Source of the DNA: a virus
Strand: one strand, 5' to 3'
Length of the DNA: 64,000 bases
Virus record (IMG/VR): IMGVR_UViG_3300042868_005761
Coordinates: 62,001-126,000 of that record
Made by a program: the position numbers and the translations under genes. This document shows, one piece after another, positions 1 to 64,000 of the stretch. Every line of letters begins with the position of its first letter. Position 1 is the first letter of the stretch. The notes under the pieces are model-generated. The model was not told the origin of the DNA and searched no databases. It worked only from the letters and a program-made list of their open reading frames with translations.

Positions 1-513
1 GTGCTTGGCAGGCTTGCTACTTCATACAAGACCTATGACTGTACTTTAATTACGAGTAACCAGATGAGAGTTAATATTACTCCAATGGGCGCTCGCGGTA
101 CTATCACTACAGGTGGCCGGGCTATTCGCTACTATGCTAGACTTCGTCTTAAGATTCTTCCTATCCCTGGTGATGGCAAAGAGAATCTCAGAAAGGTCCA
201 GATTGTTAAGGCGCAGGGTGCGGCTCGTGCAGAGGACGAGGTAGAGATTAGTATTAAGTGGGGTATCGGTCTTGACCGAGTTGACTCGCTTATTACTATG
301 GGTCTAGCTCAGAAGCATATCGTTGCTGCTGGTGCCTGGCTACAGGTTCCTGCTATTGCTCTTAAGGTTCAAGGCAGGAATAATCTTGCAGAACTACTTA
401 GAAGTGATGGAGCTGCAAGAGCTTCTCTTTGTGATCTACTTGGAGTTAACCACTTTGAAGCTCGTTATCCGCTAACACGTAAGCGCAAAATCGCATACGA
501 AACCAAGGACTAG
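1..513 (+). CDS. RecA-like recombinase, C-terminal part (5' end outside window)
   Basis: This is the C-terminal part of a RecA-family strand-exchange ATPase, which forms filaments on single-stranded DNA for recombination and replication restart. The visible 170 residues begin after the Walker motifs. They show the RecA loop-1 signature NQMR (fragment residues 20-23), then TTGGRAIRYYARLRL (36-50), matching the RecA 'GG-A-L-FYAS-R' segment, and then the segment ending in WGIGLDRVDSLITMGL and GAWLQV, matching 'GEGIS-ELLDLG...GAWY'. The reading frame is open at base 1, so the GTG there is probably internal. A single base separates its stop from the MoxR gene, suggesting one operon. Family assignment is by motif. 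Whether it is closer to RecA or to phage UvsX cannot be settled from this fragment. Confidence 0.85.
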   Translation: MLGRLATSYKTYDCTLITSNQMRVNITPMGARGTITTGGRAIRYYARLRLKILPIPGDGKENLRKVQIVKAQGAARAEDEVEISIKWGIGLDRVDSLITMGLAQKHIVAAGAWLQVPAIALKVQGRNNLAELLRSDGAARASLCDLLGVNHFEARYPLTRKRKIAYETKD

Positions 514-514
514 A

Positions 515-1618
515 ATGGCGTCATTGACAATCTCCTCTAGTGAATTAGAAAAAGTCGCTAGAATAGCCCTGGACGCAGACATTCCTGTTTGCGTCTGGGG
601 CGCTAGTGGTATTGGTAAAAGCACAATTATATCCAAGACAATAGACAATTTCTTTCGAGACCTAAAGCTTGAGACTCCTATGTTTTGTAAGAGTATCTTT
701 GCTAAGCGTCAAGTATCTAGTGTGTTTAATCCTTCATCTTTCGATCTTAGATTAGCACATACAGATACTGCAGACTGGGGTATACCAGTTGTAGATGCTG
801 AACGGATGGTCCATAGAAAAACAAAGCCTTCTTGGCTTCCCAACTCTGTAGACTCAGATTTCTTTGTTCTTTTTGTAGACGAATTAAATCGTGGCACGCA
901 AGAAGGCATTAATGCAATGATGAGTATCACAGCAGAACGTCGGCTAGGTGAGTATCCTTTACCTCAGAATAGCCGCCTAATTAGTGCTTGTAATCCTCCT
1001 GTTGGCGAGTTTAATACCGATACACTAGACAAAGCTATGAAAAGCAGATGGGCTCATGTCCATTACAACTTAACAACTTCTGAATTCTTATCTCAATGCT
1101 CCGATATAATCGATCCGGCTATGTCGTATATCCTCTCTAATATGAATAATCCTATTGAGAATATACAGTCTGGTCAACTTGCAGGAGAATGGGATATCGA
1201 AAAAGAAATTAGCCCATGTCCTCGTACTATCGAGATGCTTAATCGTCTTGCTCTCTGGACTCTCTGGGCCAGAACTAATGGTATAGAGATTACTGGGGAA
1301 ACAAAGACGGCAGTCTTTGCACTTGCCAGTGGTTTAATTAAATCTAACATTGCTAATAAATGGCTTAACATTCTTCTTAACAAGGACTGGATTGCTAAAG
1401 AATCATTCTTTAACGATTCTATTCTTAATAGAATTAACTCAAAGACCATAGACTACTATGATAGTGTTCTTGTTTTCTCTGAGTATAAGAACTTAATTCC
1501 AACCTTGACAAAGGATCAACTAGCTAGCACTCAGTATATTTTGCAATATGCAAAAGAGTATCCTGAATTCTATGCTATGTTGTCTCAGACAAAATGGCAG
1601 GTCAATACCTTAGAATGA
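515..1618 (+). CDS. MoxR-type AAA+ ATPase
   Basis: This is a 367-residue AAA+ ATPase of the MoxR/dynein-midasin-like type, a group of chaperone-like ATPases that usually work with a von Willebrand factor A partner. The Walker A is GASGIGKST (29-37), the Walker B is FVLFVDELN (117-125) and sensor 1 is SACNPP (157-162). The partner is encoded immediately downstream with an ATGA overlap, which matches the usual MoxR-VWA gene pair. The ATG lies one base after the upstream stop. The substrate is unknown. The position among recombination and replication genes suggests remodelling of a DNA-metabolism complex, but that is inference. Confidence 0.85.
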   Translation: MASLTISSSELEKVARIALDADIPVCVWGASGIGKSTIISKTIDNFFRDLKLETPMFCKSIFAKRQVSSVFNPSSFDLRLAHTDTADWGIPVVDAERMVHRKTKPSWLPNSVDSDFFVLFVDELNRGTQEGINAMMSITAERRLGEYPLPQNSRLISACNPPVGEFNTDTLDKAMKSRWAHVHYNLTTSEFLSQCSDIIDPAMSYILSNMNNPIENIQSGQLAGEWDIEKEISPCPRTIEMLNRLALWTLWARTNGIEITGETKTAVFALASGLIKSNIANKWLNILLNKDWIAKESFFNDSILNRINSKTIDYYDSVLVFSEYKNLIPTLTKDQLASTQYILQYAKEYPEFYAMLSQTKWQVNTLE

Positions 1619-2958
1619 GCAATATAAATAAATTAATAAAATACATTTCCGATTTATCCTTTAAATCATCTTCAAGTACTAAATCTTATGTATCTAATTA
1701 CAATTATTTATTTCGATACTTGCCATATATAAATAAGCATTATCTAAACGATACAACAGTAAAAGAACAAGGCTTTGGTGAGAAGTTCATTGCTGCTATA
1801 TCTTGGGATAAGGAGAGTAAAGAGTATTGTCTTTATCTGCATGCGGATAAGATGGCAAGTTACTCTGAGCATCAGAACGCTTTTATTATTCTTCACGAGC
1901 TAAAGCATTTTATATATGCTCATCCTGTGAAGATGTATAAGACTCCAAGACAATATCACTTATTACTTAACATTGCTCAAGACATAAAGTTAAACACCGA
2001 ACTCCTATTTGAAGATCAGTCTTACGATTGTCTACAGCCGGATTACGGGTTTACTAATGTTGTGGACGATGTCTTTTATACTGGAGTGAAAGAGTTAGGA
2101 AACATAAATCATCCTAGTCTATCTCTTCACTATCTTTCTCCATCTAGTCCTTTGTATCAGGGACTAGGAGGACTAAGAAGAAGTATTTTTAAGATAACTA
2201 CTGAGGAAATCTTTGAATGGCTTAAGCTTAATGTTACAGATGAAGACATCTTAAAAGCCGAATCAGATCTTTCTGATGATATGCTTGATGACTTTGAGCT
2301 GACAGATGAAGAGATTAAGGATAGAGAAGCTACATTAGAAAAACAGATAGCAAAAATTCCGGATATCTCCCAAGACCCATTTTTAAATGACACTAGTTTT
2401 GAGAAATATGATACTCAAAGGATTACAGTAAAAGAAACCTCTGATACTGCTTTGCGACTAATTGAACAGTTAAAAAGAGCAGGTAAGAAAAATAAATCTA
2501 ACCCTTCTTGGGCTAAGTATAACTGCGTACTTCCTGGAGTATTGCCTGGTCATGAGAAAACTACTCGCCCTCTAATTGCTTGTATTCTTGATACAAGTGG
2601 TAGCATTGACTTGTTGCTTGCTCAAAAATTTGTATCTTATATAAAGAAGTTATCAAGGCATGCAAACATACATTACCTGATGGGTGATACGGTTGTTAGA
2701 GAAGAATTAGTAAAGACAAAGAACAGAAGCTTTGCAGATAGTATTGATTGGAAAGGTGGTGGCGGAACAGATTTGAATCCTGCAATAAAAAGAATTAATC
2801 AACATAACGGTAGATACAAATATGACGCAATATTATGTTTCACTGATGGGATAATTCCAGAAATAAATAAAAGTAATATTACAAATAAATTTTATCTAGT
2901 TGTGCCGAAGGAGACAGTCAATCGTAAATTACCTAACTTGAACAAGATCTATTTGTAA
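1615..2958 (+). CDS. VWA-domain protein with zincin motif (DUF2201-like), MoxR partner
   Basis: This is the likely partner of the MoxR ATPase. The N-terminal half has a metallopeptidase-like HELKH motif (HExxH, residues 94-98 with the start used here). The C-terminal half is a VWA-like domain with an intact MIDAS DTSGS (326-330) and a downstream WKGGGGTDLNPA segment typical of the DUF2201 family. An acidic stretch lies between them (about residues 210-255). I chose ATG 1615 because it forms an ATGA overlap with the MoxR stop. An in-frame ATG at 1594 would add 7 residues. Family members are often annotated 'putative metallopeptidase'. Whether proteolysis is real is unknown. Confidence 0.8.
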   Translation: MSNINKLIKYISDLSFKSSSSTKSYVSNYNYLFRYLPYINKHYLNDTTVKEQGFGEKFIAAISWDKESKEYCLYLHADKMASYSEHQNAFIILHELKHFIYAHPVKMYKTPRQYHLLLNIAQDIKLNTELLFEDQSYDCLQPDYGFTNVVDDVFYTGVKELGNINHPSLSLHYLSPSSPLYQGLGGLRRSIFKITTEEIFEWLKLNVTDEDILKAESDLSDDMLDDFELTDEEIKDREATLEKQIAKIPDISQDPFLNDTSFEKYDTQRITVKETSDTALRLIEQLKRAGKKNKSNPSWAKYNCVLPGVLPGHEKTTRPLIACILDTSGSIDLLLAQKFVSYIKKLSRHANIHYLMGDTVVREELVKTKNRSFADSIDWKGGGGTDLNPAIKRINQHNGRYKYDAILCFTDGIIPEINKSNITNKFYLVVPKETVNRKLPNLNKIYL

Positions 2959-2966
2959 GGAACTCA

Positions 2967-3869
2967 ATGCAAGAGCCAAAGGAAGTATTTCATCCGTCAA
3001 TAATCGATGTGGAATATTCAGCAGATCTAGGGCCTTTATTCACGGACGACCCTGTTACTATTGATGATCTTGACTTTGATCCATGGTTTGAGATGACACC
3101 ACCACCAGTTAATAGCTATTGGTGCTTTAGACATGGAAGCTATAGTGCTCTTAAACGTTGGAATGGAGAAGCTTTAGTCAATATAAATCTACCTACAGTT
3201 AAGAAATTTGCGCCTAAGAACTTAGAGCAAAAATATTTACTGTCTGCTTTATATGATCAAAATATCCCAATGCTTACAGTTTTTGGTGGCGCTGGCTCAG
3301 GTAAAACCTATGTGACAATGGTTGCTGCCATTAATATGCTTGATGAAAAGAAATTCGAAAGAATTATTCTAACTAAGAGTAGAGCCCAAGCTACGACTGC
3401 TAGCGGTGGTAGAATTGGCGATGTTCCAGGCACGATCATAGATAAGATGAAACCTGTTTTTAGCTCTTACGAACGCGCTCTTGCAAAGATTTGGGGTAAA
3501 ACTTACCTAAAGATCTTTGAACAGAAGCTTGAAGAAGGCAAGATTGAATGCATTCCTTTGGAATATATGCGCGGTGAAGACTTTACAAATGCTTTAGTCA
3601 TTTGTGATGAAGCCCAGAACGTTGAGATCCATCAGTTTAAGACTCTAATAACTCGTTTAGGTGAGAAGAGTAAGTTAATACTTATGGCTGATACAGATCA
3701 GATTGACGAAAAAGAAAACCGTAAAGGTAAACTTTGCCCAGTCCTTCAAACAATCGGACTTGACATTTACCAAGAGAGTCCACTTACTAGCTTCGTAGAA
3801 CTTATTGAAATTGAGCGCAGTCCTTTGGCTGAGCTTGGAATACAGATCTGCAAGAAACTAGTCGCTTAA
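2967..3869 (+). CDS. PhoH-like ATPase
   Basis: This 300-residue P-loop ATPase resembles the C-terminal ATPase domain of PhoH, common in large phages and thought to act on RNA or DNA as a helicase-like NTPase. The Walker A is GGAGSGKT (107-114), and the Walker B and following segment, VICDEAQN (211-218) then LILMADTDQID, fit PhoH closely. The SGGRIGDVPGT stretch before it corresponds to the PhoH motif region. There is no PIN domain. The N-terminal 80 residues are acidic and unassigned. It follows the VWA gene after 8 bases and is the last gene before a new promoter at 3882-3910, so it may end the first operon. Confidence 0.85.
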   Translation: MQEPKEVFHPSIIDVEYSADLGPLFTDDPVTIDDLDFDPWFEMTPPPVNSYWCFRHGSYSALKRWNGEALVNINLPTVKKFAPKNLEQKYLLSALYDQNIPMLTVFGGAGSGKTYVTMVAAINMLDEKKFERIILTKSRAQATTASGGRIGDVPGTIIDKMKPVFSSYERALAKIWGKTYLKIFEQKLEEGKIECIPLEYMRGEDFTNALVICDEAQNVEIHQFKTLITRLGEKSKLILMADTDQIDEKENRKGKLCPVLQTIGLDIYQESPLTSFVELIEIERSPLAELGIQICKKLVA

Positions 3870-3881
3870 TACTTTTTGCTA

Positions 3882-3910
3882 TTGCAAACCATGTGGTGAC
3901 GGGCTATACT
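3882..3910 (+). promoter_or_regulatory. Sigma-70-type promoter upstream of split DNA polymerase genes
   Basis: A -35 element TTGCAA (3882-3887) and a -10 element TATACT (3905-3910) are spaced by exactly 17 bases. Transcription would start near 3917 and give a leader of about 45 bases before the ATG at 3963. This is one of the few real intergenic gaps in the + block. The match is by eye; the -35 is 4/6 and the -10 is 5/6 to consensus. Confidence 0.6.
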
Positions 3911-3923
3911 TAGCCTTGTCACC
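3895..3923. promoter_or_regulatory. Inverted repeat overlapping the -10 region (possible operator)
   Basis: GGTGAC (3895-3900) is the reverse complement of GTCACC (3918-3923). Inside them GGCTA (3902-3906) mirrors TAGCC (3911-3915), with a 4-base centre. The dyad sits on the -10 and the predicted start of transcription, as expected for a repressor operator. The transcript would carry only part of it. It has no following T run, so an intrinsic terminator for the upstream gene is the weaker reading. Confidence 0.5.
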
Positions 3924-3962
3924 TATTGGTGTTTGTTCATTTTTAACATAAGAGAGAATGAT

Positions 3963-5243
3963 ATGGGAATGGTACATCTTCACGCACATAGTTATTATTC
4001 ATTGCTTGATGGCTTACAGCCAGCTGATCAAATGGGCAAGATTGTTGCGTCTAGAGGGATGAATGCAGTTGCTTTGACCGACCATGGATATATGGGTGGC
4101 ATTCCAGAGTTTGTAAAAGGTTGCCGGGCTGCTAATGTAAAGCCTATTATTGGCAATGAGACTTATCTTGCATTTAATGATGCTAAGACTAAGTCTGATT
4201 TTATGCCTGAGAACGGTGTTGCAGAGAAAGCAGTTAACAATGGTCATTTCTTATTGCTTGCTAAGAATGAAGAAGGTTATAAGAACCTAATGAAGCTTAC
4301 TAAGTATTCATATGAGGATGGCTTTTATCGTTATCCTCGCATTGACTTGGAGATGTTTAAGCAGCATGCTAAGGGCTTGATTGCTACTAGTACTTGTATC
4401 AGTAGTCAGTGCTTTAAGTACTGGCACTGGGGTGAACATGCAAAGATTGATAGATGGTGTGATGAAGTTAGAGAGGCAGTCGGCGACGACAGCTTCTTCC
4501 TTGAGCTTCAGCATAACAATGTTGAAAAGCAATATGGCTATAATCAATATCTAATTGATCTAAGTAAGCGCAAGAATATTCCCCTTGTCCTTACTGCAGA
4601 TGCACATCATCAGAACCAAGATCAGTATAAACTACGTAGCTATGTTATGTGTGTGAGTATGCATAAGACTCCAGATACAATGCCATATGAAGTCCAAGAT
4701 CACAATGCTTGGATGTATGATGCCGAATTTGCTAAGAGTTTATGCGACGATTGGCAATTGCCACACGAAGCAATTACTAATACTCAGCATGTAGCAGATC
4801 TTGTAGATGGTGACTACTTTGAAAGAGTCACTAGAGCTCCCAATCTTCAGCTTGAAGGTCTTACTCCGGAAGGCACAAGCTTAATGTTGCTTAAGAAGGC
4901 TAAGGCTGGACTTATAGCTAGACTTGGCGTAGCTACCTGGGCGGATGTTCCTAAGGCATATAAGGATAGAATTAAATACGAGTTCCAAGTCATTGACGAG
5001 GCTCGTTATAGTTCTTATTTCCTTGTCGTTCAGGACTATGTTAGTCTTGCTAAGGGTATGGGTATACCCGTTGGCCCAGCACGTGGTTCTGGTGGCGGAT
5101 CTTTGATCTCATGGTCACTTGGAATCACTGCCAAGCATCTTGATCCTGTTAAGCATGGCTTACTCTTTGAGCGCTTCCTGAATCCTGGTCGAGTAAGAAT
5201 ATCTTTAGACTTCTCAGAGGATATGAAGGAATTAAATGCTTAA
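3963..5243 (+). CDS. DNA polymerase III alpha subunit (DnaE-like), N-terminal half: PHP and partial palm
   Basis: This is the first part of a split bacterial-type replicative polymerase. The 426 residues begin with the PHP domain: HLHAHS (5-10), TDHG, GNETY and TADAHHQNQD retain most of the metal-binding pattern, so a proofreading or phosphatase activity is plausible. The palm begins with GPARGSGGGSLISWSLGIT, the GRGSAAGS-type nucleotide-binding motif, and FERFLNPGRVRIS. It stops exactly where the catalytic PDIDxDF motif should come. The last residues, LDFSEDMKELNA, look like a degraded remnant of the DFSEDRR-EEV segment that normally follows. ATG 3963 is preceded by AGAGAG. A TTG at 3933 in frame has no such site. 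The next gene overlaps by 8 bases. Confidence 0.88.
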   Translation: MGMVHLHAHSYYSLLDGLQPADQMGKIVASRGMNAVALTDHGYMGGIPEFVKGCRAANVKPIIGNETYLAFNDAKTKSDFMPENGVAEKAVNNGHFLLLAKNEEGYKNLMKLTKYSYEDGFYRYPRIDLEMFKQHAKGLIATSTCISSQCFKYWHWGEHAKIDRWCDEVREAVGDDSFFLELQHNNVEKQYGYNQYLIDLSKRKNIPLVLTADAHHQNQDQYKLRSYVMCVSMHKTPDTMPYEVQDHNAWMYDAEFAKSLCDDWQLPHEAITNTQHVADLVDGDYFERVTRAPNLQLEGLTPEGTSLMLLKKAKAGLIARLGVATWADVPKAYKDRIKYEFQVIDEARYSSYFLVVQDYVSLAKGMGIPVGPARGSGGGSLISWSLGITAKHLDPVKHGLLFERFLNPGRVRISLDFSEDMKELNA

Positions 5244-5526
5244 AAATATAAAGATAGATATGCCAGAGGTTCCTTATCGCAACACAATTGCAGAAGAATT
5301 TGTTTACAATACAGAAACTCAAAGCATAGAGTCTCTAAAGGAGTCTTTTATTCTTAAGTCTATATTTAACAAGAAGAACTTCTGGGCTATCAAGCATCCT
5401 TTTTTAATATTACTTGCTTTATTCTTTAGATACATTATGATTAATAACCAAGTATCTAATGCACATCATAAGCGTAAAGAAACTTTACACTTATTTAAAT
5501 CTATTGCCCGTCAATGCTGGAGTTAG
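5236..5526 (+). CDS. Small putative membrane protein between polymerase halves
   Basis: This is a 96-residue protein of unknown function. It has a strong ribosome binding site AAGGA (5226-5230), 5 bases before its ATG, and overlaps the end of the polymerase N-half by 8 bases, so it is probably translated. The N-terminal half is polar. Around residues 54-72 is an aromatic-rich hydrophobic stretch (PFLILLALFFRYIMI) that could span or touch a membrane. The C-terminus is basic with His and Lys (HHKRKETLHLF). It lies in a third reading frame relative to the two polymerase halves. No homing endonuclease motif is visible. Confidence 0.5.
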   Translation: MLKNIKIDMPEVPYRNTIAEEFVYNTETQSIESLKESFILKSIFNKKNFWAIKHPFLILLALFFRYIMINNQVSNAHHKRKETLHLFKSIARQCWS

Positions 5527-5527
5527 A

Positions 5528-7945
5528 ATGTCAATTACTATAGAAAACATACGATCTTTCTTTGACAAGGAAAGGTTGCCAGCTGTTAATAAAGACTATT
5601 TGGAGTTTGAGATTAAGTATCTTACTCCTGAAACTCTAGTATTTATAAACAATGCTTATGATTCACAGAAATCATTGTCTAATAAGTCTAATAGTGCAAT
5701 TCTATATTTGCTTAATTTGTCTGACAATTATAATTCCGATTCACGTATAACTTATAACGTAGACGGCGAAGGTCCAGACATTGACACTGACTTTTGTAAT
5801 GTCCGTGCTGATGATCTAATCAAAGCACTCCAAACTAAATATGGTCATGACCGTGTTCTTCGTGTCTCAACTTATAAGCCATGGTCTCTTAAGACCAGTG
5901 TTAAGGCTTTTACTAAGTTACTCAAGAACGCAGATGGATCATACAGAACTATTGCTGACGCAGAACGTCTTGCTGATAGTTTGCCTGAGAGTCACCGTGG
6001 TAAATACGTAACTTACAAAGAGCTTATCGAAGATAATAGTGAGCACATTAAGAAGATTGTAGAAGCTAATCAAGATATCTTTAGTCTTTGCGGACCAGTA
6101 GATGGCCAAGCTAAGGAAGTTAGCGTTCATGCTAGCGCAGTTCTAATTGGTACAAGTCCAGTAGACCAGATGATTCCAATTCGCAAAAGCAAGACTGAAG
6201 GCGCAGACTGGTTTAATCTTACGCAGTGGGAAGGTCCAACTCTAGAAAAGATGAACTTTATTAAGTTCGATATCCTTAGAATTGACTGTCTTACTATTAA
6301 TGATCTTACCTGTAAGCGTATTGGCAAGTCCCTTAAATGGCTAGAGGAAGAAGTTCCTACTGATGATCCAGCCGTGTTTGAGTTAATCAATAAGGGATTT
6401 ACAGCTGGACTATTCCAGATGGAAGAGACCTATCTCCTAAAGCTTGTAGCTGATCTTAAGCCACAGAGCGTTCAGGATCTTGCAGTTTTCTCAGCTCTTA
6501 ATCGTCCTGGTCCTCGTGACTCTGGTCTTCTCCAAGACTATATTGATTACAAGACAACTAAAGAGACTCAGAATAAATTACATCCCTTGCTTGATGGTAT
6601 ACTTGCTGAGACCGGAGGTGTTCTTATTTACCAAGAACAAATTATGGCAGCATGTCAAATTCTTGCAGGTGTAACCTTACAAGAAGCTGATAAGATTAGA
6701 AAAGCAATGGGCAAGAAGGACGCTATTCTAATGGAGGAGTATCGCACACTTTTTGTGGATGGCTGTGGACGTCTTCATCAGATTAATACTAGCGAAGCAA
6801 CTCGTATATGGAATATCATTGCAGCATTTGCTGAGTATGGATTTAATAAAAGTCATGCTCTTGCTTATGCTTTCATTACATATTTCAATGCATATCTTAA
6901 AACTTACTACCCTACAGACTTTATGCTTACGCTAATGACTGTTAGGAGTGGTAAGCCAGAGAAACTGGTTCGTTATATCAACGAGTATCGGCAGATGGGA
7001 TACAATATTCTTCCACCTAGCATTAACAATAGTGATATTGGTTTTACTAAGTTGGATGATAACACTATCCTATTTGGCCTTGGCATGATCAATGGCATTG
7101 GTAACAAAGCTAGCGATCTTATACTCAAGGCTCGTGGCCGGAAGTCCTTTACAAGCATGGCTGATTTCTTTACTAGAATTAATCGAACAAAGATTAATGC
7201 TGGCGTTGTTAGCATACTTGCAAAGGTTGGTGCCTTTGATAGCTTTGGATATGACAGAGTTAAGCTTGTAGAGAAACTTTCTGATATCTTTGATTACTAT
7301 ACAAAGGTTGAAAACTATCAAACAAGAATAGTTCAAGCTTTTGAACGTAACAAAGAGCTAGATGCTTATCCTGCATTGCTCGATGACTGGACTACCAAAG
7401 TAAAAGCTGGTGTCATTACAGTACAACTAGATTCTGACAGTAAGAAGGTTTACTCTGAACTAAGACCTAAGAAGCCATTGGTACTCAAAGTTCCAGAACA
7501 GCCTGTCTTTCCTGACCTAGAGTCTATCAAGAAAAGTCTGGGATACAAAGTCCCACTTCAAATTGTCAAATGGGAATCTGAATATTGTAAGTTCTTTATT
7601 AGCCGCCATCCTCTGTCCTATATCACTAAGACGCCTCCTGGCATTTTAATTAGTCAAATAGAGGATATAGATGAAACAAATAGTAACGAAGGCAATCTGC
7701 TCGTTGCGGTATCTCATATTAAAGAACAGCAAATTAAAAGTGGTAAATCGAAAGGAAAATTAATGGCAACATTGACAATCGAAGATTTATCTTCTATATC
7801 AGAAGTCACATTGTTCTCAGATCAATATGAAGAATTGAAAGACAAACTTGACTATTGTTCCCTATTATTTTTCCCCTACAAAGCAACTAAGAAAGATGAC
7901 TTCTTACGGATTCGCCCAGTAGGAAAAATTACTTTAATAAAGTAA
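5528..7945 (+). CDS. DNA polymerase III alpha subunit (DnaE-like), C-terminal half with catalytic aspartates
   Basis: This is the second part of the split polymerase, 805 residues. After about 80 residues with no similarity I recognise, it starts at GPDIDTDFC (82-90), carrying the paired catalytic aspartates. The third aspartate is in KFDILRIDCLT (D248). Then come the fingers (LFQMEETYLLKL, NRPGPRDSG, AFAEYGFNKSHALAYA), a helix-hairpin-helix (INGIGNKA, around 520), ISRHPLSYI corresponding to the SGHPL motif, and a C-terminal OB-fold from about 715. ATG 5528 has GGAG at 5519-5522. An upstream in-frame ATG at 5459 lacks this and would sit inside the small gene. The two halves total 1231 residues, close to a whole DnaE, so they probably assemble. 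Confidence 0.88.
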   Translation: MSITIENIRSFFDKERLPAVNKDYLEFEIKYLTPETLVFINNAYDSQKSLSNKSNSAILYLLNLSDNYNSDSRITYNVDGEGPDIDTDFCNVRADDLIKALQTKYGHDRVLRVSTYKPWSLKTSVKAFTKLLKNADGSYRTIADAERLADSLPESHRGKYVTYKELIEDNSEHIKKIVEANQDIFSLCGPVDGQAKEVSVHASAVLIGTSPVDQMIPIRKSKTEGADWFNLTQWEGPTLEKMNFIKFDILRIDCLTINDLTCKRIGKSLKWLEEEVPTDDPAVFELINKGFTAGLFQMEETYLLKLVADLKPQSVQDLAVFSALNRPGPRDSGLLQDYIDYKTTKETQNKLHPLLDGILAETGGVLIYQEQIMAACQILAGVTLQEADKIRKAMGKKDAILMEEYRTLFVDGCGRLHQINTSEATRIWNIIAAFAEYGFNKSHALAYAFITYFNAYLKTYYPTDFMLTLMTVRSGKPEKLVRYINEYRQMGYNILPPSINNSDIGFTKLDDNTILFGLGMINGIGNKASDLILKARGRKSFTSMADFFTRINRTKINAGVVSILAKVGAFDSFGYDRVKLVEKLSDIFDYYTKVENYQTRIVQAFERNKELDAYPALLDDWTTKVKAGVITVQLDSDSKKVYSELRPKKPLVLKVPEQPVFPDLESIKKSLGYKVPLQIVKWESEYCKFFISRHPLSYITKTPPGILISQIEDIDETNSNEGNLLVAVSHIKEQQIKSGKSKGKLMATLTIEDLSSISEVTLFSDQYEELKDKLDYCSLLFFPYKATKKDDFLRIRPVGKITLIK

Positions 7946-7952
7946 GGTTTCC

Positions 7953-9113
7953 ATGAATACAGTTATTTGGCAGAAAGAGGATCTTGATACTTGGATCCCA
8001 GGTACTTTACTTTGTATTAAGTACAATATATCTCGACATACGCTAGAGCGCCTTGCCAAGAGGGGAGCCATAGAAGTACAGAAGGGTGAAAATCCTAAAG
8101 CTACTTCTACCTTGAATAAGATTATTAATTACTATAAGATCCCAAGTAGTAAGAACATCAAGACTAAGAAGATTGGCCCTACTAAGCCAACTGTTATCCA
8201 AGCTCTAGCAAGCGCAGAAGACCCCAAGGATGTCACAAAGGATGTTGAGAAGGCAGGTAGTATACAAGCTTATCTCGATGCCGTTAAGGACGCGAAGGAC
8301 AAGGTCTTCTTAACAAAGAAGGCTAGCACTGCAGAAGCAGCAATTAAGATTCTTAGTTTAAGTGATATTCACTTTCCATTCCAGAACCAAGAAATAATTG
8401 ATGAAGTTATTGAGTTACATAAGGATGCAGACATTCTTGTACTTAATGGCGACTTACTAGATGGTTACGCCGCTAGTAGCTTTGCCAAGGATAAGAATAT
8501 TCCTATGCATCTAGAGTATACAATGGCTTTAGAGTTTGTTCGTAAAGTTTCTGGAATCTTTCCTCAAGTTTATATCGTACGTGGCAACCACGAGCATAGA
8601 CTTGAAAAATACTTTGCTAATAAGATTGATCCGACCATGCAGATGTTTGCATGCAAGGACACTCTGTATTACCTAGCAAAGGGTTATATCCTAGATGAGG
8701 ATGGTGCTCATATTGGCACTGTAGAACTACCAAACGTTATATACAATCCACAGGGTAATCCTTGGATCCTTCAACTAAACAAGACCGTATTTTTACACCC
8801 AAGCACTTATCTTAGCGCTCCTCTCGGCACTGTAGTTAAAGCTTGCGATTATTTGCAAAACTTCCTAGAATGGGATAGTTATGATTGCGTTGTTATGGGA
8901 CATACACATAAGCTGGGTAAGCTTGTCTACAAGGGTAAACTTGTAATGGAACAAGGTTGCTTAGTTAAGTTGATGGACTATCAGCGCAGTGCTAAGTTCA
9001 CAAAGGAAGCAGTTACATTAGGATATGCAGTCGTTTACCAAGACCAAGATGGCAATACATTATTTAACGAGACTGACGTTAAGTATTGCGGAACATTAAA
9101 CTATTTAAAGTAA
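7953..9113 (+). CDS. Calcineurin-like metallophosphoesterase with N-terminal HTH-like region
   Basis: This 386-residue phosphoesterase has all the di-metal motifs: SDIH (137-140), GDLLDG (166-171), RGNHEHR (210-216) and GHTH (316-319), with HP near residue 291. Such enzymes cleave phosphodiesters or phosphomonoesters; the fold includes SbcD/Mre11 nucleases. The N-terminal 60 residues contain a segment resembling a helix-turn-helix (KYNISRHTLERLAKRGAI), followed by a Lys/Thr-rich linker. That suggests DNA targeting, but it is inference. It starts 8 bases after the polymerase C-half, so a role in replication or end processing fits. No SbcC-like partner is seen in this window. Confidence 0.8.
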   Translation: MNTVIWQKEDLDTWIPGTLLCIKYNISRHTLERLAKRGAIEVQKGENPKATSTLNKIINYYKIPSSKNIKTKKIGPTKPTVIQALASAEDPKDVTKDVEKAGSIQAYLDAVKDAKDKVFLTKKASTAEAAIKILSLSDIHFPFQNQEIIDEVIELHKDADILVLNGDLLDGYAASSFAKDKNIPMHLEYTMALEFVRKVSGIFPQVYIVRGNHEHRLEKYFANKIDPTMQMFACKDTLYYLAKGYILDEDGAHIGTVELPNVIYNPQGNPWILQLNKTVFLHPSTYLSAPLGTVVKACDYLQNFLEWDSYDCVVMGHTHKLGKLVYKGKLVMEQGCLVKLMDYQRSAKFTKEAVTLGYAVVYQDQDGNTLFNETDVKYCGTLNYLK

Positions 9114-9123
9114 GAGGTACAAG

Positions 9124-9498
9124 ATGATTGAACAAGATAACCTACAAGACAATACCGCAGAGCCCGAGTACAGCGAAGACTTTCTTAAGGGTTCACCTAC
9201 CCGTGAAGAAGTCAATCAATACATGAATAATGTATATATGGCTGTTAACAATAGCGTTGGCCTCTATCAGGGATACATGGTTTCAGCACTAGTTGATACT
9301 CTGGTTGACACTCTTGCTGCTAATGGTATAGCCATTGAGAAGGACAAGTTTATGGCAGAATTCCTTAGACGGAATGGCGAGTTTGCAAAGATTGCAAATG
9401 AAAAGATGAGAGAGATGTCAGACGAAGATCTAGCGTCCCCAGACGCTCAGCCTATGCCTGCTCCTTCTGTTCCTGCACCTGAGATTAAGCTGATTTAA
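9124..9498 (+). CDS. Hypothetical protein, 124 residues
   Basis: I do not recognise this protein. It has an acidic N-terminus, a mostly helical middle (residues 25-100) and a Pro/Ala-rich acidic C-terminus (PMPAPSVPAPEI). There is no signal peptide or membrane helix. AGAGG precedes the ATG, and it follows the phosphoesterase after 10 bases as the last protein gene before the tRNA promoter. Confidence 0.65.
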   Translation: MIEQDNLQDNTAEPEYSEDFLKGSPTREEVNQYMNNVYMAVNNSVGLYQGYMVSALVDTLVDTLAANGIAIEKDKFMAEFLRRNGEFAKIANEKMREMSDEDLASPDAQPMPAPSVPAPEIKLI

Positions 9499-9502
9499 TC
9501 TG

Positions 9503-9530
9503 TTGACATTGTTTTAAAATAGTCTATTAT
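9503..9530 (+). promoter_or_regulatory. Sigma-70-type promoter for tRNA-Asn
   Basis: A perfect -35 TTGACA (9503-9508) and a TATTAT -10 (9525-9530) are separated by 16 bases. Start of transcription would be near 9537, a few bases before the tRNA. A TATAAT at 9531-9536 is too far from the -35 and would start inside the tRNA. Confidence 0.65.
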
Positions 9531-9540
9531 TATAATCAAT

Positions 9541-9613
9541 TCTGGCTTAGCTCAGTAGGTAGAGCAAGGGACTGTTAATCCCTGGGTCACAGGTTCGAAT
9601 CCTGTAGCCAGAG
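9541..9613 (+). tRNA. tRNA-Asn (anticodon GTT)
   Basis: This is a complete 73-base tRNA. A 7-bp acceptor stem TCTGGCT/AGCCAGA (9541-9547 with 9606-9612), a D-arm GCTC/GAGC, an anticodon stem AGGGA/TCCCT with loop CTGTTAA (anticodon GTT at 9574-9576), and a T-arm ACAGG-TTCGAAT-CCTGT all pair perfectly. The discriminator base is G and the 3' CCA is not encoded, so it must be added by the host enzyme. It is the only tRNA found in the window and has its own promoter. Confidence 0.96.
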
Positions 9614-9640
9614 CTGATTATCTATATTTTAAGGAAAACA

Positions 9641-10822
9641 ATGGCGAAGAAACCAAAGAAAGATACAAAGGTTTCATTCCCAAGCTTAGAACATAAATTT
9701 TCCTTTTGGGGCACACTAGATCGAAGTATTGCTAATCAACCTAGCAGAATTCGTCCAGATATTAATCTGTATCCCAGTGAGGCAAGCGCTAAAATTAAAA
9801 ACGAGCACAACGAAGATATAATTATCGGCGGTTGTGTTCGCAAGTCATGGTTCAGAGCTATGATTCAGCGCATGGAAGCTACCAGCATCAAGCCTAATCT
9901 TGATCATGTGCTAGCTGCTGAACCTTTTACCCCGAAGGAACTTTGGAAGTTTTCATTAAGTAAGTACGCAGAAATAGCAATTACTGATGAAAGCAAAAGA
10001 GCTTGTGTATATGAAACAAATAGTCTTAGATTTAAATGGGAACTTCCATTCCCGTATAAATTATTGAAACCAGTAATTAGTGGTGAATTAGATCTTGCAG
10101 TTACAATACCTGACAAAGAAGACTATGAACTCCCAACCTTTGATCGAGACGGCAATCCTTCAATAACTTCTAGTGATATTAAGACTAATAACATTGTTGG
10201 CATTGAGATTAAAAGTATCTCAGGATACAAAGGACCTCGACAAGTATTTGGAGTAAAGAGCAAGAAAGGCCACTGGATTAGTTTACCTGAGCCAAAGCCT
10301 GAGCATTTACTTCAGTCAATCCTTTACCATATGTATTTCTGTATTCTTAAAAAGGAATATAGATACTGGAAGCTTGCATATATCAACCGTGAAAACGGTG
10401 AGCGAAAAGAATTTGATATTGATCTTATAAAAGAGAAAGTCGCAAATGGTAAGTTCTTACATAGAGTTTACGTAGACAGAGAGCCATACAAGCATGTCTT
10501 GTATGCCGAACATATACTTCAACGCTATCAGGAACTTCATACTCACTTAGAGAATGAAACACTTCCAAACAGAGACTTCGAACTTTTCTATGATCAAACT
10601 AAAATAGCGATCTTAGCTAGCAGAAAAGAATTATCTAAGATGGACACAGAGCTTTTTGACAAAGGCAAGAAAGTCAAGAAAGGTGATTGGAATTGCAGCT
10701 ATTGTCCATTCAAGAATATATGCTATGAAGCCAATGGTACTCCTAGAGATTTAACGAAATTGGATGTTACTGACATAGAAAGAATTAGCACAATGGAGGG
10801 TTCCGATGAAGAAGACGAATAG
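9641..10822 (+). CDS. Cas4/RecB-like PD-(D/E)XK exonuclease with predicted 4Fe-4S cluster
   Basis: This 393-residue nuclease belongs to the Cas4/AddB-like group. The catalytic core is SGELDLAV (D151) followed by GIEIKSI (E189, K191), and a QSILYHMYF helix matches motif QxxxY. One cysteine near the N-terminus (C65 in GGCVRKSW) and three at the C-terminus (C352, C355, C361) fit a 4Fe-4S cluster that clamps the fold. Such enzymes resect DNA ends. No CRISPR array or other cas gene is present, so it is probably a recombination or replication nuclease. It follows the tRNA and overlaps the sigma factor gene by 17 bases. Confidence 0.85.
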   Translation: MAKKPKKDTKVSFPSLEHKFSFWGTLDRSIANQPSRIRPDINLYPSEASAKIKNEHNEDIIIGGCVRKSWFRAMIQRMEATSIKPNLDHVLAAEPFTPKELWKFSLSKYAEIAITDESKRACVYETNSLRFKWELPFPYKLLKPVISGELDLAVTIPDKEDYELPTFDRDGNPSITSSDIKTNNIVGIEIKSISGYKGPRQVFGVKSKKGHWISLPEPKPEHLLQSILYHMYFCILKKEYRYWKLAYINRENGERKEFDIDLIKEKVANGKFLHRVYVDREPYKHVLYAEHILQRYQELHTHLENETLPNRDFELFYDQTKIAILASRKELSKMDTELFDKGKKVKKGDWNCSYCPFKNICYEANGTPRDLTKLDVTDIERISTMEGSDEEDE

Positions 10823-11903
10823 CAACTCGGTAGTTAGTCTGAATACATTAGTTCCTAAGAAAACAAGGAACTATACACTCAGTCTTGAGCCTCGAATCTC
10901 TGACTCTTCTTCTGTAATCTATGGAATGGAAAAGGATAGTATTGCTTATCTTAGCGACTACATTAAAAACCATCCTAGAATGAAAGATGCCGAGATGCAT
11001 CGTCTTGCTTGTAAATACTTCTACTTGAAGCAGCAGTATACACATTTAAAAGACCGCTTAGGTGCTGTTGAACTTAAACTAGAATCACCCAATGACGCTA
11101 TAACAACTAGTCTTTTAGTTGCCGAGAAAGAAGAGTTATCTTATCTTCTAGAATTAATTCCATACAAGGAAGTTTTTCTAGAACTAGAAGAGACTCTAGT
11201 CGCACATAATCTTCGTTTGATAGTGAAAATTGCAAGTAGCTATGGCGGTAAAGGATTATCTGTCGATGACCTAATACAAGAAGGTGTCTTTGGGTTTATG
11301 TATGCAATAGATAGATATGACCCAAACAAAAACGTTAAACTCGGAACATATGCGACTTGGTGGATTAAGCAGAAGATTACTCGTGCTTTGTCTAATAAAG
11401 CTAGATTAATTCGCTTGCCAGTCCATCTAACAATTGATATAACTAAAGTCCTTGGAGCAATACGGAAACATAATATTCCTTACTCTAGTAAGAATATTGG
11501 TAAACTTTCTAACCTTACCAGGATGAAAGAGTCAAGTGTTTCTCATGCCTTTGGTTATATTTATAGCTATACACCATACAATCAGATTGCCTTATACAAT
11601 AATGATCAGGCATTTTCTGAAGATCCGATGACACTTATAGTGGACAAGGAAAAGAAAGATGAACAAATCGAAGATGTAAATTTGAACTTAGATCAAAAAA
11701 CTTTTTGTTCTAATTTCTCTTCGGTAATTGACAAATTGAATACTCTTGAACAAGAGTTCATCTATAGAAAATATGGTATTCAAGGCTACAATGAGCATAC
11801 TCCAATTGAAATAAGAGAATGGCTTAAGAGTGTTAATATTAAACAACCTATCTTTTTTAAGAAAACTGTTCTTATAAAGATAGCTACTGAAATACTAAAA
11901 TAG
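10806..11903 (+). CDS. Sigma-70-family RNA polymerase sigma factor
   Basis: This 365-residue protein probably redirects host RNA polymerase to phage promoters. Region 2 is clear: NLRLIVKIA, GLSVDDLIQEGVFGF, then the -10 recognition segment GTYATWWIKQKITRAL and IRLPVHL entering region 3. The C-terminal 65 residues (LNTLEQEFIYRKYGIQG onward) correspond to region 4 but are divergent. About 130 residues precede region 2 and have no clear family match. GGAGGG (10797-10802) precedes the ATG within the end of the nuclease gene. It is the only sigma factor visible here and a candidate activator of the late tail operon; that link is inference. Confidence 0.9.
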   Translation: MKKTNSNSVVSLNTLVPKKTRNYTLSLEPRISDSSSVIYGMEKDSIAYLSDYIKNHPRMKDAEMHRLACKYFYLKQQYTHLKDRLGAVELKLESPNDAITTSLLVAEKEELSYLLELIPYKEVFLELEETLVAHNLRLIVKIASSYGGKGLSVDDLIQEGVFGFMYAIDRYDPNKNVKLGTYATWWIKQKITRALSNKARLIRLPVHLTIDITKVLGAIRKHNIPYSSKNIGKLSNLTRMKESSVSHAFGYIYSYTPYNQIALYNNDQAFSEDPMTLIVDKEKKDEQIEDVNLNLDQKTFCSNFSSVIDKLNTLEQEFIYRKYGIQGYNEHTPIEIREWLKSVNIKQPIFFKKTVLIKIATEILK

Positions 11904-11911
11904 AGGAATGT

Positions 11912-14461
11912 ATGATTACGAATCTGAGTGAGTTAGTAGAAACAATTGATAGAATCCCAGTCTCTCAGTACCTTGAGAAGATTGGTGTTGAGGTTACAAA
12001 GAATAAGAAAGTTGTCTGTGTCAATCCAGACCATGACGACCATAATCCTAGTATGCATGTTTACGATGACCGTGGATATGTAAAGTGTTTTAGTTGCGGC
12101 TTTTATGGTAGTTCTTTGAACGTCCACGCAATTAGAACTGGCCGGCAACTTGCTGGTGATGAGTTTGTTGATGTTGCTAAGGAAGTAGCAGATCTATTTG
12201 CTATTGACTATAACTTTGGCAAGCCAAGCCCAGAGGAAATCGAGCGTCAAAAGTATTTTCAAGTATATCATGAGGTCTCCTCATCTATTACCAAGATTAC
12301 TGATACTGCTCACCCAGATTTGTATAAGTACATTGCAGAGCGCTCATGGAATGCAGATAAGCTGCTTGAAATGGGCGTTGGCTATGTAGAGATTGGAGAT
12401 GGGCTTACTGTACTAGATAAGCTAAGAGAAGAGCGTCCTGACCAGGGATTCGGCATTTATGACACAAGTATGTTTGCCGATCCTCAGAACAAACTAGTAA
12501 CCACATTCTATGACGAGAAGGGCAGAACCGTTGGCTTTGCAGCTCGTAAGATTACTTGGCAAAAAGGCGACAAGGATAAGTGGGTAAACACTAGTGGCAT
12601 TGTTCCAATCTTTGATAAGAGCAACCTGCTTTATAATCATAAGATTGCCAAGCAAGCTATTAAGGCAGGAGCTGATACTCTGTATGTCTTTGAAGGTCAG
12701 AGTAGTGCAATTACTTGTTACCATAACGGCCTTAAAGCTGCTGTGGCAGCAGGTGGTTCTAGTCTAACTCCCGGTCAAGCTAGACTTCTTAAGAATCTTA
12801 ATCCTAGTAAGTATGTACTTTGCTTTGACCCTGATGATGCAGGTATTAAATGCACCATCAATGCCATTAGAGAACATGCTAGCACTCTAGGCGGCCATAA
12901 GCTTTATGTTAAAGATCTTCGTGTTAACGGCGATCTTGACCCAGATGAGTTTATCAGAGCTAATGACATTGAAGTATTCAAGACTGTTGAGAATGTTCCT
13001 GCTTTTGACTGGCTTTTCGGTGAGCTAACTAGAGAGAATGGATCCCGCGAGGTTATGCTTGATCTTATTAAGCTTATCTCTAGCTTCCATAGTCCTCTGG
13101 AGCGAGAAGATCTAGCTCGTAGTCTTAGTATGAAGACTGGTTACAGCTTCAATACTATTACTGAAGAGATTGATAATATTGTAAATGAGAAGGAACTTAC
13201 TCAGAAGCAGAAGGTAAAAGACCTTACTGATCAGGCTATGCTTGATATCCGTAAGAATCCTACCAGTGCTATCTCAGTTCTTGATGGTCTTAGAACCAGG
13301 ATTGAGAGCATTCAGGCTGATACTAATACCAGTGTTAGCAGCGGTGACTTCTATCTTCAAGAGATGCTTCGTTTTCAAGATGAGGCAGAAGCTTTCGAGG
13401 CTGTGTTCCCTGGCTTCCAAATGCCACTCATGCCCGGATTTGCCAGCGCATTTAACAATGACTGGTCAAGAGGTCGCATGATTTGTATTGGCGGCGAAGA
13501 GAATGCAGGTAAGAGTTCATTCAGTAGTTTTACATGTTACAACTTAGCACTACCAGAAGCTGACAACAATCTTCATGTTCTTTACATGACTATTGACGAT
13601 AGCGTTCCTGAGTTGTTTCCTAAGTTTGTAGCTATGGCTGGTCGTCATCGTACTCGTGGTTATCGCGGATATGAGGATGGCTTTCCTTTAGAGATCAACC
13701 ATATCGTTCGTCCTAAGTATTGGGGCAAGATCCTTAGGGATATTGATCCCCAGCTAGAGCAAGATATGCTTTATGCTTACAAGGTTGGCTATCAAGAGAT
13801 TATGAAGATGGCCCGCGAAGAACGTCTAGTGCTTTTCGGCATTCCACATGCCCAGAACCTAGAAGACTTTGAGCGTGCTATTGCTAGCTTCCGCAAGAAG
13901 TATCCTAGCGATAACATCTTTGCTTACTTGGATAATATCCATAAGCTTCCACTTGGTAACGCTGATGCACGTCTTGCATTCAAGGATATCTCTAATCGCG
14001 TTAAGATGGCTTCAGTCCGTCACAACATTGCTATTGGCGGTACCCTAGAATACAACAGCGACTCGAATAAGAGGCAGAAGGATCAGCGCCCGACTAACTC
14101 TAGCCTAGCAGAGTCTCGTGCCTTTAGATACGACGCTAGCGCCATTGTACACGTTTATAATCATAAGCATGTATTTGGTGATAAGAGTAACTGGTACCAT
14201 GAGACTAAGAGCGTTAGCCGTCCTGGTGTAGTCCAGAAGTTCCCAGTCATCGAAGCAATCATTGGCAAGAACAAGATCTCAGGTGACAAAGACACTCACT
14301 GTTTCCTATTTCATCCTACGAGTTCTTGGTTCGAAGAAGTTGACACCTATGAGATTGCTCAGGTTGTCAATGCCAGAGACCAGGCTGATGATAAGAACAA
14401 CAAAGACTATGCCAAGAAAGAAGATGTTGACGTCTGGGCTTTAGAGGATGACGATGCCTAG
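11912..14461 (+). CDS. Primase-helicase, T7 gp4-like (CHC2 zinc finger, TOPRIM, DnaB-like)
   Basis: This single 849-residue protein combines the primase and replicative helicase. A CHC2-type zinc finger (C36, H41 or H44, C59, C62) is followed by a TOPRIM domain with E261 in FEGQSS and FDPDDAG (305-311). The C-terminal RecA-type helicase has Walker A GGEENAGKSS (527-536), Walker B-like AYLDNIHKLP, and a later RPTNSSLAESRAFRYDAS segment corresponding to the DnaB motif with a conserved Arg. GAGGA precedes the ATG. With the split DnaE, this gives the phage its own replisome core. The acidic C-terminus could bind partners, as in T7 gp4. The next gene overlaps by 14 bases. Confidence 0.92.
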   Translation: MITNLSELVETIDRIPVSQYLEKIGVEVTKNKKVVCVNPDHDDHNPSMHVYDDRGYVKCFSCGFYGSSLNVHAIRTGRQLAGDEFVDVAKEVADLFAIDYNFGKPSPEEIERQKYFQVYHEVSSSITKITDTAHPDLYKYIAERSWNADKLLEMGVGYVEIGDGLTVLDKLREERPDQGFGIYDTSMFADPQNKLVTTFYDEKGRTVGFAARKITWQKGDKDKWVNTSGIVPIFDKSNLLYNHKIAKQAIKAGADTLYVFEGQSSAITCYHNGLKAAVAAGGSSLTPGQARLLKNLNPSKYVLCFDPDDAGIKCTINAIREHASTLGGHKLYVKDLRVNGDLDPDEFIRANDIEVFKTVENVPAFDWLFGELTRENGSREVMLDLIKLISSFHSPLEREDLARSLSMKTGYSFNTITEEIDNIVNEKELTQKQKVKDLTDQAMLDIRKNPTSAISVLDGLRTRIESIQADTNTSVSSGDFYLQEMLRFQDEAEAFEAVFPGFQMPLMPGFASAFNNDWSRGRMICIGGEENAGKSSFSSFTCYNLALPEADNNLHVLYMTIDDSVPELFPKFVAMAGRHRTRGYRGYEDGFPLEINHIVRPKYWGKILRDIDPQLEQDMLYAYKVGYQEIMKMAREERLVLFGIPHAQNLEDFERAIASFRKKYPSDNIFAYLDNIHKLPLGNADARLAFKDISNRVKMASVRHNIAIGGTLEYNSDSNKRQKDQRPTNSSLAESRAFRYDASAIVHVYNHKHVFGDKSNWYHETKSVSRPGVVQKFPVIEAIIGKNKISGDKDTHCFLFHPTSSWFEEVDTYEIAQVVNARDQADDKNNKDYAKKEDVDVWALEDDDA

Positions 14462-15203
14462 AATCTCTGCACCCATTGATGATCTAGTTGATACAGGTAA
14501 AAAACTTCGTGCTCTTAACGTGAATCAATTAGTTAGCTTTATGAGGTGCGGAGAGTATTTTAGGAATGAGATACTCGATCGTGTTGTTGCTTGGGATTTC
14601 TCTAAGGATCCATATAGTTTACTACTACACCATTTAATGGTATATGTTTTAAATTATTATGGAAAGAAAGGAGATTTCCCAAGTGACACCGACATAGTCC
14701 TAAGATTTTCGATAGCTCAAAATCTTTTGAAGAAAGCAGGGAATAGTTTTATTTTTCATAATAAAAATAATGATATTCTTTTCTCTATATTCAAATGGAG
14801 ATCTTACTTAAAAGAACTTTCAATTACTGATGTCAATCATATTGAGTTCTATGAAAGCTCAGGGGTAACAGTTAATTTTGCTATTCCTTTAATTACTGAA
14901 AAAGCTATCTATTTATTTAGTTTTTTCCCTAAAAAGGAATTCATTAAAACACCTTACTTCCACTTACCATTGCTAAAGCATTGGAATAAGAAAATATATA
15001 TTGTATATTTGAGTGGATCTAATTATAATATAGAGAATTTCACAGATAAAGATATTGATCTGAGGAAATTAAATAGCGTATACGCGAGTACACTTTTTGC
15101 TTACAAGAAAAATGTTTACTTGCCAATTTTTAATTGTAAATTACAAACATGTCCATTGTATACAAAATGCAATAGCATGTATTCAGATAGCAAGGAGAGC
15201 TAA
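14448..15203 (+). CDS. Cas4-like protein without visible catalytic residues
   Basis: This 251-residue protein keeps the frame of a Cas4/RecB-like nuclease but not its active site. Near the N-terminus, NQLVSFMRCGEYFRNEIL (25-42; C34) looks like the usual 'S-L--Y--CP--Y' opening. At the C-terminus C230, C235 and C241 form a cluster like that of the nuclease at 9641. Between them there is no GxxD followed by ExK. The equivalent region is hydrophobic (VNFAIPLITEKAIYLFSF). The gene is AT-richer than the flanking primase. It may be a structural or DNA-binding partner of the active nuclease. The assignment rests on the ends of the protein and is tentative. Confidence 0.55.
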   Translation: MTMPRISAPIDDLVDTGKKLRALNVNQLVSFMRCGEYFRNEILDRVVAWDFSKDPYSLLLHHLMVYVLNYYGKKGDFPSDTDIVLRFSIAQNLLKKAGNSFIFHNKNNDILFSIFKWRSYLKELSITDVNHIEFYESSGVTVNFAIPLITEKAIYLFSFFPKKEFIKTPYFHLPLLKHWNKKIYIVYLSGSNYNIENFTDKDIDLRKLNSVYASTLFAYKKNVYLPIFNCKLQTCPLYTKCNSMYSDSKES

Positions 15204-15577
15204 TGGAACCCATTGACTTTGATAATCCTGTTACTGCTATTCAACCAGCAACAGATAGCCTAGACGCCCCCAGAACAAGACGCATATACGGCGATGAAGC
15301 TAATATGCTAAGAATGCATAATGCATATAGACCTAATCCAGGTGGCAAGTACGATATTGACCGTCTCTATCGCAAGAGAGCAGAGTACGAACTAAGACAA
15401 TTGCAAAACGCAATTTTCAAAGAGAGGACTCTATACTGCGAAGAGAATGGAATTTCATTTATGGATTTCCAAAGTCAAGCTGCCGAAGACCCTTCAGTTA
15501 TGGAGACTTTATACGCAAGAGCAATAGTCAAGATCCCAAGAACCTGCAAGACAATTCTTGGAAACAATTATAAGTAA
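15203..15577 (+). CDS. Hypothetical protein, 124 residues
   Basis: I do not recognise this protein. Its first 45 residues are polar and likely flexible; the rest is charged and probably helical (YRKRAEYELRQLQNAIF). No membrane segment or catalytic motif is visible. AAGGAGAG precedes the ATG, and the start shares one base with the previous stop codon. Confidence 0.65.
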   Translation: MEPIDFDNPVTAIQPATDSLDAPRTRRIYGDEANMLRMHNAYRPNPGGKYDIDRLYRKRAEYELRQLQNAIFKERTLYCEENGISFMDFQSQAAEDPSVMETLYARAIVKIPRTCKTILGNNYK

Positions 15578-15599
15578 TATTTAATTTATTGAGGTAAAG

Positions 15600-16160
15600 A
15601 TGTCAGATTATATTTATGTTTTAGCAACAAACAGAGACACTGCTAATTTGATGACAGCTAAGATGTCTTCTAATTACGAAGCTAAAACACTTGATTTATT
15701 TTTCAATATTCCAGATAATTTTCTTCTGCTTGGCAGACAGAATAGCGAAGATCAATTAACTTATATGATTCCACTTGGATTCAAGACTTACGCTCCACAT
15801 GGTGCGGATATGCTTCTACTTCCTAGGAGTAGCTCTGGTAATCTACGTAAGCTTGCTCCGACTATAGATGACCCTCCTTACCTTGAGGCTTGTAAAAATG
15901 CTAATATTAAAGTCTTTGATGCAGATGCAATTCATCTATCCAACACAATGGGCTACATTGATTGGGATTATAGAAACGAATGGCAGTCTTTAGTCTATGT
16001 AGATAGAGACTTCAGGGTTGACTCTAATAGGGCCTATCTTCAAGCTATTCCGATGGAGCCTACTAAGTTTTCATTTAAACTTGTAGATGATATTAGTCAG
16101 ATCCCTAAAGAGTATCTTAATACTCAAAGAGGAGAGAATGGATTTGGTAGTTCAGGCTAA
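15600..16160 (+). CDS. dUTPase-like protein (trimeric dUTP diphosphatase fold)
   Basis: This 186-residue protein carries the ordered dUTPase motifs. They are GADMLLLPRSSSG (motifs 1-2, around 69-81), NTMGYIDWDYRNEW (motif 3, around 119-132) with the uracil-binding region, an RAYLQAIPM strand (motif 4), and a C-terminal RGENGFGSSG (motif 5, last 10 residues), the arm that closes over the phosphates. Hydrolysing dUTP to dUMP limits uracil in DNA and supplies dTMP synthesis. dCTP deaminase shares the fold, but the C-terminal glycine-rich motif 5 favours dUTPase. TGAGG precedes the ATG. Confidence 0.82.
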   Translation: MSDYIYVLATNRDTANLMTAKMSSNYEAKTLDLFFNIPDNFLLLGRQNSEDQLTYMIPLGFKTYAPHGADMLLLPRSSSGNLRKLAPTIDDPPYLEACKNANIKVFDADAIHLSNTMGYIDWDYRNEWQSLVYVDRDFRVDSNRAYLQAIPMEPTKFSFKLVDDISQIPKEYLNTQRGENGFGSSG

Positions 16161-16168
16161 GGATATAC

Positions 16169-16474
16169 ATGGCAACTTTTAATAAATACTTTGGATCACT
16201 TCAAGTAACAGACGGTAATCAATATGAGCTAACGAATGCAATGCCGAATCCAACTGGCAAAACTATTGTTAAACATATTTGTACTGTCACAAAAGGATTT
16301 CGAACATTCTGTATGGTTACGATTGAAACAGGGCCAGATCAGAAGTGGTACCTGAACGAGACAACTAGTGGGCAGTTCGAAGTAATCCAGGATGACGAAG
16401 AGTATAAAGAAATAGCCAAGTTTGTTGATGATTGGCTTAGTGATATAAGTGGCATTAAATTTGGTAAAGAATGA
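16169..16474 (+). CDS. Hypothetical protein, 101 residues
   Basis: I do not recognise this protein. It has a beta-rich N-terminal region (residues 1-70) and an acidic C-terminal helix (DDEEYKEIAKFVDDWL). AAGGA precedes the ATG. Its stop overlaps the next start as ATGA, implying coupled translation with the nuclease downstream. Confidence 0.65.
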   Translation: MATFNKYFGSLQVTDGNQYELTNAMPNPTGKTIVKHICTVTKGFRTFCMVTIETGPDQKWYLNETTSGQFEVIQDDEEYKEIAKFVDDWLSDISGIKFGKE

Positions 16475-17031
16475 TTTATCAAGATAGTGCTAGTCAATAT
16501 CATAAAGCAATGGGCGCTCTCCTTGAAGAGTTAAATTTAACTGGCCTTGGTATTTACCAGGAACAGAATGTTAAGGAGATTTGCCCAGATCATCCTAATC
16601 CTTTAGATAGATTTGATTTTTATATACCTGCTCTTAGCCTTGTTGTTGAGGTGCATGGCGAGCAACACTATAAAGCTGTTAGATTTGGTGGTATCTCAGA
16701 AGAGAAGGCATCTTTTAACTTTGCAAAAGGTTCTTTACGTGATGTAGAGAAAGCCCTGTCTGCCAAAAGATCGGGGCTTATCTACATTGCTTTTAGTTAT
16801 AAAGATAACTTTACGCAGGAAGTGTTTGACAACAAACACAAAGAAGCTATACTTGAACTTGGGAATCATGGCTTTACAAAAATTGCCGTGGAACCTAATC
16901 AAGATATCCTTGATCATAAAAAACTTGTATCTTCTATGAGTAAAGAATATACAAAGCGTATATACCAAGAACAGAAAGAGAACGGGAATACCGGATTCAA
17001 ATCGAATACAGGATTCTTCAAAAAGAAATAA
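16471..17031 (+). CDS. Vsr/DUF559-like PD-(D/E)XK endonuclease
   Basis: This is a 186-residue nuclease of the very-short-patch-repair/DUF559-like group. The diagnostic stretch is DRFDFYIPALSLVVEVHGEQHY (46-67): an Asp in the DFYIP strand, Glu in the VEVHG strand, then Gln-His-Tyr. A later R-D-x-x-K helix (LRDVEKALSAKR) also fits. Phage members include free-standing homing-type nucleases and DNA-repair nucleases. Placement between dUTPase and RusA favours DNA repair or recombination, but a selfish nuclease is possible. The start overlaps the previous stop (ATGA). Confidence 0.68.
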   Translation: MIYQDSASQYHKAMGALLEELNLTGLGIYQEQNVKEICPDHPNPLDRFDFYIPALSLVVEVHGEQHYKAVRFGGISEEKASFNFAKGSLRDVEKALSAKRSGLIYIAFSYKDNFTQEVFDNKHKEAILELGNHGFTKIAVEPNQDILDHKKLVSSMSKEYTKRIYQEQKENGNTGFKSNTGFFKKK

Positions 17032-17039
17032 GGAATTGC

Positions 17040-17582
17040 TTGAGTCAAGTTAGCCTATTTAGAATTGTTATTGATGGCGAACCTATTAGCAAAAGCAATG
17101 CTACTATGAGTAGGTTTAATTGGAAGACAAAGAAAAGTGAAGTTTACGTACCTGAAAAGTTTCTAGACTATGAGAAGCTTATTACTCATCAGATAGATCA
17201 ATATCTTAATGAGTTCCCAGGTGTTGAACGGCCGCTTTTCAAAGTTGGTCCAGTTCAGATGAACATACATTACTTCCTAGGCACTAAGCGACGCAAAGAC
17301 TTACCTAATCTTCCAAAGACAACCTGTGACGCTTTGACTGGTCAAGTCTATGGAGACGATTGTCAGATTGTTTCCATGACCTTATTCAAGCATTATGATC
17401 CACTCAACCCTAGGGTAGTAATCGAAGTCTTACCTATCCTAGATGGAGTAGAGTATCCCATTCCCAATACTTTATTGGCGACTGAGGATCAGAAGAAAAC
17501 CAAGCCAAAGAAAAAGTCTACAGATGCAAAACCTACCAAAAGTAAAAATACTCGTAAACCTAGAAAAAAATCTAATAAATAA
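17040..17582 (+). CDS. RusA-like Holliday junction resolvase
   Basis: This 180-residue enzyme resembles RusA, a homodimeric resolvase that cuts four-way DNA junctions made by RecA-like recombinases. FRIVIDGEPISKSN opens the fold, and RKDLPNLPKTTCDAL followed by VYGDDCQI matches the family signature. RusA normally has D-x-D-N at the first motif. Here it reads DLPN, so one of the acidic residues is replaced by proline. The last 25 residues are a Lys/Thr/Pro tail likely to bind DNA. The start is TTG at 17040 with AAGGAA upstream (17028-17033, inside the previous stop region). It would pair functionally with the RecA-like protein at the window start. Confidence 0.8.
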   Translation: MSQVSLFRIVIDGEPISKSNATMSRFNWKTKKSEVYVPEKFLDYEKLITHQIDQYLNEFPGVERPLFKVGPVQMNIHYFLGTKRRKDLPNLPKTTCDALTGQVYGDDCQIVSMTLFKHYDPLNPRVVIEVLPILDGVEYPIPNTLLATEDQKKTKPKKKSTDAKPTKSKNTRKPRKKSNK

Positions 17583-17610
17583 GTTAGATATAATAAAAAA
17601 ATATGATAAA

Positions 17611-17748
17611 ATGCCACCCACTCTTCGTTCATTTGTGAGATCTTACTTTTTAGGAATGACTCAAATTGAAATACAAGACATTATGTCTATTACAGTAAAT
17701 GAGTATAAACAACTAAAACAAGAAATGATAAATATATTAAATGATTAA
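17611..17748 (+). CDS. Small HTH-like protein, about 45 residues
   Basis: This reading frame ends at 17748. With ATG 17611 it encodes 45 residues. An earlier ATG at 17524 would give 74 residues but overlaps the Lys-rich tail of RusA by 59 bases. The protein resembles a sigma region-4-like or transposase-type helix-turn-helix (LGMTQIEIQDIMSITVNEYKQL). No convincing ribosome binding site precedes either start, so translation is uncertain. It could be a small regulator. Confidence 0.4.
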   Translation: MPPTLRSFVRSYFLGMTQIEIQDIMSITVNEYKQLKQEMINILND

Positions 17749-17757
17749 GGAGATAAA

Positions 17758-18477
17758 ATGGCAAAAGCAAAAGGCATGTTACCTGTTGTAAGTGGAAGAC
17801 CAAATGGTGAAGAGCTATTGACAGAAGAACTAAGGCGCGAGCTACAAGATCAGCCTGAGATTAAAAACATTATTGTTAACGCAACTTCACAAACAGACAT
17901 TGTAAACAAGATGAAAGAGTTTGCACCTGTAAGTTCAAACATTCATGTTTTTACAAATCCTGCTCTTCTAGTGCCAAGCGGAGAAGTATTCTTAAAGCAA
18001 GAACTACTTACTACCAGTATCCATACTGCAATTAGTTCCTATGGTAGCCTTACTGAGTTGCGCCTAGTTTGTGGCCCAAGTTATGATTATATTCCCGTTA
18101 AGCATGAGATTGCTAACCCTACCAGGATTAGTAAGATTGATGCTGCTGAACTAATTAGTAAATTAGTTTATACTAATCCAAAAGCAATTGGGTTTAGTTA
18201 CCGTCAAGACTCTAAAGTTGTAGATGGTAATACCCGCTGGTTTTGGACCTTAGATATTTTTATTAGCAGAGACAAGACAAGACAAGACCTTCTAAGCGAA
18301 CACCTTATTAAGGAGCCTGAACTTAAGGCTAAGCTTGATAAGGAATGGATTGCGAGAAAGGAAGAGCTTGCTACCTTTGGTAATCCTGAAAAAGTTTATA
18401 ATGCTTTAAAGAAAGATATTTATAAGAATGTTGCCTGGAACCCTGCATATTACGCAGTTGTTCTTCCCACTAATTAA
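17758..18477 (+). CDS. Hypothetical protein, 239 residues
   Basis: I do not recognise this protein. It is soluble, with mixed alpha/beta character, no signal peptide and no membrane helix. The C-terminal third contains a charged helical region (KAKLDKEWIARKEELATF) and ends in aromatic YYAVVLP. GGAG 7 bases before the ATG is a good ribosome binding site. It sits just upstream of the secreted protein gene. Confidence 0.65.
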   Translation: MAKAKGMLPVVSGRPNGEELLTEELRRELQDQPEIKNIIVNATSQTDIVNKMKEFAPVSSNIHVFTNPALLVPSGEVFLKQELLTTSIHTAISSYGSLTELRLVCGPSYDYIPVKHEIANPTRISKIDAAELISKLVYTNPKAIGFSYRQDSKVVDGNTRWFWTLDIFISRDKTRQDLLSEHLIKEPELKAKLDKEWIARKEELATFGNPEKVYNALKKDIYKNVAWNPAYYAVVLPTN

Positions 18478-18491
18478 GAATGGAGATTAAA

Positions 18492-19025
18492 ATGAATAAG
18501 ATTAAGTTTACCCTAGTTTCGTTTCTTGCTACCCTACTTGTAGCTTCAACTGCTTACGCTACTGAGTGCGTCACCACTGCAGATTGCGCTACCGGCGAAG
18601 TCTGTGCTGCTGTTGCTAGTGCAGAGTGTCCTCCTTGTGCCGAAGGCTCAGCCTGTGACTCTTGTGCTACCGAGCTACTTGCTTGTGTCCCAGAGGAAGT
18701 TCCTGCTCCTTGCGATACCGCTACTTCAGGTTCCGGTTCAGGTTCTGAGGGCTCAGCTGCCGTTGATCCTGATTGTGGATCTGGAGAAGCTGATGCTGGT
18801 GGTTCAGGTTCAGGTGAAGTCACTCCCGTAGATGGTAGTGGTGCTGACGCTGGTGCTGACACTGCTCTTACTGAGACTGATGGTAGCGGCTCAGGAGCGG
18901 CCGCCACTGCCGATAAAAGCAAGGACCAGTCTGGGTGTTCAGTGGTTTCTAATACTGCTGGCGTCTTCGGTCTTTTTGCTATAATTGGCGCTGTGGTTTT
19001 CTTCCGCAGACGTAACAATATCTAA
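18492..19025 (+). CDS. Secreted Cys-rich protein with MYXO-CTERM-like sorting tail
   Basis: This 177-residue precursor looks like a cell-surface protein. It has a signal peptide (residues 1-23, basic MNKIKF, hydrophobic core, cleavage after AYA). A cysteine-rich region (24-78, pattern C-x5-C-x5-C and later pairs) is followed by a Gly-Ser and acidic low-complexity stalk with GSGSG repeats. The C-terminal 31 residues read SGCS, then a membrane helix (GVFGLFAIIGAVVFF), then RRR. Gly-Cys followed by a helix and Arg cluster is the MYXO-CTERM (GC_trans_RRR) pattern of Myxococcota surface proteins. ATG 18492 has GGAG upstream; an ATG at 18480 would only add 4 residues. It might alter the infected cell surface. 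Confidence 0.8.
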   Translation: MNKIKFTLVSFLATLLVASTAYATECVTTADCATGEVCAAVASAECPPCAEGSACDSCATELLACVPEEVPAPCDTATSGSGSGSEGSAAVDPDCGSGEADAGGSGSGEVTPVDGSGADAGADTALTETDGSGSGAAATADKSKDQSGCSVVSNTAGVFGLFAIIGAVVFFRRRNNI

Positions 19026-19099
19026 TGAATGGCGATAAAAACGCCTTCTTACATGGTGTTGTAGCCATACTCATTTTTATTATTTTTCGTTATTGTTAA
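19025..19099 (+). CDS. 24-residue membrane peptide
   Basis: A short open frame starts with an ATG that shares its A with the TAA of the upstream gene (TAATG). It encodes 24 residues: a polar start MNGDKNAFLHG, a hydrophobic helix (VVAILIFIIF) and RYC at the end. The stop TAA at 19097-19099 overlaps the AAGGTG ribosome binding site of the next gene. Overlap on both sides suggests it is a translated part of the operon. Function unknown. It might pair with the surface protein upstream. Confidence 0.45.
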   Translation: MNGDKNAFLHGVVAILIFIIFRYC

Positions 19100-19107
19100 G
19101 GTGAAAT

Positions 19108-19572
19108 ATGGAATCAGATATTAAATTAGTAGATCTACGTACGCAGTCTTTAAGAGTAGTAAAGGAGTGCATTAAGATTGCAGAGTCTCTTGGCGCTACA
19201 TCTTTTCGTTTTTATGTTAATCCAACATATATTCGCAATGGTTTAGTAGTCACTAGCATTGTAAAACTAATTGGCGAAGCTCCTCCTGATACTCAGTATC
19301 TAATTGACTTGGCTGGTCTAAAGAATCTTAAGGCTACTGTTGACTTTGCCAAGAAGGTTCTTATCGACGATGGCGAGGCAAACGTAGAAGAGCGTGAAGA
19401 GCTTTTTGTTCCAGCTGTTACTGAAGCTGCTATTGAGTCAGAGAAGGAAGAAGATTCAACATCTATGCCAACACAGAAGTCTGCTTCTAAGAAGCGTGGC
19501 CGTAAGAAAGTTGCCGTAGAAAGCGATGAGCCTTCTGATTCTGATGATCTAGAAACTGAGGAGTCTGAATAA
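19108..19572 (+). CDS. Hypothetical protein with charged low-complexity C-terminus
   Basis: This 154-residue protein has a compact N-terminal domain of about 95 residues with alternating helices and strands (SLRVVKECIKIAESLGATSFRFYV). A long disordered tail follows, with a basic patch KKRGRKK and a very acidic end (DEPSDSDDLETEESE). The basic patch could bind nucleic acid. AAGGTG precedes the ATG. The gene's stop shares a base with the next start. Confidence 0.65.
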   Translation: MESDIKLVDLRTQSLRVVKECIKIAESLGATSFRFYVNPTYIRNGLVVTSIVKLIGEAPPDTQYLIDLAGLKNLKATVDFAKKVLIDDGEANVEEREELFVPAVTEAAIESEKEEDSTSMPTQKSASKKRGRKKVAVESDEPSDSDDLETEESE

Positions 19573-19988
19573 TGCCTGGTTTAACTTATGGTGAAAAAGT
19601 TAATACGGAAATGCTGACTTACAATCACAGCGAGTTTTTTGGACTTGCTGAACTTCCATTTATTACAAATGGAGCAGGAGATGGTAGTCAAGCTACTATA
19701 ATTAATTGCAGTAGCCTTAGTGCATCTCAGGGTCGCTCAAAAAGCATAAGAGTCCAAGCTTCCGATAGTGGAAACCTACCTATTGTTTTTAATCTTTGGT
19801 TTGGTTGCAATCTACCTGAGATTGAACAAGCAATACTTACTGGTACTCCTGCTCAAATACTTTCTATAGGAAGCGTTGATATGACATTTCCAATTGGAAC
19901 AGAATACTTTGCTATTGATTACGATGCTGCTTTAAGTGGTGTATCAATAGCACCTGAGACATTAACAATGTCGATTACAATCGTCTAA
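19572..19988 (+). CDS. Hypothetical protein, probably beta-rich, 138 residues
   Basis: I do not recognise this protein. It is neutral and Ser/Gly/Thr-rich with a repeated strand pattern, like a small beta-sandwich. A virion decoration or fibre-like role would fit that composition but is not demonstrated. Start and upstream stop form TAATG. It is the last gene of the + block, directly before the terminator. Confidence 0.65.
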   Translation: MPGLTYGEKVNTEMLTYNHSEFFGLAELPFITNGAGDGSQATIINCSSLSASQGRSKSIRVQASDSGNLPIVFNLWFGCNLPEIEQAILTGTPAQILSIGSVDMTFPIGTEYFAIDYDAALSGVSIAPETLTMSITIV

Positions 19989-20005
19989 ATTGAAATAGAC
20001 AAAAG

Positions 20006-20039
20006 AAAACCCCAGTCATTGATTTGGCTGGGGTTTTTT
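20006..20039. terminator. Bidirectional intrinsic terminator between convergent gene blocks
   Basis: AAAACCCCAG (20006-20015) pairs perfectly with CTGGGGTTTT (20028-20037) around a 12-base loop and is followed by TT on the + strand. On the - strand the preceding A-rich run (20001-20009) supplies the T tract. It lies exactly between the last + gene and the last - gene, so it can end both transcripts. Confidence 0.92.
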
Positions 20040-20057
20040 ATTTCTATCTAATCTAGT

Positions 20058-20258
20058 CTACTTATTTTCAAGTTTCTCAACTCTAGCAGTTAGATCAAAT
20101 AGCTTGCTGTTCATATCTTTTTGTTCTTGCTCTAGCACTGCTTTCAGAGCTCCTACTTGGCGCAGTTTAGGAATACCTTCAATAATCTTTTGAAGATCAT
20201 TGATACGTTTTTCAATAGCACCAATTCTTTCTAGAATATAGTTATTATCAATAGCCAT
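20058..20258 (-). CDS. Small coiled-coil protein, 66 residues
   Basis: This protein is almost entirely a predicted coiled coil with heptad-like spacing (ILERIGAIEKRINDLQKII, then LFDLTARVEKLENK). It has no signal peptide or membrane helix. It is the last gene of the lysis cassette and shares a base with the holin-like gene upstream. It could regulate or scaffold the holin. A spanin is unlikely without a membrane or lipoprotein anchor. Confidence 0.65.
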   Translation of the reverse strand: MAIDNNYILERIGAIEKRINDLQKIIEGIPKLRQVGALKAVLEQEQKDMNSKLFDLTARVEKLENK

Positions 20259-20557
20259 TACTCCTCCACCTTATCTTCTTTTATTTTTGTATCCGTGCCT
20301 CTTGTTCTATCTATAACATTAGCACCCATATATAATCCTACAAGTCCTACAAAAGCAGTAGTAAATACATCGTCGCCCATTAGCTGAGGAATGATGTAAA
20401 GACCAGTAGCTTGTCCCACTGGACTCATAAGATATAAAAATGTTAACGTATGCAAGGCCCAGTATACCAGGCCAAGCTTACGACTAATATAGCTACTCTT
20501 GTCCCCAAGAAAAGCTCCACTAAATCTTTTGAAGAGTATAGCGGAAAGATTAAACAT
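20258..20557 (-). CDS. Putative holin (two membrane helices)
   Basis: This 99-residue protein has two hydrophobic segments (about 28-48, with LGLVYWALHTLTFLYLM, and about 64-82, with VFTTAFVGLVGLYMGANVI) and a highly charged C-terminus (DTKIKEDKVEE). Size, topology and position directly after the endolysin gene fit a holin that opens the inner membrane. No family motif is recognised, so the call rests on topology and context. Confidence 0.6.
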   Translation of the reverse strand: MFNLSAILFKRFSGAFLGDKSSYISRKLGLVYWALHTLTFLYLMSPVGQATGLYIIPQLMGDDVFTTAFVGLVGLYMGANVIDRTRGTDTKIKEDKVEE

Positions 20558-21102
20558 TATTTCTTACCTAGGTAACGCACAAATCCCACAAGCTTAGCTT
20601 CGTCAAGGTTACGCGAGCGATGATAGACACCGCCACCTTCACGGCTACCGGCCTCATTAGTGTTGCCTTCTATTGTGCCAAACTTAGTAGCGCTAAACAT
20701 AATGCCATCACATATACCAACATGGCCAGTATGTCCTTTAATAAGTCCAGACTGCACTCTTGGTACTTTGACCGGATCACTGCATAGAACAAAAAGATCA
20801 CCTGGCTCAATCTTGAACTTACCAGCTTTTACATCAGCTGGAAGAAAACGTACAAAGTCTTCACGAGTTCTATTACGCGCCCAAAAGCCCATTATAGCTG
20901 AGCTTTGCTTGCCAGCAGGGTTAGCACCAGGATAGGCTTGTCCAAAGACCCAAGCAACAAATGCAGCGCACCAGGCACCACCTACAAGCCAAGCACCAAC
21001 GTACTTCTGAAACTCTTCAACACGAGGTCCGCGGTTACTGTTAGTTGGAATTTCACGCACACCAACTTCTTTTAAAGCAATATCTACAAGATTTTGATTC
21101 AT
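20557..21102 (-). CDS. CHAP-domain endolysin
   Basis: This 181-residue single-domain cysteine amidase/peptidase cleaves peptidoglycan at the end of infection. The CHAP catalytic residues are visible: C45 in GGAWCAAF, H127 in GHTGHVGI, and the E145/N147 strand TIEGN. GDLFV (101-105) supports the fold. There is no cell-wall-binding domain and no signal peptide, so release would need the holin-like protein next door, with which it shares one base. An IEGN...GGGV pattern also recurs in two larger proteins upstream. Confidence 0.88.
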   Translation of the reverse strand: MNQNLVDIALKEVGVREIPTNSNRGPRVEEFQKYVGAWLVGGAWCAAFVAWVFGQAYPGANPAGKQSSAIMGFWARNRTREDFVRFLPADVKAGKFKIEPGDLFVLCSDPVKVPRVQSGLIKGHTGHVGICDGIMFSATKFGTIEGNTNEAGSREGGGVYHRSRNLDEAKLVGFVRYLGKK

Positions 21103-21121
21103 AACAATCCTTTTTTAAACG

Positions 21122-22720
21122 CTAGGTCGGCTGTCCTGCCGGTGGTGTAGGTACTGCACAGGGTTGTTCAGTTCCCATAAATCTTAAAATAACATTAAAT
21201 TTATGTTTATCAGAATTAATTTTATGCTGTTGTGAGGTTAGTCCTCTACCGTCTGTTGCACCAATAGATTTAAGATCAGCACTTCTCATTTTGCTATATC
21301 TTGCAGGCCAACTTCCATCAGGTCCTGGATCTGTCCATTCAGGTATATTATGATAATACCAAGCAGCATTCTCTGCTGTTTGATTTTGCCATCCATAAAC
21401 ATTTCTTCCATTACTATCTTGTACTCTTGCTGAGTAGTTCTCAACATTTGAGTACCAACCTGGAACAGTTGTTCCACCATTTCCTTCTATTGAGTAGAAA
21501 ACAAAGTTTTTACCAGTTGCTTCAAACGGGATAACACCTCCGCTTGTTGAAACTAAACTCCTAACCATAGCAATATGACTAAGGCTTAGACTTGATCCTT
21601 TCCCATAAAGGCCATTGTAGTATTTCAATGCTAGCTCTGAGGTAAGCTGCGATGGATCAGTAATTTCTCTATTCATAACGCGAAGACATTGAACAAAATC
21701 AGGACTTCCAATTTTAGGTTTATTGTCCATAAAGAAGTATAAGTCTCCTTGTTGAAGATGTTCTCTTCCATTCAATACATCTTGGACTGTAATCTGTTTC
21801 CATCTTTTGTCTTTGAAAGATCCACCCCATATACCACTGCAACTTCCAAAGTTTCCAGTACCTCGAACTGGAGACGTAAAAGTGGGCTCTCCTTTACTAA
21901 CTGACAAATAGTCTGCCCAATAGTCTGACAGTGCAGTCTGCAAAAAAGCACACCACATACCTAATGAAGGAGTAGGGGCTGGCCCTTGTAAGTCATCATT
22001 GCCTACTCTCCGGGCTCCACTTAAAGCCTGGGCTAAGTTGCTAGTAGAACTATTCATTGTTGTGGAAACTAATGTAATTGGCGGAGTATTAGGTGGCAAA
22101 TCTAGTCCGTCATCAGGATATTGTCCACTTTCACTTGGATTTGATTTTGATAGACATTCTATATATATAGGAGAAGAAATAGCTACATTAGGAATTAGTA
22201 AACCATTTTGCTCATCGCTTTCATCTTCTGGATAATTAAATTTTATTTTAAAAACAAAAGCAAAAGATCCTGCATATGGAGAGTCTATATATTCTTGTTT
22301 ATCTGCCTTTACTAGTCCACCTTTATTCCTTAAAGAGCCAATTTTTTGCGAGGCTGAGCCTGCTCCTAAAAGCGTAAAATGCCCACCTCGCAAATATCCA
22401 CTTCCAATATTTGGATATCTTTCTCCGATCGGATCACTAACATAATTTCCAGAAATATAAGGAGGGGCCCATGCATTTTTTGTTGCTTCTGAGTCTACCT
22501 TTAAGGTGTATAGCTTATGAGATGGGCTAGACCCATCTTCTCCATTTATATAAATACCTGACTCAGAAGGGTTAAACCCATATGGGGAATACACATAAAA
22601 AGATAAAGGAATACCTACGTCATCTATAACTTGGCTATTATGCTTAACAAGAACAGAAAAAATTTCCTCACTAAAGGAAAACTGATCAACTAATGTTCCG
22701 TCTGTAGGATTTGGTAACAT
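21122..22720 (-). CDS. Tail-type protein with CHAP-like domain (532 residues)
   Basis: The N-terminal 220 residues look like a beta-rich virion region. From about 250 the protein shows the order of CHAP motifs seen in the endolysin: C257 in GMWCAFL, GDLYFF (325-330), H382 in LSHIAMV, and SIEGN (410-414). The insert between the Cys and GDL parts is long and includes GSCSGIW and KDKRW segments shared with the 648-residue protein downstream in transcript order. I infer a virion-associated cell-wall hydrolase that may cut the wall during entry. It follows the fibre genes and precedes the endolysin. Confidence 0.6.
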   Translation of the reverse strand: MLPNPTDGTLVDQFSFSEEIFSVLVKHNSQVIDDVGIPLSFYVYSPYGFNPSESGIYINGEDGSSPSHKLYTLKVDSEATKNAWAPPYISGNYVSDPIGERYPNIGSGYLRGGHFTLLGAGSASQKIGSLRNKGGLVKADKQEYIDSPYAGSFAFVFKIKFNYPEDESDEQNGLLIPNVAISSPIYIECLSKSNPSESGQYPDDGLDLPPNTPPITLVSTTMNSSTSNLAQALSGARRVGNDDLQGPAPTPSLGMWCAFLQTALSDYWADYLSVSKGEPTFTSPVRGTGNFGSCSGIWGGSFKDKRWKQITVQDVLNGREHLQQGDLYFFMDNKPKIGSPDFVQCLRVMNREITDPSQLTSELALKYYNGLYGKGSSLSLSHIAMVRSLVSTSGGVIPFEATGKNFVFYSIEGNGGTTVPGWYSNVENYSARVQDSNGRNVYGWQNQTAENAAWYYHNIPEWTDPGPDGSWPARYSKMRSADLKSIGATDGRGLTSQQHKINSDKHKFNVILRFMGTEQPCAVPTPPAGQPT

Positions 22721-22721
22721 C

Positions 22722-23102
22722 TTATATGTTTCCTTTTAGTCGTTTTTCCGCATATACTCTTCTTGTATTTGCACCACCACTATTAAGCATACTTATATCT
22801 TTTAGAATTGGTTCTATATTCTTTACATTTACTTTTCTATAATAATGGTACCAGTAAGGAACTGCTGTAGTTGGAAGACTTCCCCCTGGACCTGGATTAA
22901 TTCCTATTCCAGTTTCAAGATCTACAAATCTAAAACCCTCAGGTGACTTAAAACTTAAATCTTCCCATGGTCCAAAAACGCCACTTCGTCTACTAAGTGA
23001 CGTATCATGGTTAAATTTTTCATCTGGTCCAAGGAATATTTCACCTATTTCTACTAGTTTTTCATAGTCAGCTTGAGTTAATGTTATGTTTACATTTGCC
23101 AT
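22722..23102 (-). CDS. Hypothetical protein between CHAP-like proteins, 126 residues
   Basis: I do not recognise this protein. It has an N-terminal strand-helix start (MANVNITLTQADYEKLVEIG), then a Gly/Pro-rich middle (GINPGPGGSLP) and a basic C-terminus (RRVYAEKRLKG). Position between two CHAP-like virion proteins, 2 bases from one and 9 from the other, suggests a small tail component or chaperone. Confidence 0.6.
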   Translation of the reverse strand: MANVNITLTQADYEKLVEIGEIFLGPDEKFNHDTSLSRRSGVFGPWEDLSFKSPEGFRFVDLETGIGINPGPGGSLPTTAVPYWYHYYRKVNVKNIEPILKDISMLNSGGANTRRVYAEKRLKGNI

Positions 23103-23111
23103 AATATCTCC

Positions 23112-25058
23112 TTAAACTCTAGGAATTCCAATCTGACAGGCACCAGGCTTGCTTCCATCCATATTACCAACATACGTAACAAAGGCTACACAATTATTGT
23201 TATCTTCGATATCAGTGTGTAAAGATCTTGTAAACTTACAAAACATAGACCCTCCATTAGCACTTTGAGCCATATTAGTATTACCTTCTATTGTCTCATA
23301 GCATGTTGGAACTCCAACAGTACCTCCTAAAACTGTATATGTTAATACTGAATTTTGAACAGTCTTTGCCTCTCCAGTCGTAACACCTGCTGCTGCTTTA
23401 TAAGTATTAGGCCCAACCGAATTAACTTGTAGTCTGAAATTTGCTACTGCATGTAAATCATATCTAGACAAGTCATAATTAGCACCTCTACTTGTTCTTG
23501 GGCCTGCGTAGTCAAATCCTACTTCATTACCAAAGTCTTTTGGTACTAGGATGTCACCTTGAGCATATCCACTTCCTCTAAATTCTTTTATATAAGACCA
23601 AGGAGTCAATGCAACATAATATTTATTACCCCATTCTGGATAGCTAGAGTTTATTAGTGGATTCTGTCCAGCTGTAGGAAGAATATGTCCATGTGTTCTA
23701 GACTGTCCACTGTCCTCGCCGTTAGGGCCTAAAAAGTTATTACCTTTTGGACCAAATAAAGGTCTTTTTCTATCAAGATATTTCCATGGTCTAACCATAT
23801 CTGTTTTAATTGTATAAGGAAAGAGTGAATGATTTAGTTTTTCTTTCCAAGGCTCCACTGTTAACTCAAGTATTAAGGCTTCACCATTGAATGCTGCTCT
23901 TTTTGCAGGATCCTCATGATGCATCTTAATAAGAAGTTTATGTGCTCCTGTTACAAATCCTGTATGTGTACAACGTGGACTGCCTTTTCCGATTTTACTT
24001 GCTTGAGTTTCTGCAACAGTAGGAGTACCATTGGTCCAAACAGCTATATCACCAGGTGATAGGTGGTAAGGCTGAATAGGACTTAAACTAAATGGATCTA
24101 TCATTTTTGAACCATCAGGCATTATTTGCTCTTTCATTAGAACATCTTCTGGAAAATAAAAAGCCCATCTATGATCTTTGCTTCCCCCATTTGCAAAATT
24201 ACCTGGGCCTATAGCCGTATAGATACCACTGCTACTTCCCCAATTAACCTTACTGGTTGCATGTACATTAATGTTATCAGACGGTCTTATTGGAGGACTA
24301 TAAAAATCTGGAATACCATTTTCAAGTAACTTTTCTCTTACTTCCAGAATTCGATTCCAATAACTCCATAAATAATAATCTACAGTATCTCCACACCAAT
24401 ATCTATACCCAAAACAAAGCCTATTTGGTTCTGGTTTCCAAGGAGCTCCTCCAGCTCCAAGCAACGTAACACTACTGGGAATTCCAGTATTGTTTGGGTT
24501 ATAAGCATTTGTAGTCCATACTACATCTTTTGCAAAACGAGTAATCCTATCTATACCCTGATAGTACATAAAATCGCCTTTTGGCCCGCTTTTACCTCTT
24601 ATTGCAGCTGGAATACTATTAGGATTAGGTATTGCCCAATTAGGACCAAAGCTTATAGGGCCACACCATCCATCTCTTGTTACTCTAGATATTCCAGCTA
24701 TACCTCTATTACCATCAAGTCTTAACTCAGAACCTTCATCGCAGATGTACATTAATGGTCGACCATTTCCTATATATTTAAAACCCATTACATCATTGAA
24801 GAATATATCGAATGAATTAAATTGAGGACCATACTCTAGAGTAACAAGCTGAGGCAAGTAACGCGAGGGTAAACAATATTGATTTACTACCTTCTGACCA
24901 TTTTTAACTTCTTCAAGAGATTCAATCCTATGATTAAAAACATCTGAATTTGTAACATTTTTATGTGCACTTTCAAAAGCCCCAGGATACCAATTAGAAC
25001 CATCGGTTTTTTTAATTGCAGGTAAGAATCGAAATGTATGTATAGGATCTCTTGCCAT
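23112..25058 (-). CDS. Tail-type protein with CHAP-like domain (648 residues)
   Basis: This protein has the same motif order as the neighbouring 532-residue protein and the endolysin: C222 in YRYWCGDT, GDIAVW (336-341), H365 in CTHTGFV, and ETIEGN (588-593) followed by GGSMF and VAFVTYVG. Large insertions separate these parts, including GSSSGIY and KDHRW shared with the other protein. The first 200 residues are unassigned and rich in Gly, Asn and aromatics. The likely role is a tail-tip or fibre-linked cell-wall hydrolase. Catalytic competence is not certain because of the long inserts. Confidence 0.6.
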   Translation of the reverse strand: MARDPIHTFRFLPAIKKTDGSNWYPGAFESAHKNVTNSDVFNHRIESLEEVKNGQKVVNQYCLPSRYLPQLVTLEYGPQFNSFDIFFNDVMGFKYIGNGRPLMYICDEGSELRLDGNRGIAGISRVTRDGWCGPISFGPNWAIPNPNSIPAAIRGKSGPKGDFMYYQGIDRITRFAKDVVWTTNAYNPNNTGIPSSVTLLGAGGAPWKPEPNRLCFGYRYWCGDTVDYYLWSYWNRILEVREKLLENGIPDFYSPPIRPSDNINVHATSKVNWGSSSGIYTAIGPGNFANGGSKDHRWAFYFPEDVLMKEQIMPDGSKMIDPFSLSPIQPYHLSPGDIAVWTNGTPTVAETQASKIGKGSPRCTHTGFVTGAHKLLIKMHHEDPAKRAAFNGEALILELTVEPWKEKLNHSLFPYTIKTDMVRPWKYLDRKRPLFGPKGNNFLGPNGEDSGQSRTHGHILPTAGQNPLINSSYPEWGNKYYVALTPWSYIKEFRGSGYAQGDILVPKDFGNEVGFDYAGPRTSRGANYDLSRYDLHAVANFRLQVNSVGPNTYKAAAGVTTGEAKTVQNSVLTYTVLGGTVGVPTCYETIEGNTNMAQSANGGSMFCKFTRSLHTDIEDNNNCVAFVTYVGNMDGSKPGACQIGIPRV

Positions 25059-25062
25059 CTTA

Positions 25063-25596
25063 CTAAAGTCTCCATACGGTCAATATAACACTTGGTACGG
25101 CCGGTCTTTCAAGACCTGGGGTTGTCACTGCTGCTGCAGAAACAATATGAATATTATGATCAGTCGGACTCCACATTAACTGAAAGTAATCGCCCGCCTC
25201 TGCACTGACTACGAAATTCCATGCTGCTACAACTTTAGCTGCGTTTATATTTCCAGTTAATGTAACTTTAGTATCAGTTCTTGGTACATCGTAAGCAGAT
25301 GTTTCCCCATTCTTTCTAAGCCAAATATTCACTTCAGCATGGCCAGAACTTGCAACTCTATCTAACTGAGCAGAGAATGCAATGTTATATACTCCAGTTC
25401 TATTGACTGTAATCTTTGTAGGCTTAGGAGTAGGGCTTTGACTATCAGGCTCAACAGTAATGTTATGACCTTCCTCAAACGTATCGAATTGCATAACATA
25501 CTTTGCATTATTTACTGTTGCTTCTTGAGTACTCATGTCACTGTACACACAGTAATCAACGCTGTTATACTTATTTACTTCACTTGTATATTTCAT
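25063..25596 (-). CDS. Virion protein with C1q/jelly-roll-like domain
   Basis: This 177-residue protein follows the pattern of small trimeric receptor-binding or capsid-decorating jelly rolls found in many phages: VYNIAFSAQLDR, then VNIWLRKNG, then VVAAWNFVVSAEAGDYFQLMWS, and a final strand SVILTVWRL. Such domains often cap fibres and bind host surfaces. It is surrounded by fibre-type genes. Assignment is by sequence pattern, with good but not decisive agreement. Confidence 0.68.
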   Translation of the reverse strand: MKYTSEVNKYNSVDYCVYSDMSTQEATVNNAKYVMQFDTFEEGHNITVEPDSQSPTPKPTKITVNRTGVYNIAFSAQLDRVASSGHAEVNIWLRKNGETSAYDVPRTDTKVTLTGNINAAKVVAAWNFVVSAEAGDYFQLMWSPTDHNIHIVSAAAVTTPGLERPAVPSVILTVWRL

Positions 25597-25618
25597 ATGC
25601 CCCCAGAATTTCTATTCT

Positions 25619-26662
25619 TTAAGTATATCTAATAGCTTGAGCATATGCAACCTTTAAGGTTGAACTATAAGTTCCACTTGCTGATGGCTGAACAACAGCA
25701 AACAAGCCAAAAGCTTTTGCAGCTGTAGCTCTTTGGAGCCCCGAAAAAACTCTTACATTCTTCCAAGGATTATTACCAACTTTAACAAATGCTCTTTCTC
25801 CTTCTACGTAAAGCTGTACGAGTGTTTCTGATGTCATAACATCTTCAGTATTTGTTCCGCCCGCAGCTGTTGTATAAGTAGTACAATTCTGAGCATTAAA
25901 GAATAGACCATCTTTAGTACCGCCACTTCCCGAGCTGTCATATCCTCCAAAATCAACACTTGAAGATCCATTTTCATATTGCAATCTTATATTAACAGAT
26001 CCACTTATGCCACCGCCCCCGCGCACTAATGATTGGCTAACCAATCCTTTAAAATAAAATTTTGTTGTAGTGGATATATTAGTATCTGTAAAAGTATATG
26101 CTGTATATGCTCCGGTGCTAAGATTCTGAGTTGCAGTTGCTCCTAACGTTAAAGCAGTAGGCCCGCCTACACTAATAGCTGAAGTTGTTGCAGTTGCAAC
26201 ACCGAGAGTACCAGTTCCAGAGCCATTTGATAGTGTCTGAGTCCACCCAGTTGGACTAGTTGAGTCGCCTTTTATAGATTTAATATTATCAATAGTTTTA
26301 CCTACAAGACGAGTCGGTAAGAACACATTATTACTAGTATTCCAAACCCAAGACTCATTATAAGTAGTGTCTATAATTTCGCATTTGCTACTTGTATTAA
26401 GACTCAGACCAGTGCCAACCCACACACCACTACCAAATTCTGCTGCTCCTAAGTTTACGTAGGTACATCTTGCATTTTCTAATTTCCATTGCTCGTCTTC
26501 CCAAACACAGACAACAGGATAACTACTACTAAAAAGACTTGTTTCTCCTGTTACTAATATTCTTTGGTCTACATCACCAGACACAGGTAGGTCTCCAAAT
26601 GTAGCAACAGAAACGGCCGGAGCTCCTCCAAAAACATCACTTGTATATACTAGTCCTGCCAT
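25619..26662 (-). CDS. Tail fibre-type protein, Gly/Ser/Thr-rich, 347 residues
   Basis: This is a low-charge, Thr/Ser/Gly-rich protein. Residues 1-120 hold a W-rich module (VVCVWEDEQWKLE, ESWVWNTS) of the kind that attaches fibre pieces. Residues 180-347 read like a concanavalin-like beta-sandwich ending in ATAAKAFGLFAVVQPSAS. It lies 2 bases after the glycine-repeat fibre gene. A distal fibre or receptor-binding role is inferred from composition and context only. Confidence 0.6.
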   Translation of the reverse strand: MAGLVYTSDVFGGAPAVSVATFGDLPVSGDVDQRILVTGETSLFSSSYPVVCVWEDEQWKLENARCTYVNLGAAEFGSGVWVGTGLSLNTSSKCEIIDTTYNESWVWNTSNNVFLPTRLVGKTIDNIKSIKGDSTSPTGWTQTLSNGSGTGTLGVATATTSAISVGGPTALTLGATATQNLSTGAYTAYTFTDTNISTTTKFYFKGLVSQSLVRGGGGISGSVNIRLQYENGSSSVDFGGYDSSGSGGTKDGLFFNAQNCTTYTTAAGGTNTEDVMTSETLVQLYVEGERAFVKVGNNPWKNVRVFSGLQRATAAKAFGLFAVVQPSASGTYSSTLKVAYAQAIRYT

Positions 26663-26663
26663 A

Positions 26664-28454
26664 TTATCTTCCGTACATCATTAGCCACATTTGGTTGCCT
26701 ACATATTTAAGATTAAGTAAGCCATAGTCTGTATCTATGGCTATACCACTTGATGCACCTACAATACCATCTGATGCTCCAGCAAGGATTGTAATATTAT
26801 TAGCGGCTGCTCCACCAGTTATATCTGCAACAGTAATTTCATAGCCTACCTTTAACCAAGTTTCTGTAGAGTCTGGAAGTGTTATCTGAGGAGAGTCTGG
26901 AGAAACACTAAAGTCAACTAAGATTATATTAGAAACGTTGGTTAAGGTATACGGCCCATCTGAGCTTGCTACTGTACTAACACGGTTACCACCACCAGTC
27001 AAAGAAGACCCATCTCCTGCATCCAATAAGTCTTTTGTTGCCGGAACAGTCATATATCCGAGACTGTTGAATTGCCATTCATTGGTTCCGACTGCAGTTT
27101 GATTAGTCTTTATAGAAACTTTTCCATCAGCAAAGCTCCCATAATTTGATTCGATTGTTACATCTCCCCCAGTACCATCAAAACTTTGACCACCTAAGAT
27201 ATGGACTAATCCACCATCTCCTACTCCATTAGCATTACCACCGTAGACGTGGACATAACCACCGGTACCAGATCCTTCTGCTGTTCCACCTTCAAGATTT
27301 ACATATCCACCATTACCACTTCCAGCTCCTTTTGCATCACCACCTTGAATATTTGCATATCCACCATATCCAGTACCATATGCAAATCCTCCTCGGACTT
27401 TTACGTCACCTCCTTGGGCGCTTTCTGTATTGTCTGCAAGGCCTAGATAGTCTCCGCAACCTCCCCAGATATAAACATCACCACCTTCGCCAGTTCCGTA
27501 TCCTTGTTGCCCTTGAATAATAAGACGCTGGGCATTTGGATAGTCACTATTTGCAGCTGGTCCAGTGATAATAGTTTCAACATTAGGGCTACCTAATTGT
27601 AGCGTATTTCCTTCTAGGATGTAATCGTAGTCATATCCAATAGTTTGTTTTGTAGGAAGAGTAACTTTTCCATCATTCCCGAATACCCAATCATAAAATA
27701 ACTCATCTGCATCATTATAGGTCCGAATAGAAACTGTATTGTCTCTTGTGTTACCTAAGTCATTATCATTATTTGATACTCGAACATGGGTATTTTCTCC
27801 TCCTAAAAAGAGTACCCCGTTTGATTCATCTTGTTCTCCTCCTGCGCGAATATGGATATGACTAGGAGTAGTAGGGTCAATAATTAAATATTGATCATAG
27901 ATATATCTATTAGCAGATGGAACAAGTTCCATTGTGCCATAGCCACCAAGGTCACCGCTAGCTGTTCCTGCACCAATAATTTTTACATTATCAAATGTAA
28001 TCAATCCAGTATTTGCAGCTCCGCCATTGTTAGTCGCACTAAGTACCGCTTGATATCTAGTAGCTATTTGTGTATCTATATATTCCATCATCTTTAGGAA
28101 AGACTCATATATAGTAGCTGGTCTTACCTCTGTTGTAACTAGGTTATTAGTTACTAGAAATAATGGACTCTTTAGTAGGTAATCGGTGCCGGCATAGGTA
28201 TAGATAGTAGTACCATCTAGTCCGTTTGCGCTGTCGTTTATACTGCCATTTGTAGTCAAAGTAGAGGGCACAGGAAATGTCCATCTAGTGTCAGATATGC
28301 GAACAGGAGATCTTTGACCGGACGTAAAGATAGTTGAAAGCAAGTTAATTCTATTGCCAACAATTTCATAGGACTTAGCAATTTGACGAGTAAAGGTATT
28401 TGGATTTATAAAAATACCAACATCAACTGTTCCTACTGGAGTTATCTGCGCCAT
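26664..28454 (-). CDS. Tail fibre protein with glycine-rich beta repeats
   Basis: This 596-residue fibre protein has a distinctive central block at about residues 320-437. At least six units follow the pattern GG-x-V-x-hydrophobic-x-GG-x-A-x-G-x-G, each 15-19 residues: GGYVNLEGGTAEGSGT, GGYVHVYGGNANGVGD, GGLVHILGGQSFDGT. The spacing suggests stacked beta turns or a polyglycine-type bundle. The N-terminus (PVGTVDVGIFINP, about 1-60) is probably the attachment part, and the C-terminus ends in compact beta segments. Glycine-rich repeats are known in phage adhesins such as that of Salmonella phage S16. Detailed homology is not claimed. Confidence 0.65.
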   Translation of the reverse strand: MAQITPVGTVDVGIFINPNTFTRQIAKSYEIVGNRINLLSTIFTSGQRSPVRISDTRWTFPVPSTLTTNGSINDSANGLDGTTIYTYAGTDYLLKSPLFLVTNNLVTTEVRPATIYESFLKMMEYIDTQIATRYQAVLSATNNGGAANTGLITFDNVKIIGAGTASGDLGGYGTMELVPSANRYIYDQYLIIDPTTPSHIHIRAGGEQDESNGVLFLGGENTHVRVSNNDNDLGNTRDNTVSIRTYNDADELFYDWVFGNDGKVTLPTKQTIGYDYDYILEGNTLQLGSPNVETIITGPAANSDYPNAQRLIIQGQQGYGTGEGGDVYIWGGCGDYLGLADNTESAQGGDVKVRGGFAYGTGYGGYANIQGGDAKGAGSGNGGYVNLEGGTAEGSGTGGYVHVYGGNANGVGDGGLVHILGGQSFDGTGGDVTIESNYGSFADGKVSIKTNQTAVGTNEWQFNSLGYMTVPATKDLLDAGDGSSLTGGGNRVSTVASSDGPYTLTNVSNIILVDFSVSPDSPQITLPDSTETWLKVGYEITVADITGGAAANNITILAGASDGIVGASSGIAIDTDYGLLNLKYVGNQMWLMMYGR

Positions 28455-28455
28455 A

Positions 28456-30621
28456 CTATTCTCCTAACTTTATTTTATAACTACCTAAGATAGGTGTTTT
28501 TGATGTGTTTGTTGTTTTAAGTTTAGCAATCAAAGACACTTCTTTGTTTTGTGTTGCAAATCCAGTTTGTCTGGGAAATTCAACATAAGCATCTTTTATA
28601 TCTACTTGATTATGTAATACTAGAATGTATTGAGTCGGGTCTACTGCCATAAGATAAAAGTTTTCCTTTCCAAGATTTGCTAGACTATGACAACGCGTAA
28701 ACTTTTTCTTTGCTCTTATCTTGAAACCTCTATATGGATCAAGATTAAGATTAGTTCCTTCTATTAGATATTTTCCATTATATGGATATTTAGTATCTAG
28801 ATTTTTTAAACTTTCATTGTCTGTAAAAAAATCTTCTCCTACATCTGTATAAGATGTAATAGGAATTTTAACTTTAAACCATCCATTCTTCGTGAATTTA
28901 TATGTTCTATTCGTAGGGTTCAATCCTTCAAATATAACTCCAGAATCTCCTACATTGATCTCAGAATTAATTGTTCCATCAACGTATACCCAAGTTATAT
29001 AATATCCGTCTTTAGATTCAAGTAAATCTTCTGCAGAATTTTTTGAAACATAATTACCAAAAAGATTAATTGAATCAAGGGAGTTTATAGTTGGGCTTAG
29101 TATTTGGTTTACATAGTGATAGTTGTATTCTTGTAAGAAACCATAAGATCCAAGTGATGTTAATATTTCTGAACTACCTTTACTGCTTTCTAAAGTATTA
29201 GGAGTAATATAATTATTTGTTATATTGTTTTCATTTAAACTAAAGAAATAAGGAGCAGAACCAGGAGGCTTATTAAGAGGAGTGATCTCGGCAACTTGAC
29301 CTAATGAATAAGTTCCACTTACAATCTCAAAGTCTACAAGACCACCAGATCCGTCTACGTCTAATACTCTAATATAAAGATCATTATCAGGAGACTGACT
29401 TCCAAGTTCGTCTCCACGAAACATAAGAAGGTCGTTTACTTCATAGTTGGTGCCAGCTTCATTAACCGTAAAGTAGGAAAGTACATCAGAGTAGTAGCCG
29501 GCTTCATCGCCAGGATCAGATATTGAAAGACTTGAATAGTCAAATGCTAAACGTGCATTAAGTCCAATGCTACCCCCAACTACATTAGCAACTGCAGAGT
29601 CAACTAATCCAGGTAAGTTTTTTGAAACAATATAATAATGAATTGCTGTCTCATCATCTTCAAAGTCACAAACTTCTATTGCAAACTTAGACGCTTGTAC
29701 GCTTTCTCCTACAGATCTGAATTTGCCTTCTGTCTTGTATCCATCTGTAGAAACTTTTATAGCAAGTCGTTTGATATGGAAAATATATCTATACTTTCCA
29801 CTATCATACTTCTCATCATAATTAGATTTTGTAATTTGTATATTAATCTTCTTTACCGCTCTATTTACTAGAACAGTATTCGTATTAGTAATAGCTTGCG
29901 CCTGAACAATTGGCGTCGCAACGTTTTCACTATCTATTGATATTGCGTCTATCGACCCACTCAATGAAGAGTCAATAACTGATATTGCTAGCTCGCCAAC
30001 TTCTCTTGTTTCAGGAAAAACAATTTCAAGAATTATTGAAACTTTTTTAGGTTCGTCTGTTACAACTTGCCCAGTCCAGCTAGACATACTACTTGCAAAA
30101 AGATTAGTTAAGTTACTTCCATATACTGGAACAATTCTGTCATTACCAGAACCTGGAGCCATATACATATTAATTGAATACGCGCCCGCCGGTAAAGTTA
30201 ACTTTGCAGGCTCTGTAGAGTGTTCTAGAGATACACTATGTAAAGCTTCATCAAGTACAACTTGACTGCTTAAAGCCTGATCAAACTTAGAAGACGTAGT
30301 AAAGTTGTCTCCTATTACTCTGAAGAAGCCGTCGCTGTCGCTTCTAAGAAACAACTGGTCATTGATATGTTTCTCATATTCCTCTAGCTGTACAAGCATT
30401 TTAGGATATGTAAGATTCCAATCAATTATTTGTCTCTCTAGACTAACAGCTTTTCTATAAATTAGATCTTGTAACTGATCACTTCTTTGTCTTAGTTCTG
30501 TTATTTTCCCTGACAAAGCAGAAGGATTATTAAACAGATTCTTATCAACAGGAATAAGTGATTCCGTTAATGAGTCTTCTATCTTTCCATGAAAGAGTTT
30601 ATTTTCAAATGTTATATTCAT
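28456..30621 (-). CDS. Large virion structural protein, 721 residues
   Basis: I do not recognise a family. The first 120 residues are helical and likely coiled (ITELRQRSDQLQDLIYRKAVSLERQI). The rest is beta-rich with many short strands, as in baseplate or fibre proteins. A region at about 160-290 resembles the carbohydrate-binding style of its neighbour (865 residues): a repeated 'strand-EVGELAISVID' form. It shares one base with that gene. Presence in the tail operon is the main evidence for a virion role. Confidence 0.55.
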   Translation of the reverse strand: MNITFENKLFHGKIEDSLTESLIPVDKNLFNNPSALSGKITELRQRSDQLQDLIYRKAVSLERQIIDWNLTYPKMLVQLEEYEKHINDQLFLRSDSDGFFRVIGDNFTTSSKFDQALSSQVVLDEALHSVSLEHSTEPAKLTLPAGAYSINMYMAPGSGNDRIVPVYGSNLTNLFASSMSSWTGQVVTDEPKKVSIILEIVFPETREVGELAISVIDSSLSGSIDAISIDSENVATPIVQAQAITNTNTVLVNRAVKKINIQITKSNYDEKYDSGKYRYIFHIKRLAIKVSTDGYKTEGKFRSVGESVQASKFAIEVCDFEDDETAIHYYIVSKNLPGLVDSAVANVVGGSIGLNARLAFDYSSLSISDPGDEAGYYSDVLSYFTVNEAGTNYEVNDLLMFRGDELGSQSPDNDLYIRVLDVDGSGGLVDFEIVSGTYSLGQVAEITPLNKPPGSAPYFFSLNENNITNNYITPNTLESSKGSSEILTSLGSYGFLQEYNYHYVNQILSPTINSLDSINLFGNYVSKNSAEDLLESKDGYYITWVYVDGTINSEINVGDSGVIFEGLNPTNRTYKFTKNGWFKVKIPITSYTDVGEDFFTDNESLKNLDTKYPYNGKYLIEGTNLNLDPYRGFKIRAKKKFTRCHSLANLGKENFYLMAVDPTQYILVLHNQVDIKDAYVEFPRQTGFATQNKEVSLIAKLKTTNTSKTPILGSYKIKLGE

Positions 30622-33218
30622 TAGCCAATGATTCCTATAGAAAAAGACTTTATTACTGGACTAAAGTAAGGTAGGAGTTCACTTAAATCCTTTTGATTTG
30701 AAGCAATAACTCCATATTCATTTGGATTCCAAATTTCTTTCTTATTAACTTCTATTGCAACTTCAAAGTCTTTCAGTAGTAGACTTGTATAAGAGAATTT
30801 TATATTTCCAGTAAACGTACTTAAACTATTTGTATAGATTCTATTATGTAAATAATCTACGCTAAAAGTATTCTCTGCTTCAGTGGTAGTAATTGTTACT
30901 GGAATACTAGAAGGCGGCTTTTGGTCTAGCTTTATAAAGAGAGATCCTCCTAGTAATGACACAACTGTGTCACTTTCAAAGTAGTAGTCTCCTTCATTTA
31001 AAATTTCATGTCTAAATGTTTTTCTATTCGAGAAATATACATCTTGAATTTCTATTTTTGAAGAAAACAAATTACCTGGGATTCGAGACTGGTGTCTTAT
31101 CTTGTATTGATGTAAAGAATTTGCTTGCCCAACATAATCATAATAAACAAAGACCTTGCTTTCATCATTTAGCTCATCAATACCATTGTAGAATAGCATC
31201 TCTTTTTTTGAAGAATCACCCACTAAAACAACAGAACCTCTAAGCAAAGACAATGCAGGCGGAAGTTGAATGTAGTTCAACTCAGTATTCACATTAACTT
31301 TTAATACGTTATCTTTATGATAGCTAGAGAAATTTACCTTACTTAGATTACCAATACTACTATTAACATTAAGAATAGAAATACCTGAGTTATCACGTCT
31401 TTCGCTTTGTTCTATCTTTGGAATCTTTATTGAGTAGGTATCATGCAGTAACTTTGTTGAATGCATTCTACTCTTAAAGTGCACTATTGAAGCTCTTCCA
31501 GTGATATTTGTTCCTCTGTATAGGAATCCATTAGCATAATCAACTGAGTAATTGTTAACTCCTAAAACAGCACCTAAAGGCTTTTCTGTAAAAGCTGCAT
31601 TGTTAATTGATAATTTAATAATATTTTTATAGTCTAAGTTCATAATTGATGAACTACTATCAATTACTTTAGAAGTCAGAACTTGAGTAGCAGGATAATC
31701 GAATGCAATTGTTGTTCCAAGACCTAGCCATGGAAAAACTATTTTGTAATCATTTTCTACTCTCTCAACATAAGATGGACATCCATTTAGATTTATAAGT
31801 ATTTCAGAGTTCTGTACAAGACTTTTGAACTTAAGAACGTAACCATCTCCGGTAAATATAACCTTGTAGGTCTTACCATCATAAGTGTCAGACTCTGCAA
31901 TCTGCGAGTATCTTTCACCGTTAACTTTAACAACAAAAAAACTTTCAAAGTTCTTAATATTTAATGGGAATAGCACTAAGTTTTCTTCCTCATTGCCTGG
32001 AATATTTCTTGTAATCTTATAAGCATCTTCAGTCATTATAGAGGAAAAAAGCCTATAAGAATCGTTGATCTGATCTATCCTACACTTCTCATACTCAAGA
32101 TCTCCCAAGTACTCTAAGAGAGTATTAGGGTCCTTTAAAGTACAAGTAAATTCAAAGTTAGGATCAATATATGGTCCACTTAATTGTTCTTCATCTTTTA
32201 GAGCAAATAGCTTTTCATTATTAGACTTAACTTCAAAATTGAGAAGAGACTTGTGAGAAGGATACTGTAACGTTACATCTTCAAGTGTAAGATACTTACC
32301 TGAGAACGATGGCATATTTACTGTAGTGGCTTTTAATCCATAGGTACTATTCCCCAAAGAATTTCGGAATGTCTTTCTATAGAAAGCTATCTCAATAATA
32401 TCTAGCTGGTTTCCTTGGATAGCAGTAGATGTAATAATCATTTCTAGTCCAGATGTTTTAACTGGCTTTTCAAAGACAATAGGTTCAGGACTATATAGAC
32501 CAGAGTAAACTAGCTCTTGACTTTCAATATCATAAAGAGCTATTTTAACTTCTTGGCCTGGCTTCTCAATAAGCTTAATAGCTAACTCATTAATAATTTC
32601 TTTTTTCTTTTTGAATTCAAAGAACATAATGAGACTTAGATTTGTTCCATCGCGTCGATGTACTGAGAAAAGATCGTTTTGATTTGAGCTAAAAATACTA
32701 TCAGCTATAGAGTTTAAGATTTTATTCCGAGAGTCTCCAACAACAATATTAGAGTCTGTGCTAATTCCAAAAGTCTTAGGACTAACTAATTCTATCTTTG
32801 TTGGCTTAGCAGTAATTCCTGAATTAACAAACTCATAAGTATTGCCTGCTACAAGTAACTTCTTATCATTTAACTGTATAGCCGCGCTCTTTACTCCTAG
32901 ACCTAGGCCAGTTAATCCTTGCTTTCTTAGTCTTAGGAGATCATATCTTTGCTTTAAATTCTTTAACTGATATTCTCTGCTATTGTAAAAAACAGTAGAG
33001 AGTCTAAGTAAGTCAGCATAACATAACTCTAAAGATTGCATTTCCGCATTTACTAGAGTAATAGGATCTGAGGTGTTAAGCTTAACAAGAGTACTATGTC
33101 TAAGGACGGTTGGGATAGCTAAAGTATCACCTGGGGCACTTATTTCGATTGGGGCAATGAAGTTTCCACTTACCTTTGACTCAATATCGTATAGTTTGTT
33201 TTTGATTTTCTTTATCAT
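30621..33218 (-). CDS. Large virion structural protein, 865 residues
   Basis: I do not recognise a family. A helical N-terminal section (about 60-105, ELCYADLLRLSTVFYNSREYQLKNLKQRY) precedes a beta-rich body. Residues around 195-290 have a discoidin-like layout (NELAIKLIEKPGQEVKIALYD, then GLEMIITSTAIQGNQLDIIEIAFYR), which in other proteins binds sugars or surfaces. Its N-terminal helix plus beta-body plan matches the 721-residue neighbour, so they may be distant paralogues. Confidence 0.55.
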   Translation of the reverse strand: MIKKIKNKLYDIESKVSGNFIAPIEISAPGDTLAIPTVLRHSTLVKLNTSDPITLVNAEMQSLELCYADLLRLSTVFYNSREYQLKNLKQRYDLLRLRKQGLTGLGLGVKSAAIQLNDKKLLVAGNTYEFVNSGITAKPTKIELVSPKTFGISTDSNIVVGDSRNKILNSIADSIFSSNQNDLFSVHRRDGTNLSLIMFFEFKKKKEIINELAIKLIEKPGQEVKIALYDIESQELVYSGLYSPEPIVFEKPVKTSGLEMIITSTAIQGNQLDIIEIAFYRKTFRNSLGNSTYGLKATTVNMPSFSGKYLTLEDVTLQYPSHKSLLNFEVKSNNEKLFALKDEEQLSGPYIDPNFEFTCTLKDPNTLLEYLGDLEYEKCRIDQINDSYRLFSSIMTEDAYKITRNIPGNEEENLVLFPLNIKNFESFFVVKVNGERYSQIAESDTYDGKTYKVIFTGDGYVLKFKSLVQNSEILINLNGCPSYVERVENDYKIVFPWLGLGTTIAFDYPATQVLTSKVIDSSSSIMNLDYKNIIKLSINNAAFTEKPLGAVLGVNNYSVDYANGFLYRGTNITGRASIVHFKSRMHSTKLLHDTYSIKIPKIEQSERRDNSGISILNVNSSIGNLSKVNFSSYHKDNVLKVNVNTELNYIQLPPALSLLRGSVVLVGDSSKKEMLFYNGIDELNDESKVFVYYDYVGQANSLHQYKIRHQSRIPGNLFSSKIEIQDVYFSNRKTFRHEILNEGDYYFESDTVVSLLGGSLFIKLDQKPPSSIPVTITTTEAENTFSVDYLHNRIYTNSLSTFTGNIKFSYTSLLLKDFEVAIEVNKKEIWNPNEYGVIASNQKDLSELLPYFSPVIKSFSIGIIG

Positions 33219-34592
33219 TTAACTAATTCCTATTTGTCCAAGTGGAAAAATAAAATTCAAAAGTTCACTATTCCAGTTGAACTGATTGTAACCAGATGTT
33301 ATTCTTGCAGTAATCTGCATAGGTCCAGTTACTTTGCACTCAATTTTTGCACCTGTCCATAAGAATTTTTTATCTTCACTAAGAGGCCAACTACAGTTTA
33401 AAGTTTGAGTTCCAGCATAGCTTGCATATCCACTATCGCAGAATGTATTTACTTTAATGTATAACTCTTTTTTAGTAGCTGTAAAATCTGTGACAGGGTA
33501 TACTTGTTCAAAATCACTAAGCTTTTCAGCCGGCTCCCAAGGCCCTGATGGACTAGTAAAACTATATTCCCAATTAAGTATTGGAACACCTGTATTCAAA
33601 TTTCTATAAATATTGATTGGCGACTGTATGTCCACAGGGAATGGAAACTTAAAGTAAGTTGTGTTTAGGTCAGGAGAATAGCGTAGAAGATCTAATCTAG
33701 AAAAATTATTACTAAATGCACTTCCACACTGCATCTTATAAACTTTACCTTCCGCAATAATAGTCAAATCACAGACATTGTGTTCGCCTAAACTCATTAG
33801 TGAAATATTAGATATCTCAGTGTCAGTTTTCCAAGTTTCCTCTCCAGTTATAATTTCATCTCTTAGAGCTTCTACTGGATAAGCTTTTACATATAGATAG
33901 TTTCTTTTATCTATAAGCGTGTTCTTATAGAAAACAATTAACTCAGAAACCATTGTTGGAACAATTAACTGGTCTTGGCTATCAGCTAAGCCTATAGCGC
34001 CATCTAAGATATCCTCATACAAAGTAAAATCACTTGCTGGTGTTTTTATATATATTTGATATATATTATTTTTCTTTCCAACTTTATCTTTAGGAATTTC
34101 AATTATAACGGGAGCAACTTTTCCTGAGGCAAGTCTATAGTGAACTCTTGTGTATACTCCTAGAGTATCTGTATCTATACTGGCGATTACATTATCAACT
34201 ATCTGAGCTTTAAAGTCTCCTTGGATTATTTCAAATTCCTCAGAAACCTTATCCATTACCATAGAGTCCCATTCAAGAATTGGCCAAGATGATTGCCAGA
34301 CATTAAAAGTATCTTTTGCTTTCGTTATGCCTAGTGAAGAGAAGACTTGCTCTATATATAAATCACTAGTTACATCTCTCATAAAGTTCATTAAAGTAGA
34401 TTGCTGCTTTCTTTGTCTATTCATTAGAATATCTAAGCCAATCATTCCTCTTTGGATTGTTGCAGATAGATCGCCAAACATAGACTCAACAGTCTGCACT
34501 CTTCCTGCAATATCTAATGTATTGAAGTAAGGTTGTGCTACAGTTGTATTAGTAGTAAAGTTAGGATTTATAAAGTAACATTGTTCAGACAT
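33219..34592 (-). CDS. Virion structural protein, 457 residues
   Basis: I do not recognise a family. It opens with NPNFTTNTT and a helical region (RVQTVESMFGDLSATIQRG, up to about 100) and continues as a beta-rich protein ending in a Trp/Asn-containing sandwich-like section. It begins just after the 129-residue gene and runs straight into the 865-residue gene, all in one operon. A baseplate or fibre-base component is likely. Confidence 0.55.
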   Translation of the reverse strand: MSEQCYFINPNFTTNTTVAQPYFNTLDIAGRVQTVESMFGDLSATIQRGMIGLDILMNRQRKQQSTLMNFMRDVTSDLYIEQVFSSLGITKAKDTFNVWQSSWPILEWDSMVMDKVSEEFEIIQGDFKAQIVDNVIASIDTDTLGVYTRVHYRLASGKVAPVIIEIPKDKVGKKNNIYQIYIKTPASDFTLYEDILDGAIGLADSQDQLIVPTMVSELIVFYKNTLIDKRNYLYVKAYPVEALRDEIITGEETWKTDTEISNISLMSLGEHNVCDLTIIAEGKVYKMQCGSAFSNNFSRLDLLRYSPDLNTTYFKFPFPVDIQSPINIYRNLNTGVPILNWEYSFTSPSGPWEPAEKLSDFEQVYPVTDFTATKKELYIKVNTFCDSGYASYAGTQTLNCSWPLSEDKKFLWTGAKIECKVTGPMQITARITSGYNQFNWNSELLNFIFPLGQIGIS

Positions 34593-34594
34593 AG

Positions 34595-34984
34595 TTATCC
34601 TATAACTTTACCTTGAGAATTGACTGAAAATTCAATTGCTTTTCTTCTTTCACTAACTAGCAAGCGACGTTGGCGTTTACCAGAAAGACTATTTATTGTT
34701 TTGATAATTGGAAAGATAAGATCAACTTTTGTTTCTCTACTTTCTAATTCTTCAATTCCAACAAACTTACTAGCTGTAAAGATTTCTTCAACAGTTACTT
34801 TGTAAACTATCTCATAACTATTATCTCTTATAATTCTTCTTTTCCTGATTGAATATATACCAGATAAGTCAATAACAATATTTTTATTAGGAAAACTTAA
34901 TGTAATTCCTGCCGATCTTAGATTAAAGACTGGTGCTTTCTCGATAGACCAAATATTATTATTTCCTTTTTCCTGCCACATCAT
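34595..34984 (-). CDS. Hypothetical tail-operon protein, 129 residues
   Basis: I do not recognise this protein. The first 75 residues are beta-rich (SIRKRRIIRDNSYEIVYKVTVEEIF). The C-terminal 45 residues are basic (SGKRQRRLLVSERRKAIEF). No signal peptide or membrane helix is visible. It directly abuts its neighbours, supporting a tail-assembly or baseplate role. Confidence 0.55.
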   Translation of the reverse strand: MMWQEKGNNNIWSIEKAPVFNLRSAGITLSFPNKNIVIDLSGIYSIRKRRIIRDNSYEIVYKVTVEEIFTASKFVGIEELESRETKVDLIFPIIKTINSLSGKRQRRLLVSERRKAIEFSVNSQGKVIG

Positions 34985-35605
34985 TTATATTTCCTTTATG
35001 CATGTTGCGTTTAGTCTAATCTTTGAAAGAAAAGAACCATAATTACTTTCTGATGGAGGAACAACTAGTCTTAGGGTGACATAAAGAGAACCTTTACCTT
35101 CATTATTCGTATCTAAAGCTCCTTCATTTATGCCAAGATTAGTTCTTTTTGTATAAACTGTTCCGTTGTATGTGTAGGACTCTGATAGTAGAATAGGATT
35201 TATTACACTATTTCCTTTAGTCCAAGATACTTTAAACTTAGAAAGCAATTCTAAGTCATCAGAGTCTTCTATTGGTACGCCATAAGCCGGGCTAGTAGGA
35301 TCATTTGTTACCCATCCAAAAAGTACATAAAGCCCATACGGACTTTCATCATCGTCATTCTTAAGACTAGCTAAGTCTAAGATTTTGTTTTTATCTTCTG
35401 GGCTATCAGAGTCAATATAAAATCCAAAATTAACTAATTCCCCAAGGACTGTATTGGGCAATTCATTTCCATTATTGACTACCCAGAAATCAATAGAACT
35501 AGTACCAACAACTCCAGCCTCATACGTACTATTGATAACAGTGTTATCATCAATTAGGTTGTTTGCTGTTGTAAATGGCAAAGAATTAAACCATGATAAA
35601 TTCAT
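34985..35605 (-). CDS. Hypothetical tail-operon protein, 206 residues
   Basis: I do not recognise this protein. It is acidic and beta-rich, with alternating hydrophobic strands (SIDFWVVNNGN, YGLYVLFGWVTN, GSLYVTLRLVVPP) like a single beta-sandwich domain. Its start shares one base with the end of the 745-residue gene upstream. Probable virion component by context. Confidence 0.55.
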   Translation of the reverse strand: MNLSWFNSLPFTTANNLIDDNTVINSTYEAGVVGTSSIDFWVVNNGNELPNTVLGELVNFGFYIDSDSPEDKNKILDLASLKNDDDESPYGLYVLFGWVTNDPTSPAYGVPIEDSDDLELLSKFKVSWTKGNSVINPILLSESYTYNGTVYTKRTNLGINEGALDTNNEGKGSLYVTLRLVVPPSESNYGSFLSKIRLNATCIKEI

Positions 35606-37842
35606 TAGAGACTCCTATCTATGTAATAACAAGACACCTGTGATTTTGGACCAATCAAAGCTTCTGTCCCAGTTCCAAGGTCATAATTATAAGACTCAAA
35701 GGCAAGATACACAAAATCTTTTACAGTATCATTCAACGTTGAGTCATCTGCAGACTCTGGCACTAAATTTACTTCCTTAGTGTAACGTGTTGTTATGTCT
35801 CTATCAAAGCCTTGGAAGTCTTCTGTTTCTAGTGGGTCTGACCCTGAGTAGTCTTCTACGTCCAATGTAGTCAATAGAGTATCTTTACTAGATACACCAT
35901 TCGGATCGTTTACTACATAGATTGCAAGTCTATTTCCTTTATGAGCTACTTCCATATTTATAGTCAGAATCTGCTCTCCTGCTTCAGTTCTACCTTTAAT
36001 GTGTAGATAATTAATATCTACATAGCTTATATTCTTCTGATGCCCTACTAAAGTAACAGGAAGATTTCTATTGATAATGTCTTTAAAATTCATATCATCA
36101 AAGGAATCAGAATAGAAGCTTTCATCTTTGTCAATGTAGACAAAAACCTGAGAACTACTATCTACATTAATAAAGCCAGAAGCATTTAAGATATTAGAAA
36201 AAACAGCGTTCTTGTTCTTCTTTTCAATCTCATAGTCTTCTTTAAGCGCACTTAGCACTCTTAGATCTTTAACAGAGGAAGACTCGGTATACTTCTTTTT
36301 CTTAAAAGAAGCAGAACATATTGGTAAGAATTGCATATCAGCTGTAAAACTGTCAGGAACATAACTATCTACAAAGTTATAAGTACACATATCTTTAAAT
36401 TCAGAAATAAACATTCCTAGAATTAAAGACTTATTTGGATAGTTTGTATCATAGACATATTCTGAGTATGCAGATATTTGGCTATTGTATCTATCTTTCA
36501 TCCATGCCCAATATATCTTAGAATTCTGAGCTTCTGTTTTTGGAGTAGCAAAGAAAAATAGATATCCATCAAGGACTTTCTTGTTGTGCAAAGGATTAAC
36601 GTTATAGAAGTTATATTCACTTTCTTCTTCTTTAACTACATACTCTGCAATGATCTTGTCTCTTGGATTAAGAGGAACTTGATCTGATATAGTAACTATT
36701 CCAAGTGAGTAGTCTACTGAACCAGTAAACTTAGTATATTTAATAATGTTGTTATCTATATAGTTACCAGATATTTTCTTACCAACGTAAACAAGATCAC
36801 TTGACTGGGCAAACAATAACTTATAGTCCTTGGTGACATCTGAATATCTATAAACTTTAAATGTCAGATGAATGTTCTCTGAAGGGTTCACAACAATATG
36901 ACTATTTAAAACTTGAAAACTATTCCTGTTAACATAGTAACCTTGTTTTTTCAATGTTAGATAAGGATAGTAAGGAAACCACCTATCAGCATCTGGGTTT
37001 GTCCAATTATAAGTTATACTCGGCCCTTGGCCTGGTTTAACTGTAAGAGAACTACCAATGATTTCTATTGGCCAACTATAGTTTAATGGCAAGCCAGTAT
37101 TCATTCTTGCTGACAACTTTGCTTGCCTATACTCAGTATAGTATAAAGTCTCATTCACCGGTTTGACAAATTCATACTTCCATTTTCCGTCGGGTTCTTG
37201 AGTCTTGTAGTAGACCGGGGCATTTTGGTTTATCTCTAGAGTTTCTTCGTCATAATCAAAGACTGTTTGCTCTGAGAACAATGGCTCTCTTTTATAGATT
37301 TCCTTAATAGACTGACCACTTTGAGCATAGATTGAACTTGAAACAGTTGTATACTGTACAAAGTTAGCGTTGTATCTTCCAATCTCAACATCAAGATCAT
37401 TCATAAGATCAGAAAAAATAGCATTGTATTTTTCTAAATAAATCCAGCTGGAAGAATCTGTCCCATTCTTCCAAGGAATAAAGCTTACATTAGAAACTTT
37501 TCCTTTTATCTTGTGACAAAAGAATAATGGTTTTTTACCGTATGACTCCGGCGCAGTTACCGTAGTAAAGATAAGGTTACTCTTCTCGCTATATACTACG
37601 TTTTCTTTTGTACTGTATACTGTTGTATCAATTGGCGGAATAATATTTTCCAAATAAGAATTTAATTCGATTGCTTCATGTGAAAGAATAGGTAATGTTT
37701 CTAAGTAGGCAAGTTGAATCTCGTTAGACTTAACTTCTTGTCTATAGTAAATATAATCACGTTGAACATGAGTATATACTTGAATATCATATTCATACTC
37801 AACTGGATTACCAGTTACTCTTATTGTAAGTGCAATACTCAT
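35605..37842 (-). CDS. Large virion structural protein, 745 residues
   Basis: I do not recognise a family. It is Tyr-rich and beta-rich throughout, with regular strand patterns (IALTIRVTGNPVEYEYDIQVY at the start) and no membrane segment. Position between the 1433-residue and smaller baseplate-type genes, with gaps of 1 base or overlaps, places it in the baseplate/fibre set. Confidence 0.55.
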   Translation of the reverse strand: MSIALTIRVTGNPVEYEYDIQVYTHVQRDYIYYRQEVKSNEIQLAYLETLPILSHEAIELNSYLENIIPPIDTTVYSTKENVVYSEKSNLIFTTVTAPESYGKKPLFFCHKIKGKVSNVSFIPWKNGTDSSSWIYLEKYNAIFSDLMNDLDVEIGRYNANFVQYTTVSSSIYAQSGQSIKEIYKREPLFSEQTVFDYDEETLEINQNAPVYYKTQEPDGKWKYEFVKPVNETLYYTEYRQAKLSARMNTGLPLNYSWPIEIIGSSLTVKPGQGPSITYNWTNPDADRWFPYYPYLTLKKQGYYVNRNSFQVLNSHIVVNPSENIHLTFKVYRYSDVTKDYKLLFAQSSDLVYVGKKISGNYIDNNIIKYTKFTGSVDYSLGIVTISDQVPLNPRDKIIAEYVVKEEESEYNFYNVNPLHNKKVLDGYLFFFATPKTEAQNSKIYWAWMKDRYNSQISAYSEYVYDTNYPNKSLILGMFISEFKDMCTYNFVDSYVPDSFTADMQFLPICSASFKKKKYTESSSVKDLRVLSALKEDYEIEKKNKNAVFSNILNASGFINVDSSSQVFVYIDKDESFYSDSFDDMNFKDIINRNLPVTLVGHQKNISYVDINYLHIKGRTEAGEQILTINMEVAHKGNRLAIYVVNDPNGVSSKDTLLTTLDVEDYSGSDPLETEDFQGFDRDITTRYTKEVNLVPESADDSTLNDTVKDFVYLAFESYNYDLGTGTEALIGPKSQVSCYYIDRSL

Positions 37843-37843
37843 A

Positions 37844-40800
37844 CTAATCTACCATTGCATTTGGAACAGGAGCTGTTACTACTTTAATTACAATTTTTCC
37901 TCTTAGTTCTACGTAGATAGGAATAACGGCAGTGTCCTCAATACCAAATGCAGCACTTCCATCGGCATATTTCCAATCAAGGGAATTTACACTTGCTTTT
38001 CTATAGACAGGACGGCCATCAAAATCCGCTACATATACCCTGTACGGAACTGCAAAATTATAATTTTCACGATTTAAAACATCGTCTGTTAGTCTTGAAA
38101 AATAAAAATCTGGAATATTAACAACTGGAACAAATAATTGATTTATTATGCCTGTTCCCGTGTTAACATCATAGAGGAAGTCTGTATTTACGTATTCACG
38201 AAGTGAATATAATTCTTTAAATAATGGAAATTTACTGTTATAACTAGTCATTCCTGAGTTGGCCATTATAGTACCAAGAAAATCTTGATAACCAACTATA
38301 GCATTTGGATTGTTTCTATTAGTTAAAGTTGAGTTATTGTTTGAACTTCCGGCATTGGTCATGTAAGACTGGGGTTGTCTTCCTGCCATAACAACGTTTA
38401 ATCTATTTAAACCTTGTTGATTTATACTGTCAGAAAATGGTGGATCCATTTCATATGGATCACTAACACTTGCCGCTCCAGTCACACCATGACCAGATGC
38501 CGGAACCATAACATTGTACCCAATAAGAACTCGCCCATAAGAAAAAACATCCCGAGAACTACTAGGTGATAGGCCGTATTTGCCACTGTGCGGAGAATTT
38601 TCATCTGACTGATTACTTGTAGATTCGCTTATTGTTCCACCAGCTATATCACATACTCTTCTACCAATGAAATACTCAAGATTAACTTTAAAGTCGACAA
38701 GACACCTAGGAAAAGCATTGTTATAAGAGCTTGAGCTATTCTGAAGGAATATTTCTTCACTTCCTCTTATTAGCTCGTCGATCGAAGGTAAATCACTCTC
38801 AACAATATTCGCAAAAACTAACTTACCCCCATAATAGTCAACAGGAGAAACACTCATTGAGTTTCTTAAGACAATATTTTTCTGACAAATTAATTTCGTA
38901 ATATCGTCTTCGCTCGTGTCGTATGTTATATCTCCAGTCTCATAATCAATACCGTCAATATAATCACTTATACGTTTACCTGTATCTATGATTGCTCTGA
39001 AAGGATAGACATACTCTGCCATATATGGCTGCAGAGGATCATGACGAACGCCTTGAAAGGCATCTACATATGATGCATTTCTTATTGCAGACCCATAATT
39101 AGCAGGGTTAGAAGAGCCCAGTGATATAGCACGAGCGTTAAGCCAAGGACTAACATCCGTTTGATTCCCGCCGCTAAGAGCTCCACTTAGAGTTGATAAA
39201 TCTTTTCCAAATCTTTTATATGGTTGCCCAAACCCATATAGTAAATTAATATTACCACCCTGTGTGTGAGAGTAATCAAATGGACTATAGACAGTTGGAG
39301 AGACAGGAGTAGTCTTGCTATTTTTGCCCCAAAATCTAAACTCTCTATGTATAAATTCATTTTCTTCAGCACTAAGAATAGCTTTATCTGGACCCCAAAG
39401 ATTTTTTGAGTCCCATAGTTTGAACCCAGTCTTAAAATCTGTAGATAGATTTTCCAACTGAGAGCTTGAGCAAAAATCAATTCCGTATGTTCCTCTTAAT
39501 AAAGGTCTACCAAATGGCCACTTACCAAGGTTATCATCGGCATCTATCGGTGTATCAGCTGATAAAGTTGAAGTAGCAACTGCACCAGTATCTGGATTAA
39601 TATCTTTTTTATTAGCATCTGGGGCAAAATTAAATATGTCTAATAAAGACCCTGGACTAAATCTAAAATTCCATGTATCCATTTTTGTTGTTGCAAAACT
39701 TTGGTTATCCCAAAGTTGAGCAAAACTATAATTATTTGAGATATTACTAGCCCAGGGAATTGTATAGTCGTTGTAGAGCCCTTGGTTTGTAACTAAAGCA
39801 CCTGGACTTGTAAATAGGCCGGCACCAGATGATACTTGCTCTTTGAATTCATTTAAAGTAGTAAGTGAAAAGGCACCACCTTGTGTAGACTCTAATGAGT
39901 AAGAAGATGGAATATAACTGGATTCTATAGAAATAGTACCCGGTAAACCTGATAAGCTATTTCCTGTGTGGACAGTTGGAAATTGGCTTATATATGTAGG
40001 ATTATCAGCACTTCCCGCAGACAGCCAAATGCTAGAACCTTTTGTTGCTCTTACATTGAAGCCATCTCTATATGCGGAATTGCTTTTTATTGCACTATTC
40101 GTATTCTTACCAGCGTTATTGTTACCTGTAGTTACTACGTTAAATTCACTTGTTCTCCAGAACGCACTTGACTCTGTTCTTTCTTCTTCAGTCGTTAGTC
40201 TGCCATTAAGTATGTCTTCTCTGTATCCAAAGAATAAATTGCCCCATCCAATATTTAAGCCTTTCCCAGGAGTTCCATTTCCTGTAAAATTACCAGGTAC
40301 AAACCCATGACGCCATAGCCTCCATTCAACTCCAGTATTGTCGTAAGAGGTGCTAGCTAAGAAATTATGAGATTCATAATATAATTTTGTAGCTCCGTAT
40401 GAATACTTTTCAGGGGCAGTATTACTGGGCCATCCAAAAATAAACGCATGACCTCTTCGATTTGCAAAACTATCTGTACTATCAGAAAGATTACTCAGAT
40501 CCCAAGTAATTTCTTCAATATTTTCCCCTGAAGAGACTGCAGCGTTATAAGCAGATAGTGTTGACCATAAATATGGTGCAGAATTTTTGTATATTGGATA
40601 AAATATTAAATCGCCATGCATTGCATTCAGATCAACAGCTTTTGTGTTATCCAAATCGGCATAGTAACCTTGACTTCCACCAAATCTATAACCAAGCCTA
40701 TTCAGATATTGTGTATGTGGATTGTCTTCTACTCCGCTAAAAGCAAGTTGTCTATTATAGTTAATGAAGTCTAGGCCACCATTACTTCCGTCTTGATCAT

Positions 40801-42145
40801 CTGCAAATCCTTGAATATTATTTTCTGCATCAAGAAGATCTCTATGGCTAATCTTATAAGAATCTAATCCATTATGCCTATGTCTTGCATAGTTTAATGT
40901 AGTCTGAGCAAGTGTATCAGAGATATTTGTACCAAGACAAAATAAAACAAAATCTTTGCTATTAAAAGATGAAGTGCTACTAGACAATAACGTTGTTCCA
41001 TTATCATCTACAAATTGATTTTTTAATGATAGAGGTCCGTAAAAATATAAGACGCATTCATTATTAGTTCTTTCCCACTTTAAATTAAGACTATAGCTTT
41101 TTCCTCTTCCAGAATCATATAGACTAAGAACATTTTCAGTTAAATTAACATCTGCTAATGGATAAAGTTCAGGATTTAATGTATAACGTTTACCTGAAGT
41201 TGGTATCCCAAGGGGCGCGTCTGCTACAACATATTTACCAAACGGTTCAAAGGCATCACTGTCATTTGTAGCAGAAAATCCTCTTCCATCTAAGTTAACA
41301 AGACTATCTTTTGTTGATATGATTTTTGGCAATATTACTCGCCATTTTGAATAAGAACCGCTTGATTCTATATAGCTTACAATCAGTGCTCCCTTATGTG
41401 CCAATTCGTCGTATAAAGTTGTACGTACGATGTCACTCATAGAGAAAATAGATAAGTCAGGAATGCAATTGTAACCTGAGCCTAGCACTCCAAAAGTATT
41501 AGGCACACGCAAGGTATACTTAATAAAATCTCCATCAGTAAAAGCTTGATTAGAATAAAGAGTTCCATCAGCAGCTAAGTGCCAAACCTTATCGGTTTCA
41601 GTTGTCAAACACTCGCTTGGTGTTCCAACTGGTTTCCAAGCAGAGGATAGAATTCCACCACTCCATATCTCTACACCGTAGCCACAACTCCAACTGTCAT
41701 CGAGCGCTTGTGTATAGGCATTTCCACCTGTATAAGGAGGGAAAGGCAACTGTTGAACTTTTTTGCTACTATCTAAAAGCCATCCAGTTCCCTGTTCTGT
41801 TTTTGTATGTATTGATCCTGGAAGATAGGTAGGATTTAAAGAAGCATGAGGTCCAATAATTCTTGCAAGATTAAAGCTATCTACTATAGCTCTTTCAGCA
41901 TCGTCCGCTAGAGTCTCCTGTTCCGAAGGCGACATCCTTCCATATGTATAAGAGGAAACTATTTTTCCTAGACTATTAAATGAAGGATTATCATTCTCCA
42001 AAGGTCCTAGGATTTTACATACAGTGTTTAAAGCTCGATAATAGCTATTAAACGTAACATTGAACTTCCTTGCTGTTGGCTGCTCTCCTGCCGTCCAGAT
42101 AGTTGACACTACATTGGTAGCCGGAGTCTTAAGAAAATCACTCAT
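37844..42145 (-). CDS. Very large tail/fibre-type protein, 1433 residues
   Basis: This is one of the longest proteins here. Its N-terminus (STIWTAGEQPTARKFN, about 15-30) matches a short motif often found at the attachment end of phage tail proteins. The remainder is Asn/Ser/Gly/Tyr-rich and beta-rich, with many aromatic loop sequences such as GWGNLFFGYRED. There is no coiled coil or membrane helix. It probably forms a large fibre, spike or baseplate plate. The exact role cannot be read from sequence. Confidence 0.58.
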   Translation of the reverse strand: MSDFLKTPATNVVSTIWTAGEQPTARKFNVTFNSYYRALNTVCKILGPLENDNPSFNSLGKIVSSYTYGRMSPSEQETLADDAERAIVDSFNLARIIGPHASLNPTYLPGSIHTKTEQGTGWLLDSSKKVQQLPFPPYTGGNAYTQALDDSWSCGYGVEIWSGGILSSAWKPVGTPSECLTTETDKVWHLAADGTLYSNQAFTDGDFIKYTLRVPNTFGVLGSGYNCIPDLSIFSMSDIVRTTLYDELAHKGALIVSYIESSGSYSKWRVILPKIISTKDSLVNLDGRGFSATNDSDAFEPFGKYVVADAPLGIPTSGKRYTLNPELYPLADVNLTENVLSLYDSGRGKSYSLNLKWERTNNECVLYFYGPLSLKNQFVDDNGTTLLSSSTSSFNSKDFVLFCLGTNISDTLAQTTLNYARHRHNGLDSYKISHRDLLDAENNIQGFADDQDGSNGGLDFINYNRQLAFSGVEDNPHTQYLNRLGYRFGGSQGYYADLDNTKAVDLNAMHGDLIFYPIYKNSAPYLWSTLSAYNAAVSSGENIEEITWDLSNLSDSTDSFANRRGHAFIFGWPSNTAPEKYSYGATKLYYESHNFLASTSYDNTGVEWRLWRHGFVPGNFTGNGTPGKGLNIGWGNLFFGYREDILNGRLTTEEERTESSAFWRTSEFNVVTTGNNNAGKNTNSAIKSNSAYRDGFNVRATKGSSIWLSAGSADNPTYISQFPTVHTGNSLSGLPGTISIESSYIPSSYSLESTQGGAFSLTTLNEFKEQVSSGAGLFTSPGALVTNQGLYNDYTIPWASNISNNYSFAQLWDNQSFATTKMDTWNFRFSPGSLLDIFNFAPDANKKDINPDTGAVATSTLSADTPIDADDNLGKWPFGRPLLRGTYGIDFCSSSQLENLSTDFKTGFKLWDSKNLWGPDKAILSAEENEFIHREFRFWGKNSKTTPVSPTVYSPFDYSHTQGGNINLLYGFGQPYKRFGKDLSTLSGALSGGNQTDVSPWLNARAISLGSSNPANYGSAIRNASYVDAFQGVRHDPLQPYMAEYVYPFRAIIDTGKRISDYIDGIDYETGDITYDTSEDDITKLICQKNIVLRNSMSVSPVDYYGGKLVFANIVESDLPSIDELIRGSEEIFLQNSSSSYNNAFPRCLVDFKVNLEYFIGRRVCDIAGGTISESTSNQSDENSPHSGKYGLSPSSSRDVFSYGRVLIGYNVMVPASGHGVTGAASVSDPYEMDPPFSDSINQQGLNRLNVVMAGRQPQSYMTNAGSSNNNSTLTNRNNPNAIVGYQDFLGTIMANSGMTSYNSKFPLFKELYSLREYVNTDFLYDVNTGTGIINQLFVPVVNIPDFYFSRLTDDVLNRENYNFAVPYRVYVADFDGRPVYRKASVNSLDWKYADGSAAFGIEDTAVIPIYVELRGKIVIKVVTAPVPNAMVD

Positions 42146-42161
42146 TTATAATTCCTTATAT

Positions 42162-45101
42162 TTAATCCTCAGTTGATTTTAAAGTCAAGCCCAAGGACGA
42201 AGAATCTGTTTTGTATGCTGTGCCTGAATAAATAATACCATTGCCATCTAGGTAGGAAATCAAAGGAAACTTATGACTTGAAAAGGAATTTCCTGAGCTT
42301 ACATTGATTGTAAGAAATGTTTCCATATCTATAGTTGAACTTCCTGCGTAGTTCACATCATCTCTTATTCTAAAACCGTAAGGTACATATTTATTTAATA
42401 ATGTCTTTACAACACCTTTATCTCTATCATTCAAAGTTATATAGAACTGAGCTTTATTAGAGTAAATTGGAATGTTATATTTCCCTAAGGTTGTTGCTTG
42501 TAAAGTTGCAAATTTTTCTGGGAATAAAGAAAATCCTGCAATTACTTTACTTGGATCATTTGAATCTGATAAAGGTAACACAGAATTTACTGTGAACCTT
42601 TTTGTATTTGAGTTATATGTACTAGTAAACACAGGGCCAAATATTGGCTTATCAATTGAATAATCATCTATACTTGGATGTAACCAATTCTCCCGAGGGG
42701 TTTTTGATTCTGCAATAACAACTCTTCTTCCATTTAATTCAGCGTCATCATATTGCACGTCTGAAGAGGTAAAGAAAGAAGCTACTGCTATAGTGTTTAT
42801 ATCTGCTACATTGGTTAATTCATCAGTAGCTATTTCTTCAATGAGAACTAGATAAGTATTAAATCGGTAATCAATAATATCTTTAGGATATTCATACTCA
42901 TAAACAAGTGGATCTACAGTACGCCAAACTTCAGGATAACTTTGTATATCTTTAATTACAAAGTCTGCTTCACTATCAAAGCCTGAGTATGAGAGATAAG
43001 ATAATTTAACTTTTCCACCAACATACTTAGCAACATCTTCTTCACTGAAGAAATCAAAAATATAAAATCCATATGATCCTCTGCCTTCGAATCGATCTCC
43101 AAAGGGTCCGGTTAACATTTTCTTATATTCTTGACTAGGAGATACCCCAGACAATAGACTATCTTTACTCCCAAGTATTAACCTATTACCTAATGTACCA
43201 AGACTACCATCATCTTTTAATATTGTATATACAATGACTTGTTGATCACCACTGTTAATGTATTCAAATAACTTAGAATCATTATAGTCACTATTAGCAT
43301 GTAGGGTTGTAGAAGTCGCACCTCTTACAATATCCCCGTCTTTAAAGTTTAACCAAGCAGCTCGTGAGGATTTAGGATCATAAGAAGTATAAAACTTACC
43401 TTCATCGTCTGTTGTTGCAACAATTGATACTTCGCCGTCAAGATTTCCTTCTCCTGTTAAAACATTTACAGTAACATCACATTCTATAACAGGCTGACCA
43501 TCATAAGATGTAACTTCTCCCTCTAGGAGAACTATCTCTGCTCCATTGTATAGTGGTCCATATACACTAATGCCATCTTTTGTATAAAGATAAGGTGTCT
43601 CTATTGGTTTTAAAGAGATGTAATATGGGTAAACCTTTTCACTCTTTGAAAGAACAGCAATTGTTCTTTGCTTCTTCCAAAGCCAAGGCTTTATTTCTGA
43701 GAATAAAAACTCTCTTTTTGCAGTCGGAACTTCTTTCTGAAATTCAATTACTGCGTCATAAAGTGCATATACCTTTGCATTTTCTTCTGGAATAAACATT
43801 GCACAATAAGGAGATATATAAATCTTATCTCCAAATGTCTCTCTGATATATAAAGGATCTCCCTCGTATTCTTCAAAGTCTGGCCATCTAAACTGTACTG
43901 TTTTACTACCAATCTTATTAAAGATTAGAACATTGTTCTTACTGGAATAACTGTCTAAGCCATCTATCCGAACAAGACCGCAGTCGTCAAACATATTAGC
44001 AATTGCAGGCTCTTCAAAGTTAATTACAAAATAAGGATTTTCACTAGGATCTAATTCTCCGCCTGTTAGGTACTGACTTGGGATAGTTACTCCATCTACA
44101 ATCACGCCGCTATCTTCACTAGGAAGCGTTAGCGAAGTAATTGGTCCTGATAGAGTTTGTTTGCCAAAAAAGACTTCACCTTTATATCTATTCACATAGC
44201 AAGCTTTTGCTTCGACAGCAGAAACTAAAGGATTGTCTACTATCTGCTTAAGTATTTCTTCTAGCCCAAACAGCTCGGCTTCCATATAAGAATTCTTTAA
44301 TGTATAGAAATCTATAGTCCCATCTGTGTCTACCGCAATATGTGTTTTGCTATCGGTAAGAGTTCCAGGAGTAGTTGTTATTTCTGTCATAGGAGAATAT
44401 TCAGTACTAAAATACTGATTACTTTGACCGGTTGAAACGCCAAGAATCTCTCCGTGTAACTCTAAACTTTCACTCGATATATCAAAGTCTGCTTCGTAAA
44501 AACGTTTACTAACAACCGGCAATTTAACTTCTGATTCTCTATAAACATAATTATTAACCCAAAGGTTTTGATCGTCTGTAAAGCTATAACCTATATAGTT
44601 CTGTGGGCTATACTCACCAGCAATATTATGCTCACTGGGAGACATCCAGAAAGACTCGTTCTTGTAGACTGCTGCTTTAAAAAAGTTCAGACTAGGTTTA
44701 GTAGCGTAGACTGGTACAGTTAATAGTTCTTGGGCTAATGTACTAGTTGCTAGGTTCTGGTAGTTTAAATAATTAAGGTAAATAACTGTGCCTTCAATAC
44801 TGTACTCTCCAGGCTTAACGTAAAAAACTCCATCCTGAAGGAACGAAGTTAAATCATTAAAGTTCTCAACACCACTTCTATAAGAAGATCTTGGTATTTC
44901 ATTGTTTGGCATATAGACAGGAAAGAACTTATTACCTACAACTTCATTGAAAAAGTTACCTTGACCAAAAGTACTATTGTAATTAAGTCCTGAGTCTTTA
45001 GGATATTCTTTCTTTGCCTCATCTACGTCTTTAATATAGCTATAGATATTAATTGGAAAATTAATTTCTTGTATACTATTTCCTATATTCTTAAGAGGCA
45101 T
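42162..45101 (-). CDS. Large virion structural protein with Ig-like segment, 979 residues
   Basis: I do not recognise the whole protein. Around residues 525-580 a section reads GEVTSYDGQPVIECDVTV then TDDEGKFYTSY, like a carboxypeptidase-regulatory or Ig-like repeat often found in phage surface proteins. The rest is beta-rich. I chose the ATG at 45101 (MPLKNIG), which overlaps the upstream gene by 11 bases and has a modest GGAAC upstream. A TTG at 45164 would overlap it by 74 bases and has no clear ribosome site. Confidence 0.58.
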   Translation of the reverse strand: MPLKNIGNSIQEINFPINIYSYIKDVDEAKKEYPKDSGLNYNSTFGQGNFFNEVVGNKFFPVYMPNNEIPRSSYRSGVENFNDLTSFLQDGVFYVKPGEYSIEGTVIYLNYLNYQNLATSTLAQELLTVPVYATKPSLNFFKAAVYKNESFWMSPSEHNIAGEYSPQNYIGYSFTDDQNLWVNNYVYRESEVKLPVVSKRFYEADFDISSESLELHGEILGVSTGQSNQYFSTEYSPMTEITTTPGTLTDSKTHIAVDTDGTIDFYTLKNSYMEAELFGLEEILKQIVDNPLVSAVEAKACYVNRYKGEVFFGKQTLSGPITSLTLPSEDSGVIVDGVTIPSQYLTGGELDPSENPYFVINFEEPAIANMFDDCGLVRIDGLDSYSSKNNVLIFNKIGSKTVQFRWPDFEEYEGDPLYIRETFGDKIYISPYCAMFIPEENAKVYALYDAVIEFQKEVPTAKREFLFSEIKPWLWKKQRTIAVLSKSEKVYPYYISLKPIETPYLYTKDGISVYGPLYNGAEIVLLEGEVTSYDGQPVIECDVTVNVLTGEGNLDGEVSIVATTDDEGKFYTSYDPKSSRAAWLNFKDGDIVRGATSTTLHANSDYNDSKLFEYINSGDQQVIVYTILKDDGSLGTLGNRLILGSKDSLLSGVSPSQEYKKMLTGPFGDRFEGRGSYGFYIFDFFSEEDVAKYVGGKVKLSYLSYSGFDSEADFVIKDIQSYPEVWRTVDPLVYEYEYPKDIIDYRFNTYLVLIEEIATDELTNVADINTIAVASFFTSSDVQYDDAELNGRRVVIAESKTPRENWLHPSIDDYSIDKPIFGPVFTSTYNSNTKRFTVNSVLPLSDSNDPSKVIAGFSLFPEKFATLQATTLGKYNIPIYSNKAQFYITLNDRDKGVVKTLLNKYVPYGFRIRDDVNYAGSSTIDMETFLTINVSSGNSFSSHKFPLISYLDGNGIIYSGTAYKTDSSSLGLTLKSTED

Positions 45102-45993
45102 AGAATGTTCCGTTTGCAGATATGGGGCTTGTCTGATTACTCTTCCAGGTTTTACTTGTAACAAAGATATCCCAAAGAATATCTATATCGCTATCCGACA
45201 CAGGTATGACTGAAGAGGCAGTTTCAACATTTGAAGCCATGGTTTGTAATATTTTGTATGCACTAACCACTTTTACTGGACAATAGTAAATTGGTATGTA
45301 TCTATGCACTACTGAATATGATACTTGAATATTGCCAAACGTACTAGAATCATAAATAATTAATTTATCTACTCCGTCATAATAGTAGTCTCCGGCAGAT
45401 AGAACTTCTCTTATACTTGATTTTCTATTTCTAATAACAACGCTATCAGAGATAAAAGAATCTGGAGCTATATTTCTATGAGGTAATCTATTAACACCGG
45501 GTCTTACATTTGCGGAAAGATCATCTTCGTAATTCTTGAATGGCAGCATTGATAATAGTTTTTTATTATTAAACCTTGGATCTATAATTTCATATCTGGC
45601 AATGTTATCAAGTGCAAGAAAACTTCCAGAATCAGTTATTGATGTCTCGGCAGTCAATTTTGTATAAAGAGTTCCGCCCGGAGAAGATCTACTCCCAACT
45701 CCACTTTCTACCATCAGTGTATATCCATCAAAATTAATCCTTGTTGGAGCCACGTCTGGGTTCAGTTTGGTATCGATATAGCCAGCAAGGTATGGCCTGG
45801 TGTTAAAGGCCCTTGCAAGCGTTGCAGAGATGCCTTGGTCAGTTAGTGATGAGCTATGTGTAAACAAAGAAAGAACACGTCTTTTAAAATCCTTAATAGA
45901 TTCTTTGTTTCCTCTTACAAGTCCAAATTTAAAAGCAACATTGTCTATATCTATGCTAGACTTTGGCGAATCAATTTTTTGAAAAGTAGACAT
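45091..45993 (-). CDS. Baseplate-region protein, 300 residues
   Basis: I do not recognise a family. The N-terminal half contains a helical section with basic residues (NKESIKDFKRRVLSLFTHSS) followed by strands; the C-terminal 70 residues are more helical. It is the second gene after baseplate J in transcript order, where phages often encode proteins linking the wedge to fibres. It shares one base with the 560-residue gene. Confidence 0.55.
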   Translation of the reverse strand: MSTFQKIDSPKSSIDIDNVAFKFGLVRGNKESIKDFKRRVLSLFTHSSSLTDQGISATLARAFNTRPYLAGYIDTKLNPDVAPTRINFDGYTLMVESGVGSRSSPGGTLYTKLTAETSITDSGSFLALDNIARYEIIDPRFNNKKLLSMLPFKNYEDDLSANVRPGVNRLPHRNIAPDSFISDSVVIRNRKSSIREVLSAGDYYYDGVDKLIIYDSSTFGNIQVSYSVVHRYIPIYYCPVKVVSAYKILQTMASNVETASSVIPVSDSDIDILWDIFVTSKTWKSNQTSPISANGTFYAS

Positions 45994-47675
45994 TAATACC
46001 CCGTTACAAGTTCATCAAACTCTACATTTGTATAAATAGCATTACTTGTTGCATCATAAATCCAGCCATCCTTCATAAAGGATAAGTGCTTTATTTCATT
46101 AATACTTTTTGTAACTTCAAGCTCTTGGTCTGGATTGAAACCTAATTCGTATCCAGTGTAATTTGCATCTAGAACAAAAGTTTTATAGGGAATCTTATAA
46201 TCAACATTAATAATTTTTTTACCAATTATTAGTCTTGTATCAACATCAAATACTGTGAAAACAAAAGTTCCTACCACGTCAGTGGGAAGAGTATATTTCC
46301 ATCTTACTTCTTGATTCTTTAAATCAAAAGCTCTAACTGGACCTGGATCCCAAGGATCTTCTTCTGTAAAGAAATTGCCATCAGCCCCAATGTAATTTTT
46401 AAGGCCACTTTCAATGTTTTCAACTTCCATTACAAATTTTCTTAGTTTGTTTCCATAAAGAAATTCTACTGGTCGGCTTTCAAGATATATCTCGTCTCCC
46501 GGCCGATAGTCAATTTTGTCACAGACAACATTCATTGCATAAGTAGTATTGTCATTGTATATACTGTGAGCTCCATGTAAAAACAAATCGTACATATGAA
46601 GTTTACTAGGCTCTTCTAGATCACTTGGATTCTCAAGAGCATACATAATTACATCTTTTTTCAAGAAAGAAGAAGGATATACTGTTTCATTATTGTCATC
46701 AAATAGAAGATAACTATCAAGTACAAAATCTGTAGTCTCTTCAACATAGTCAATGCTTTGAACAATTAGATAATCATCTTCTATGCACATATAAGCTGTT
46801 TTATTTGCGTTTTCAATTGTATAGTTTCTGCTATATAGTGTCTTCTTTCTTGAAGAAGGAAACGAATTGTTTATTACTAGTTGTACATAGAAATTATCTA
46901 GCTGGCTTTCAAGTAGCAAATCAAACTTAAGAACATACATACCAGGAACAATAACTCCCTCAAATGAATGCTCGTACTTTGGCAACATATTAATAACTGA
47001 TACATTATTAGTTGTTTGATACTCAGTCAGTATTGCATTACCAAAGATGTAGGCGCTTCTTCCTGCTGAGTTTTTTCTCTTTGCAAAGAAATCTTCCTTT
47101 ACAATTGCAAGAGTTTCATCTTTTGGTACTAAGGCAAACCCTAAATAGATTGGCTCTTTAACAAAAATAATAAACTCGCTTTTGCTTTTTACATTATCAA
47201 AAAAGCCAATATATGGATTAGAGCCATTGGCATTTATTGCTTCTAACACTGAGACTCTTGGTTCTCTATGAATAGATTCTTCAAAGGTTAAGAACTGTCT
47301 ATTGCTTAGATCTAGAATGTCACCATAAGAGCAAGGCGTTAGTTCGTATGTTGTTGCGCCAAGTTTTCCAGTGACGGTAACTGGTGGCAAATTAAAACTT
47401 CCCGCTCCTGTTGTAAAGAAAACGCTACCATCATCAGAGTACTTATAGTAGTAGGCTGGTAGAGTAACATCTTGCTCTGGATGAAACTGGCTATTGTAGT
47501 TGTTGTGTACAAGAAAAGAGAACATGTCAAGTTGCTCTGACATGTCAGACATTATTGTTTGAAAGTTACTATGCTTATCTGAACGAGCAAGAGACCAATC
47601 TGGAAAAGAGTTGGCAAGCTTTTGCGCGCTTAATGAATAGTAAGGTCTTTTTCTTAGCTCTTTGTAAACGCTCAT
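45993..47675 (-). CDS. Baseplate-region protein, 560 residues
   Basis: I do not recognise a family. It opens with helices (LRKRPYYSLSAQKLANSF and a helix at 40-60 ending MFSFLVHNN) and is then beta-rich with acidic loops. It begins 1 base after baseplate J, the place of T4 gp7- or tail protein I-type wedge components, so a wedge role is likely by order. No residue signature confirms it. Confidence 0.58.
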   Translation of the reverse strand: MSVYKELRKRPYYSLSAQKLANSFPDWSLARSDKHSNFQTIMSDMSEQLDMFSFLVHNNYNSQFHPEQDVTLPAYYYKYSDDGSVFFTTGAGSFNLPPVTVTGKLGATTYELTPCSYGDILDLSNRQFLTFEESIHREPRVSVLEAINANGSNPYIGFFDNVKSKSEFIIFVKEPIYLGFALVPKDETLAIVKEDFFAKRKNSAGRSAYIFGNAILTEYQTTNNVSVINMLPKYEHSFEGVIVPGMYVLKFDLLLESQLDNFYVQLVINNSFPSSRKKTLYSRNYTIENANKTAYMCIEDDYLIVQSIDYVEETTDFVLDSYLLFDDNNETVYPSSFLKKDVIMYALENPSDLEEPSKLHMYDLFLHGAHSIYNDNTTYAMNVVCDKIDYRPGDEIYLESRPVEFLYGNKLRKFVMEVENIESGLKNYIGADGNFFTEEDPWDPGPVRAFDLKNQEVRWKYTLPTDVVGTFVFTVFDVDTRLIIGKKIINVDYKIPYKTFVLDANYTGYELGFNPDQELEVTKSINEIKHLSFMKDGWIYDATSNAIYTNVEFDELVTGY

Positions 47676-47676
47676 G

Positions 47677-48852
47677 TTATTCGATTACGTCTATGATTAC
47701 AGCGGGAGCACCATCTGGTGAACCTAATGTTGCAATTTGAGTATCTAAAATAGTAATGGTTTCTCTTGGCCCTGCTATATATTTAAACTTTGCACTTCCT
47801 TCATATGTTGTATAAACAACAGAATCAAAACTGTTTGATCCAGATCCTAAACTCTTAACACCAGGCACTGAACTTGTTACTCGTGAAGCAAGAGCACTCA
47901 GTGAGACAGCTTGCCCTCCACTAAGTCCGTTAAAGTAATCACTAATTGCAATCTTTACACTGTCAATAAGATTACTTGCTGTAAAGCCTGCTTTAGCTGA
48001 AATTGTTGTTTTAAAAACAAACCCAACTGGATCATAGTTCTTAACTAAGACTTTTCTTCCAGCCCCTATCTCCATCTCTAGCTTTGCTTGTAAGTCCCGG
48101 ATTGTTGACTCAGGATAAACAACTCCAGAATAAGGTTGGACACAAACCATCAAAGCACCAGGGCCATCATAGTTTCTTATTACTGTAGTTTTACCTAGAC
48201 CAGACAATCTTGAGATTGCACTATTTAGAATAAATTCAGTATTAGCATTTGATTCAATTTTTTCAAGGATTCTATTTCTTATAGAGTCCATTGTCTCTAA
48301 ATCTTCTCCGTTTAGTATTGCTCTTGTATTTGTAACGGTAAGTCCTTGATAAGATTTCTCAAATCTATTTAACTCACCCTTAGCAACATTAAAGTCAGAA
48401 CCTAAGGCATAAGCCTGGACTCCTACATAAGCACTTGACTGCGAGTAGCCATTAGGCTCGATCTCTGTTACAAAGTATTTCTTATTTCCACTTAAAAGGG
48501 TTATACCTACTATTTCAATATTATTTAATCTTAGATTAGCGCTAATAGACAACCCATTAGTTGAGCTAACTAGCACATTAAAATCAGCTGACTCAGACTT
48601 GGCTTTTCTACCAATCTTTCTTCTGACATTGAAATCTTCTGCATACTTTGAAATTTGATCTTCTGTAATCGTATTGAAATGTATGTCTCTTATGATCTGT
48701 TCTTGTTGTGCTTCTAACTGCGCAATTTGTCTGCTTATATCAGTGGCAAGACCATCTAGCATTGAGCCAGATCCATAGTACGTAGCACCAAGTCTACGCT
48801 TTGAATCGTTGATGATTTCTTTTCTTATAGCGTTTTCAGATCTTATTGCCAT
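47677..48852 (-). CDS. Baseplate J-like wedge protein
   Basis: This 391-residue protein matches the baseplate J/gp47 family (related to T4 gp6) that forms the ring of the contractile baseplate. Typical points are the N-terminal helix 'SMLDGLATDISRQIAQLEAQQEQ', a strand region LNNIEIVGITLLSG, the EDLETMDSIRNRILEKIES segment in the middle with a following GLGKTTVIRNYDGPG, and a final domain with 'SNLIDSVKIAISDYFNGL'. Its position next to a gp25-like protein supports it. This gene is the best evidence for a contractile tail. Confidence 0.85.
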   Translation of the reverse strand: MAIRSENAIRKEIINDSKRRLGATYYGSGSMLDGLATDISRQIAQLEAQQEQIIRDIHFNTITEDQISKYAEDFNVRRKIGRKAKSESADFNVLVSSTNGLSISANLRLNNIEIVGITLLSGNKKYFVTEIEPNGYSQSSAYVGVQAYALGSDFNVAKGELNRFEKSYQGLTVTNTRAILNGEDLETMDSIRNRILEKIESNANTEFILNSAISRLSGLGKTTVIRNYDGPGALMVCVQPYSGVVYPESTIRDLQAKLEMEIGAGRKVLVKNYDPVGFVFKTTISAKAGFTASNLIDSVKIAISDYFNGLSGGQAVSLSALASRVTSSVPGVKSLGSGSNSFDSVVYTTYEGSAKFKYIAGPRETITILDTQIATLGSPDGAPAVIIDVIE

Positions 48853-48854
48853 TC

Positions 48855-49328
48855 TTATTCTCCAAAGCCTGTAATTGTTTTAAGTTCTTGCGTGCCATCA
48901 TAGAATACAGAGTTAATCATAACTGGTATTGTGCCACCGCCACCTGTAGGTACATTTAGTTGCACGTGAATAATAACTGCTTCTTTGTTGATTGGATCGG
49001 GGATTACATCAACTTTCAATGCATATCTATTTGGATTGATATTACTATTAACCATATTCTGATATATATAAGATCTCAACTGCGCCATTCCATTTGAAGT
49101 GACAAGACTTTTCTTTCCTTTAGGAGATGCCCCAAATTGTAAGTTAGTCTTATATGTTCCTACTGCTGTACTTAGACATAATCTAATTACTTGTTTAAAA
49201 GTATCAAGACTTGACTCATCTGTAAAAGCAAGATCCGAATAGCCCTCTGGTCTAGTAGTCAATGCAAAATCCCAATTAGATGAAATTTTTATATCTTTTA
49301 CTCCATATGGATCTTGGATAGAAGCCAT
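48855..49328 (-). CDS. gp25-like baseplate wedge protein
   Basis: This 157-residue protein has the layout of T4 gp25/phage P2 W: a middle segment SLDTFKQVIRLCLSTAVGTYKTNLQFGASPKG matching the 'I-Q-I--IL-T--GE----P-FG' pattern, a helix LRSYIYQNMV, and a beta hairpin ending VIIHVQLNVPT. It directly precedes baseplate J, which is the usual order. The motif is weaker than in classic members, so the identification relies partly on context. Confidence 0.65.
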   Translation of the reverse strand: MASIQDPYGVKDIKISSNWDFALTTRPEGYSDLAFTDESSLDTFKQVIRLCLSTAVGTYKTNLQFGASPKGKKSLVTSNGMAQLRSYIYQNMVNSNINPNRYALKVDVIPDPINKEAVIIHVQLNVPTGGGGTIPVMINSVFYDGTQELKTITGFGE

Positions 49329-49645
49329 TAAAGCATACCTACAGCGCCACCTATTAGTGCATTCATTGCAAACATATTGGCAAAGGCAAGTAATGGACCT
49401 GGACTAATCATGTACTTTGGACCAATTGGGAACATTCCAGCAATTGGGTTAACATGCGTTAGCATTCCATAGTAAGTCATCTGGTCAGGGCTCATTTGCC
49501 AGTTCATAGAACCAGCTCCTGCATTCATAGACTTCTTGTCTAGTACAAGGAACGTTTCTGTTCCTGCTCCTATTCTGACATAGTCCAACCCAACCTCAAT
49601 AAAAGCTTCCCCATCGGGAAGTTTAATAATTTTTGTTTCAGCCAT
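49328..49645 (-). CDS. Hypothetical baseplate-region protein, 105 residues
   Basis: I do not recognise this protein. Residues 1-45 are beta-rich (KLPDGEAFIEVGLDYVRIGAG). The rest is Met/Gly/Pro-rich and increasingly hydrophobic, ending in NMFAMNALIGGAVGML, which could insert in or line a channel. It is placed between the hub region and gp25. A spike-tip (PAAR) protein would be expected nearby, but it lacks PAAR repeats. Confidence 0.55.
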   Translation of the reverse strand: MAETKIIKLPDGEAFIEVGLDYVRIGAGTETFLVLDKKSMNAGAGSMNWQMSPDQMTYYGMLTHVNPIAGMFPIGPKYMISPGPLLAFANMFAMNALIGGAVGML

Positions 49646-49653
49646 TTTGTTCC

Positions 49654-50229
49654 TTAAAACCCGGGAATCTTTGTATTGTTTAGCATTGCTGAGAAGATTT
49701 GAATAGCATTACCAGACCTATTCTTGTTTTGTGTATACGACCATTGCTCTGGAGAGATCTCTCCTCCATTACCAAATCTAGAATCTGAAATTATAGTAGC
49801 CGTGCCAGATAGAAAGGTTGTAGGATGGAATGTATATTCAATAACAGGTTGAATTCTTTCTATTGTCTGCTTTGATCCAAAGCTAGTAAACAATTCTTGA
49901 GGAGTAGAAGTCAAGAGAAATACTGTAGGATTTTCAGTTCTAGAGTTGTTTTCAAGTATATTATTCCACTCAACATCTAGAATTTCTCCATATGCAGCAT
50001 TTTTATTTCCGCTTTTATCTCTACCTTGTATTAGGCTAACTCTAAAGTCAATATAAACGTTATTGCCAATAAGCTGAGTACCTGAAGGCAAAATATCACC
50101 TGGAAAGAATATTGATTTAATATAACCTTTAGCGCTTATAAGACTATGTAACCCAGGACTACCTACTGACTGATGGTCAAAAGATTTGTTTAACTTATAG
50201 CCAATATTTGTCTTTGGTACTTTTGGCAT
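49654..50229 (-). CDS. Hypothetical hub-adjacent protein, 191 residues
   Basis: I do not recognise this protein. It is mixed beta/loop with no membrane helix, and its start overlaps the stop of the giant hub protein by one base. That tight coupling suggests assembly with the hub. No catalytic motif is visible. Confidence 0.58.
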   Translation of the reverse strand: MPKVPKTNIGYKLNKSFDHQSVGSPGLHSLISAKGYIKSIFFPGDILPSGTQLIGNNVYIDFRVSLIQGRDKSGNKNAAYGEILDVEWNNILENNSRTENPTVFLLTSTPQELFTSFGSKQTIERIQPVIEYTFHPTTFLSGTATIISDSRFGNGGEISPEQWSYTQNKNRSGNAIQIFSAMLNNTKIPGF

Positions 50230-53200
50230 TATTGCTTCTTTACGTTGGGGAACAGATATTTATTTGCAAGCGTACCACCAATATCTTCAAACATCTTATC
50301 ATAAGTAAAGCCTAGGTCGTCTGCTGTAAACTGCGCTTCAAGAAGAGTATTATCCATTGATGCACCATATCTTAATCTTGCATTTGCAGTTTTCATTATA
50401 GAATCTGCTCTTGTCATAGATTGTCCTAGGCCACCATCCATCCAGTACTGACGGATGTATTGACCAGGGGACTTATACATACCAGTACTCATGCCTATGT
50501 TTGTGCCTGCCACCATAGGAATACCCTCTCTTGCTAAAGGAATCATCATATAAGCGCGACCTTCTGCGATGTAGTTGTATATGACTGAAGTTAAAGATGA
50601 AGATGCATAGAAGTAAGCCAAACTTCCAGCAATTGCAGAACCAAGAAGAACACTAGCAGTGCTACCAAGTGCACCTCCTCCATACATAAATCTTTTGGTA
50701 CTTAATGCAAGGGCGCCGCCAGAAATTACGCCAAGAGTACCAGCCCCAATTGATATGTTTTCAGTAAAATCCTGAGCAGCATTTACCTCTTCTTGCATCT
50801 TTAAAACTTTTTGTCTGTAATTTTCCATTACCTCACTTAAGCTATCAAGATAGTACTGCCCTTCACTTGTCATATTATTTTTCTCACCCCAATTGGGGAA
50901 AGCTGCAAGCGCTAATTCCATATAGTACTGAGTTCTTGTGTAGACACTACTTTGTAGTCCATTGAAAATAATATAAGGAGTAACATCTTCTTCTATAACA
51001 AAAGTGTCTGGGTAAAGCTGAGTGATGTATCCAGTTTCTGGACTAAAGATATGATGCACTTCTTCAACTTCAATAGGTCCATAGATATTGTTATAAGTAT
51101 CATTTATGATGCATACATCGTAAGGCTTTATATGCGGATTCCCCATAATGGTCATTGAACCTTTGTACATCTCTTTTGCTTGCTTTGCAAGTATTGATCT
51201 TGCATAAGTTGACGCCATTCCTTTACTTTTACAGTTAGGAAACTGATATGAAGTTTTTCTTATAAACTGAGGAGATAGATCTACGTTTGCCTTTCTTGTA
51301 ACAGTGTTCTGCTCTTGCCAGTCAATAAACGCGTTTAAGTTCCTAACGTCTGGTGCACTAGCAGTGCGAATGGCCGCATCATTCCATTGTACTTCAACTT
51401 CTGTATACCAGCCATCAGCTGTTGCTTCTATATCATTGCTGATAATATCTGTATAAGAATTAAGATTATGCCAAGTTCTAAATGGTCTAAAACGTCTTCT
51501 TGCTATTCTTATAAAATTTGCAATCTCTTCAGAACTAACACTTGGCACATTTCCGTAATCAGGAAGAGTATAGTCACCTGACGCATCTCTTCTTGTTTGC
51601 TGTAGGAAAGGACTACCTTCTTCTAATTGTCCACCTGACTTTAGTATCTTTCTGAAGATTTTATTTTGCCGATAAACATCCAAAGGATCTCCGCAATATT
51701 CCCACATATTCTGATCTGGAAGACCAAAAAACATAGTCATACGATTACTATTCTTATAAATTCTAGGATGCTTAACATAGCTAGGATGACGATATGTCAT
51801 CTCTTCAAATACATCCCAAATTGTAGAATAAAAAACATTGTAATATAAAGTTTCAGGAGAGTACACAGAAATTAACATTGGACTATTTTTATACTCACTA
51901 TCGTTAGCGTTTTTCTTGGCAAGAGCATGTCTATCCAAAATACCAGTGCCGTGGTTTCTAGCTCCTTGGAGTTCCTTTTCTACAGCATCCTTGTCCGTTA
52001 AGAAATAGTCAGCTGTGTAATACGCAGCTGTAGCCATTGCCTGAATGACCACTTTAAGTACAACTCCAAAAGCTACAGCCCCTGCAACTATAAGACCTAT
52101 CTTTGTCTTGGTAATATTACCTGCAGCTGAGCCAACCTTCCAGGCCGTTGGGAGAGCTATGGCTCCAGCTGTCCATCCAGCCGCAGCAGGAATTCCAAGC
52201 TTCTTTGCTTTATCCTCAAACTCTTTTACCTGTCCATCTTCAACTTGAACAACACGAGCTGTGCCGTCTCTTGTCAATGCCCCAGTCCAAGTACCAAACC
52301 AGTCATACCAGTAATAGCCTTGTAGCGGTTGATAGCTAGGAATATAAAGATTGTCATCCTGAGGTCCTTGGTTGGGCTTTATAACATAGGCTTTATTTGC
52401 ATCATTCTTCCAGTTCTCTAATGCGTCATAAGTTCCATCAATCCAATTCAGATCAAAGCTATCTTCAAACGTATAAAGATAGTTTATAAACCCGCCTTTT
52501 CTTCTTGCATTGTGCATACCTCCAACAGCAAATCCTTCCTTATAAGCTAAGTTTGAAGCAGCAATGCTTTTGTCTTCACCAAAGGAAATAATACTGTCAA
52601 ACTTTTTCTTACCAAAGTGTATGACTTCTGGTTCAAACATTAATCTAGCTAATAGATCAAATGTATCCAGATGTTGAACTGATGTTTCTTTTTTAGTAGT
52701 ACCTTTTAACTTTGCAACTAATTCAGCACCATAAGACTGAGCAACAACTTCAATCTTATTACCAGACCCATCTAGATTAATGTCGGTAATTTCACCAAGG
52801 AATACTTCTTCTAGCTTATTAGCATCATTGCTAAATCCTAAGCAAACTTTGATCTTCATGCCAGCATTCAAAACAAATCCAATATCAGACTGTTCAAATT
52901 CTGTTCCTCTTACAAGAGCATTGCTAGATTCAAACTCTAATCCAGTTCCAACGTTAGCTAATCTTTCTGTGACCTTATCATCACTGATTAATATAGAATT
53001 AGCTGCTTTTGCAAATTGATTAAAACCAGTAAGAACTCCATTTGGATCTACAAATGTAAGTCTGCATATAGAGCTTGGGCGCTTGCGGCTGTCAGCAATC
53101 TCTAGTCGCTCAATCTTAGAGTAGGTATAAATTTCATCTAACTCTACATACTCTGTATTGTAAATATCATCTTCTTCTATTAGATAAACTTTGCAAACAG

Positions 53201-56200
53201 GATAAGCTCTTCTTGCTGCTAATTTCTTTCTGCCAATGCTTTTCAGGCCATCATGTAGTCTAGTTAAATTCGCATATTTTTGAGTTGAGAACTGTAACAA
53301 AACTGAAGGATCTCCCGCTCCACAATCGTCATCAAAGAAATTATAAAGATTAAAATTTGGTGGCGTCCTAGACTGATTGTTTTCTTCTTCTTGTCCAAAT
53401 CTTGCTCTTGGTCTTTCTGCAGTTCCAATTCGCGGAGGCACACATAGGTTTTCAGGAGTAGGTTGTTCTGATCCGTCAGGGCCGACAGCACCTTGACCTG
53501 TTTCTCCAGCCTCTGGACGCTTAATAGTTTCTAAGAAATCCTCATAATCTCCTCGAAGATATTCTTGCATTCTAAGAATATAGTCTTCGCCCTTAACTCT
53601 ATTAAAATCTTGAAGAGTAACGTTAGCAAGCGTACTCATTCTTAACTTTTGATTTTCTTCATCATCTTTATTAAAATTCATAGACATAGGAGCAAGTAAA
53701 TCTTGGTTAGGTCCAAGCCATAGTGATAAGTTAGCCCAATCATCTTTTGAGCTCTTTGCCTTTGGATATGTAAGACTATCACCGTCATCGCCCACTTTGT
53801 CATCATTATCAAGGTTAGGAGTTTGCTTAGGTACAACTTGAGTATCATGAATTTCGTTATTCCAAGCTCCAATTACTCCTTCCATCAAATCTGATGCGGC
53901 GTTGTTTGCTTTTTCTTTAAACTTGGCTATAAAATCTTTCCTAGTCGCAGTAGTTCCCGCACGTAAGTCTGCGTTTAATGGGCTACCTGTCTTGCCAAGT
54001 CTCTCTATATCTCCAGCAGCAAGATTAGCTGACATATTAATGTTAAAGTTATATATATCTTCAGCAGACCATCTTGCACTTAGTTTAGTTTTTTCAATCT
54101 GCCTATCTGCAAGTAACTCGTCATTGCCATCAATTGACGGATTGTAAAGATAGAAGTCTGGTTCAGTAAAGCTATTTCCTCTTGAGAAATTGGCAATAAC
54201 TTGGTTATCAGGCATATCTTGATTTTGATAAAAATTATTTACAACTGCATCAAAACCAAGAGCACTTACTCTTTGATTCCAATAAGGATGCAAAGGAAGA
54301 TCTAGGTCTTCGTAAGCAGGCTCAACTAAGCTTTGTTCTTGTGCAATTAATAGTTCTCTTGTCTTTGGGAAGAATTCTGTCTCAGTGCTAATCTTATAAA
54401 TATTCTCAAAATCAAAAACGTTATTTAAGTAAGGAATAATTAAATAGTTCCAAGCATAATCCATAAAGTATTGGTTTGGAACAGTTAACTTCATCCATCC
54501 ATTTGATCCTGGATTATCAATGATCTCTTCAAATTCAGTCACAAAATCAACAACTCTACGACCCCCTTTGTATCCTTTTTTGTTTTTCAACATAAGAGGT
54601 GCTCCAGGGCCTTTTTTATTGACATATCCTGCAGCCTCCTTGAAAAGTTCAGTATCCTTATTATTTAATACAACTGAGTCCTGATCATAGTTCGGATTTC
54701 CACCATTGATTCTTCTATTATGAAAATCATAAAAGAAACTTTCAACTGCCAATTGAGCATTAGCAGAATTAATACCAAAGCCACCAACACTATTGTTAAT
54801 TCTTTTTTCTGCTAATTCATCATTAAGCTGACCTGTAGTTGCTATATTATTAAAAAGGTCAGTTAGATCTTCACCTGCTATTGAAGCACCAGTAATCAAT
54901 GTTTGTTTTCCTGAAACAAATTGTACACTTCTCATACCAGGATCAACAGGACCACGAATTGGCTTCTTACCAGCTGCTATTAAGGCATCTTGGGCAGCTA
55001 CACGGTCTCTTATTCTACCAGTGGCGGCACCTTTACCTGTGAAAAGTTTACCAGGCGCGCCAATTACGCCAGGAGTTCCACCAGCTGCATTCTTTATTGC
55101 GCCTGCTGCATTCTTTATTAGAATATCACCACTTCTAATAAAACTACGAGCTGATTGCGTGTTCCAAAGAAGCCAATGCCTAAAAGCTGAAAGTTTTTGT
55201 GTACAGGCTACAACAAAACCACTTGTTTTCCACCATGCAGCAACAGCCCCTGCAGTGTGTGTTACCGTTGAGCCTGCTTTAGTATTAGCGGCAACTACCG
55301 CACCGGCCTTGGCTGCTGCTTTTCCTTTACCAATAATAAAAGATCCAACCTTTACAACTCCTGATCCTATTTTTGCAACTACGAATTCACCACCCCAGAC
55401 TAATGCAATGTCAAGAATCATATCTTTAACATCAAAACCTTTCCAAGGCTTGAATAACATCTTAGCGCCGGGCTTCATAATAGTATAAGGATTACTTGTA
55501 GAGACATCATCTCCGTCTTTGAATCCTCCACCAATATCATCTTGTGGGAACATTAAAGTTTCAAGACTTGTAATAGGCTTAACTAACTCAAAGATATTAA
55601 CACCGTATTCCTTAGCTGAGGTACTCAAACCTCTAAGAAAATTAGGACCAAACACTTCTTCTTGGAAGATTTCATTGGGTGCAAAGCGTCTAACATAATT
55701 CCAATTTTCACGAATAGCTGTATTAGTCTTATTTTCATTAGAATCGAAATACTCAATTAATACACGAGGAGTACCTTCAATTAAAGATGCCGCATCGCCT
55801 AGTGCACTATTTCCAGTACCAGCTTCTTGTAATAGAGAAACTCGCCACATCCAAAGAAACCAAGTATTTCTTGCAAGAGCAAGCACAGATCTATGACTTC
55901 TAATATAGGGAGCTATTGGGTTTGTTGTTATATCTCCTGACAACGACCAATCATTTAATGCGTCAGCATAAGAACTTTGTCCTTCACCATCTGCAAAGGT
56001 AAAAGCTTCAATACGAAGTGGTAACTCACTTAAATCATATTCAGTATGCTCAAACTCAAGTTTAAAATCCCAGTAAGCGGGAGCAATAGGATCAAGAGCA
56101 ATAGGAGCAAACAGCTGGAAAAAACTAAATTGTTGTCCAAATACTGTCCCCATGCCCCCTTGTAAAAACTCACCTTCATATTTTTGAGTGTAGTCTTTGA

Positions 56201-58427
56201 GCCAGAGATAAGGTTGATCATATAGAAGAGTAGAATGTAAGAACCCAGTTCCTTTGCGATAAAACAAATCGATTATCTCTTTTCCTTCTGGAATTTTTAA
56301 TCGATAAGCACTATCTACAAGTCTATGGCCATTAGGAATAATTAACCTATTACAAAGATTAATAGTGCCACAAATTTTTTGCATAAATGCTTTGTGACCT
56401 TCTCCTAAACCTTGAATAGTATCGTTGTACCAAACACTTCTTGTTGTGTTCCAATACAGGAAAAGCTGATCCCGAATAACATCAAGACCTGGACTTGACA
56501 GATCTATTGTAGGTACGTTTGCGTCAGTTGCTGTAATGGGTGTAGGGGCACAGTTATCAGATATACAATCAACATTTGTAATTATAGGAGTATCAATTTG
56601 TCGGTCTACCCCATACTCAACACTTGTTCTTGAAAGCAACTCATCTATAAAAGTTCTCTTAATATCTTTACTGCTTACCAATGATTGTCTTTTAATCTTT
56701 GGATTCTTAATGTAAATGTCATTAGCAGTTAATCGCATTTCAGTTGCATAAGTACCTGGCGTTTCAGGTAGTGTTGCACTATCTAATCCATTAATTACAA
56801 AGTATAGATCTCCCATCGCATTAATAAAGTTATTCTCTACTCTTAGAACATAAGACTCAGGAATAAACTTATACTGTATAGCTTGTTTCTTTAAAGTATC
56901 TTTTATGACTTCTATTTGACGAACAGAATCTAAACCAAGAGACTTAAATGAAACTAAGAAACTGTTATCAGCACGCCCAAGAAATTGGGCAGTTGGCATA
57001 CTAATTCCTTGAATAGGTAATTTCTTAAATACGTTAAAAGATGTTGCAGATATAAAGTCACAAAATAAGTGATTAGAAGTATAAACATTATCAATGCTTG
57101 TTCCAGATCTATTGAATTTCATATCTGGATTGCTTGATGTTGGAATTATCAACGTATTTTCTTTATAGAACAAATCAAATGAAGTTAAATCTTTTGTGTA
57201 AAGATTCCATCCCATTTTCTTAAGTTCTTCAATCTGCTTCTTATATTTCCTAACAGCAAGTAAAAGTTCGCCTTCAGGTTCTACTTCTGCTGGTGGGGTA
57301 ATTTCTGGCTTAGCAGGCTCTTCAGGCGGGGGTACTGGCGCTGGGGTAGGCGCGGGAACCACTTCTGCAGGAGGGGGCGGAGGAGGCGTAGCCTCTACTG
57401 CAGGAGGTGCTGGTAGCACCTTCACAGCAGGAGGAGGCGGTAAAACTACTGCTGGGGTTTCAATTGGTGGAGTAGGGGGATCGACTTGTGCAACCTCAAT
57501 AGGTCGTAGACCAAGAGCTTCTCTGAACCTAGCCGCACTTTCTTCTGCGCTTTGTGGTAACAAGAATGTTCCCCAATTTTGAACACCAACGCTGACAGGA
57601 AGCAATTGGCCTAACTCATTTTTTTCTGGGATTCCTTCTCTTTTTCCATAATTTCTTAACCATCTACGCACTTCTTCTGAAGCTCCATTCAGAAAACTGC
57701 CGCCGTCGAAATCGCCACCGCCACCAAAATCAAAGTGCATAGCGTCGCCAGTGATATTACCAGAATGAAGATATCCGAGCCAACGAAGGCAAACTCCATT
57801 ATTTGGGACACCAGCACCATCACCACCTCTTTGATATTCAGAACCTAGAGCATCTCCTTGATCATTAGTTGGACCTCTTGAATGTCCAGTACCTCCTCGA
57901 ACAAGATCACTCCAGTCATATGCGTCTCCATTGTCCTTGACAACTAACCCCTCTTTTATACACTTAACAACTATTTGTGCAAATAACTCATAGACTCTAA
58001 AATACTTTGCACTTCTAATGTTAGGCATTAGCATGTTATTTTCGTTTATAAGAGCAATATCTATAGCTCTACCTCTTGGGTGATGAGCTTTGTTACCTGG
58101 CACAGCTCTGAGAAGAGTCGCGGGTCGGGCGTTACTCTTGGCTCTTGTAGGCCAAGGCTTAAACTCTACTTCTCGAAGGCGCTCATGTGGTTCATTTACC
58201 GAACCTTTATTTGTAACCTGCCAACCTGGAGGTAAGAACTTACTTGCCGCTTTGATCATAGCCTCTAGACGAGGATCAGCATCTACTTTACATTTCCAAC
58301 TCTCTGGGCAATCAGTTAATGGATTTCGTTTAGTAGGGTCTTTCCTATAGTAAGTTTTTGACGCGCAAGGATTAGGAACATACCTATCAGTTCCAAAAGT
58401 ATATGTACTTTTTCTTTGTTCACTCAT
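50229..58427 (-). CDS. Giant tail hub protein with N-terminal M15 peptidase-like domain (2732 residues)
   Basis: This is the largest protein in the window. The first 260 residues form an M15 (D,D-peptidase) type domain: the zinc motif HHPRGRAID and the second ligand region DAMHFDFG, after a shared CKVDADPRLEAM start. A proline-rich linker (about 315-385) follows. Around 1770-1930 lies a hub-like region (VFLGEITDINLDGSGNKIEV), and around 2460-2490 PETGYITQLYPDTFVI ends a second hub segment, as in gp27/gpD-type proteins. Hydrophobic segments occur near 1000, 2110 and 2570. A fusion of cell-wall peptidase and tail hub is likely. Much of the middle is unassigned. AAGGAAG precedes the start. Confidence 0.7.
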   Translation of the reverse strand: MSEQRKSTYTFGTDRYVPNPCASKTYYRKDPTKRNPLTDCPESWKCKVDADPRLEAMIKAASKFLPPGWQVTNKGSVNEPHERLREVEFKPWPTRAKSNARPATLLRAVPGNKAHHPRGRAIDIALINENNMLMPNIRSAKYFRVYELFAQIVVKCIKEGLVVKDNGDAYDWSDLVRGGTGHSRGPTNDQGDALGSEYQRGGDGAGVPNNGVCLRWLGYLHSGNITGDAMHFDFGGGGDFDGGSFLNGASEEVRRWLRNYGKREGIPEKNELGQLLPVSVGVQNWGTFLLPQSAEESAARFREALGLRPIEVAQVDPPTPPIETPAVVLPPPPAVKVLPAPPAVEATPPPPPPAEVVPAPTPAPVPPPEEPAKPEITPPAEVEPEGELLLAVRKYKKQIEELKKMGWNLYTKDLTSFDLFYKENTLIIPTSSNPDMKFNRSGTSIDNVYTSNHLFCDFISATSFNVFKKLPIQGISMPTAQFLGRADNSFLVSFKSLGLDSVRQIEVIKDTLKKQAIQYKFIPESYVLRVENNFINAMGDLYFVINGLDSATLPETPGTYATEMRLTANDIYIKNPKIKRQSLVSSKDIKRTFIDELLSRTSVEYGVDRQIDTPIITNVDCISDNCAPTPITATDANVPTIDLSSPGLDVIRDQLFLYWNTTRSVWYNDTIQGLGEGHKAFMQKICGTINLCNRLIIPNGHRLVDSAYRLKIPEGKEIIDLFYRKGTGFLHSTLLYDQPYLWLKDYTQKYEGEFLQGGMGTVFGQQFSFFQLFAPIALDPIAPAYWDFKLEFEHTEYDLSELPLRIEAFTFADGEGQSSYADALNDWSLSGDITTNPIAPYIRSHRSVLALARNTWFLWMWRVSLLQEAGTGNSALGDAASLIEGTPRVLIEYFDSNENKTNTAIRENWNYVRRFAPNEIFQEEVFGPNFLRGLSTSAKEYGVNIFELVKPITSLETLMFPQDDIGGGFKDGDDVSTSNPYTIMKPGAKMLFKPWKGFDVKDMILDIALVWGGEFVVAKIGSGVVKVGSFIIGKGKAAAKAGAVVAANTKAGSTVTHTAGAVAAWWKTSGFVVACTQKLSAFRHWLLWNTQSARSFIRSGDILIKNAAGAIKNAAGGTPGVIGAPGKLFTGKGAATGRIRDRVAAQDALIAAGKKPIRGPVDPGMRSVQFVSGKQTLITGASIAGEDLTDLFNNIATTGQLNDELAEKRINNSVGGFGINSANAQLAVESFFYDFHNRRINGGNPNYDQDSVVLNNKDTELFKEAAGYVNKKGPGAPLMLKNKKGYKGGRRVVDFVTEFEEIIDNPGSNGWMKLTVPNQYFMDYAWNYLIIPYLNNVFDFENIYKISTETEFFPKTRELLIAQEQSLVEPAYEDLDLPLHPYWNQRVSALGFDAVVNNFYQNQDMPDNQVIANFSRGNSFTEPDFYLYNPSIDGNDELLADRQIEKTKLSARWSAEDIYNFNINMSANLAAGDIERLGKTGSPLNADLRAGTTATRKDFIAKFKEKANNAASDLMEGVIGAWNNEIHDTQVVPKQTPNLDNDDKVGDDGDSLTYPKAKSSKDDWANLSLWLGPNQDLLAPMSMNFNKDDEENQKLRMSTLANVTLQDFNRVKGEDYILRMQEYLRGDYEDFLETIKRPEAGETGQGAVGPDGSEQPTPENLCVPPRIGTAERPRARFGQEEENNQSRTPPNFNLYNFFDDDCGAGDPSVLLQFSTQKYANLTRLHDGLKSIGRKKLAARRAYPVCKVYLIEEDDIYNTEYVELDEIYTYSKIERLEIADSRKRPSSICRLTFVDPNGVLTGFNQFAKAANSILISDDKVTERLANVGTGLEFESSNALVRGTEFEQSDIGFVLNAGMKIKVCLGFSNDANKLEEVFLGEITDINLDGSGNKIEVVAQSYGAELVAKLKGTTKKETSVQHLDTFDLLARLMFEPEVIHFGKKKFDSIISFGEDKSIAASNLAYKEGFAVGGMHNARRKGGFINYLYTFEDSFDLNWIDGTYDALENWKNDANKAYVIKPNQGPQDDNLYIPSYQPLQGYYWYDWFGTWTGALTRDGTARVVQVEDGQVKEFEDKAKKLGIPAAAGWTAGAIALPTAWKVGSAAGNITKTKIGLIVAGAVAFGVVLKVVIQAMATAAYYTADYFLTDKDAVEKELQGARNHGTGILDRHALAKKNANDSEYKNSPMLISVYSPETLYYNVFYSTIWDVFEEMTYRHPSYVKHPRIYKNSNRMTMFFGLPDQNMWEYCGDPLDVYRQNKIFRKILKSGGQLEEGSPFLQQTRRDASGDYTLPDYGNVPSVSSEEIANFIRIARRRFRPFRTWHNLNSYTDIISNDIEATADGWYTEVEVQWNDAAIRTASAPDVRNLNAFIDWQEQNTVTRKANVDLSPQFIRKTSYQFPNCKSKGMASTYARSILAKQAKEMYKGSMTIMGNPHIKPYDVCIINDTYNNIYGPIEVEEVHHIFSPETGYITQLYPDTFVIEEDVTPYIIFNGLQSSVYTRTQYYMELALAAFPNWGEKNNMTSEGQYYLDSLSEVMENYRQKVLKMQEEVNAAQDFTENISIGAGTLGVISGGALALSTKRFMYGGGALGSTASVLLGSAIAGSLAYFYASSSLTSVIYNYIAEGRAYMMIPLAREGIPMVAGTNIGMSTGMYKSPGQYIRQYWMDGGLGQSMTRADSIMKTANARLRYGASMDNTLLEAQFTADDLGFTYDKMFEDIGGTLANKYLFPNVKKQ

Positions 58428-58498
58428 TAGTAATCTTCCTTTTAGATCTCTATACTATATTAAGCAAGGAGATCATTTATTTATTTACTTACTATATT

Positions 58499-59986
58499 CT
58501 ATCTTTTTCCTGGCCCGCGCATGAATCGCTCCCAACCTGTTCTTAACGCTGACTTCTGACTTGTTGTACTTGTTGTAACTATTGGAACAATTGCAGGCTC
58601 TTCATCAGGGCGGTTGTTTCTTTCATTATACAGAGTCCCTACAGGATTCACCCAACGACTTGCCCAAGGACTCAGCGGATCTGCCATTGTTGGAATTAGA
58701 GAAGCTCTTACTTCAAGGTTAGGCGGGGGTCTTATCCCTAAGGTTTCTTCCCACATTTGTTTACAGTCCTCCGGTGTGCTAGGTAATCGCATATTTTTTA
58801 CTATAGAGTCTGTCGTAGGTCTATGAGCTACAAGGATGTCTTGGTTGGTGCCATTTTTTTCAGCAGGGACGCATAAAGTCTGGGCACCCTTTCCGATAGA
58901 CCAGATTGACTCGCCGGGCCGAAAATCATAATGCATGCTATCCCAACCAATATTCGGAAAATCAGGATGATTTGCATTTACAAATTCATGTGGAACTATA
59001 ACTTCACCGGCCTTGTTTGTTTTTAATACTTGAACACGGTTTCCTTCCTTGTCCCACATTGGTATTAAGCTTTTATCCCATCTACCAACTTCAGGTAGAT
59101 AGGTAATAATCTTACCTTCGCCTGTATGTAACATTTGTTGCTCTTTTTTTCCCATATCTCTTTCCATATGATATTTTGTATTTCCAAAATATCCTCCCCA
59201 TCTTACACCGTATTTGGGAGCTGTCCTTGGTACAAAACCAAAAGAACCAGTTATTTTTCCATTTGGTATATCCTTTATTAACTGTCCATTATCATTATGG
59301 GAGAAGAACTCTTTTCTTACCATTACTCCACTGCCATTATCTTCCATTCTAAATTGTCGACGGGCTCCTAATTCACCACTTGAACCACCTGTCCTGACAA
59401 TCCCATCTGTATCTGGTTTCCCCAGGACTAAGTCACCCCAGTTGCAAATAGTTCCATCTTCGTAGGATATATAACCAGGATGCCCAACTACAGTAGGATC
59501 TCCCTGTATAAGTCTACAGATAAGCTGATATAAGAGCTCATATGTTCTATAAGATCTGCCGTTTCTGATATTACAAAGAAGTGTTCCATCATTAATTCGT
59601 ATACCTACATCTATTGCTAATCCACTAAAGTGGTTTATTGTATCTCTTAGCCCTCTAAGAAGAACACCGTTTCCAGCCTTCATATACTCCTCTTTCGTAA
59701 TGTCTTGTTGCGCGCATATATTATAAATCTGCCAACCACTAGGCATAAATTTACTTGCTGTTTGCATCATAGCTTCAAGTCTTGGGTCTGCATCTACCAT
59801 GCATTTCATGTCTTCAGGGGCGGTTCCGTGGCGGGCGTTTTTGTGACTATGTTCTTCAGTAGTGCGATAGTAATACTTATATCCTCCTCCAACATACCTA
59901 TGAGGCATTAGGTTAAGAGGCGTACCACTTCCAATCAAGCAAGGAAAATCGGCTTCTCTCTTTGCTATTATTTCTTCTCTTGTCAT
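58499..59986 (-). CDS. Tail protein with M15 peptidase-like domain, paralogue of the giant protein's N-terminus
   Basis: This 495-residue protein repeats the N-terminal module of the 2732-residue protein. It shares CMVDADPRLEAMM, SKFMPSGWQ, the zinc-type motif HFSGLAID, NIRNGRSYRTYELLYQL, and the second metal motif DSMHYDFRPG. M15 enzymes cut the stem peptide of peptidoglycan, so this is a likely virion peptidase for entry. The C-terminal 120 residues look flexible (Pro/Asn/Arg-rich). The gene is upstream of the giant one and separated from it by 71 bases. Confidence 0.68.
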   Translation of the reverse strand: MTREEIIAKREADFPCLIGSGTPLNLMPHRYVGGGYKYYYRTTEEHSHKNARHGTAPEDMKCMVDADPRLEAMMQTASKFMPSGWQIYNICAQQDITKEEYMKAGNGVLLRGLRDTINHFSGLAIDVGIRINDGTLLCNIRNGRSYRTYELLYQLICRLIQGDPTVVGHPGYISYEDGTICNWGDLVLGKPDTDGIVRTGGSSGELGARRQFRMEDNGSGVMVRKEFFSHNDNGQLIKDIPNGKITGSFGFVPRTAPKYGVRWGGYFGNTKYHMERDMGKKEQQMLHTGEGKIITYLPEVGRWDKSLIPMWDKEGNRVQVLKTNKAGEVIVPHEFVNANHPDFPNIGWDSMHYDFRPGESIWSIGKGAQTLCVPAEKNGTNQDILVAHRPTTDSIVKNMRLPSTPEDCKQMWEETLGIRPPPNLEVRASLIPTMADPLSPWASRWVNPVGTLYNERNNRPDEEPAIVPIVTTSTTSQKSALRTGWERFMRGPGKR

Positions 59987-60047
59987 AGTATTAACCTTTT
60001 AAAATAAGTATTAATCCTTTATCTTTATCTATCTTTATAAGATACTA

Positions 60048-62444
60048 TTACTGCTTGCCACTTCCCTCTGACGGGATAATTCCACCAATCTTATCTCCTT
60101 CGGCTGCTGTTGGGGCTGCTGTTGGGGCTGAAAGTCTTTCTGTATCTTTCATAAGGCGAGTCTCACCAGACTCATTTGTGATGATCCAATGCTCTTTTCT
60201 TAGTTCATCTTCTAATGTTTCTATTCTTCTAGCAAGTTTCTGCGCAGCATTAATTACATCTTCAGTTACATTAATTCCAGTTTTTTGACCTGCTGCTTCT
60301 CCATATAAACCATAACCTATGTTGGCTGCACATAGGCTATAAAAATTAAAAAAATGATCAAAAATATCACCCATTAAATCGCTTGTTACGCGCTCGCGCC
60401 GTGCTATTTGACTTTTACCACCGTAAGGAGCCCCAGGTAAATTTTTATTAAAAATTTCTATCGCAGTAATGTCTGGGGATTCTTGTTCTAGTCCTGTGAG
60501 AGCCCTATAGTAATTATCTTTCCTGGAATAGTAGTCTTTAATTCTTTCGCCGCAGTCTGAAAATAATAGCAATTGCTCTTTACCCGCAGGCTGAAACGCA
60601 CTTAACTTCAAAGAATTAGAAGCTCCAGATAGAGTAGGTGCAAGATATTTATTATAATTATTTACATAATATTCAAGAATATCATTTTCCATATCTCCTA
60701 TCACTACATCCCAAGTACTCCCAAAAAACCAAACCCTATACGCAGGAGTAGTCTCAGTTTTGGGCACCATAGTTGAAGTCATTATATGACCTGCTATATA
60801 ACTGGGATGACTTTTATGTAAATTATTGTTGATATCACTTTCTCTATAAAATCTCTTACTGGTGCTAGGATCCACCACAGTTGCAAACTTGTGATTTTTA
60901 ACAAAATTATAGCTCATTTGCCAACTGCTTTCTATTTCAGCATCAATCTTCCAGCGACTCTGAGGGTTCTCTCCGGTAACTGTAAGACCTAAGCTTGGAC
61001 TTGTCCATTGAACTTTATTTCTAATATTTGCTGCTTTTAGAATACCGTCAGTTTGAATCCACCATTTTGATCCATTAGCACCAAGAAAATGGGAAATATA
61101 CATCATCCAATAAGGAAAAACTCCATCAAAAGTACCAACAAGTTTTAGGTTTCTTTCGTTGACAGTTTCTATCCCTTTTTTATTTCTACTACCTGCACTA
61201 CCTGCACTACCTGTTGTACTAAGCTCTGGAAGTATGTCTTGTTTTATTAGCTTTTTGGTTTCCGGATCTTCAGTTTGAAAGTAGCTGTTATTTATTACAG
61301 CCTGAACTTGCCCTTCAAGCAATCCTCCAAAGGTATCTATAAATGCAAGTTCATCTGGCGCAAATCGGGAATCTAAGTATCTCATAGAAGTAAAATCACT
61401 ATCCATTCTTGTATCTAGATAAACAAAAGGATAAGGATTTCTAGCATCTCTAAATTTCATTTGGTCAGGATTCTCCGGGTCAACTTCAAGAAAAGCTGAC
61501 TCAACATAGTTCTTTGTTCCTCTGTTAGCCGCTTGGAATTGAGTCACAAGGAATTGATTTCTTCCCCATTCCGCCTTTTCTCGATCATATTTAGCTATAT
61601 ATTCAGGATTATTGATCATTAATCTTCTATATTCATGTGCCGCAACTACATAGCGATCTCTCATAGCTGTATGGCTTTGATACTGTAAGTATCCGGTTGC
61701 TGCCGAATCATTTATGGCATAAACAGTATTACCAGATTCTCTCTCAGCGACAGCTAATCTAAATAAAGTAGCATTAAACTTAAGAAGATAAGAATTTTCT
61801 GCTGAAAGATTATCTAATTGAAATACGTTTAAGTATCTCAAGTCAAAAGGTTTCATTCCACCACCAGGAGTACCTGGGTTAAAAGTAAGTATACTACTTG
61901 CATCAAGTTTGACACCAGGAAGAGCTTCATTGCGAGGAGGCGCTCCACTACCACTACCACTTCCAGAACCACTGCCGTCACCACTGCCGCTAGGGGCTCC
62001 CTGTCCAAAAATTCCCCCTGTCTCCGGATCAGTCCAAGCATCGGCAACTTGCCCGACATACTCAAACAGGCTCGGTAGGGATTCGTCTGAATCGTCTTCT
62101 TGATTATCACCAATGTAATCACTGGCTAATGCAGTAAGTCCGACTCCTCCTACAGCAAGAGGAACCCACAAGGGCGCGGTGGTCGCAAGCGCTCCGACAC
62201 CTCCGACTGTTAAAAATGTTCCTGCTATCGTAGTTACGTCTCCCTGTCGCCATCGTTCACCGTATGCATTGCCGAACCGTGCAATCGCGTCAAAAGCGCC
62301 TTGCTGTACTGGAACGTCTTGCTGTACTGGAGCAGCAATAGTACTTCCAGGAACTACTGCAGGGGTAGGAGTAGGAGGGGCACCTGAACCTTCAGCAACA
62401 CCAGAACCTTCTTCTCCTGTATATCCTCTTTGTTCTGCTGGCAT
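60048..62444 (-). CDS. Tail protein with lytic-transglycosylase-like segment (798 residues)
   Basis: After a Gly/Ser/Pro-rich start and a membrane-like stretch (71-106, GTFLTVGGVGALATTAPLWV), the protein has a GSGSGSG linker (151-168). At 230-262 it shows AVAERESGNTVYAIND then SAATGYLQYQSHTAM. This resembles the lytic transglycosylase signature, with E236 in ESG and a following A-x-G-x-x-Q. The remainder (300-798) is unassigned. Together with the M15 proteins it would give the tail a glycan-cutting activity. The SLT call rests on one motif and is moderate. Confidence 0.55.
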   Translation of the reverse strand: MPAEQRGYTGEEGSGVAEGSGAPPTPTPAVVPGSTIAAPVQQDVPVQQGAFDAIARFGNAYGERWRQGDVTTIAGTFLTVGGVGALATTAPLWVPLAVGGVGLTALASDYIGDNQEDDSDESLPSLFEYVGQVADAWTDPETGGIFGQGAPSGSGDGSGSGSGSGSGAPPRNEALPGVKLDASSILTFNPGTPGGGMKPFDLRYLNVFQLDNLSAENSYLLKFNATLFRLAVAERESGNTVYAINDSAATGYLQYQSHTAMRDRYVVAAHEYRRLMINNPEYIAKYDREKAEWGRNQFLVTQFQAANRGTKNYVESAFLEVDPENPDQMKFRDARNPYPFVYLDTRMDSDFTSMRYLDSRFAPDELAFIDTFGGLLEGQVQAVINNSYFQTEDPETKKLIKQDILPELSTTGSAGSAGSRNKKGIETVNERNLKLVGTFDGVFPYWMMYISHFLGANGSKWWIQTDGILKAANIRNKVQWTSPSLGLTVTGENPQSRWKIDAEIESSWQMSYNFVKNHKFATVVDPSTSKRFYRESDINNNLHKSHPSYIAGHIMTSTMVPKTETTPAYRVWFFGSTWDVVIGDMENDILEYYVNNYNKYLAPTLSGASNSLKLSAFQPAGKEQLLLFSDCGERIKDYYSRKDNYYRALTGLEQESPDITAIEIFNKNLPGAPYGGKSQIARRERVTSDLMGDIFDHFFNFYSLCAANIGYGLYGEAAGQKTGINVTEDVINAAQKLARRIETLEDELRKEHWIITNESGETRLMKDTERLSAPTAAPTAAEGDKIGGIIPSEGSGKQ

Positions 62445-62465
62445 TTTAATTCCTTATTTCTAAAA

Positions 62466-63815
62466 TTAAGGCATGTTTCCGTTTCCGTTAGGTCCGGTAT
62501 TACTACCACTTGTGCTCATTGCGTGTTCTAATTCTCTGAAGGCCGCTAATTGCTGCTTGTCATATCCATCTGCAGTAACCTGTCCGTCTTCTTGGAATCT
62601 AATCTTAAATAGTCTTGCACGATCAAGTGCTAGTTTTCTTTTAAAATAAGTTCTTATTATATCCGCGACTTCTGGATCAATTGAGATGGACTTAAATTCT
62701 TTCCACTTTAATATTATAGAATCTCCTAGATTATGATTCTCAGACCCATAAGGGCTAATTTGAGTAAAGTCATATCTATTTAATTCATTCTCTTTATTAT
62801 TATTAACAATTTTTTGTGCCCATCTTGCATGTAGCCAATCAATGTATTGTTTGTAAAGGCTACTCTCATATGCAAACTGTGTAACGTCACTCTTTAACAT
62901 ATAGTTCTGATCAAGACTATTAATAGAATCAATTGTTTGATATGCAGGATTAACAACTGACAAATCACTTTCAGTTGTAGTTACTTGACTTGCACTATCG
63001 GCGCTAAGTTTAGGATTAACTGTCCACTCTTTTGATCCAAAATAATATGTAGTCTTCTCTGGGTCCAGATCTGATTCTTGCAATCTAGAAGGATACTTAT
63101 TCCAGTTTGGTAACTTACTCTGTATTCCAGCGTAGTTCATATTAACATCATAGAAAGATGATCCACTCTTAGCATCCCAATTCTTTTTAAATAACCACTT
63201 ATCGCTATATGGAGTATAGCCCATTGGACTTACTGTAAGAGTAGCAACAATAGTACCCGGCTCGCCTGGGCTTGTTGAGATTGCTAAGTTATGCATGCAA
63301 AATACCATATTATGTGTATGGGGTATTTTTAGTTTTGCTCGCAAAAAAGCATTCTCAATTACTGAGAATGGAATATGTTTGAACTGGATTATTAAGTCTA
63401 GAATGCCACCGCGCTTCTGAGTATTATTAATATTAAAATCTTCGTTGAGTGCTCCACTCTCAGAAGTTCTATCATCAATATTAATAATTGAATTCTTACT
63501 TGGGATATTTAAGTTGATAGAGAAAATTTCACTTGCAATACCTACTGGTACTTTTGAAGCAGAATTGCTTCTTAAGCTCTGAAATTCCGCATATGAATTT
63601 TCTTCTTGAGAACTTATTCTTTCTGGAGGCACTTCAAAATATAAATCGTTGACCCAGAATCCATGATTAAACTTATCACCATAAGTTGAATATCCACCTG
63701 CTGAATTAGCTGCAGCTGATATATCTCCGTCAACTGTGCTGTCTAAATAGTTTTTTGCATTGTAAGCATCTGGAAGAACTGTTCCAATGCTTGGTAAATA
63801 TCTTTTTGAAGCCAT
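62466..63815 (-). CDS. Tail structural protein, 449 residues
   Basis: I do not recognise a family with confidence. Near the N-terminus HGFWVNDLYFEVPPERIS (about 51-68) resembles the start of LysM/XkdP-like tail proteins that read 'FWVN---F--P--P--I'. The middle has strands (GIASEIFSINLNIP) and helices (IPFSVIENAFLRAKL), and the C-terminal 60 residues are helical and basic. It shares a TAATG overlap with the upstream gene. A tube-to-hub connector is a plausible role, by order only. Confidence 0.55.
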   Translation of the reverse strand: MASKRYLPSIGTVLPDAYNAKNYLDSTVDGDISAAANSAGGYSTYGDKFNHGFWVNDLYFEVPPERISSQEENSYAEFQSLRSNSASKVPVGIASEIFSINLNIPSKNSIINIDDRTSESGALNEDFNINNTQKRGGILDLIIQFKHIPFSVIENAFLRAKLKIPHTHNMVFCMHNLAISTSPGEPGTIVATLTVSPMGYTPYSDKWLFKKNWDAKSGSSFYDVNMNYAGIQSKLPNWNKYPSRLQESDLDPEKTTYYFGSKEWTVNPKLSADSASQVTTTESDLSVVNPAYQTIDSINSLDQNYMLKSDVTQFAYESSLYKQYIDWLHARWAQKIVNNNKENELNRYDFTQISPYGSENHNLGDSIILKWKEFKSISIDPEVADIIRTYFKRKLALDRARLFKIRFQEDGQVTADGYDKQQLAAFRELEHAMSTSGSNTGPNGNGNMP

Positions 63816-64000
63816 TATAGTTGTCTCTCCAAGTCTGTAGGTATATTGTAATTATGATTGATACTTACCCCAACTTGAGCTCCAGGAATTATTCCTTGAA
63901 TTGATCTGGCATATTCAACTGGATTTGTCTTATCAACAATCATTCCTCTATTTGATATCCTGACACTAGCATTGTTTAAGTAAGACTTAGCAGCAATGCT
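63815..64000 (-). CDS. Hypothetical protein, C-terminal 61 residues (rest outside window)
   Basis: The reverse strand is open from the window edge to a TAA at 63815-63817, whose last base is the first base of the next ATG (TAATG). The 61 visible residues (including NNASVRISNRG, EYARSIQGIIPGAQVG and NIPTDLERQL at the end) show no recognisable motif. It is the upstream member of the tail operon. Confidence 0.6.
   Translation of the reverse strand, partial: SIAAKSYLNNASVRISNRGMIVDKTNPVEYARSIQGIIPGAQVGVSINHNYNIPTDLERQL

What the first reader, a model, noticed from the sequence alone, without database searches (positions are those of the whole stretch)
18492..19025. Phage-encoded surface protein with a MYXO-CTERM-like sorting tail
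Signal peptide, Cys-rich head, Gly-Ser stalk, then SGCS / membrane helix / RRR matches the C-terminal tags processed and anchored by bacterial sorting enzymes in Myxococcota. A phage carrying such a protein could use host machinery to display it on the infected cell, for example to block superinfection or change attachment. It also gives a specific host clue.
Basis: partly seen in the sequence, partly recalled or inferred. Interest (0 to 1): 0.78.

Follow-up and report, generated by a model that had tools for sequence, protein, structure and literature searches.

The report
Phage surface protein with MYXO-CTERM-like tail
A large uncultivated phage carries a conserved gene for an exported, cysteine-rich protein whose end looks like the surface-anchoring tags of myxobacteria, so the phage may use host sorting machinery to decorate the infected cell, but the tag scores below the formal cut-offs and the host is unknown.

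Summary
The ORF at 18492-19025 (+), start fixed by a good Shine-Dalgarno, encodes a type I signal peptide, a head and stalk with ten invariant cysteines, a 70-residue acidic Gly/Ser stalk, then SGCS / membrane helix / RRRNNI. It lies in a 176-kb contractile-tailed phage record. All four other phage contigs that cover the locus carry it at the same place (84-86% identity, purifying selection). In one relative the tail block was replaced by a diverged one that still keeps SGCS-helix-RRK, so tail function is selected.

The MYXO-CTERM reading is only partly supported. Isolated tails score 13.0-17.6 bits against TIGR03901 (cut-off 20; Myxococcus TraA 20.6); one allele is not reported. Scores against TIGR03382 are 10.7-13.3 (cut-off 15.85). 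Removing GCS abolishes these matches but not generic anchor matches, so the Cys motif is what resembles MYXO-CTERM. No host relative was found, but the searches were weak. The phage encodes no CPBP protease.

Best reading: a phage-encoded envelope protein, made with the replication genes and anchored by a C-terminal Cys-type sorting signal that host enzymes process; superinfection exclusion is the likeliest role, inferred only. The main rival is an ordinary inner-membrane anchor. The host phylum remains unproven.

The parts
18482..18485 (+). Shine-Dalgarno GGAG, 6 bases before ATG 18492
   Evidence: sequence; conserved upstream of the start in L011, L012, L013, L014
18492..19025 (+). gene for the exported Cys-rich, C-terminally anchored protein (177 aa plus stop)
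   Evidence: ORF, 4 relatives at 84-86% identity, dN/dS 0.15-0.38
18492..18560 (+). signal peptide, residues 1-23, cleavage expected at AYA|TE
   Evidence: sequence; helix 3-23 in a low-confidence AF2 model; nearly invariant
18561..18716 (+). Cys-rich head, residues 24-75, 9 cysteines, all invariant
   Evidence: dN/dS 0.04-0.13 in 5 of 6 pairs, 0.49 in the closest pair with only 5 changes
18717..18929 (+). acidic Gly/Ser/Ala stalk, residues 76-146, one Cys (95), length varies by 2-4 residues between relatives
   Evidence: no predicted structure except helix 137-146, low pLDDT
18930..19022 (+). C-terminal tail SGCS-TM-RRRNNI, residues 147-177; Cys149 codon 18936-18938, TM about 18954-19004, RRR 19005-19013
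   Evidence: TIGR03901 and TIGR03382 subthreshold matches that need GCS; GCS, RR, N175 and I177 invariant
18829..19035 (+). block that is 66-82% identical to L003 while the DNA on both sides is 95-100% identical: an exchanged or diversified tail cassette
   Evidence: sliding identity
19025..19099 (+). overlapping 24-aa hydrophobic mini-ORF MNGDKNAFLHGVVAILIFIIFRYC, start inside the stop (TAATG), possible translationally coupled partner
   Evidence: also in L003 (24 aa) and L002 (25 aa); absent in L012 and L013
17758..18477 (+). upstream neighbour, 239 aa, no family match; ends 14 bases before ATG 18492, so probably one transcript
   Evidence: synteny in all relatives

Best explanation
It is a phage gene, expressed with the replication genes, for an envelope protein of the infected cell. 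Shown by sequence: an N-terminal signal peptide, a Cys-rich head, a flexible acidic stalk, and a C-terminal membrane helix preceded by an invariant Gly-Cys-Ser and followed by Arg residues. Inferred: Sec exports it, the ten head and stalk cysteines pair into disulfides, and the helix first holds it in the inner membrane. Inferred: Cys149, the odd cysteine, is lipidated and the helix is then cut off by a host myxosortase-type (CPBP) protease, so the head ends up lipid-anchored on the outer membrane or cell surface. Inferred and least certain: there it changes the host envelope, most likely blocking the receptor for further phages (superinfection exclusion), in the manner of the phage T5 lipoprotein Llp.
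For: Architecture and invariance of GCS/RR. Purifying selection with free drift of hydrophobic residues in the helix, and a tail cassette in L003 that changed VVSNTAG to AAPAIAS yet kept SGCS and RRK. MYXO-CTERM matches need GCS: TIGR03901 15.8 bits and TIGR03382 13.3 bits (profile 1-27 of 27) with it, none without it, while LPXTG, PGF and PVV anchor matches stay. Ten Cys in head and stalk plus one in the tail, all invariant. In M. xanthus the conserved cysteines of MYXO-CTERM are needed for cleavage by MrtX, and MrtX cleaves the tag in E. coli (PMC11980579). Position on the replication-gene strand with GC3 of 0.32, like its neighbours (0.28-0.39 for most) and unlike most late genes (0.19-0.25; endolysin 0.31). 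Many phages make exclusion proteins early, and T5 Llp is a small outer-membrane lipoprotein with a disulfide (PMC9586334). The phage lacks its own CPBP protease (PF02517), so a processing enzyme would have to come from the host.
Against: Both MYXO-CTERM models are below cut-off, and one allele (L012) is not reported for TIGR03901. The motif is SGCS, not the Cys-richer GCGC consensus of M. xanthus. The host is unknown, and 38% GC is unlike typical Myxococcota. No relative outside this phage group was found in phage, plasmid or PDB collections. Only four distinct alleles exist. Nothing tests lipidation, surface display or exclusion.
Confidence: 0.42

Rival explanations
1. Ordinary membrane protein: after export it stays in the inner membrane by an uncleaved C-terminal helix with a positive-inside Arg cluster; the Cys before the helix is a further disulfide partner or is acylated without cleavage. 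The head works in the periplasm, for example to block DNA entry of other phages.
For: HMM scores below cut-off; generic anchor models score as high or higher on the same tail (LPXTG_anchor 15.9-16.8 bits against a cut-off of 15.9, although no LPXTG motif is present). Any stop-transfer helix has basic residues on the cytoplasmic side.
Against: Exact conservation of GCS next to residues that vary freely and its retention in the exchanged L003 cassette; loss of the MYXO-CTERM match without GCS; GC before the helix is rare. Cys149 is odd in number and separated from the head by the stalk.
Confidence: 0.35
2. A Cys-type C-terminal sorting signal, but of another lineage's system (a low-GC Gram-negative host with its own CPBP-type enzyme), not MYXO-CTERM proper.
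For: Related Cys-containing tags with related CPBP enzymes exist outside Myxococcota, e.g. MrtJ/JDVT-CTERM in beta- and gammaproteobacteria (PMC11980579). 38% GC. Tail fits TIGR03382 end to end but below cut-off.
Against: No other Cys-type CTERM model in NCBIfam that I recognise matched the tail; no host genome could be searched.
Confidence: 0.15
3. A lysis (spanin-like) protein or a virion component.
For: The holin-like and endolysin genes lie only 1.2-2 kb away on the other strand.
Against: It is on the opposite strand, with the replication genes. There is no N-terminal lipobox, so it has only one anchor; a one-piece spanin needs an outer-membrane lipid anchor and a helix. It matches no PHROG.
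Confidence: 0.06

Closest known systems
MYXO-CTERM proteins (TIGR03901, TIGR03382), e.g. Myxococcus xanthus TraA, processed by myxosortase MrtX (PMC11980579, PMC3325183)
   Same: Signal peptide, Cys-rich ectodomain, invariant Gly-Cys motif, then helix, then Arg cluster at the extreme C-terminus
   Different: Phage-encoded; scores below both cut-offs; one Cys rather than a Cys pair; host not known to be myxobacterial; ectodomain unrelated by sequence to any NCBIfam or Pfam family above cut-off
Phage T5 Llp and the Cor lipoproteins of T1 and phi80 (superinfection exclusion; PMC9586334)
   Same: Small phage-encoded, disulfide-bearing envelope proteins; suggested common role in protecting the infected cell from further phages
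   Different: Llp and Cor are N-terminally lipidated, Llp is periplasmic; here the anchor is C-terminal with a long stalk; no sequence relation shown
SasX and other prophage-encoded LPXTG proteins processed by sortase in Gram-positive bacteria (papers listed)
   Same: Phage-borne gene whose product is handed to a host C-terminal sorting enzyme
   Different: Gram-positive sortase system, temperate phage cargo; here a Gram-negative type tag in the conserved locus of a large phage (signs of lysogeny were not examined)

Membership tests
MYXO-CTERM (TIGR03901) | Score at or above curated cut-off of 20 bits | tested here: not met
   16.0, 17.6, 13.0 bits, and no match for the fourth allele; TraA control 20.6
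MYXO-CTERM (TIGR03382, GC_trans_RRR) | Score at or above curated cut-off of 15.85 bits | tested here: not met
   13.3 bits for the window allele and 10.7 for L003, profile 1-27 and 1-26 of 27
MYXO-CTERM | Tripartite extreme C-terminus: signature motif with invariant Cys, hydrophobic helix, Arg-rich end | tested here: met
   SGCS/AGCS, helix, RRR/RRK in all four alleles; the match to the models depends on GCS
MYXO-CTERM | N-terminal signal peptide | tested here: met
   sequence, residues 1-23 with AYA|TE; by inspection only, no signal-peptide predictor run
MYXO-CTERM | Genome context with a myxosortase (CPBP family, PF02517) | tested here: inconclusive
   none in the phage; the host genome is unknown
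MYXO-CTERM | Host in Myxococcota | not testable with these tools
MYXO-CTERM | Cys-dependent cleavage and surface anchoring | not testable with these tools
   needs an experiment
Superinfection exclusion proteins | Expression protects the cell from the same or related phage | not testable with these tools
   only location, conservation and analogy
Unimolecular spanin | N-terminal lipobox plus C-terminal helix | tested here: not met
   residues ATE precede the first Cys, so no lipobox (sequence)

The most novel reading that the evidence does not exclude
A lytic-type phage of an unidentified Gram-negative host makes its own substrate for the host's Cys-type C-terminal sorting pathway (lipidation, then myxosortase cleavage), placing a disulfide-rich cap on the surface of the infected cell to exclude competitors.
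Probability: 0.25. Interest if true: 0.72.

Novelty: new variant of a known kind. Interest (0 to 1): 0.48.

Why it matters
If true, it would be the first case known to me of a phage supplying a substrate to a Gram-negative Cys-type C-terminal sorting system; full-text searches for MYXO-CTERM, myxosortase and phage-encoded CTERM tags found none. It would show that the myxosortase pathway is exploited by phages, give a host clue for a group of large uncultivated phages, and offer a small natural substrate for testing what MrtX needs.

Tried and rejected
Host relatives: two scans of genome contigs (an ATPase of the phage; the protein joined to a Myxococcus pilin probe written from memory) found nothing. 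The patterns chosen were short exact peptides, so this is weak negative evidence. Homologues in INPHARED phages, plasmids and PDB: none (the 13 weak head matches at E 7-10 are chance). More distant relatives by primase, terminase, capsid, polymerase and endolysin: the extra contigs are fragments that probably do not reach this locus, or unrelated phages, and none carries the protein, so they add nothing. Whole-contig searches with TIGR03901 and TIGR03382 rang nowhere in the phages. Structure prediction failed (mean pLDDT 44), so no fold search was run. Pfam late nodulin and Gram-positive anchor matches are subthreshold and rejected: low-complexity or helix only. The 154-aa antisense ORF at 18554-19018 is rejected as a composition artefact.

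Full report
Observation. The ORF is present at 18492-19025 on the + strand. The start at 18492 has GGAG six bases upstream, conserved in relatives. It encodes 177 residues: a signal peptide with a signal-peptidase-I site (AYA|TE), a head with nine cysteines, an acidic Gly/Ser/Ala stalk with one cysteine, and the tail SGCSVVSNTAGVFGLFAIIGAVVFFRRRNNI. Cysteine is 6.2% of residues; 23 other genes of the window have 0.2-1.7%. The antisense ORF over the same stretch is an artefact of composition.

Context. The window is bases 62001-126000 of a 176,231-bp virus record. Terminase, tail sheath, primase, RNA polymerase sigma factor, RusA and endolysin matches make it a contractile-tailed phage. Its terminase is about 30% identical to the nearest annotated phage, Moorella phage MTATph1, and its capsid protein has no match in the phage collection. 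The gene sits near the end of the + strand block of replication genes, 14 bases after the previous stop; the lysis and tail genes run towards it on the other strand. Its GC3 (0.32) is that of the replication block, so it is not a recent arrival.

Relatives. Four other IMG/VR contigs carry the gene at the same place, all 84-86% identical; two of them (L012, L013) have the same protein. The primase of these phages is 98.6-99.6% identical over the part compared, so this gene evolves faster. Even so, dN/dS is 0.15-0.38 overall and 0.04-0.13 in the head for five of six pairs. All eleven cysteines are invariant. In the tail, G148-C149-S150, R172-R173, N175 and I177 are invariant while the helix drifts among hydrophobic residues. 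Between window and L003 the DNA is 95-100% identical on both sides but 66-82% identical from about 18829 to 19035. This looks like a recombined tail cassette, and it still reads SGCS-helix-RRK. This is the best evidence that the tail as a whole is a selected module.

Is it MYXO-CTERM? With the whole protein neither model is reported. With the isolated tail, TIGR03901 gives 16.0 bits (window), 17.6 (L003), 13.0 (L002) and nothing for L012, against a cut-off of 20; the TraA tail gives 20.6. TIGR03382 gives 13.3 (window) and 10.7 (L003) against 15.85. So formal membership is not met. As a control, the tails were cut just after GCS: both MYXO-CTERM matches disappear, while generic anchors (LPXTG, PGF, PVV) match as before; the TraA tail cut in the same way falls from 21.0 to 17.3 bits. 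The resemblance therefore rests on the Gly-Cys motif and not only on helix plus Arg. In six-frame ORFs of the loci then held, no other C-terminal helix with a basic tail has GC before it. The literature defines the tag by an invariant Cys, helix and Arg cluster and shows that MrtX cleavage needs the conserved cysteines (PMC11980579, PMC3325183). Works-like is plausible; is-a is not shown.

Mechanism. Export and membrane insertion follow from the sequence. Ten cysteines can pair and Cys149 is left over, which suits lipidation (inference). The phage has no CPBP protease, so any processing would be by the host. Surface display and superinfection exclusion are inferred from the position with the replication genes, the fast evolution, the neighbouring variable genes and the analogy with T5 Llp (PMC9586334). 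The rival of a plain inner-membrane anchor cannot be excluded.

Host. No host relative was found, but these scans were weak. The phage GC of 38% is unlike typical Myxococcota.

Partner. A 24-aa hydrophobic mini-ORF ending in Cys starts inside the stop codon (TAATG, 19025-19099). It is kept in L003 and, in diverged form, in L002, and is missing in L012 and L013. It may be a coupled membrane peptide.

Noticed in passing
window 3933-5243 and 5459-7945: DNA polymerase III alpha appears split into two ORFs just before the catalytic PDIDTDF motif; the second ORF begins with about 105 residues that match no phage polymerase (listed alignments start at residue 100-119, mostly 106).
   Followed up: partly
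window 19025-19099: Overlapping 24-aa hydrophobic mini-ORF with C-terminal Cys, present behind three of the four alleles.
   Followed up: partly
window 19108-19988: The two genes downstream vary strongly between otherwise close phages (20-60% DNA identity in places), and L012 and L013 have an extra related-looking copy: a hypervariable locus next to the surface protein.
   Followed up: no
L006 1599-2702 and 9761-10834: Adenylosuccinate-synthetase-like (phrog_1211) and dehydrogenase (phrog_9582, IMP-dehydrogenase-like by eye) genes, possibly purine or modified-base metabolism.
   Followed up: no
L009 6692-7540: Dps/ferritin-like protein by eye (phrog_3636, DNA binding protein) between capsid and packaging genes.
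   Followed up: no
window 60048-62444: Protein of the structural block with a (GS)n linker like the stalk of the surface protein.
   Followed up: no
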